Shown piece after piece: positions 1 to 20,428 of a stretch of DNA of 20,428 nt. Each line of letters starts with the position of its first letter. Position 1 is the stretch's first letter. The notes below the pieces were generated by a model that was given only the letters and a program-made list of their open reading frames with translations, made no database searches and was not told where the DNA came from. The DNA is from a virus: positions 1 through 20,428 of the IMG/VR virus record IMGVR_UViG_3300018424_000336. The stretch is one strand, 5' to 3'. The position numbers and the translations under genes were made by a program.

Positions 1-415
1 CGTCCTGTGCGCTGGGACCGGGTGCGTTTAAGAAGTAGTCTTTGCCTTCCAAGTTGACGATTACGTTGTCGAACTTGTCAGTCCGCATCGGCGCGTCGGG
101 ATAGAACTGCTTGAATATGTCGGCCTTGCCTGCATCATTTCGGGCTACCGACATATTGCTGAAAAGCTCACCTACACCCGGCAGGAACTTCGAGAACCGA
201 CCGGGAAGCTCTGGCAAGTCCTGCTCGCGACGGCTTTCACCAGATACAAATTCATAAGCGTCAGTCAGAGTGCCGCCGACAGTATCTGCGGCTCGTTCCA
301 TAAAAGACCCATTATCCAGTTGCACACTTTGCGGGGTGACTGCTGATGGGGTAAAGGACTCTTCGGTGTCATCTCCCAAATATGGTGTAATAATTCCCGA
401 CGATTGATCAGCCAT
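1..415 (-). CDS. Putative large internal virion (ejection) protein, N-terminal part; runs off left edge
   Basis: This open frame starts at ATG 415 and continues past position 1, so only about 138 N-terminal residues are visible. Its start overlaps the stop of the upstream gene by one base (TAATG), the coupling seen throughout this operon. The visible part is hydrophilic, with an acidic Ser/Thr-rich head (MADQSSGIITPYLGDDTEE) and a segment ending LEGKDYFLNAPGPSAQD. No signal peptide or membrane helix is visible. Being last in a podovirus late operon, after the tail and ejection genes, suggests the large internal protein that is ejected with the DNA and often carries a lytic domain near its C terminus. 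That assignment rests on position and general character; the diagnostic part is outside the window. Confidence 0.6.
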   Translation of the reverse strand, partial: MADQSSGIITPYLGDDTEESFTPSAVTPQSVQLDNGSFMERAADTVGGTLTDAYEFVSGESRREQDLPELPGRFSKFLPGVGELFSNMSVARNDAGKADIFKQFYPDAPMRTDKFDNVIVNLEGKDYFLNAPGPSAQD

Positions 416-1731
416 TATTTACGCCCCTGCGCTTTAACTAGAATCCTCCACTGATCTAAAATTCCATTTCGGCTCAAATTTGGATTTGCAGCAGCCATTT
501 TTTCTATATATTTATTTATGAACACAACATTGGTTTTACCGTTTTGCTCAATTCGGGCGACCAACGGCGTCCTATTTATAAAGGCAGACCAATCGCGTTT
601 AGCTTGGCTAAACGCTTTACTTCGGTCCTTCGGTTCTGCGGCATATACCTGCTTTGCAAGAAAATCCCGGTACTCTACTGCGCGGTCTGCAAGGGCAATC
701 TGATAGTCACGAATAATTCTGTTCGCTTGTAATGGGTTTTCTGCGCTCAACAACGCCTGCTTTGCTCTCTGCGCGTCCGGTTCAGTTTGTGGCCCTTTCT
801 GTGAAGCCAGTTTTACAAGCAAATTATCGGTCAAAAATGTACGGTACGAAGCAAAGTCGGTAATCCGTGCGGTTCTAGCGGGATCAACTTCTATACCAAA
901 AAGGTTTTGCCCCGTTTGAATAAGATTATCGATCTGGTTTTTTAACTCTCTACCCGGACCCATTTCTTTAGGCAGCAATTGAAACCCAATCTGTGCGGTT
1001 TGTTTAGTGGCATCAGCTTGATTTGCTGCTTCCTCTATTTTTGCAAAATCCTTCGCTTGAGTGCCCGCAAATTGCTTATCAAAGGTGCTTTCACCTCCCA
1101 TATTCACAAGAGGAACCTGACGCATCGCGACAGACTTAACCTCCCCAGAACGATTTATCTGTAACGCTCTTCCGCTTTTACGAGCCTCCTTTACCTCTTC
1201 AGGAGTGAAACCGTATTGAGCCGCGTTTTTTTCCGTTATCGTCATGAATTGCTGCTTGGGAAACTGCTGTTCAATTGCGGCTTTGTAATAAGTAGGCAAA
1301 GCGGAGGTTGGTATTCCCAACTTCTGCGCTAACTGCGTGTCACGCGTTGCAGCGGCTTGATCTGAAATCATCTTCTGCGCCTGCAAACCAGCAACCTTTT
1401 CCGCAAGGCCAGCTTTAAGGGCGTTCTGATAGGCCCCCATACCGCCCAGAGCGGCCCGTCCAGCGGCACGACCGAGAGAGGCGTCTTGGGGGTTGCGACC
1501 ACCAGCACCCGCATCCAGAAACGCCGACGCGGCGGCTAGGAGGCCCATTGTGCGGGCATTGTTCCTGTCTACGCCTAGCAAGCCGTAAACGTCGTTTGCA
1601 GCGGGCGCTGGTTTCGGCGTCATGCCCGGAACGTTCATTAACGTCGCCGGGAAAGGATTGAAGTTCCCTTGCGGCAGGTTGTTGTTCATAAAGTCGCCAA
1701 CCTGCGGGGGTCTCACATCAAAAATGCTCAC
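415..1731 (-). CDS. Putative internal virion / ejection protein (438 aa)
   Basis: The start is GTG at 1731, overlapping the previous stop in a GTGA. An AGGGAGG-like ribosome site lies about 9 bases upstream in the minus-strand reading, which favours GTG over the internal ATG at residue 15. The N-terminal third is Ala/Gly-rich with a hydrophobic stretch (GLLAAASAFLDAGAGG, about residues 62-77). The rest is helical, charged and Gln/Lys-rich. A segment near residue 310 (LASQKGPQTEPDAQRAKQAL) followed by NPLQANRII resembles a pattern I have seen in phage structural proteins near tail genes. No catalytic motif is seen. Position between tail and the presumed large ejection protein supports a virion role. 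The exact function is unknown. Confidence 0.65.
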   Translation of the reverse strand: MSIFDVRPPQVGDFMNNNLPQGNFNPFPATLMNVPGMTPKPAPAANDVYGLLGVDRNNARTMGLLAAASAFLDAGAGGRNPQDASLGRAAGRAALGGMGAYQNALKAGLAEKVAGLQAQKMISDQAAATRDTQLAQKLGIPTSALPTYYKAAIEQQFPKQQFMTITEKNAAQYGFTPEEVKEARKSGRALQINRSGEVKSVAMRQVPLVNMGGESTFDKQFAGTQAKDFAKIEEAANQADATKQTAQIGFQLLPKEMGPGRELKNQIDNLIQTGQNLFGIEVDPARTARITDFASYRTFLTDNLLVKLASQKGPQTEPDAQRAKQALLSAENPLQANRIIRDYQIALADRAVEYRDFLAKQVYAAEPKDRSKAFSQAKRDWSAFINRTPLVARIEQNGKTNVVFINKYIEKMAAANPNLSRNGILDQWRILVKAQGRK

Positions 1732-2534
1732 AGACCAATCCTCCCTAACAAACCTCCGCTGCCGGGCAGTAGAGAGTTCCCCAACGCAGCGGCACCAAGA
1801 CCGAGACCCAGATAATTAGCTGCGGGATTGTAGAACGTCGGCTGCTGCGTCGTTTGCGTGCCGCCAAGCGTGCCACCGCGAACCAGTGCGGCGTAATCCT
1901 GTAGTTTTTGACGCTCCACGTTCTCGTTAAAGTTAAAGCGATTGATTTCGTCTTGAAGCTGCGCCTGCGACATCTGCTCGCGGGCAGCACCCACCTGTGC
2001 AATTCGAGCCGGGTCAGCGAACGACATATCGCGGAAGCCCTGTGCCGCGCCCGCTGTCGACATCTGGCGCGCTCTTTCGTCGGCGTAGTTTTTATAGGCC
2101 ATGGAACCAGATAGGTCGGCGAGGGACCGGGAAAGCACGTCGGCGTTTGCGCCAGAACCCAGACGACCGGCTTTGGAGAACTGACTGCTCACGCGCTCGA
2201 TAACGGGATTAGCCGCTGCGTTAAACGCGCTTTCAAAGTACGGGTTATTTGCCATCACGAAGTCACCCATGATGGTGCGGTTTGCAAGGTTCTGCGCGTT
2301 AGTCGTTATGGGCGAGCCAGCAAGCGCCTCTTGTTCGGTCATCTGCAAGGCCAACTCGCTCTGCGGCGAGAACGGAACAACCGTTGAGTTCGGGAAATAG
2401 CTGGGACGACCCGAACCATACTCCGTGTCTGCGCGCTCAAGCAGACTTTCAAGATATGGTTTCGCGTAAGCCGGAGGCTCATTATTCGAAACCGTGTTTA
2501 CAACTTGCTCTCTGCGTCCGCCATCACTGCTCAT
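1728..2534 (-). CDS. Putative virion/ejection-associated protein (268 aa)
   Basis: The ATG at 2534 lies four bases after the stop of the preceding gene; the gene ends in a 4-base overlap with the next. The protein is Ala/Asn/Gln-rich and predicted mostly helical. It opens with a Pro-containing head (about residues 18-30) and closes with a Gly/Leu-rich hydrophobic tail (YLGLGLGAAALGNSLLPG, then GGLLGRIGL). That tail could insert in a membrane or pack in the tail channel. The layout, a helical body with a glycine-rich hydrophobic end just after the tail genes, is common for small ejected proteins of podoviruses. That is a positional inference; no conserved catalytic motif is visible. Confidence 0.6.
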   Translation of the reverse strand: MSSDGGRREQVVNTVSNNEPPAYAKPYLESLLERADTEYGSGRPSYFPNSTVVPFSPQSELALQMTEQEALAGSPITTNAQNLANRTIMGDFVMANNPYFESAFNAAANPVIERVSSQFSKAGRLGSGANADVLSRSLADLSGSMAYKNYADERARQMSTAGAAQGFRDMSFADPARIAQVGAAREQMSQAQLQDEINRFNFNENVERQKLQDYAALVRGGTLGGTQTTQQPTFYNPAANYLGLGLGAAALGNSLLPGSGGLLGRIGL

Positions 2535-2538
2535 GGCA

Positions 2539-2856
2539 TTACCCCAAAATTACGTATGAAAAAGTTCGGTCTGTTTGCGCGTTATTTGCATGTGTAATCG
2601 TGAACGACTGTTTCGCGCGGGCGCTCACATACATCGTCGGCACTTCTGCCGCACCGTTGGCGGTTGTCGGCATAAACAAAACGACACTGTCGCCACCTGC
2701 CCGATTATCCGTCACCACCGTGGTTGCGCTCGACGCCGTGAGTGTCACGGTGCCGGTCGCGTTAATTTTCCCGTCCATAATGTTGCGAACAACGGACGCG
2801 ACTTGTCTTGGGTTGCTGCTACCCTCAACCGGAAGCGTCTGAAAATAGCCGCTCAT
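2539..2856 (-). CDS. Conserved small beta-rich phage virion-associated protein (105 aa)
   Basis: It starts at ATG 2856 in an ATGA overlap with the upstream nozzle-like gene. The sequence is short beta-strand segments rich in Thr, Val and Ala (INATGTVTLTASSATTVV, VPTMYVSARAKQSFTITHAN). I recognise this as a type often found beside gp10/nozzle-like genes in podoviruses, but I know of no assigned function. The absence of charged or catalytic clusters, together with the likely beta-sandwich fold, suggests a structural or decoration role on the tail or head. Length and start are well supported by the coupling to both neighbours. Confidence 0.7.
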   Translation of the reverse strand: MSGYFQTLPVEGSSNPRQVASVVRNIMDGKINATGTVTLTASSATTVVTDNRAGGDSVVLFMPTTANGAAEVPTMYVSARAKQSFTITHANNAQTDRTFSYVILG

Positions 2857-4307
2857 CGAATGCCGCCAGCGACGGCATCAATCTCAATGCCTACCGCGTT
2901 TGACCACGTACCACCTGCCGCAATACTAAGCCTTGCCCGGTGATACCGGCCCTCAGCGCGAAAGGGACAAAACCCCGCCGAGTTCTGTGGGGAAGACGCG
3001 CCAAACGCGAAAGCGTCGTTTGCACGATCACGCACCGCTACTTGCATAGACAACGTGCCGCCATCAACGACAGGACGGATAGAGCGCAGCATTGCTCTCC
3101 GATTGTCCGCCAGCGAGGACTCTGCTGTTTCCAGCGTTGCCTCTAAAGCACTGCCAGTGAAAGACTGTATTTTTTTGTCTTTTGCAGCGGCAATAAGGAT
3201 CAATCCGCCCTTATACAGGTCACTATCAAACGACGTAATATGATCGTCTAAGGACGCCTCGATGCTGTCCATTTGTTCCAGCGTGTAACCCGTTGTCGGG
3301 GTCTGACCGAGAAGTTCGTGATCTATGTCGGCGTATGTCCAACGAGCATCGCGCCAGTTAAAGATCAGAATGCGATCTGGCGTTCCCGTCGTAGATTGAC
3401 GGGTCGCGTAACCCCACATCACAACTTTGTTTTCTGGGTCAACGGCGCAGGTTATTTTATTCAAAAAGCTGGTGTTGACGTCGCTCCAAAAGAAACGATC
3501 AACCTTGTTGGCACCGATTGGCTCAATCCCCTGCGCGGTCAGCGCATAAAAACCATCCCTATCCAAGAAAAAGATTGTGCCGCCCGAAGATGCGAACGCG
3601 TCACGAGCCGCAAGCCCTCGGTTACTCGCAATTTGGTCAAACTGGAAGATGATCGGCGCGCCGACGTAGGTCATGCGGTAAATAGCGTCCTCAAGAAAGA
3701 CGGTGCCGTACTCACCACCGACGACGGCTCTCACCTCACCGCCTTCGTACAGGTCTTGATAGTCGGACTGCGTTGTTGTCGATATTGTCCAATTAGTAGG
3801 GTCGCCAAGTGCCGACCAGCGGACGCGCGTCGGGTAATCGCCGCTTTCATACACGTTTCCGCAGACAAAAAAGTCGCGAACCGTGGCAATAGAGCGAGCA
3901 CGCGGCGCAGACCCGGAGAGGTCAGCAAACGCGGACGACGTTCCCATCACGTATGACTGAATCGCATCCGAATAGTTCGAGGCAATCATGCGGTCGCCGT
4001 AAGCTGTAAATCGAAAGCGCTCGTCTGCGCTTGTTGAATACCCCCCGCTTTTAGAAACATCCGTCATTGTTCCTGACGCGTTGCGATACAGTTTTCCGCT
4101 GTCACCCGCGAAGGCGAAAGTTGTTCCTCCCGATGACTTGCCATCTCCCAATCCAAGGAGTGTGTCAGTAGCGGCGTCCGTGACGGGGTTCAGCTGATAA
4201 AAAGGCGCGTAAGAGTTACCCTTGCTAATTACGTTTTTTGCAACGGTCATGCCGGAAACAACGTCCGCAAGGTCGGGCGTCCACTCAGCAAAAGGTATGA
4301 GCGCCAT
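2853..4307 (-). CDS. Tail nozzle / P22 gp10-like head-completion protein (484 aa)
   Basis: I place the start at ATG 4307 (MALIPFAEWTPDLAD), which overlaps the upstream stop by one base (TAATG) and has GGAGG 11 bases upstream. A GTG six codons earlier would lie inside the previous gene. The protein has many aromatic beta-strand segments (GEYGTVFLEDAIYRMTYVG, GGTIFFLDRDGFYALT, VMWGYATRQ, ILIFNWRDARWTYAD), consistent with a beta-propeller. Size and place after the adaptor fit P22 gp10 (about 470 aa) and equivalent podovirus nozzle proteins, which close the portal channel after packaging. The family call rests on pattern, length and order; no alignment was run. Confidence 0.7.
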   Translation of the reverse strand: MALIPFAEWTPDLADVVSGMTVAKNVISKGNSYAPFYQLNPVTDAATDTLLGLGDGKSSGGTTFAFAGDSGKLYRNASGTMTDVSKSGGYSTSADERFRFTAYGDRMIASNYSDAIQSYVMGTSSAFADLSGSAPRARSIATVRDFFVCGNVYESGDYPTRVRWSALGDPTNWTISTTTQSDYQDLYEGGEVRAVVGGEYGTVFLEDAIYRMTYVGAPIIFQFDQIASNRGLAARDAFASSGGTIFFLDRDGFYALTAQGIEPIGANKVDRFFWSDVNTSFLNKITCAVDPENKVVMWGYATRQSTTGTPDRILIFNWRDARWTYADIDHELLGQTPTTGYTLEQMDSIEASLDDHITSFDSDLYKGGLILIAAAKDKKIQSFTGSALEATLETAESSLADNRRAMLRSIRPVVDGGTLSMQVAVRDRANDAFAFGASSPQNSAGFCPFRAEGRYHRARLSIAAGGTWSNAVGIEIDAVAGGIR

Positions 4308-4882
4308 TAAGCCGCTTTCCTCCACGTTTCAGAACCAAGCGTCACCTCAGTCCACACCTCTGAACCAGACGAAACAGCCGACCACGTCTCCGCGCCCGTC
4401 GTGCTATCGTCCCAAACTTCCGAGTCGAGCGTTGCAGTCAAGCTCTCGGTGAACGCAGTCACGACAGAAGCCGCGACGGAAAGCGTTGTGTTGCAGTTCG
4501 CGGTTTCGGTGATTGCAATCGCTTCTGCGCCACTTGCCGAAAACGTCATAAGACACTGTGCGCTCTCCGTAATTGCGGTGGCCGCACTAGCTGACAAAGT
4601 CCGCACACGCTGGAACGAGCCACTTGCCGTGAATGCAATATCTGCCGTCGAAGACGCCGAGACTGTGCAGTTTGCGTTTGCTGCGAACGAAAACGCGCCT
4701 GTTGCTGTGCCAATTACAGTGGCTGTGTAGTTAGCATCAGCGGTGCTAGTTACGGCGAGAGCGGCACTACCACTTGGTTCGTGAATTTCCAGACCAAGCC
4801 AAAACGGATCATCAAGAGGATAGTTGGCGGCTGTGTCGAGGACCGGGTAGAAGGCATCTAACTGGTCGAGAGTGACAGCCAT
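4307..4882 (-). CDS. Repetitive Ser/Thr/Ala-rich structural protein with four Trp repeats (191 aa)
   Basis: The start is ATG 4882, one base overlapping the previous stop (TGATG). Residues 1-35 look globular (DAFYPVLDTAANYPLDDP). Residues 40-150 are low-complexity beta-type sequence with a loose repeat of about 20 residues built around SASxxxAxAITE and TxFTES. The C terminus carries four repeats with Trp at residues 157, 167, 177 and 187, exactly ten residues apart, each in a G-x-E-V/T-W context. The nature suggests a fibrous or decoration protein, perhaps a tail or head appendage. It sits between a small beta-rich protein and the nozzle. I do not recognise a named family. Confidence 0.65.
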   Translation of the reverse strand: MAVTLDQLDAFYPVLDTAANYPLDDPFWLGLEIHEPSGSAALAVTSTADANYTATVIGTATGAFSFAANANCTVSASSTADIAFTASGSFQRVRTLSASAATAITESAQCLMTFSASGAEAIAITETANCNTTLSVAASVVTAFTESLTATLDSEVWDDSTTGAETWSAVSSGSEVWTEVTLGSETWRKAA

Positions 4883-5268
4883 CACGCAGCCGTGATCGTA
4901 ATGTCGCCGCTATTCACTCGCAGGATGTCGCCGTTTCCTACGACCTTTGAGGTCGTAAAGTCGCCGTAAATCAGAAGGTTCCCGCTCGAAGACGCGTCGA
5001 AGAGACCCCACGAGGTCACGGTCCCCCACGATCCGGTTGCGGTCGGGAATGTCACAGTTGCGTTGGAACTTGCGGACCCGCTACTTGCAGCCGCAAAAGT
5101 GATCGACTGGCGGGCATAACCAGAACCAGAAAGCTCGGTACCGGAATTGTCTTCATCAAAAGTTGCGGTGGAAAGGCCGAGATAGATTGTCGACGGCATT
5201 GCATACGCGCCCGTCGACAGCACGTGATCAAGGATTTCATTTTCGAGAAAGTTGCTCATTGCTGACAT
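4882..5268 (-). CDS. Conserved phage beta-rich structural protein (128 aa)
   Basis: Its ATG at 5268 is preceded by AAGGAG with 8-base spacing and lies 12 bases after the adaptor stop. A second ATG three codons later is possible. The body runs NFLENEILDHVLSTGAYAMP, then STIYLGLSTATF, GYARQSITFA, a Ser/Ala/Thr-rich strand region, and GTVTSWGLFDASSSGNLLIYG. This pattern is familiar from many siphovirus and podovirus genomes, where the protein is annotated as a tail or structural protein of unresolved function. No catalytic residues are evident. Place in the operon between adaptor and nozzle supports a virion component. Confidence 0.75.
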   Translation of the reverse strand: MSAMSNFLENEILDHVLSTGAYAMPSTIYLGLSTATFDEDNSGTELSGSGYARQSITFAAASSGSASSNATVTFPTATGSWGTVTSWGLFDASSSGNLLIYGDFTTSKVVGNGDILRVNSGDITITAA

Positions 5269-5280
5269 TGTCTGCGCTCC

Positions 5281-5901
5281 TTAAGAATAAACAGACCGCA
5301 TCTGAAGCGATCCGCCTGAGATTTGTTCGCGTTCTTCGACTTTTTGCATACCGGCCAGAGCGTTCTGATAGAGAGCCGCCCACATCTGCACGCGCTGGTC
5401 GTTCTGTAGAAACGTCTCAGCTTCCGCCATTGCCGCGTACAGATAGAGTTCGGGGTGGTAGAAAATAATGTCGTTAGTCGTTTGAGAGTCCGAAAGAGCC
5501 GGAACGCGCTCGTAATAGAGAATTTCCAAGGTGTAGGCGCTGTCCGGGCTTGGCCCTAAACGGAACTCATCACCAATAATGGTGAACACCTTCGGCTTTC
5601 CGACGCTCGATCCACCGTATATTCCGGCATAATGCGTCGGCGTTACATAAGTCAGGGGCGTCTTTGGAGACCCCTGCACGAACATGTCTTTAGCTTCGAG
5701 AAAATTTTCTGGAAGCAGCACCGTGTCGTCACTTGCCGTGGTAGCGGTGGTCGCACGTTTCAGCATGTGACGCGACCGAACGTCCTTGTTTATCCTGCTC
5801 TCAGCGAGCGTGATAAAGTCGGGGATGTACGTGGTCAGATCGTCTCTAGCGAGATAATTCGCTATCGAGGTCTTCAAGTCTGAAAATGTGCTGAGAGCCA
5901 T
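5281..5901 (-). CDS. Head-tail adaptor protein, SU10/P22 gp4-like (206 aa)
   Basis: The start at ATG 5901 overlaps the upstream stop by one base (TGATG) and has GGAAGG about 9 bases upstream. The protein opens TFSDLKTSIANYLARDDLTTYIPDFITLAESRIN, a helical pattern typical of podovirus adaptor proteins that bind under the portal. A beta section follows (KVFTIIGDEFRLGPSP, YTLEILYYERVPALSD), then helices (YHPELYLYAAMAEAETFL) and a flexible C terminus. In P22 and SU10-like virions this protein forms a twelve-subunit ring extending the portal and is followed by the nozzle, which matches the gene order here. The call is by pattern and context and is fairly confident. Confidence 0.8.
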   Translation of the reverse strand: MALSTFSDLKTSIANYLARDDLTTYIPDFITLAESRINKDVRSRHMLKRATTATTASDDTVLLPENFLEAKDMFVQGSPKTPLTYVTPTHYAGIYGGSSVGKPKVFTIIGDEFRLGPSPDSAYTLEILYYERVPALSDSQTTNDIIFYHPELYLYAAMAEAETFLQNDQRVQMWAALYQNALAGMQKVEEREQISGGSLQMRSVYS

Positions 5902-6209
5902 CAGACGCTACCTTCCCACGTCCTGAAGGCTGCGTTTTCCGGTCGGTTAAGCCACTTCCGTAGCTCTTTGCCGTCTTGGCGGATTTCGCGCGGGATTGAG
6001 TAAAAGACACTCAACGGTATCGACGCGACACGACGGAAGTCTTGCTTCCGCTGATTGATGTCGTTCCGCCACATCTTGTTGTCTTCTAAGATCGGCTCGA
6101 CGTCCTGCACCTTCTGGATATAGGTGTCGTCGGTTTTCCAGTCGTAGTGGAAAACCTCCTGCGTTTTGGTCACAGGGTCGACGTTAAGCAGCCGCTTGAT
6201 ATCAGACAT
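5901..6209 (-). CDS. Small conserved protein after the capsid gene (102 aa), function unknown
   Basis: The start is ATG 6209. No clear Shine-Dalgarno is seen: the minus strand has a run of T just before the ATG, and the structured repeat at 6225-6250 lies about 15 bases upstream. The protein is charged (NVDPVTKTQEVFHYDWKTDD, then PILEDNKMWRNDINQRK and IPLSVFYSIPREIRQDGKEL) with no membrane segment. I have no named family for it. Between major capsid and adaptor, it may be a head-completion factor or minor virion protein. It is translated separately from the capsid gene, with a terminator and hairpin leader in between, then coupled to the adaptor gene by TGATG. Confidence 0.65.
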   Translation of the reverse strand: MSDIKRLLNVDPVTKTQEVFHYDWKTDDTYIQKVQDVEPILEDNKMWRNDINQRKQDFRRVASIPLSVFYSIPREIRQDGKELRKWLNRPENAAFRTWEGSV

Positions 6210-6224
6210 AAAAAAAATCCATCT

Positions 6225-6250
6225 AAGGGAAACTGACGTCTCTCGACGTT
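6225..6250 (-). repeat. Structured leader repeat, copy 1 (GNRA hairpin upstream of 102-aa gene)
   Basis: In the minus-strand RNA this element reads ACGTC-GAGA-GACGT, a five-pair stem capped by a GNRA tetraloop, followed by a conserved TTCCCTT. It shares 22 of 26 bases with 8271-8296 and sits about 15 bases before the start codon of its gene, just as the other copy does. It is not followed by a T-tract, so it is unlikely to be a plain terminator. Confidence 0.7.
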
Positions 6251-6281
6251 AATAAGAGAGGGGAGAGCCGAAGCCCTCCCC
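6250..6281 (-). terminator. Intrinsic terminator after the major capsid gene
   Basis: Reading the minus strand, GGGGAGGGC and GCTCTCCCC form a nine-pair stem (one G-T pair) closed by a TTCG loop at 6260-6281. The moderately T-rich tail TCTCTTATTAA follows. It begins eight bases after the capsid stop, so it probably trims or partly terminates the abundant capsid message while some transcripts read through to the tail genes. Confidence 0.65.
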
Positions 6282-6288
6282 CCAATAC

Positions 6289-7239
6289 TTAGACCGTCAG
6301 GTCGGCAACTTTGCCGTGGGCCTTTTCATTGCGAAGCTCAAGGGTGGCTTCAACAACGATCTGCTTCCGCTCGGAGTCGCCCGTCTTGGCGAGGTCGCTC
6401 GTCTGGAAGTCGCGGAGGTAAGCAACCCCCGCATACTCGGGATCAAGAATGAACGCAGTACGATCACGCTGAATCCGCGAGGGGATAATGGCGGTCTCGC
6501 CAAAGTCGCTGAGATAGACATCAGCCGCCCCGACAATCTTGCCCGGCCCGTCACCAACCATGTAGCGGTTGGCAGCAATACCAGCGAAGCCCGAGAAGTT
6601 CTGCTTCGAGACAGGACCAACCATAGCGACCTTGGGGTCGCCGCCGTTGGTGTACATGTCTTTGATGACAGACTTCACCAGAGCCTCCGAGAAGGTCCGC
6701 TGCGTGCCGTCAGTCGGTGCCGTCCACGTTGCGCCAGAGATCGCCGTGGTCGAACCCGACGTGCCGCTGGAGATGTTCGTGGAGATACCGGACTCAAGAC
6801 CACCCATGACGCGAGCCGTCGAAGCCGAACCAGCCGCAGACGCCTGATTCCGCACGAGGGCGAATTCGAGGTCTTTCTTCAGTTCGGTTGCACGACGGGC
6901 CATCTGATAGGCCATTTCGCCACGACGACCGGCAGCATCAACCTGCTCCAGCGTGCCGGAAACCTGAACGGTCTTCGACAGAATCTGAGCGTAGTTGCCG
7001 ATGCGAACGGTCGGGGTGACGGCGTTGTTGGCCGCATCATCGCCTTCAACCTGCTGGTTCGAAGCAGGTGAAGCAAGAACGTCGGTCTGCCATTCATGCA
7101 GGACGTTCGACGCACGCGCCTTGCCTACGTTGCTGATGAAGGGCGTATCTTCTGGCGACACATCGTAGATGACGTCTGCCAAGTCCTCGCGGGTACCAAT
7201 CGCCTGATGGCGCTGGAAAGTGCTTGTGGGTACAGCCAT
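6289..7239 (-). CDS. Major capsid protein, SU10/DUF5309 type (316 aa)
   Basis: The start is ATG 7239 with AGGAG nine bases upstream, 12 bases after the scaffold stop. The N terminus has the family signature: TFQRHQAIGTREDLADVIYD, then PEDTPFISNVGK. The middle has ARRATELKKDLEFALV and a Gly/Ser/Thr-rich loop (ISTNISSGTSGSTTAISGAT). The C-terminal half contains DVYLSDFGETAIIPSR and FILDPEYAGVAYLRDF. The length agrees with HK97-fold capsid proteins of this group. It directly follows a typical scaffold and is followed by its own terminator, as expected for the most expressed virion gene. I consider this assignment strong. Confidence 0.92.
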   Translation of the reverse strand: MAVPTSTFQRHQAIGTREDLADVIYDVSPEDTPFISNVGKARASNVLHEWQTDVLASPASNQQVEGDDAANNAVTPTVRIGNYAQILSKTVQVSGTLEQVDAAGRRGEMAYQMARRATELKKDLEFALVRNQASAAGSASTARVMGGLESGISTNISSGTSGSTTAISGATWTAPTDGTQRTFSEALVKSVIKDMYTNGGDPKVAMVGPVSKQNFSGFAGIAANRYMVGDGPGKIVGAADVYLSDFGETAIIPSRIQRDRTAFILDPEYAGVAYLRDFQTSDLAKTGDSERKQIVVEATLELRNEKAHGKVADLTV

Positions 7240-7251
7240 TTGCTGAAACTC

Positions 7252-8256
7252 CTATTCAAGGGTTTGATAAAGAAGTGCAGCCGCGTCTTTGACGCTGCCA
7301 CTCTGTTTCAGACGCTTTCTCGCTTGCTGCATCCGCCTCGGTTCCTGATTGGCTGGCTGTCTGGCACCCGACTTGACGACCTTCGGAGCCTTCTTAACCT
7401 TGCGACGTGCTTTAGAGTTCGGCTTCGCGGCTTCCTCGTACTTCCAAAGCTTGTGGAGTGCGTGGATCAGTCGAGAGTCAAAGATTTGACCTAGCTCTTC
7501 CTCTGTATATCCAAGGGCATCCTTGGCATACGCCATCATCTGCCGGGTTTCTGTCTGTCGCTTTTCCTGATCGCTCCAGTCCGGGACTTTCTCGACCAGC
7601 TTGCGGTTTTCATCGACCAGCATCTCTTTGAGACGTTGCTGATATTCAGCATTTTGCTGTTCAGCTAAACGTTGCCGCTCTGCTTGTACGCGTTCCTGTG
7701 ATTTCTGTGCCTCTTCGTAAGCCTCTTTCTGCAAGAGGTACTCAGTGGGATCGAGGTCTCTGAGAGCCTCGTCCGGTGGCACCGGATCATTCCGGTTCGC
7801 TTCCAAAGCGTCGAGCGTCTGCGCCATGCGTTCGCGCTCACGCTGCATCTCGGCAAGTTGCGATTCATACTGCCGTTGAGTCTCGGCAACTTGCTGTTTG
7901 CTGCGCGTATAATCCTGCTGCCGCGCGTAGCCTTTGATTAGCTCCTCCTCCGTCACCTCTAACATTTCACCGTTTGCTTTCACGGAGAATGTACGAGGTT
8001 GGTCTTGGACCTCTTCTTCAGGCTCGTCGTAGTCGGACTCGGCGAGTTCGGAATCTTCCTCGTCGTCAGGAAGGTCTTCCATTTCAGCGTCGTACTCGCC
8101 TTCTTCATCAAAGTCTTCGGCTTCCGCCTCTAACTCTTCGACCTCTGGCTCTTCAGGTATCGCGTCTTGGCGGTCTAAAATACCAGTGATCGCTTGCGTT
8201 GCGCTGTTAATGTCCAGCGCACGCGGTTCAACAACGGTTTCGTTGTCGTCTGCCAT
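7252..8256 (-). CDS. Capsid scaffold protein (334 aa)
   Basis: I choose ATG 8256 (MADDNETVVEPRALD): it has a strong AAGGAGG upstream, whereas a TTG five codons earlier would lie inside that ribosome site. The protein shows classic scaffold design. Residues about 40-90 are extremely acidic (many Glu/Asp), about 110-220 form a Gln/Glu/Arg-rich coiled coil, and the C terminus is strongly basic (KARRKVKKAPKVVK; RRMQQARKRLKQ). In phages the basic C-terminal helix binds the capsid shell and the coiled coil drives oligomerisation; the protein leaves the prohead before or during packaging. It is immediately upstream of the major capsid gene. A structured leader repeat lies 15 bases before the start. 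Confidence 0.88.
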   Translation of the reverse strand: MADDNETVVEPRALDINSATQAITGILDRQDAIPEEPEVEELEAEAEDFDEEGEYDAEMEDLPDDEEDSELAESDYDEPEEEVQDQPRTFSVKANGEMLEVTEEELIKGYARQQDYTRSKQQVAETQRQYESQLAEMQRERERMAQTLDALEANRNDPVPPDEALRDLDPTEYLLQKEAYEEAQKSQERVQAERQRLAEQQNAEYQQRLKEMLVDENRKLVEKVPDWSDQEKRQTETRQMMAYAKDALGYTEEELGQIFDSRLIHALHKLWKYEEAAKPNSKARRKVKKAPKVVKSGARQPANQEPRRMQQARKRLKQSGSVKDAAALLYQTLE

Positions 8257-8270
8257 TACGGCCTCCTTCA

Positions 8271-8296
8271 AAGGGAATCCGACGCCTCACGACGTT
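8271..8296 (-). repeat. Structured leader repeat, copy 2 (GNRA hairpin upstream of scaffold gene)
   Basis: The minus-strand RNA folds as ACGTC-GTGA-GGCGT, a five-pair stem with a GNRA loop, followed by TTCCCTT. Relative to copy 1, the stem change turns a U-A into a U-G pair and the loop change keeps GNRA, so both differences preserve the fold. The element precedes the strong ribosome site of the scaffold gene. Confidence 0.7.
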
Positions 8297-8306
8297 GGGT
8301 CTTCCA

Positions 8307-8552
8307 TCAGGCGAGAGTTTTACGCTGCTCCCGCGTCAGCTTGCCGGTGCTGACCACCGACTCCAGATGACCCTTAACAAGGTCAACCGCGCGAACAAGC
8401 TGGAAAGCCTGCTCACGAGTTTCTTGTTCACTAGGGTCACTGTTTCTCCACAGGTCGAGGTAAGTCTCGATTACTGCGGTAAATGCTTCGTTCAGTAATT
8501 CATCGCGCAAAAGCGCTTCGGCGCGTTCAGCGCGGCGTTCAGCGTCCATCAT
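8307..8552 (-). CDS. Small helical protein upstream of scaffold (81 aa), function unknown
   Basis: The start at 8552 overlaps the previous stop as ATGA; a second ATG follows immediately, so residue 1 or 2 could initiate. The protein is almost wholly helical and charged (AERRAERAEALLRDELLNEAF, VIETYLDLW, EQAFQLVRAVDLVKGHLESV), with no Cys and no membrane segment. Small helical proteins in this position, just before scaffold and capsid, occur in other podovirus-type operons without an assigned function. Being part of the assembly block suggests a head-assembly helper. This is only contextual. Confidence 0.65.
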   Translation of the reverse strand: MMDAERRAERAEALLRDELLNEAFTAVIETYLDLWRNSDPSEQETREQAFQLVRAVDLVKGHLESVVSTGKLTREQRKTLA

Positions 8553-9862
8553 ACGTCCTCGCCGCCTAGACCCGCACCGTCGTCGGCGTCACCGGCATCA
8601 CCGAAACCGTCGTAGCCGTCGTCGAAAGACGCCCCGAAACCAGAGCCGAGTCCGCTATAACCGCCATAGGCATCGTCAAAAGCTGCGCCGAACGCGTCAA
8701 AGGTCGCAGTCGTCACCGCGTCACTGAATGCACCTTCGTCTACGCCCCCGGAGCCAAAGCCGCCAAAGCCGTCAAAACCACCATCCGGGTCTGGTTCATA
8801 ATCGAAGATGCTTCTGTTCTTGAATATCAGAGGCTTTATACCCTGACGCGCTAGTGACAGGGCATTGCGCGCAGCCGCAACCTTCCCATCAAATTGCTGA
8901 TTTGCGAGGGTTTCCAGATTACCCATTGTCCCGTACACGCTGACATTGCCGTAGCTATCCACAAAATTACCTGCGGAATTGTAGCCGCCGACGCCGGGGG
9001 TAAAGCCGGACAACGTGTCGCCCGTATTCGGGTCAATGCCTTCTTGGACTGATTGCATCGCCTGCGCCATATCGATGTCAAAGTAGTCTGGCACAACCCC
9101 GCTCAACACCTGACCGAAGCCAAACGGACCCGGCGAAATCGAGAACGCCTGACCGCCAATCTGGCCCGTCGAGTAGCCGGGAACGCCCTGCATCTCCATC
9201 GCCCTGTCGTAAGCAAGGTTGGACAGGTTCATCTCCGCCATTTTATCGAGCGCAAAACCCGTCCCCGGTATGCCGGTTGCCATGCCAAGCATTGTGCCAA
9301 GCATCGCTGTTGGCTTTGTAAAGGCGTCCAGTGCTTGATTGACCGTCTGTCCTACCGGCTGGCTAGTCATTTCACTGAATGAGGGCATGCTGGGCTGCGC
9401 TGCTTTGTAATTTGCAGCGGCTTGCTGGCCTGCAACACTCGCGAGGTCCGCCGGAGAATAAGCGGTCTGTTGCATGTCGAGGCCCATACTGTAGGCGTCC
9501 ATCGCCGCCTGCGACGTTGCATCGGAAAGCGGGCTGTAGCCGTAAGTCCCCGGATTGGCGTCAGCAATGTCCATGCTAAACGACGGCGCATCCATCGGAG
9601 CTTCGTCCGGTGTTGATCGGCGGTATCGTGGCTCTCTGTAGACCGGCTGCTGTACCGGCTCCGGCACATAAGGCGTGACAGCGACGTAGTCACCGCGCGG
9701 CTGTGTCACTCCGAACGCTGGCGGTTGTTCGGCGCTCAAAAACTGGCTGTTTGCCCCCGGATAGTTTGCAAGATACTGGGCGATTAGCCCCTGTCGTGCG
9801 GGCGATCCGAACACATATGGCACGGTCGGCGTAGTGTTCAGCAGGCCCAAAGGCACAACCAT
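8549..9862 (-). CDS. Large Gly/Phe/Asp-rich protein of the head block (437 aa), function unknown
   Basis: The start ATG 9862 overlaps the previous stop (TGATG). Residues about 1-110 are Pro/Tyr-rich (PYVPEPVQQPVYREPRYR) and look disordered. The middle holds a small helical/Gly segment (TAMLGTMLGMATGIPGTGFAL). The last 75 residues are a low-complexity run of FDGFGGFGSGG and FDDAYGGYSG-like pieces, highly acidic and rich in Phe, Tyr and Gly. No enzymatic motif is visible. Its place between the ART-like gene and scaffold suggests a minor head component or a carrier of disordered tails. The FG-rich acidic end could mediate weak multivalent contacts, which is inference. Confidence 0.65.
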   Translation of the reverse strand: MVVPLGLLNTTPTVPYVFGSPARQGLIAQYLANYPGANSQFLSAEQPPAFGVTQPRGDYVAVTPYVPEPVQQPVYREPRYRRSTPDEAPMDAPSFSMDIADANPGTYGYSPLSDATSQAAMDAYSMGLDMQQTAYSPADLASVAGQQAAANYKAAQPSMPSFSEMTSQPVGQTVNQALDAFTKPTAMLGTMLGMATGIPGTGFALDKMAEMNLSNLAYDRAMEMQGVPGYSTGQIGGQAFSISPGPFGFGQVLSGVVPDYFDIDMAQAMQSVQEGIDPNTGDTLSGFTPGVGGYNSAGNFVDSYGNVSVYGTMGNLETLANQQFDGKVAAARNALSLARQGIKPLIFKNRSIFDYEPDPDGGFDGFGGFGSGGVDEGAFSDAVTTATFDAFGAAFDDAYGGYSGLGSGFGASFDDGYDGFGDAGDADDGAGLGGEDV

Positions 9863-11100
9863 CAGATCACCCCTCCGCTGTACATTCCATAAAAATCGAG
9901 ACCGCCGGGGCGGCTGTCGTTGTTAGAGTTAAGAAGGCCTATCGCCGGAACACCGGGGGCCGCTTCAAACGTCTCATCGTTGCGCTGCAAGACCTTCGTG
10001 CGGTCAAGCACATCTTGGTCCCATACAACGAAATTGCGGGTCCGCTCTGGCGACAGGCCCTTTATCCGAGCGCCTCGGCTTTTCTCGTCGAAGTAGCGCA
10101 GGCCGGGGACACCGGCTTCGCGCATCGCGGCTGCTGCCTCATTCTCACCGAGCTGCTGGCGCATGCGGAACCAAATGTCGCCGCCCGCCATCTTGTCGGG
10201 GTTGTCGGGCATAAAGCCCAGTTTTGTGATCGCGTCCTGCACGACCTTCGGCTGCGCGCTGATCGGCGCGTTGTAGTCTAAGAGCTTGGCAGCGTCGGCG
10301 TCGGGGATGTCGAGCTTGTAGAGGGTGCCGTTGTTGGGTTTGATGCGGTCTTTATATTTCTTGGCAACAGCCAGTTGAGCTTCGTAAGTGCCGCGTAACG
10401 CCTTTAAAATTTCATCGGTTTCGGGATCGGCATCGCTTTTTGGGTACAGGTCAAGCTGTGATTTCAGCTTTGCTATGATTGAGTCCATGTCGCCCGAAAT
10501 CACGCTTGAATCCAAGTCTTTAATTATTTCTTGGAGGTAGGCTGCGTCCTGTTCCGGGATATCAAAATCTTGCGCGACTTTTTTTGCGTCAAAAGATGAT
10601 GCCGATGGCAGAGGCATACCGTCTAGTGATTGCAGACGACGCGCTTGTGTTAAATCATCTCTGTAGCCGCGCCCTACATCTCGCGATTCCGCACTATAGA
10701 AACCCCGCCCATACGCTTGCGCGCCCTCGCCCGTTCCCATCTTGTCGAGGCGCGGACGGCCCTGCGGAAAACCCGGTTCAGGCTTAAATAAGTTTGGCGT
10801 GCCGTGAAACGCGTTCATGCCTAACGCGCCGGTTGGTATCCGGTTCAGCAACCCTGCGGGTGAGAAGTCCATCACGTCGCCGACCAGTAAGCCCGGAGCG
10901 CGTTTACCGCGTGCCATCTGGCCCATCCGAACGGCGGAGTTTCCGACATCGCGGAGTAGCCCCGGAAACGCGAGTTCTGGCGTTACATCAGTGTCCAGTT
11001 CATCGACGTCCAACGTGTTTCGCATACGAAACGGCAAAATGGTCGCGTAGTCGTAGTTCGGATCATTCAGCGGTGCGTCGCTCAACAGACCGTTCGCCAT
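9862..11100 (-). CDS. ADP-ribosyltransferase-like (polyvalent-protein ART type) virion-block protein (412 aa)
   Basis: I place the start at ATG 11100 (MANGLLSDAPLND), one base overlapping the previous stop, with AAGG about 9 bases upstream. Residues 97-150 carry the hallmark of ART-like domains in phage polyvalent proteins: AFHGTPN with His99, then GTGEGAQAYGRGFYSAE with Tyr135, then GYRDDL. The domain appears to close near the C terminus with VPGLRYFDEKSRG and RNFVVWD. An insertion of about 120 helical residues lies between. These enzymes use NAD+ to modify target proteins. In phages such domains are often injected or act on host proteins at the start of infection. His and Tyr are visible; the catalytic Glu cannot be assigned confidently, so activity is not certain. 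Confidence 0.65.
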   Translation of the reverse strand: MANGLLSDAPLNDPNYDYATILPFRMRNTLDVDELDTDVTPELAFPGLLRDVGNSAVRMGQMARGKRAPGLLVGDVMDFSPAGLLNRIPTGALGMNAFHGTPNLFKPEPGFPQGRPRLDKMGTGEGAQAYGRGFYSAESRDVGRGYRDDLTQARRLQSLDGMPLPSASSFDAKKVAQDFDIPEQDAAYLQEIIKDLDSSVISGDMDSIIAKLKSQLDLYPKSDADPETDEILKALRGTYEAQLAVAKKYKDRIKPNNGTLYKLDIPDADAAKLLDYNAPISAQPKVVQDAITKLGFMPDNPDKMAGGDIWFRMRQQLGENEAAAAMREAGVPGLRYFDEKSRGARIKGLSPERTRNFVVWDQDVLDRTKVLQRNDETFEAAPGVPAIGLLNSNNDSRPGGLDFYGMYSGGVI

Positions 11101-11372
11101 CACCACTTTACCTTGTTCGCCCACCAAGCCGGTGACATCTTGCCCCTTGCGATATTCTTTGCGTGGCGTTTCTTGAACGAATTACGACGCGCCTTTTCGC
11201 TTGCCGTCTTCGGGTTTTTTCCTGCCCCCGACACACCCTGCTGTCCGAAACGGATCAGCTTGATCTTGTCGCCTTCTTTGGCAAGCACGGCGTGGCTTTT
11301 AGTGGGGTGCTTCGGCGTCCGTTTGGGTTTGTTAAATCCCGAAAACGTCTCGGAGCCGCGTTTAACCGTCAT
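11100..11372 (-). CDS. Small strongly basic phage protein (90 aa), function unknown
   Basis: The ATG at 11372 overlaps the previous stop as ATGA, and its own stop overlaps the next start as TGATG. The protein is very basic: NKPKRTPKHPTKSHAVL, then AKEGDKIKLIRFGQQGVSGAG, and a Lys/Arg-rich helix (ASEKARRNSFKKRHAKN) ending PAWWANKVKW. The Trp-rich, basic end recalls small proteins seen in head modules of several large and short-tailed phages, with no function known to me. It may bind DNA or capsid and might be packaged. It is tightly coupled to the acyltransferase and the ART-like gene. Confidence 0.7.
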   Translation of the reverse strand: MTVKRGSETFSGFNKPKRTPKHPTKSHAVLAKEGDKIKLIRFGQQGVSGAGKNPKTASEKARRNSFKKRHAKNIARGKMSPAWWANKVKW

Positions 11373-11494
11373 TTCTTTTTGCTGGCTTTCTTTCCGCCAT
11401 AGGAAACCTTGCGGCCTGTCTTGTTCGCCGCCTTGCGAGCAGCGGCCATGCCCTTCTTCGTGTAGGAATATTTCTTCTTACCAACCATCGGCAT
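11369..11494 (-). CDS. Tiny lysine-rich protein (41 aa)
   Basis: The start is ATG 11494, with AAGGAG 8 bases upstream; a second ATG lies two codons on. An open frame continues further upstream without a ribosome site and inside the acyltransferase gene, so I reject the longer form. Of 41 residues, 13 are Lys and 2 Arg, in clusters (VGKKKYSYTKKG, GGKKASKKK). It resembles a short histone-like or condensing peptide. The gene overlaps the end of the acyltransferase by 17 bases and the next basic gene by 4. Its abundant lysines make it a candidate, untested, as substrate of that enzyme. Confidence 0.65.
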   Translation of the reverse strand: MPMVGKKKYSYTKKGMAAARKAANKTGRKVSYGGKKASKKK

Positions 11495-11960
11495 AGTCGC
11501 TCTCCTTGCGAGTAAAGTGTCCGAACCGTCGCCGGTCGGAGCGGTTATTCCTAATAATGTTCGCCCGTGTGTTCGGGTATCGATCCGACAACATCCTGCG
11601 GATGTCCCGGACCATTCTTTGCACGCCACCAAACGGTGCGATCATGTCAATGACCCACAACTCAGCACCGCTGTGAAAGTCATCCGGCGTCAGCTTCCGG
11701 TTGCCGGTCACATATGCCTCAATGCTGTCCGGTGACATCAGCGCCCAAGTCACGAACCCTATCGCCCAGTCGTCTCGCGGGCTGAGAAACCCGTCCGGGT
11801 ACTCGCTCGCCATGAATACGCGGTACTGGTTCAAAGTCAGTGGAGGCCAGTACAAGCGGCCTATGTCGTAAACGCTGTAGTCGTGATGCTGCGGTGAGTG
11901 ACTTGACAGGCTCACCATGTACCCAAGGTCGCGGTGCAGACTAGACGACAGATCGGACAT
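11478..11960 (-). CDS. HlyC/RtxC-family toxin-activating lysine acyltransferase homologue (160 aa)
   Basis: The start is ATG 11960, overlapping the portal end by 20 bases. The protein follows the HlyC layout. SPQHHDYSV with His25 lines up with SPLHRNW of HlyC, whose His23 is catalytic. NQYRVF follows, then GFVTWALMS. Then WVIDMIAPFGG matches the WFIDWIAPFGD signature, with Asp105 as the second catalytic residue, followed by a basic region (RDIRRML, NIIRNNR). The length also fits the family (about 170 aa). HlyC-type enzymes move a fatty acid from acyl carrier protein to a lysine on an RTX toxin. No RTX toxin is visible here. Location between portal and other head genes suggests that a virion or host protein is acylated. 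I am confident of the family but not of the target. Confidence 0.85.
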   Translation of the reverse strand: MSDLSSSLHRDLGYMVSLSSHSPQHHDYSVYDIGRLYWPPLTLNQYRVFMASEYPDGFLSPRDDWAIGFVTWALMSPDSIEAYVTGNRKLTPDDFHSGAELWVIDMIAPFGGVQRMVRDIRRMLSDRYPNTRANIIRNNRSDRRRFGHFTRKESDYADGW

Positions 11961-13995
11961 TCATCCCCTGTTCGCCCACCTGCGTCGTCGCCTTGAAGTT
12001 CTTCAGCCCGATCTCTGCCTGAAGCTCGGCCCGTTTCAACTCCATCTGCATTTCGAGCTTCTCACGCTCCAACTGAAGCTCTGCTGCCATCTTCTCGCGC
12101 TCCAGCGCGATATCCGCTTGCAACTTGGCTCTTTCGATTTCGATGTCCGCCATCGCCTTTTGCATGTCAGGGTCCGGCTTGGGCTGCTGTGGCTGCTGCT
12201 GCATCTCATTGCCACCAGCCCGGACGTACTCATCCACGCCTTTGAAACCTGCAAGCTCGACCATGCGGCGCAGCGTGTTGCGATATTCCTCGACACCAAC
12301 CAGCGGGTTATCAGGGCCGACCTGTAGAAGGATTTGCTCCTGCTTGGATGCAATCATGCCAAGCATTGCCATCTGCTGGTCTTTGGAGTTCGTCCCGAGG
12401 CCAACATTGATGGAGATATCCATCATGTGGTTCCACTGCTCCGGGTCCATGCGAACGAACTCGTTCCGCAAACGGATTACCTTTTCCCGCGTCTCATACT
12501 GGCAGGCCAGCTTCAACATCAGCTTGAACATCCGTTTGACGCCGGTCTCGGCAAAGTTCCGGGCAATCAACTCCAGCTTTGACATTGCTGCCTGCTGCAT
12601 CGCGGCAATGGCGGTCGCCGTGGTGTTTTGCAAGACGTTCGGGTCCAAACCGGACGCGCCTTGTCCTACCGTTCGCTCGTCACGGACGTTGTCGAAATAC
12701 TCAAGCAGCGGGTAGACGTTGCCGATCATGTTCTGCACGACCAGAGGCTGGATTGCTCCGGGGTTCTTCACCCGAATAATGCCACCCGCTCGGTTGGTGA
12801 GAACATCGTCAAGGTTCGCCTGCCCCTCTTGGACGATCATGCGCGAGTTGTTGGTCATGTATGCATTGTCGAGCATCTGGCGCGTCAGGACGCTTTTCAG
12901 ACGCTGGATCGGCATCACCAAATCAGCCACCGACCGGCCAAAGAACCTGTGCGGAACCGGGATCGGGCAGATCGTGGCAAAAGGCACCTCGTCAACCGTC
13001 TCATTGTCGAGGATTTCGTTACCCGCAATCGTGACCTTGCGCCACGTCGCTACGCCATCGTCCTCGTAATCAATCTTGATATAGCACTCGTAGACCGTGA
13101 TCTCGCGCATAGCAGGGTCTTTGCTGTCAGCGCTTGGCACCTCGCCGTCGCCATAACGATTGAGGCGCTCTTCCTCAAACGTGAGGTCAGACCCGGTTGG
13201 TAGCGACTCAACAATATCGCGGTCATAGCCCATCTCGATCAGATCGGAGACGGTCTTCAGCACCTGATGCGCCATAAACGGCGCGTCTTCCAGCGTAGTT
13301 GCTCGCTTGGAGATGAGGAACTCTTCCGGCGGCACCGCCTCAACAACGATGCGGCCATCATTCTCCGTGCGACGATACTTAACGTCGTAGACCATCGGCG
13401 CAGGCATGGTAAGCGCAAGACCGTCCTCGTCCTGCATCTGGTTGCCCATCGGGTCCATCATCGGCATTTCTGGTGCCATCGGGTCCGGTCGCTCGACCTG
13501 CGACAGGATTTCTACTTCGTCGTCGTCAGCAAGCATGAGCAGTTGGGACTCGCTCATGTCCCTCTGTTCGTGCTCAGTCACTTCATCGTTATCGTTCCAG
13601 TAAATTTTCGCCACACCGATCTTGGAGAGCAGCGCGTCTCGGAACATCGTCTCAAGAACCATGAATCCCGGATTGTTTCGGTAGAACGACCAGTTTAGGA
13701 AATCTTCGACCTGTTCTGCGTAGGGTTCGTCTTCCTCACCTTCCGGGATCACCTCCACGACCTTGTCCGATGAGGTAAATATCCGCATCAAAGATGGCAT
13801 CATGGTTTCGACTACATCCGAGACGTCGCTCGACACAAAAGACGACAGCCCTTCGATCTCATCGCCAAACGGCTCGCCGTTGTAATATTTCAGAGCATCG
13901 GCGCGGTCCTCGGTGATCTCGGTGCCAACAAAGCCGATGGCATCTTCGATCTCCGCATTGACGATGCTTTTCAGTTCATGGTCTGAAAGGCTCAC
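11941..13995 (-). CDS. Portal protein, P22-like (684 aa)
   Basis: The start is GTG 13995 in a GTGA overlap with the terminase stop, with a GGGGGA-like site just upstream. The long sequence has a typical podovirus portal pattern: NAEIEDAIGFVGTEITEDRADALKYYNG, SDVVETMMPSLMRIF, a central QRLKSVLTRQMLDNAYMTN, and GLDPNVLQNTTATAIAAM. The last 80 residues form a charged coiled coil (IEIERAKLQADIALEREKM and on), a feature of long podovirus portals. The portal forms the twelve-subunit DNA entry ring and binds terminase, scaffold and adaptor. The length (684 aa) is near that of P22 portal (about 725 aa). The order terS-terL-portal is standard. Confidence 0.92.
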   Translation of the reverse strand: MSLSDHELKSIVNAEIEDAIGFVGTEITEDRADALKYYNGEPFGDEIEGLSSFVSSDVSDVVETMMPSLMRIFTSSDKVVEVIPEGEEDEPYAEQVEDFLNWSFYRNNPGFMVLETMFRDALLSKIGVAKIYWNDNDEVTEHEQRDMSESQLLMLADDDEVEILSQVERPDPMAPEMPMMDPMGNQMQDEDGLALTMPAPMVYDVKYRRTENDGRIVVEAVPPEEFLISKRATTLEDAPFMAHQVLKTVSDLIEMGYDRDIVESLPTGSDLTFEEERLNRYGDGEVPSADSKDPAMREITVYECYIKIDYEDDGVATWRKVTIAGNEILDNETVDEVPFATICPIPVPHRFFGRSVADLVMPIQRLKSVLTRQMLDNAYMTNNSRMIVQEGQANLDDVLTNRAGGIIRVKNPGAIQPLVVQNMIGNVYPLLEYFDNVRDERTVGQGASGLDPNVLQNTTATAIAAMQQAAMSKLELIARNFAETGVKRMFKLMLKLACQYETREKVIRLRNEFVRMDPEQWNHMMDISINVGLGTNSKDQQMAMLGMIASKQEQILLQVGPDNPLVGVEEYRNTLRRMVELAGFKGVDEYVRAGGNEMQQQPQQPKPDPDMQKAMADIEIERAKLQADIALEREKMAAELQLEREKLEMQMELKRAELQAEIGLKNFKATTQVGEQGMNVRSVV

Positions 13996-15269
13996 ACAAT
14001 CCCCCGATTATCGTAAGAAATCGCACGCGACCACTCGCCGCTGACATCTCGCAACCCAACCGCGAGATATCGCAACGCGTCAGCGCTATGCGATGTCCAA
14101 TCATGCAAGGGCCGTAGCTGGAACACCTTGCGTTTTTCATCAAATACCGTCCTGTATTGGCGGATCGCCTCAAGGAGGTGCTTACAGTCTTGGTCTATCC
14201 AGAGGCGCGGAAAGATACGTCGGACCGCGTTTATTCCGTCGTCCACACCCAACTGCGGCACAACAACCGGATCAATGCCCAAGCCCTGCAAGGACTCAAT
14301 CCGGGAACGCCCGCTGGATAGTTCTTTCACCCGCACATCGTGCGGAAAGTAATGCTCGCCAAGCTGCCAACCGTTTTCGTCGGCGCGGCGGCGAATTTCT
14401 CCGACATACCAATCAAGGCCCACCCCGGACCCTTCAAAGTGGTCGATGACGTGTATTTCCTGACCACACTGCTGGAACAGGATCACCGCCGTTGCGTCAC
14501 CGATGCCCAAGTCCCACGCCGTGTTTACAAGGGCGTGTGCATCGTGCGGCACATTGCAGACACGGCCTTCCGCCTCCGCCTGCTCAATCTCTCTCGCGTA
14601 GTACGCACCCTGCACAGCCGCTTGGAAGCTGCACTCATACTCCTGATTGTACGCATCGCTCGACATCATTGAGCGCGCTGCGTGGAGTTCAGACTCCGGC
14701 AAGATGCCGCTCTCGGACGCCTTCAGCGCCATCGAGAACCATTCGGGGTCCGTCGTGGCGTTGTCGTATATATCCCAGAACGTGTTCCGACCCTTCGGCG
14801 TGCCGATAAAAGTGGCACGACCATTCCTGTCCGACAGGCAGGCTCGTATGACCTCCGTCCAAGCGCGCGGGTCCATGTCCGCGAACTCATCCAACACAAT
14901 GGCATCCAAGCCGATGCCTCGAAGCCGGTCGTAATTATCAGCCCCGTAAAGCCTTAACCGCGCCCCGGTCGGGAAATCGACCCGAAGCTCGCTCTCGTTG
15001 TAAGTCACCCCCGGTATGGCGCGAGTGAAGTCCTTGGCGTACTGCCAAGCAATGTCACGCGCCTGCACCAGAAACGGCGCGATATAGGCGACACGCGGGT
15101 TCTCATGCTGACAGGTCAGCGCCGAACGTATCAGGTCGTTTATGCAGGCAACGGTCTTACCAGCGCGGCGATGCGCTACCAGACAGGCCCAACGGTGCTT
15201 TCGTTCGTGAAAGCCTACAAATTGTCGTCGGGGCTTGTATCCGATTCGGACTCGGACTGTGCCGCCCAT
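13992..15269 (-). CDS. terL: Terminase large subunit (425 aa), packaging ATPase and nuclease
   Basis: ATG 15269 overlaps the small terminase gene by 55 bases. The ATPase domain has a variant Walker A, HRRAGKT (33-39), and Walker B IVLDE with Asp127/Glu128, then the coupling motif IGTPKG (155-160). The nuclease domain has acidic candidates in AWDLGIGDAT (Asp253), FPHDVR (Asp311) and HSADALRYL (Asp397), an RNase H-like arrangement. It pumps DNA into the prohead and cuts unit lengths. At 425 residues it is compact, with little N-terminal extension. The assignment is very secure. Confidence 0.96.
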   Translation of the reverse strand: MGGTVRVRIGYKPRRQFVGFHERKHRWACLVAHRRAGKTVACINDLIRSALTCQHENPRVAYIAPFLVQARDIAWQYAKDFTRAIPGVTYNESELRVDFPTGARLRLYGADNYDRLRGIGLDAIVLDEFADMDPRAWTEVIRACLSDRNGRATFIGTPKGRNTFWDIYDNATTDPEWFSMALKASESGILPESELHAARSMMSSDAYNQEYECSFQAAVQGAYYAREIEQAEAEGRVCNVPHDAHALVNTAWDLGIGDATAVILFQQCGQEIHVIDHFEGSGVGLDWYVGEIRRRADENGWQLGEHYFPHDVRVKELSSGRSRIESLQGLGIDPVVVPQLGVDDGINAVRRIFPRLWIDQDCKHLLEAIRQYRTVFDEKRKVFQLRPLHDWTSHSADALRYLAVGLRDVSGEWSRAISYDNRGIV

Positions 15270-15490
15270 TCAATCACCATCTTCATAGGACCGCCGTCAT
15301 CGCCAGTCATTTCTACCGACGTCAGATCGGGCAGTGTTTTTTTCAGCAGGACCTCTGTTGCACGGATTTGCGTAGGCGTCATTTCGACCTCGCCAAGTGC
15401 ATGATTTTGCAGGCGATTTAACAACTGACTTGCTTGGATTTTTGCACGCGTTTCGTCGTCGTGCCTGATCTTGCGTATCCGTGCCGCCAT
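15215..15490 (-). CDS. terS: Terminase small subunit (91 aa)
   Basis: ATG 15490 follows the stop of the 58-aa ORF by one base (TGACATG), so it is probably coupled to it. The protein, ARIRKIRHDDETRAKIQASQ then NRLQNHALGEVEMTPTQIRAT and VLLKKTLPDLTSVE, matches small terminase-like proteins I have seen in many phages. The basic head may bind DNA. The acidic Ser/Asp C terminus probably contacts the large subunit. The family recognises packaging-start sites and feeds DNA to TerL. The gene directly precedes terL with a 55-base overlap. Confidence 0.85.
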   Translation of the reverse strand: MAARIRKIRHDDETRAKIQASQLLNRLQNHALGEVEMTPTQIRATEVLLKKTLPDLTSVEMTGDDGGPMKMVIEWAAQSESESDTSPDDNL

Positions 15491-15491
15491 G

Positions 15492-15668
15492 TCAGTGGAC
15501 TAAGCCACCCCCCTCACCGCCATCTATCTCTTCAATAAACCACTCAGAGAATTCAACCGCCTCTTCAGCGTCCTCAAAACCCTCGAACACCACAACGACA
15601 CGGCAATCGTCACCTTCCTCGTGGCGTTCGACAAAGACTGAAAAATACGTTGGAAAGGCATCATCCAT
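15492..15668 (-). CDS. Small acidic ORF heading the late operon (58 aa)
   Basis: This short frame starts at ATG 15668 and ends one base before the terS start. The product is acidic and well behaved: MDDAFPTYFSVFVERHEEG, then DDCRVVVVFEGFEDAEEA and SEWFIEEIDGGEGG, with two alternating strand-like stretches and an acidic tail. The ribosome site is only a modest GAGAAG. Close coupling to terS and clean amino-acid use suggest a real gene; I do not recognise a family. It is the first gene after the late-leader hairpin at 15685-15721. Confidence 0.6.
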   Translation of the reverse strand: MDDAFPTYFSVFVERHEEGDDCRVVVVFEGFEDAEEAVEFSEWFIEEIDGGEGGGLVH

Positions 15669-15684
15669 CACTTCTCACAAAACA

Positions 15685-15721
15685 GCCCCGCCAAGGGGAA
15701 AGGACAAAACCTTGACGGGGC
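15685..15721 (-). terminator. Hairpin in the late-operon leader (terminator / antitermination target)
   Basis: Arms at 15685-15696 and 15110-type spacing upstream, namely 15685-15696 paired with 15110+600 (15710-15721), form a 12-pair stem with one U-G pair in minus-strand RNA and a 13-nt loop. The sequence after it on that strand is CTGTTTTGTGAG, a short T-rich tract. It stands 17 bases before the first late gene, where lambdoid phages keep a terminator that a late antiterminator overrides. Confidence 0.55.
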
Positions 15722-15829
15722 CAGTTATCAACTAGGAGAAAACGGAGAAGAACATCGGACAAACCTCTCCACCCACGAAAATACGGGTTTTTTCGGTTCT
15801 GCACAACCCTATTCCACAAATAAAATTCG

Positions 15830-15854
15830 TTTTTTATCGTTTTTATACGGTTTT
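15830..15854 (+). promoter_or_regulatory. Phased T-tracts upstream of the plus-strand cassette promoter
   Basis: T-runs begin at about 15830, 15840 and 15851, 10-11 bases apart, immediately upstream of the -35 element at 15859. Tracts phased with the helix bend DNA and can act as an UP-like element. The whole gap from 15669 to 15912 (244 bases) holds this, the promoter and the late-leader hairpin; I see no further gene in it. Confidence 0.45.
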
Positions 15855-15858
15855 GATG

Positions 15859-15887
15859 TTGAAATAGGACCATTGGTCCCTTATATT
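15859..15887 (+). promoter_or_regulatory. Sigma70-type promoter with palindromic operator (small-gene cassette)
   Basis: TTGAAA at 15859-15864 and TATATT at 15882-15887 are separated by 17 bases. Inside the spacer, 15867-15879 is a perfect 13-base palindrome GGACCA-T-TGGTCC, a likely repressor site because binding there would block polymerase. The predicted start site near 15894 leads into AAAGGAG and the ATG at 15913. The palindrome differs from the repressor operators at 19287-20143, so another regulator is expected. Confidence 0.65.
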
Positions 15888-15912
15888 ATGCGTATTAACA
15901 AAGGAGAAAGAC

Positions 15913-16188
15913 ATGAACATCTTAGATCGCATCGAACGCCGCTTTACCGAAACCAAGAAGGCTTGCAAGCTCTACGCATCCACTGACGCCGCCGACAAGG
16001 CCGCGAAGCGCGAAATTGCCAAGCTGAACGAGGCGCACGACGCTGACATAGATTGCCCCTACATCGTTACGTTCGTCCCCAGCCAGCAGAAATACACGGT
16101 TGTCTTTGATTTCACTCGCTGGCTGCAACGATACAACAGCGGCACCTACCTCGGCTGGTTCGCTCAGCGCGGCTTTTTCAGCATCTGA
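15913..16188 (+). CDS. First gene of the inverted cassette (91 aa), function unknown
   Basis: ATG 15913 has a strong AAAGGAG six bases upstream and sits about 20 bases after the predicted transcription start. The protein has a basic helical first half (RIERRFTETKKACKLYA, DKAAKREIAKLNEAHDAD) and an aromatic beta-like second half (CPYIVTFVPSQQKYTVVFDF, then RWLQRYNSGTYLGWFAQRG). It could bind nucleic acid or another protein, but no known family is recognised. It is the leading and probably most expressed gene of a plus-strand operon set between two minus-strand operons. A very stable hairpin follows its stop. Confidence 0.7.
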   Translation: MNILDRIERRFTETKKACKLYASTDAADKAAKREIAKLNEAHDADIDCPYIVTFVPSQQKYTVVFDFTRWLQRYNSGTYLGWFAQRGFFSI

Positions 16189-16195
16189 TTACACC

Positions 16196-16215
16196 GCCGG
16201 GGCTTCGGCCCCGGC
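16196..16215 (+). other. Stable UUCG-loop hairpin between cassette genes
   Basis: GCCGGGGC-TTCG-GCCCCGGC is a perfect eight-pair GC stem with the extra-stable C(UUCG)G loop. No T-tract follows, so it is more likely an mRNA stabiliser, processing boundary or partial attenuator than a full terminator. It lies 8 bases after the first cassette gene and 21 bases before the next start. Confidence 0.65.
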
Positions 16216-16236
16216 ACCCAACACAGGAGAGAGACA

Positions 16237-16443
16237 ATGAAAATCGGAAAAACCAAAACGCACCACAAGCTTTACGTCACCGAGCGCGAGCTAGAGGTTC
16301 TTTGCGTTCTCTTTGGCGAGGGCAAGGAAGGTCTGATGATAGACGAGGGTAACATTTCGGACTTCGGCATCGACACCGCTGCGGCTGAGCGTGTGTATCA
16401 AGGGTTATGCAGTGCGCGGGCGCAGTCGCTTGGGGGAGATTGA
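16237..16443 (+). CDS. Second cassette gene (68 aa), function unknown
   Basis: ATG 16237 is preceded by AGGAGAG with good spacing. The protein starts basic (MKIGKTKTHHKLYVTERELEV), has a hydrophobic helix (LCVLFGEGKEGLM) and an Asp/Ala-rich end (SDFGIDTAAAERVYQGLCSARAQ). The pattern YVTERELEVLCVLF recalls a helix that packs on a DNA-binding fold, but no complete HTH is evident. It belongs to the same transcript as the 91-aa gene. Function cannot be assigned. Confidence 0.65.
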   Translation: MKIGKTKTHHKLYVTERELEVLCVLFGEGKEGLMIDEGNISDFGIDTAAAERVYQGLCSARAQSLGGD

Positions 16444-16451
16444 AACCCTAA

Positions 16452-16506
16452 AATGAAACGTTATCGGCAGATACCGTTTCATTCAAAACCCACTATGAAA
16501 CCGTAT
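16452..16506 (+). repeat. Three copies of ATGAAAC(N2)TAT, two forming a long hairpin
   Basis: ATGAAACGTTAT at 16453-16464, the inverted copy (read on the minus strand as ATGAAACGGTAT) at 16471-16482 and ATGAAACCGTAT at 16495-16506. The first two pair: AATGAAACG with CGTTTCATT plus inner TATC/GATA around GGCA, at 16452-16483. The cluster fills the gap between cassette genes, so it may be a protein-binding array, an RNA structure or a two-way terminator. Confidence 0.55.
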
Positions 16507-16524
16507 TGCCTAGAGGAAACAGCC

Positions 16525-16581
16525 ATGACCCCCCAAGACGTTATTCACCTGATCGTTAAAATCATCGATTTCTTGATTTGA
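16525..16581 (+). CDS. Possible 18-aa peptide coupled to the next gene
   Basis: ATG 16525 has GAGG about 9 bases upstream and encodes MTPQDVIHLIVKIIDFLI, an amphipathic hydrophobic peptide. Its stop overlaps the TTG start of the following gene by three to four bases (TTGA). It may be a leader peptide that delivers ribosomes to that non-AUG start, a small membrane-active peptide, or chance. Too short to judge by composition. Confidence 0.35.
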   Translation: MTPQDVIHLIVKIIDFLI

Positions 16582-16739
16582 ACACTACGGAAACACCCAC
16601 CCTTGCCTTCTTCCGGCACTCACCTGACGATCCGCGTCAGTGTGAGTTGGTGGTGGTTTACAACGGCGCGCAGGTGATTGTTCCGGTCGAGCGCCAAGTC
16701 GTCCTTTCACACATTCAAGAGCTTCTGAAATTTCTATGA
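16578..16739 (+). CDS. Small cassette protein with TTG start (53 aa)
   Basis: No ATG is available in this frame (an in-frame stop lies at 16557), so initiation would be at TTG 16578, which overlaps the stop of the 18-aa peptide. The product reads TETPTLAFFRHSPDDPRQCE, then LVVVYNGAQVIVPVERQVVL and SHIQELLKFL: a compact strand-strand-helix pattern with sensible composition. The stop overlaps the next start as ATGA. Coupling on both sides supports a real gene. Function is unknown. Confidence 0.55.
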   Translation: MNTTETPTLAFFRHSPDDPRQCELVVVYNGAQVIVPVERQVVLSHIQELLKFL

Positions 16740-16987
16740 CCCCCGACGATCTCAAGATATTTATGCTGGCGCACGATCTTAGGCAAAAAGACGCTGCCGA
16801 AGCGTTGGGTGTCAGCCCTCGTCACCTTCGCCGAATGCTATGCGGGGAGAGGACCATCACAAAAACAATCCAAAGATTGGTTTACGCCCTTAACGATCTA
16901 GCCCTTGGTAATCAGCAAGCCGGTCAAGGTTATACCGGAGATCGCGGATCGTCCCCCTCCACTCATCATGAACCACCACTGAAATGA
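16736..16987 (+). CDS. Helix-turn-helix regulator at the end of the cassette (83 aa)
   Basis: ATG 16736 overlaps the previous stop as ATGA. Residues 4-50 form a typical XRE-like HTH: LKIFMLAHDLRQKDAAEALG, then VSPRHLRRMLCGERTIT, with the recognition helix around SPRHLRRML. The last 25 residues are unstructured and overlap, on the opposite strand, the 3' end of the early operon by 98 bases. It is the obvious candidate to bind the palindrome in the cassette promoter or the ATGAAAC repeats and so control its own operon. Its DNA targets are inferred only from proximity. Confidence 0.75.
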   Translation: MTPDDLKIFMLAHDLRQKDAAEALGVSPRHLRRMLCGERTITKTIQRLVYALNDLALGNQQAGQGYTGDRGSSPSTHHEPPLK

Positions 16988-17267
16988 CCATAGAGGGGGC
17001 TACAAGCGCCCTGACGTTCTGAAGGTAGGCTTCCCAAAGCCCCTCTTGAGTATCGCCCTCTGAGCCGCCCCTATGGCGTTTTGTGAGGTCGTGAGCGCGG
17101 GGCTGGGGCAGAAGCGTCGCACGCTCATGCAAATCCCGCAGATACGTGGCGGCATCATACTGTCGGTCATCGATTTCCTCGAAGCGATGTAGCCGGTCGA
17201 TCAGCCGCTGGGTCTTGTTGACGTTATGAACCGTGACCGATCCCTTGGGGTCGGACTCACGGACCAT
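16890..17267 (-). CDS. Last early gene, in the position of a late regulator (125 aa), function unknown
   Basis: I place the start at ATG 17267, 14 bases after the preceding stop. The frame extends up to 17378, but there it runs through the previous gene and reads like an out-of-frame shadow. The protein is helical: NVNKTQRLIDRLHRFEEID, DRQYDAATYLRDLHERATLL, an Arg/His-rich linker, then WEAYLQNVRALVAPSMVISVVV and IRDLRYNLDRLADYQGL. This outline recalls alphaproteobacterial DUF6456-type proteins, at low confidence. As the last gene of the early operon, facing the late operon leader, it occupies the place of lambda Q. The end overlaps a convergent gene by 98 bases. Confidence 0.6.
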   Translation of the reverse strand: MVRESDPKGSVTVHNVNKTQRLIDRLHRFEEIDDRQYDAATYLRDLHERATLLPQPRAHDLTKRHRGGSEGDTQEGLWEAYLQNVRALVAPSMVISVVVHDEWRGTIRDLRYNLDRLADYQGLDR

Positions 17268-17280
17268 ATCACCGTCATCT

Positions 17281-17877
17281 CTACCCTCGTTCAGCCTGAC
17301 GCGTCCAATGACGACGCTCTTTTTCAAGTTCGGCTTCGATGCGCTTTCTTCGCTCATAGCGCGGCTCCAGATGCTCAATAAACTCGGATAAGGATGGGAA
17401 AAACTTGTGCGTGCGCTGGAGCGACCTGATCGCCGTCATTACGAGGTCTGCCGGGTACTCGCCCAAAGCGCGGGCCACCTCTCGCATCCGCCCCTCAGTG
17501 TCGGACGCCTTCGAAGCCATTGTCAGGTGCATCTGCATAAGCCCAGCGACAATCATCTCCGGCGGCGCTGGCATCAATGATCGGGCCACTAGCTCCGCAG
17601 CCTTCTCCAAATTCGCCTTCTTCGAAATCTGAAGGCCCTGAACCTCGACCCTCATCGGGTTGTATTTGACTGAGGGAATTAGCTGCACGCCTTGCTTTTG
17701 CAGCGAGGCTGTCAGCGTCTTGTCGGCTTCGGCTGGATACATTTTCGCTAACTTTGCGTTCGTCCCGCCAACCGGCTCCGCGAAGCCACGTTGTTGCATG
17801 TTTGATAAATCGCTCCGGCTGGGCCTCGGCCTCGCACCATCGGGCATAATTGGCAGCGCCTCGGATAATGTTTTCAT
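17281..17877 (-). CDS. Replication-associated protein, helicase-loader position (up to 198 aa)
   Basis: The longest form starts at ATG 17877 with AGAGG six bases upstream, but the first 383 bases lie inside the replication initiator gene in another frame. Internal ATGs at 17847, 17799 and 17742 are alternatives with weaker ribosome sites. The most protein-like part is the C-terminal two thirds: ANLEKAAELVARSLMPAPP, MIVAGLMQMHLTM, then EYPADLVMTAIRSLQRTHKFF and PSLSEFIEHLEPRY, a pattern seen in replication-associated phage proteins of alphaproteobacteria. The location directly after an O-like gene matches lambda P, so a helicase-loader role is plausible but unproven. Confidence 0.6.
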   Translation of the reverse strand: MKTLSEALPIMPDGARPRPSRSDLSNMQQRGFAEPVGGTNAKLAKMYPAEADKTLTASLQKQGVQLIPSVKYNPMRVEVQGLQISKKANLEKAAELVARSLMPAPPEMIVAGLMQMHLTMASKASDTEGRMREVARALGEYPADLVMTAIRSLQRTHKFFPSLSEFIEHLEPRYERRKRIEAELEKERRHWTRQAERG

Positions 17878-18343
17878 AACTGTCCTCTTTCAAAGCCTTC
17901 TCAAACGCTCGGCGAGCGTCTTTCTTTCCAATATGTCGTGGATAGACCGACCAGAACTGATCGAACTGCGCGTCCGTGTCTGACCTAACAACTGGTGGTG
18001 AGGTTACTGGTGGTAAATGCTGTGACTCTCTGTCACCCTTACAAAGTGACTGTGTGTCACTCTGTGGCGGTTCAAGGTGCCGCTCTGTCACCTTGTATAC
18101 GTTTGCACCGCGTTTCCCGTCTCTTCGCCGGGTTTCTTCCGTTTCCAAAAGACCAAGCTGCACCAACGCGTCGACGTGACGGATGATTGAGCGCCGCGAT
18201 AAACCCGTCTTTTTCTCAAGCGTAGAATGTTTGACTTTCCATTGCCCGTCGTGATCGACGTAGTCGGCAAGCGCCAAAAACACGAGCTTGGTGAGGGGCG
18301 GCAGATCGCAAGAAAATGCGAAGTTAAGCGCGGCGATGCTCAT
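17495..18343 (-). CDS. O-like phage replication initiator with winged HTH (282 aa)
   Basis: ATG 18343 overlaps the previous stop as ATGA; earlier in-frame codons lie inside the GcrA-like gene. Residues 1-90 form a winged HTH (PPLTKLVFLALADYVDHDG, then STLEKKTGLSRRSIIRHVDAL and a Lys/Arg wing). A Pro/Ser linker (91-125) follows. Residues 127-192 carry the familiar replication-protein pattern FDQFWSVYPRHIGKKDARRAF and RFIKHATTWLRGAGW. The linker DNA contains three iterons (18022-18091). The last 85 or so residues are Gly/Ser/Arg-rich and overlap the next gene out of frame. The role is origin recognition and recruitment of replication factors. Confidence 0.8.
   Translation of the reverse strand: MSIAALNFAFSCDLPPLTKLVFLALADYVDHDGQWKVKHSTLEKKTGLSRRSIIRHVDALVQLGLLETEETRRRDGKRGANVYKVTERHLEPPQSDTQSLCKGDRESQHLPPVTSPPVVRSDTDAQFDQFWSVYPRHIGKKDARRAFEKALKEDSYENIIRGAANYARWCEAEAQPERFIKHATTWLRGAGWRDERKVSENVSSRSRQDADSLAAKARRAANSLSQIQPDEGRGSGPSDFEEGEFGEGCGASGPIIDASAAGDDCRWAYADAPDNGFEGVRH
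18022..18091. repeat. Three iterons inside the initiator gene (probable replication origin)
   Basis: GTGACTCTCTGTCAC (18022-18036), GTGACTGTGTGTCAC (18046-18060) and GTGCCGCTCTGTCAC (18077-18091) share a GTGAC-N5-GTCAC dyad. They fall in the stretch encoding the linker between the initiator's DNA-binding and C-terminal domains, as lambda origin iterons do inside O. Two ACTGGTGGT direct repeats lie beside them at 17991-17999 and 18006-18014. Confidence 0.65.
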
Positions 18344-18747
18344 GTGATCTCCCTCAAGCCCCGGTTCACCCGGTCGCTGTCCATCAGGCGTTCTGCGTTG
18401 TGCTTGCTGCAAAGACCGTGCAGATAGCCCGGCAGGCGATTGTTCAAGCACCCCGGCGCTGCGCAAATAGAGCCAAAGGTCTCGTAGCGCTTTTCTTGAG
18501 CCAGACGCTCTGCCGCAGCAGCCGCTGCCTTCTGTTCGGCAGTTTTTTTCGCGGATGCCTCGGCGTCCTCTCGCTCTTCTTCCTTGGCCTTTTCACGTAA
18601 ATTCTGACGGAAAATTCGACCGATGACGGCGTTGCGCTCGCGATCAAAATATTCCGCCATCTGCCTGCAAGACCAACCAGCCTTGATGAAATCGACTAGC
18701 TTCTCATCGTCCTCTGGTGACCACGTATGCGCGGGTGCCTTAAACAT
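18340..18747 (-). CDS. GcrA-like transcription regulator with Cys/His tail (135 aa)
   Basis: ATG 18747 overlaps the RusA gene end by 8 bases. Residues 8-50 match the GcrA/Myb-like HTH: HTWSPEDDEKLVDFIKAG, SCRQMAEYF, then RNAVIGRIFRQ; the RNAVIG piece is diagnostic. Residues 51-90 form a charged, Ala/Glu/Lys-rich helix. The end carries C95-x4-C100 and C113-x2-H116, a possible zinc site. Cellular GcrA of alphaproteobacteria works with sigma70 at methylated GANTC promoters. A phage copy may steer host polymerase or read host methylation. The Cys/His tail is unlike the cellular proteins I know. Confidence 0.75.
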   Translation of the reverse strand: MFKAPAHTWSPEDDEKLVDFIKAGWSCRQMAEYFDRERNAVIGRIFRQNLREKAKEEEREDAEASAKKTAEQKAAAAAAERLAQEKRYETFGSICAAPGCLNNRLPGYLHGLCSKHNAERLMDSDRVNRGLREIT

Positions 18748-19084
18748 GGAGCAACGGCAAGATCGTGGTTTGAACCAGACCCTTTTCTCCACCCCAATAA
18801 ACGTTAAGGCGATGCACTTGGCTGTCGTCTTCGAAGACCCCTACCCGCTCAAGCAAGTCCAAGCAGGGCTTCACGATGTTATCCAAGTCACGGCGGCGCT
18901 TGTCAGGTCTGCCGACCGCCATTTCGACCGAAACCGGGCCATCAAAGCTCTGAAGGTTAAAAGCCAAAAGGCGAGCCTCGCCCGCCTCCAGCCAATCGTT
19001 GTAAGCCTTCGTCTTGAACGCCCTGCCACGGCCATAGCGCCAAAGTCGGTTAACGCTCGGCGGGTAAAGGAGATCAATCGTCAT
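18740..19084 (-). CDS. rusA: RusA-family Holliday junction resolvase (114 aa)
   Basis: ATG 19084 overlaps the end of cro by 11 bases. The N terminus has PPSVNRLWRYGRGRAFKTKAY, a pattern seen in the family, and the core RRDLDNIVKPCLDLLERVGVF-type segment with Asp66, Asp68 and Asp86/Asp87 as acidic metal-binding candidates. The length (about 120 aa) fits. RusA dimers cut four-way DNA junctions, aiding recombination and clearing branched DNA before packaging. Its place in the early operon next to replication genes is typical of lambdoid phages. Confidence 0.9.
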   Translation of the reverse strand: MTIDLLYPPSVNRLWRYGRGRAFKTKAYNDWLEAGEARLLAFNLQSFDGPVSVEMAVGRPDKRRRDLDNIVKPCLDLLERVGVFEDDSQVHRLNVYWGGEKGLVQTTILPLLHV

Positions 19085-19277
19085 CACCAAGCCCCACAAG
19101 GTCGAGTATGTCGACGTCGATGTCGTGCCGACGGCAGATTTCAAGGACTGCCTTGGCGCGGCGCACCGGCACCCGGTTTTTTCTCTGCCAGTAGGCGACC
19201 GCCTGCTGCTTGACTCCAGCGGCGTCCGCGAGTTTTTTCTGAGAGCCAACAGCTCTTACAATGTCATCCAATGTCAT
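19074..19277 (-). CDS. cro: Cro-like repressor, YdaS/Cro-type HTH (67 aa)
   Basis: ATG 19277 is the start: the frame extends upstream to 19460 but only through the promoter and operators. Residues 11-35 form the HTH (GSQKKLADAAGVKQQAVAYW), followed by NRVPVRRAKAVLEICRRH and an acidic tail. The gene is divergent from the repressor at 19472 and begins the early operon. Its promoter puts the start site at or beside the ATG, so the message is probably leaderless, with no room for a ribosome site. The role is likely to bind the 19-bp operators and favour lytic growth. Confidence 0.85.
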   Translation of the reverse strand: MTLDDIVRAVGSQKKLADAAGVKQQAVAYWQRKNRVPVRRAKAVLEICRRHDIDVDILDLVGLGDDD

Positions 19278-19283
19278 ATTGCG

Positions 19284-19313
19284 GTTATACAAAATATATT
19301 TGTATTCTGTCAA
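19284..19313 (-). promoter_or_regulatory. cro / early promoter with operator 1
   Basis: Reading the minus strand, TTGACA (19313-19308) and TATAAC (19289-19284) are 18 bases apart. Operator 1, ATACAAA-N5-TTTGTAT at 19287-19305, lies between them with perfect 7+7 symmetry, so a bound repressor would block transcription. Six bases after the -10 comes the cro ATG. Confidence 0.8.
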
Positions 19314-19326
19314 TAACCAAAGATGC

Positions 19327-19353
19327 TTGCTTAACAAAATTTTTTTGTATAAC
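19327..19353 (+). promoter_or_regulatory. Repressor promoter overlapped by operator 2
   Basis: TATAAC at 19348-19353 is an acceptable -10; the only -35-like sequence, TTGCTT (19327-19332), stands 15 bases away, so the promoter is weak. Operator 2, TAACAAA-N5-TTTGTAT at 19332-19350, covers the -10. Its left half is imperfect, which suggests weaker binding than operator 1 and autoregulation of the repressor. Confidence 0.6.
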
Positions 19354-19388
19354 GTTCTTTTTCTTAGTGTTTTGAGAGATAAAAAATC

Positions 19389-19475
19389 ATGACAACAAAA
19401 GACAGGCGTTACAGGATAGCGCGCATCAAAAATCACAGGATTGCGCGAGAGAAAAGCCAAGGAGAGTCAGGATGA
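19389..19475 (+). CDS. Possible 28-aa upstream ORF coupled to the repressor gene
   Basis: ATG 19389 opens a 28-codon frame whose stop overlaps the repressor start as ATGA. The peptide is very basic, with RIAR occurring twice (RRYRIARIKNHRIAREK). The ribosome site is weak (GAGAG). The coding repeat comes from two near copies of ACAGGAT-W-GCGCG at 19411-19423 and 19435-19447, 24 bases apart, so the DNA repeat rather than the peptide may be what matters. Confidence 0.35.
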   Translation: MTTKDRRYRIARIKNHRIAREKSQGESG

Positions 19476-20089
19476 AAATTGCTGATCGAATAAAAAATGC
19501 GCGCGGAGAAAAGGGGCTTTCCCAGAAAAAATTGGCTGAACAGCTGAATGTTCGCCAAGCCACTGTCTCTGCATGGGAGAAAGGCGTCGCGATACCTCGC
19601 GAGGCGGTTTTCCATCAATTAGCCGAGGTGCTCGGTAAGAGCGTAGAATATTTACGTTTCGGCGGAGAACAGATCAGTAACCTTAAAAGGATCGAGGTTC
19701 TTGGAGACGTGCGAGCCGGAGCATGGAGGAACGCGTTGGAATTTGAGGAAGAAGACAAAGAAATCTTGAGTGTGCCTGCGCCGCCGAGGGCATTTAGTTT
19801 AATTGCGCGCGGCGAAAGTATGAACGAGCGCTACCCCGATGGCACATATCTGATCTGCCTACCGATTATAGAATTTGACGAAATCAAAGATGGCGCTGGG
19901 GTAATCGTGCATCGCTCGAACGCCGAGGGGCTTTGGGAAGCCACCGTAAAAGAATACCGATTAAAAGACGGAAAGGCTTATTTGTGGCCGAGATCAGACC
20001 ACCCAGACCACCAAAACCCGCTACTTTATGAAAACGGCGAATCGGTCGAAATCACGGCAATTGTCGTGGGGACGTATCGACCCGAATAA
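19472..20089 (+). CDS. cI: CI/LexA-type autocleaving repressor (205 aa)
   Basis: ATG 19472 has AAGGAG seven bases upstream. Residues 4-60 form an XRE HTH (ADRIKNARGEKGLSQKKLAE, then NVRQATVSAWEKGVAIPRE). The C-terminal S24 peptidase domain has the Ala82-Gly83 cleavage site (VRAGAW), Ser116 in RGESMNERYPDG and Lys160 in ATVKEY, so self-cleavage should be intact. In temperate phages RecA filaments trigger this cleavage after DNA damage, releasing the lytic promoters. The gene lies between operators 1/2 and 3/4, divergent from cro, as in lambda. It supports a temperate lifestyle and SOS induction. Confidence 0.93.
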   Translation: MKIADRIKNARGEKGLSQKKLAEQLNVRQATVSAWEKGVAIPREAVFHQLAEVLGKSVEYLRFGGEQISNLKRIEVLGDVRAGAWRNALEFEEEDKEILSVPAPPRAFSLIARGESMNERYPDGTYLICLPIIEFDEIKDGAGVIVHRSNAEGLWEATVKEYRLKDGKAYLWPRSDHPDHQNPLLYENGESVEITAIVVGTYRPE

Positions 20090-20101
20090 ATAATTTCGGT
20101 T

Positions 20102-20146
20102 ACACAAATTTATTTTGTTGACCTGATACAAATTTAACCGTATCGT
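20102..20146 (+). promoter_or_regulatory. Second operator cluster and rightward early promoter
   Basis: TTGACC (20118-20123) and TATCGT (20141-20146) are 17 bases apart. Operator 3, ACACAAA-N5-TTTGTTG (20102-20120), overlaps the -35. A further site, ATACAAA with a degenerate right half (20126-20143), fills the spacer. The family is the same as near cro, so the repressor probably silences both early transcripts. Confidence 0.7.
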
Positions 20147-20171
20147 TCCTCCTGTCATCAAGGAGGACGAA

Positions 20172-20428
20172 ATGGAAATTTATTTAGATTACGAATATCG
20201 CAGCCATTCCACTGGCGAGAAACTTGGCCGAGAGACAGAGGTCTTTGAAAATTTCGAAGAACTGCTCGAACACGTCGCCGACTACCAAATCAGCGACATC
20301 AACGCGGTCCACGTTATTCAAACCGACCAGCGCACAGGAACAGACGAACACACCCGCCTGACCGCCGCTGACATCGAAGAAATGCTCAGCGAGCGCGATG
20401 AGGAGCGGCGCGCTGATCTGCGCCACGC
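20172..20428 (+). CDS. First gene of the rightward early operon; runs off right edge
   Basis: ATG 20172 has AAGGAGG five bases upstream and lies about 20 bases after the predicted transcription start. The frame is open to the end of the window (85 codons). The protein is acidic and helical: MEIYLDYEYRSHSTGEKLG, then VFENFEELLEHVADYQISD and LTAADIEEMLSERDEERR. I do not recognise a family. By position it corresponds to the genes transcribed from lambda PL, often anti-host or recombination functions, but that is only analogy. Confidence 0.7.
   Translation, partial: MEIYLDYEYRSHSTGEKLGRETEVFENFEELLEHVADYQISDINAVHVIQTDQRTGTDEHTRLTAADIEEMLSERDEERRADLRH

Follow-up and report, generated by a model that had tools for sequence, protein, structure and literature searches.

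The closest described systems are the acr-aca operons (Aca1, Aca2, Aca3), in which short genes on one strand share one constitutive promoter whose core holds an inverted repeat, a short HTH gene stands at or near the end, the cargo is variable and the distribution among phages is accessory. In each Aca family examined to date, the protein represses a core promoter that contains one inverted repeat (PMC9410906), and acr loci reportedly cluster with orphan DNA methyltransferase-type genes (PMC7648647). The short-gene-operon rule of AcaFinder covers genes of <200 aa on one strand with gaps of <250 bp (PMC9765179). The phage cassette analysed here is described by that rule apart from a known Acr homologue. 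It resembles the acr-aca operons in all of the above respects of architecture and distribution, and differs from them in that no homologue of a known Acr was found in it, its HTH protein (E83) is itself only remotely Aca-like, and its operator has a sequence of its own.

Setting of the cassette and its closest relative

The window, meaning the whole 20,428-nucleotide stretch of DNA analysed, is part of a temperate tailed phage (20.4 kb), taken from a virus record. Its leftward genes begin with a cI/cro-like pair (19074-20089); replication genes follow, and then terS, terL, portal and later structural genes. Five short ORFs of 18-91 aa are reversed between the last early gene (16890-17378) and the terS-side genes (15215-15671). 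They form a plus-strand cassette of ~1.1 kb in which every intergenic gap is <100 bp, flanked on both sides by minus-strand genes, the terS-side genes and the early/replication operon (16890-18466). The initial annotation had described a five-gene inverted cassette with a TTGAAA-17-TATATT promoter, a 13-bp palindrome, T-tracts, a UUCG hairpin and ATGAAAC repeats, and each of these was located at or near the place it had given (Table 1).

The closest relative found, IMGVR_UViG_3300017739_000527 (one contig with the handles L016, L019 and L085), has a terL 90% identical to that of the window, and carries a cassette in the same place and orientation. There, the promoter is followed by an unrelated 76-aa gene, a D53 homologue and an E83 homologue, the single unrelated gene standing in for the 91-, 68- and 18-aa genes. 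This gene order points to a conserved core, consisting of promoter/operator, D53 and E83, and an exchangeable front cargo. The proposal that the insert is autonomously controlled, by an operator and a regulator of its own, agrees with this picture, since L016 retains promoter, palindrome, D53 and HTH gene as a group in the same place, and the unit is absent from nearly all more distant terminase relatives. The same comparison spoke against the idea that the cassette comes and goes as one unit: the five genes are not present or absent together, A91, B68 and C18 being exchangeable and A91 also occurring behind other promoters.

Between its cassette and its early operon, L016 carries an orphan DNA methyltransferase gene (5122-5664; phrog_799, E 6.7e-29), which is absent from the window and overlaps the HTH gene on the opposite strand, an arrangement similar to that of E83 and the early gene in the window. 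The overlap in the window is tail to tail, spans 98 bp (16890-16987), and sets the conserved C-terminus of the early gene against the unconserved tail of E83. A terminator-like hairpin precedes the terS-side operon in both phages (at about 4326-4355 in L016), which suggests that the late genes need antitermination or a promoter of their own.

A DNA-level search of the phage collection with the cassette region gave no matches. Terminase relatives with 38-55% identity were present in 12/385 Alphaproteobacteria genomes sampled, making that class the likely host group; no cassette was found within 1.5 kb upstream of these terminases, and no cultured carrier was found.

Table 1 Features of the cassette and its left boundary (positions in the window; L016 is the closest relative)
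Feature	Position	Strand	Basis or remark
Terminator-like hairpin at the boundary between the cassette and the opposite-strand terS-side operon	15684-15722	-	Fold -25 kcal/mol; in L016, stem and T7 run at the same place
Three T-tracts, possible UP element	15830-15835, 15840-15844, 15851-15854	+	Sequence; spacing 10-11 bp
Promoter TTGAAA (15859), 17 bp, TATATT (15882-15887)	15859-15887	+	Best sigma-70 match in region
Spacer-filling palindrome GGACCATTGGTCC, the proposed operator for E83, the terminal HTH protein	15867-15879	.	Perfect 13 bp
Short leader with ATTAACAAAGGAG Shine-Dalgarno	15888-15912	+	Common to many other phage promoters
A91 (91 aa), the first cargo gene; belongs to a mobile phage family	15913-16188	+	phrog_3633-like
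Hairpin GCCGGGGC-UUCG-GCCCCGGC directly after A91	16196-16215	+	-21 kcal/mol, z = -3.5
B68, cargo gene, 68 aa	16237-16443	+	ORF
Array of three ATGAAACSGTAT copies (ATGAAAC array)	16453-16507	.	Copies at +16453, -16470, +16495
C18, 18-aa hydrophobic peptide or leader	16525-16581	+	Sequence; stop overlaps D53 start
D53, conserved core gene, 53 aa, TTG start	16578-16739	+	Homologue in L016
E83, short XRE/HTH_3 protein, 83 aa, proposed self-repressor	16736-16987	+	Last 98 bp antisense to next operon

Promoter, core genes and cargo

Matches to sigma-70 promoters were near chance in the cassette region (2 found vs 1.7 expected), so conservation has to carry the promoter argument. L016 keeps in register a TTTACA-like -35, GGACCATTGG(A)CC, TATATT and GTATTAACAAAGGAGA; it also retains the leader segment TATTAACAAAGGAGA with position and orientation unchanged, and is A/T-rich at the position of the T-tracts. 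A perfect palindrome with 6-bp arms is expected in a random 17-bp spacer with a probability of about 0.0026. GGACCATTGGTCC is unique within the window, with no second site even when 3 mismatches are allowed. A palindrome occupies the same spacer position in L016 (as L019) and in two further viral contigs, L020 and L022, with one mismatched pair in L019, the one direct homologue, and likewise in L020. The position of GGACCATTGGTCC between -35 and -10 is that of the core-promoter inverted repeat of acr-aca operons. Its presumed ligand, E83, is likely the repressor of this site. E83 and the HTH proteins of L020 and L022, all paired with GGACC-type palindromes, have recognition helices that are unlike one another.

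The start of E83 overlaps the stop of D53 (ATGA). E83 matched HTH_3 with E 8.1e-5 over 38/55 positions, within the limits applied to Aca HTH proteins (<150 aa, encoded in the operon, HTH HMM E<1e-3, >40% coverage). The initial annotation, which called the terminal gene a likely regulator, had stated that no product is recognised; this holds for the function of the cargo, A91 matching only an uncharacterised family, while E83 is recognised as HTH_3. The structure model of E83 has a pLDDT of 83.5, rising to about 96 over residues 1-50, and a low-confidence tail. A PDB fold search with this model returned Aca2 as the best match, with C.Kpn2I and HigA close behind, at weak E-values (0.006) of the size that small HTH proteins usually give. 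Phages often carry short XRE genes.

When a profile built from nine cassette HTH proteins was compared with the PDB, Aca1 supplied the three best matches (E 1.3e-7), and both Aca3 and Aca2 matched at E-values below 0.004; a two-sequence profile of E83 and one close homologue gave no Aca match. The cI protein of the phage itself returned no Aca proteins in a single-sequence PDB search, which indicates that an Aca match is not given by every phage HTH, as far as a single sequence can serve as a partial control for a profile. Controller (C) proteins of restriction-modification systems share the small XRE fold with E83, as the match to C.Kpn2I illustrates. They differ in setting, as the cassette contains no restriction enzyme and its operator lies inside the core promoter, a location that implies repression rather than activation.

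The D53 homologue of L016 is 64% identical, with its ATG start aligned to the TTG of D53, and the E83 homologue is 58% identical; no relatives of D53 or E83 were found among sequenced phages. Substitution patterns indicate purifying selection on A91, D53 and E83 (pS 0.45-0.90 vs pN 0.12-0.28; for D53, pN 0.23 vs pS 0.88).

A91 matched the profile of phrog_3633, an uncharacterised family, with E 2.5e-10 over profile positions 126-217 of 219, and is also a member by predicted fold; no solved-structure relative was found in the PDB by sequence or fold. Fourteen relatives with 68-79% identity occur in viral contigs that hold no other protein of the window. They are often the first gene behind a different promoter, and the promoters in L006 and L011 carry long perfect palindromes. 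The family (Delftia phage PhiW-14, Achromobacter and Serratia phages) likewise resides in small-gene regions; unlike its other members, A91 stands behind a spacer-palindrome promoter in a temperate phage. A hairpin immediately follows the A91 stop codon in 8/8 relatives checked, and is retained in L006 with both loop and stem letters changed. Hairpins of the same type occur elsewhere in L003 and L006, so this may be a general 3' element and not one made for A91.

No relatives were found for B68, including among sequenced phages, or for C18, of which no counterpart was seen in L016. C18 could start further upstream, as its frame stays open back to 16453, giving a 42-aa ORF. Searches of the cargo proteins tested against NCBIfam and Pfam, and against the PDB for A91, gave no match at all, and thus none to a known anti-CRISPR or anti-defence family. 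As no known acr homologue was found, the cassette is not filed as acr-aca.

None of 300 shuffles reached three copies of ATGAAACSGTAT, and the array, which could be either a binding-site array or a transcript hairpin, is missing from L016. Binding of the HTH protein at 16452-16506, suggested earlier, found no support, the repeats being unlike the core-promoter palindrome as well as absent from L016. The array was also considered as a cI/cro operator and rejected; the cI/cro region has ATACAAAatataTTTGTAT instead, an inverted repeat between cro and cI (19287-19305) that is the likely operator of the lysogeny switch.

Proposed function and alternatives

With a probability of roughly 0.6, the cassette is an accessory, self-repressing short-gene operon built like acr-aca, whose exchangeable cargo most probably counters host defences. 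An anti-defence function of the cargo, the weakest step of this reading, is probable; it is favoured by the architecture, by the exchangeable nature of the cargo and the mobility of A91, and by the orphan methyltransferase beside the cassette in L016. When the phage DNA enters the cell, or when repressor is scarce, the bare promoter would fire strongly and A91 would be made at once. As E83 builds up, it would bind GGACCATTGGTCC between -35 and -10 and exclude RNA polymerase, so that an early burst of expression would give way to a low level. Leftward transcription of the early operon at later times, antisense through the cassette, would damp expression further. Among the roles named in the initial annotation (lysogeny, defence or late control), anti-defence fits best; control of lysogeny is less likely, since cI and cro genes with another candidate operator exist outside the cassette, and late control is without support.

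A toxin-antitoxin module is an unlikely alternative. D53 (or C18) would then be the toxin, E83 a HigA-like antitoxin and promoter repressor, and A91 and B68 passengers, the module stabilising the lysogen or acting in abortive defence. In HigBA systems, too, the second or last gene encodes a short XRE protein, autorepression is presumed and there is a start/stop overlap; HigA antitoxins are among the leading fold matches of E83, which has weak HigA profile matches as well (E 0.005). D53 and E83 are a conserved pair joined by the ATGA overlap, and C18 is short and hydrophobic. Unlike HigBA, the cassette has several variable genes and no HigB-like toxin: no RelE/HigB-fold toxin lies beside E83, and D53 matches no toxin family or any other. 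The HTH partner gene also varies between cassettes, a different gene preceding it in L020 and in L022, so that there is no constant toxin partner, and E83 has no toxin-binding extension beyond its low-confidence tail.

It is similarly doubtful that the cassette serves lysogenic conversion, in which expression from the prophage independently of cI would keep out superinfecting phages or change the host, E83 fixing the steady level. The cI/cro-like genes, the cassette's own promoter and its orientation against lytic transcription would suit such a role, as would its accessory distribution. Yet no membrane or exclusion protein was recognised among the products, and relatives of A91 also occur among the early small genes of Achromobacter and Serratia phages.

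A regulatory switch, in which E83 as a late regulator, or cassette transcription by antisense interference with the replication genes, controls the early or late operons, is improbable. The antisense overlap between E83 and the last gene of the early operon, with no clear terminator seen downstream of E83, and the terminator-like hairpin between cassette and late operon are arrangements such a switch could use; however, the only copy of the palindrome in the window is in the cassette's own promoter, and the absence of the cassette from most terminase relatives argues that it is not essential for late control. That these are chance ORFs behind a decorative promoter is very improbable, for although short ORFs are common and promoter-like matches near chance, purifying selection refutes this for A91, D53 and E83 (B68 and C18 fall outside that refutation), and promoter and leader are conserved in L016.

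Recurrence in other environmental phages

Viral contigs were scanned for the palindrome followed by TATATT, revealing two further real cases with the same palindrome. In L020, whose terminase is 54% identical, a 50-aa gene is followed by a 64-aa HTH gene, the two lying immediately upstream of terL on the opposite strand; L022 has 123-aa and 100-aa genes followed by the HTH gene. A third contig, L021, showed the palindrome pattern with the leader absent and was judged a chance match. Two matches to the palindrome-promoter pattern in bacterial genomes, without leader or Shine-Dalgarno context, also look like chance. L017 and L084 contain only generic HTH relatives, in other settings.

A second scan of the viral contigs, for the leader motif TATATT-N6-ATYAACAA-N-GGAG, returned 60 contigs. 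Of these, contigs with a palindrome in the spacer tended to carry a short HTH gene further downstream (L062, L066, L068, L072 and L080). These five, and L089 from the terL relatives, repeat in their sequences the plan of palindrome, orphan small genes and HTH gene, with other palindromes. Across 51 non-redundant leader-motif sites, spacer palindromes were stronger where a short HTH gene lies downstream (p = 4e-4; strict HTH set, p = 1.6e-4; without the GGACC family, p = 0.002), p-values to be read as indicative, because the HMM was seeded with part of these loci and the threshold was set once the data had been seen. In L089, TCCCATttATGGGA lies in the spacer and is followed by two 86-aa genes and a 61-aa HTH gene, backwards and immediately upstream of a terminase with 57% identity. 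Of the 60 terL relatives that have 1.5 kb or more of upstream sequence, L016 and L089 alone have a backwards HTH cassette, which makes the cassette an occasional guest at this spot.

More tentatively, these loci may belong to a new, widespread Aca-like operon class in environmental phages, with diversified spacer palindromes and HTH proteins and undiscovered anti-defence cargo, in which A91 and its 3' hairpin would be a broadly traded module. If the anti-defence reading of the cassette is right, the combination of a spacer palindrome, a ATCAACAA-GGAG leader and a terminal short HTH gene would provide a search handle that pulls orphan small genes, as candidate immunity inhibitors, from unannotated environmental phages, with A91 as a concrete first candidate to test.

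Two further promoter arrangements were observed. Another palindrome, GGACAnnnnnTGTCC, lies just upstream of the -35 ahead of the same leader in L025, L030 and L081 (with variants in L034, L053 and L075), and represents another operator class. A recurring promoter type in aquatic phage contigs (L042, L044, L052, L055, L063, L070, L074 and L076) has a G run before TTTACA and a ACTATCAACAA-like leader, sometimes in two copies per contig.
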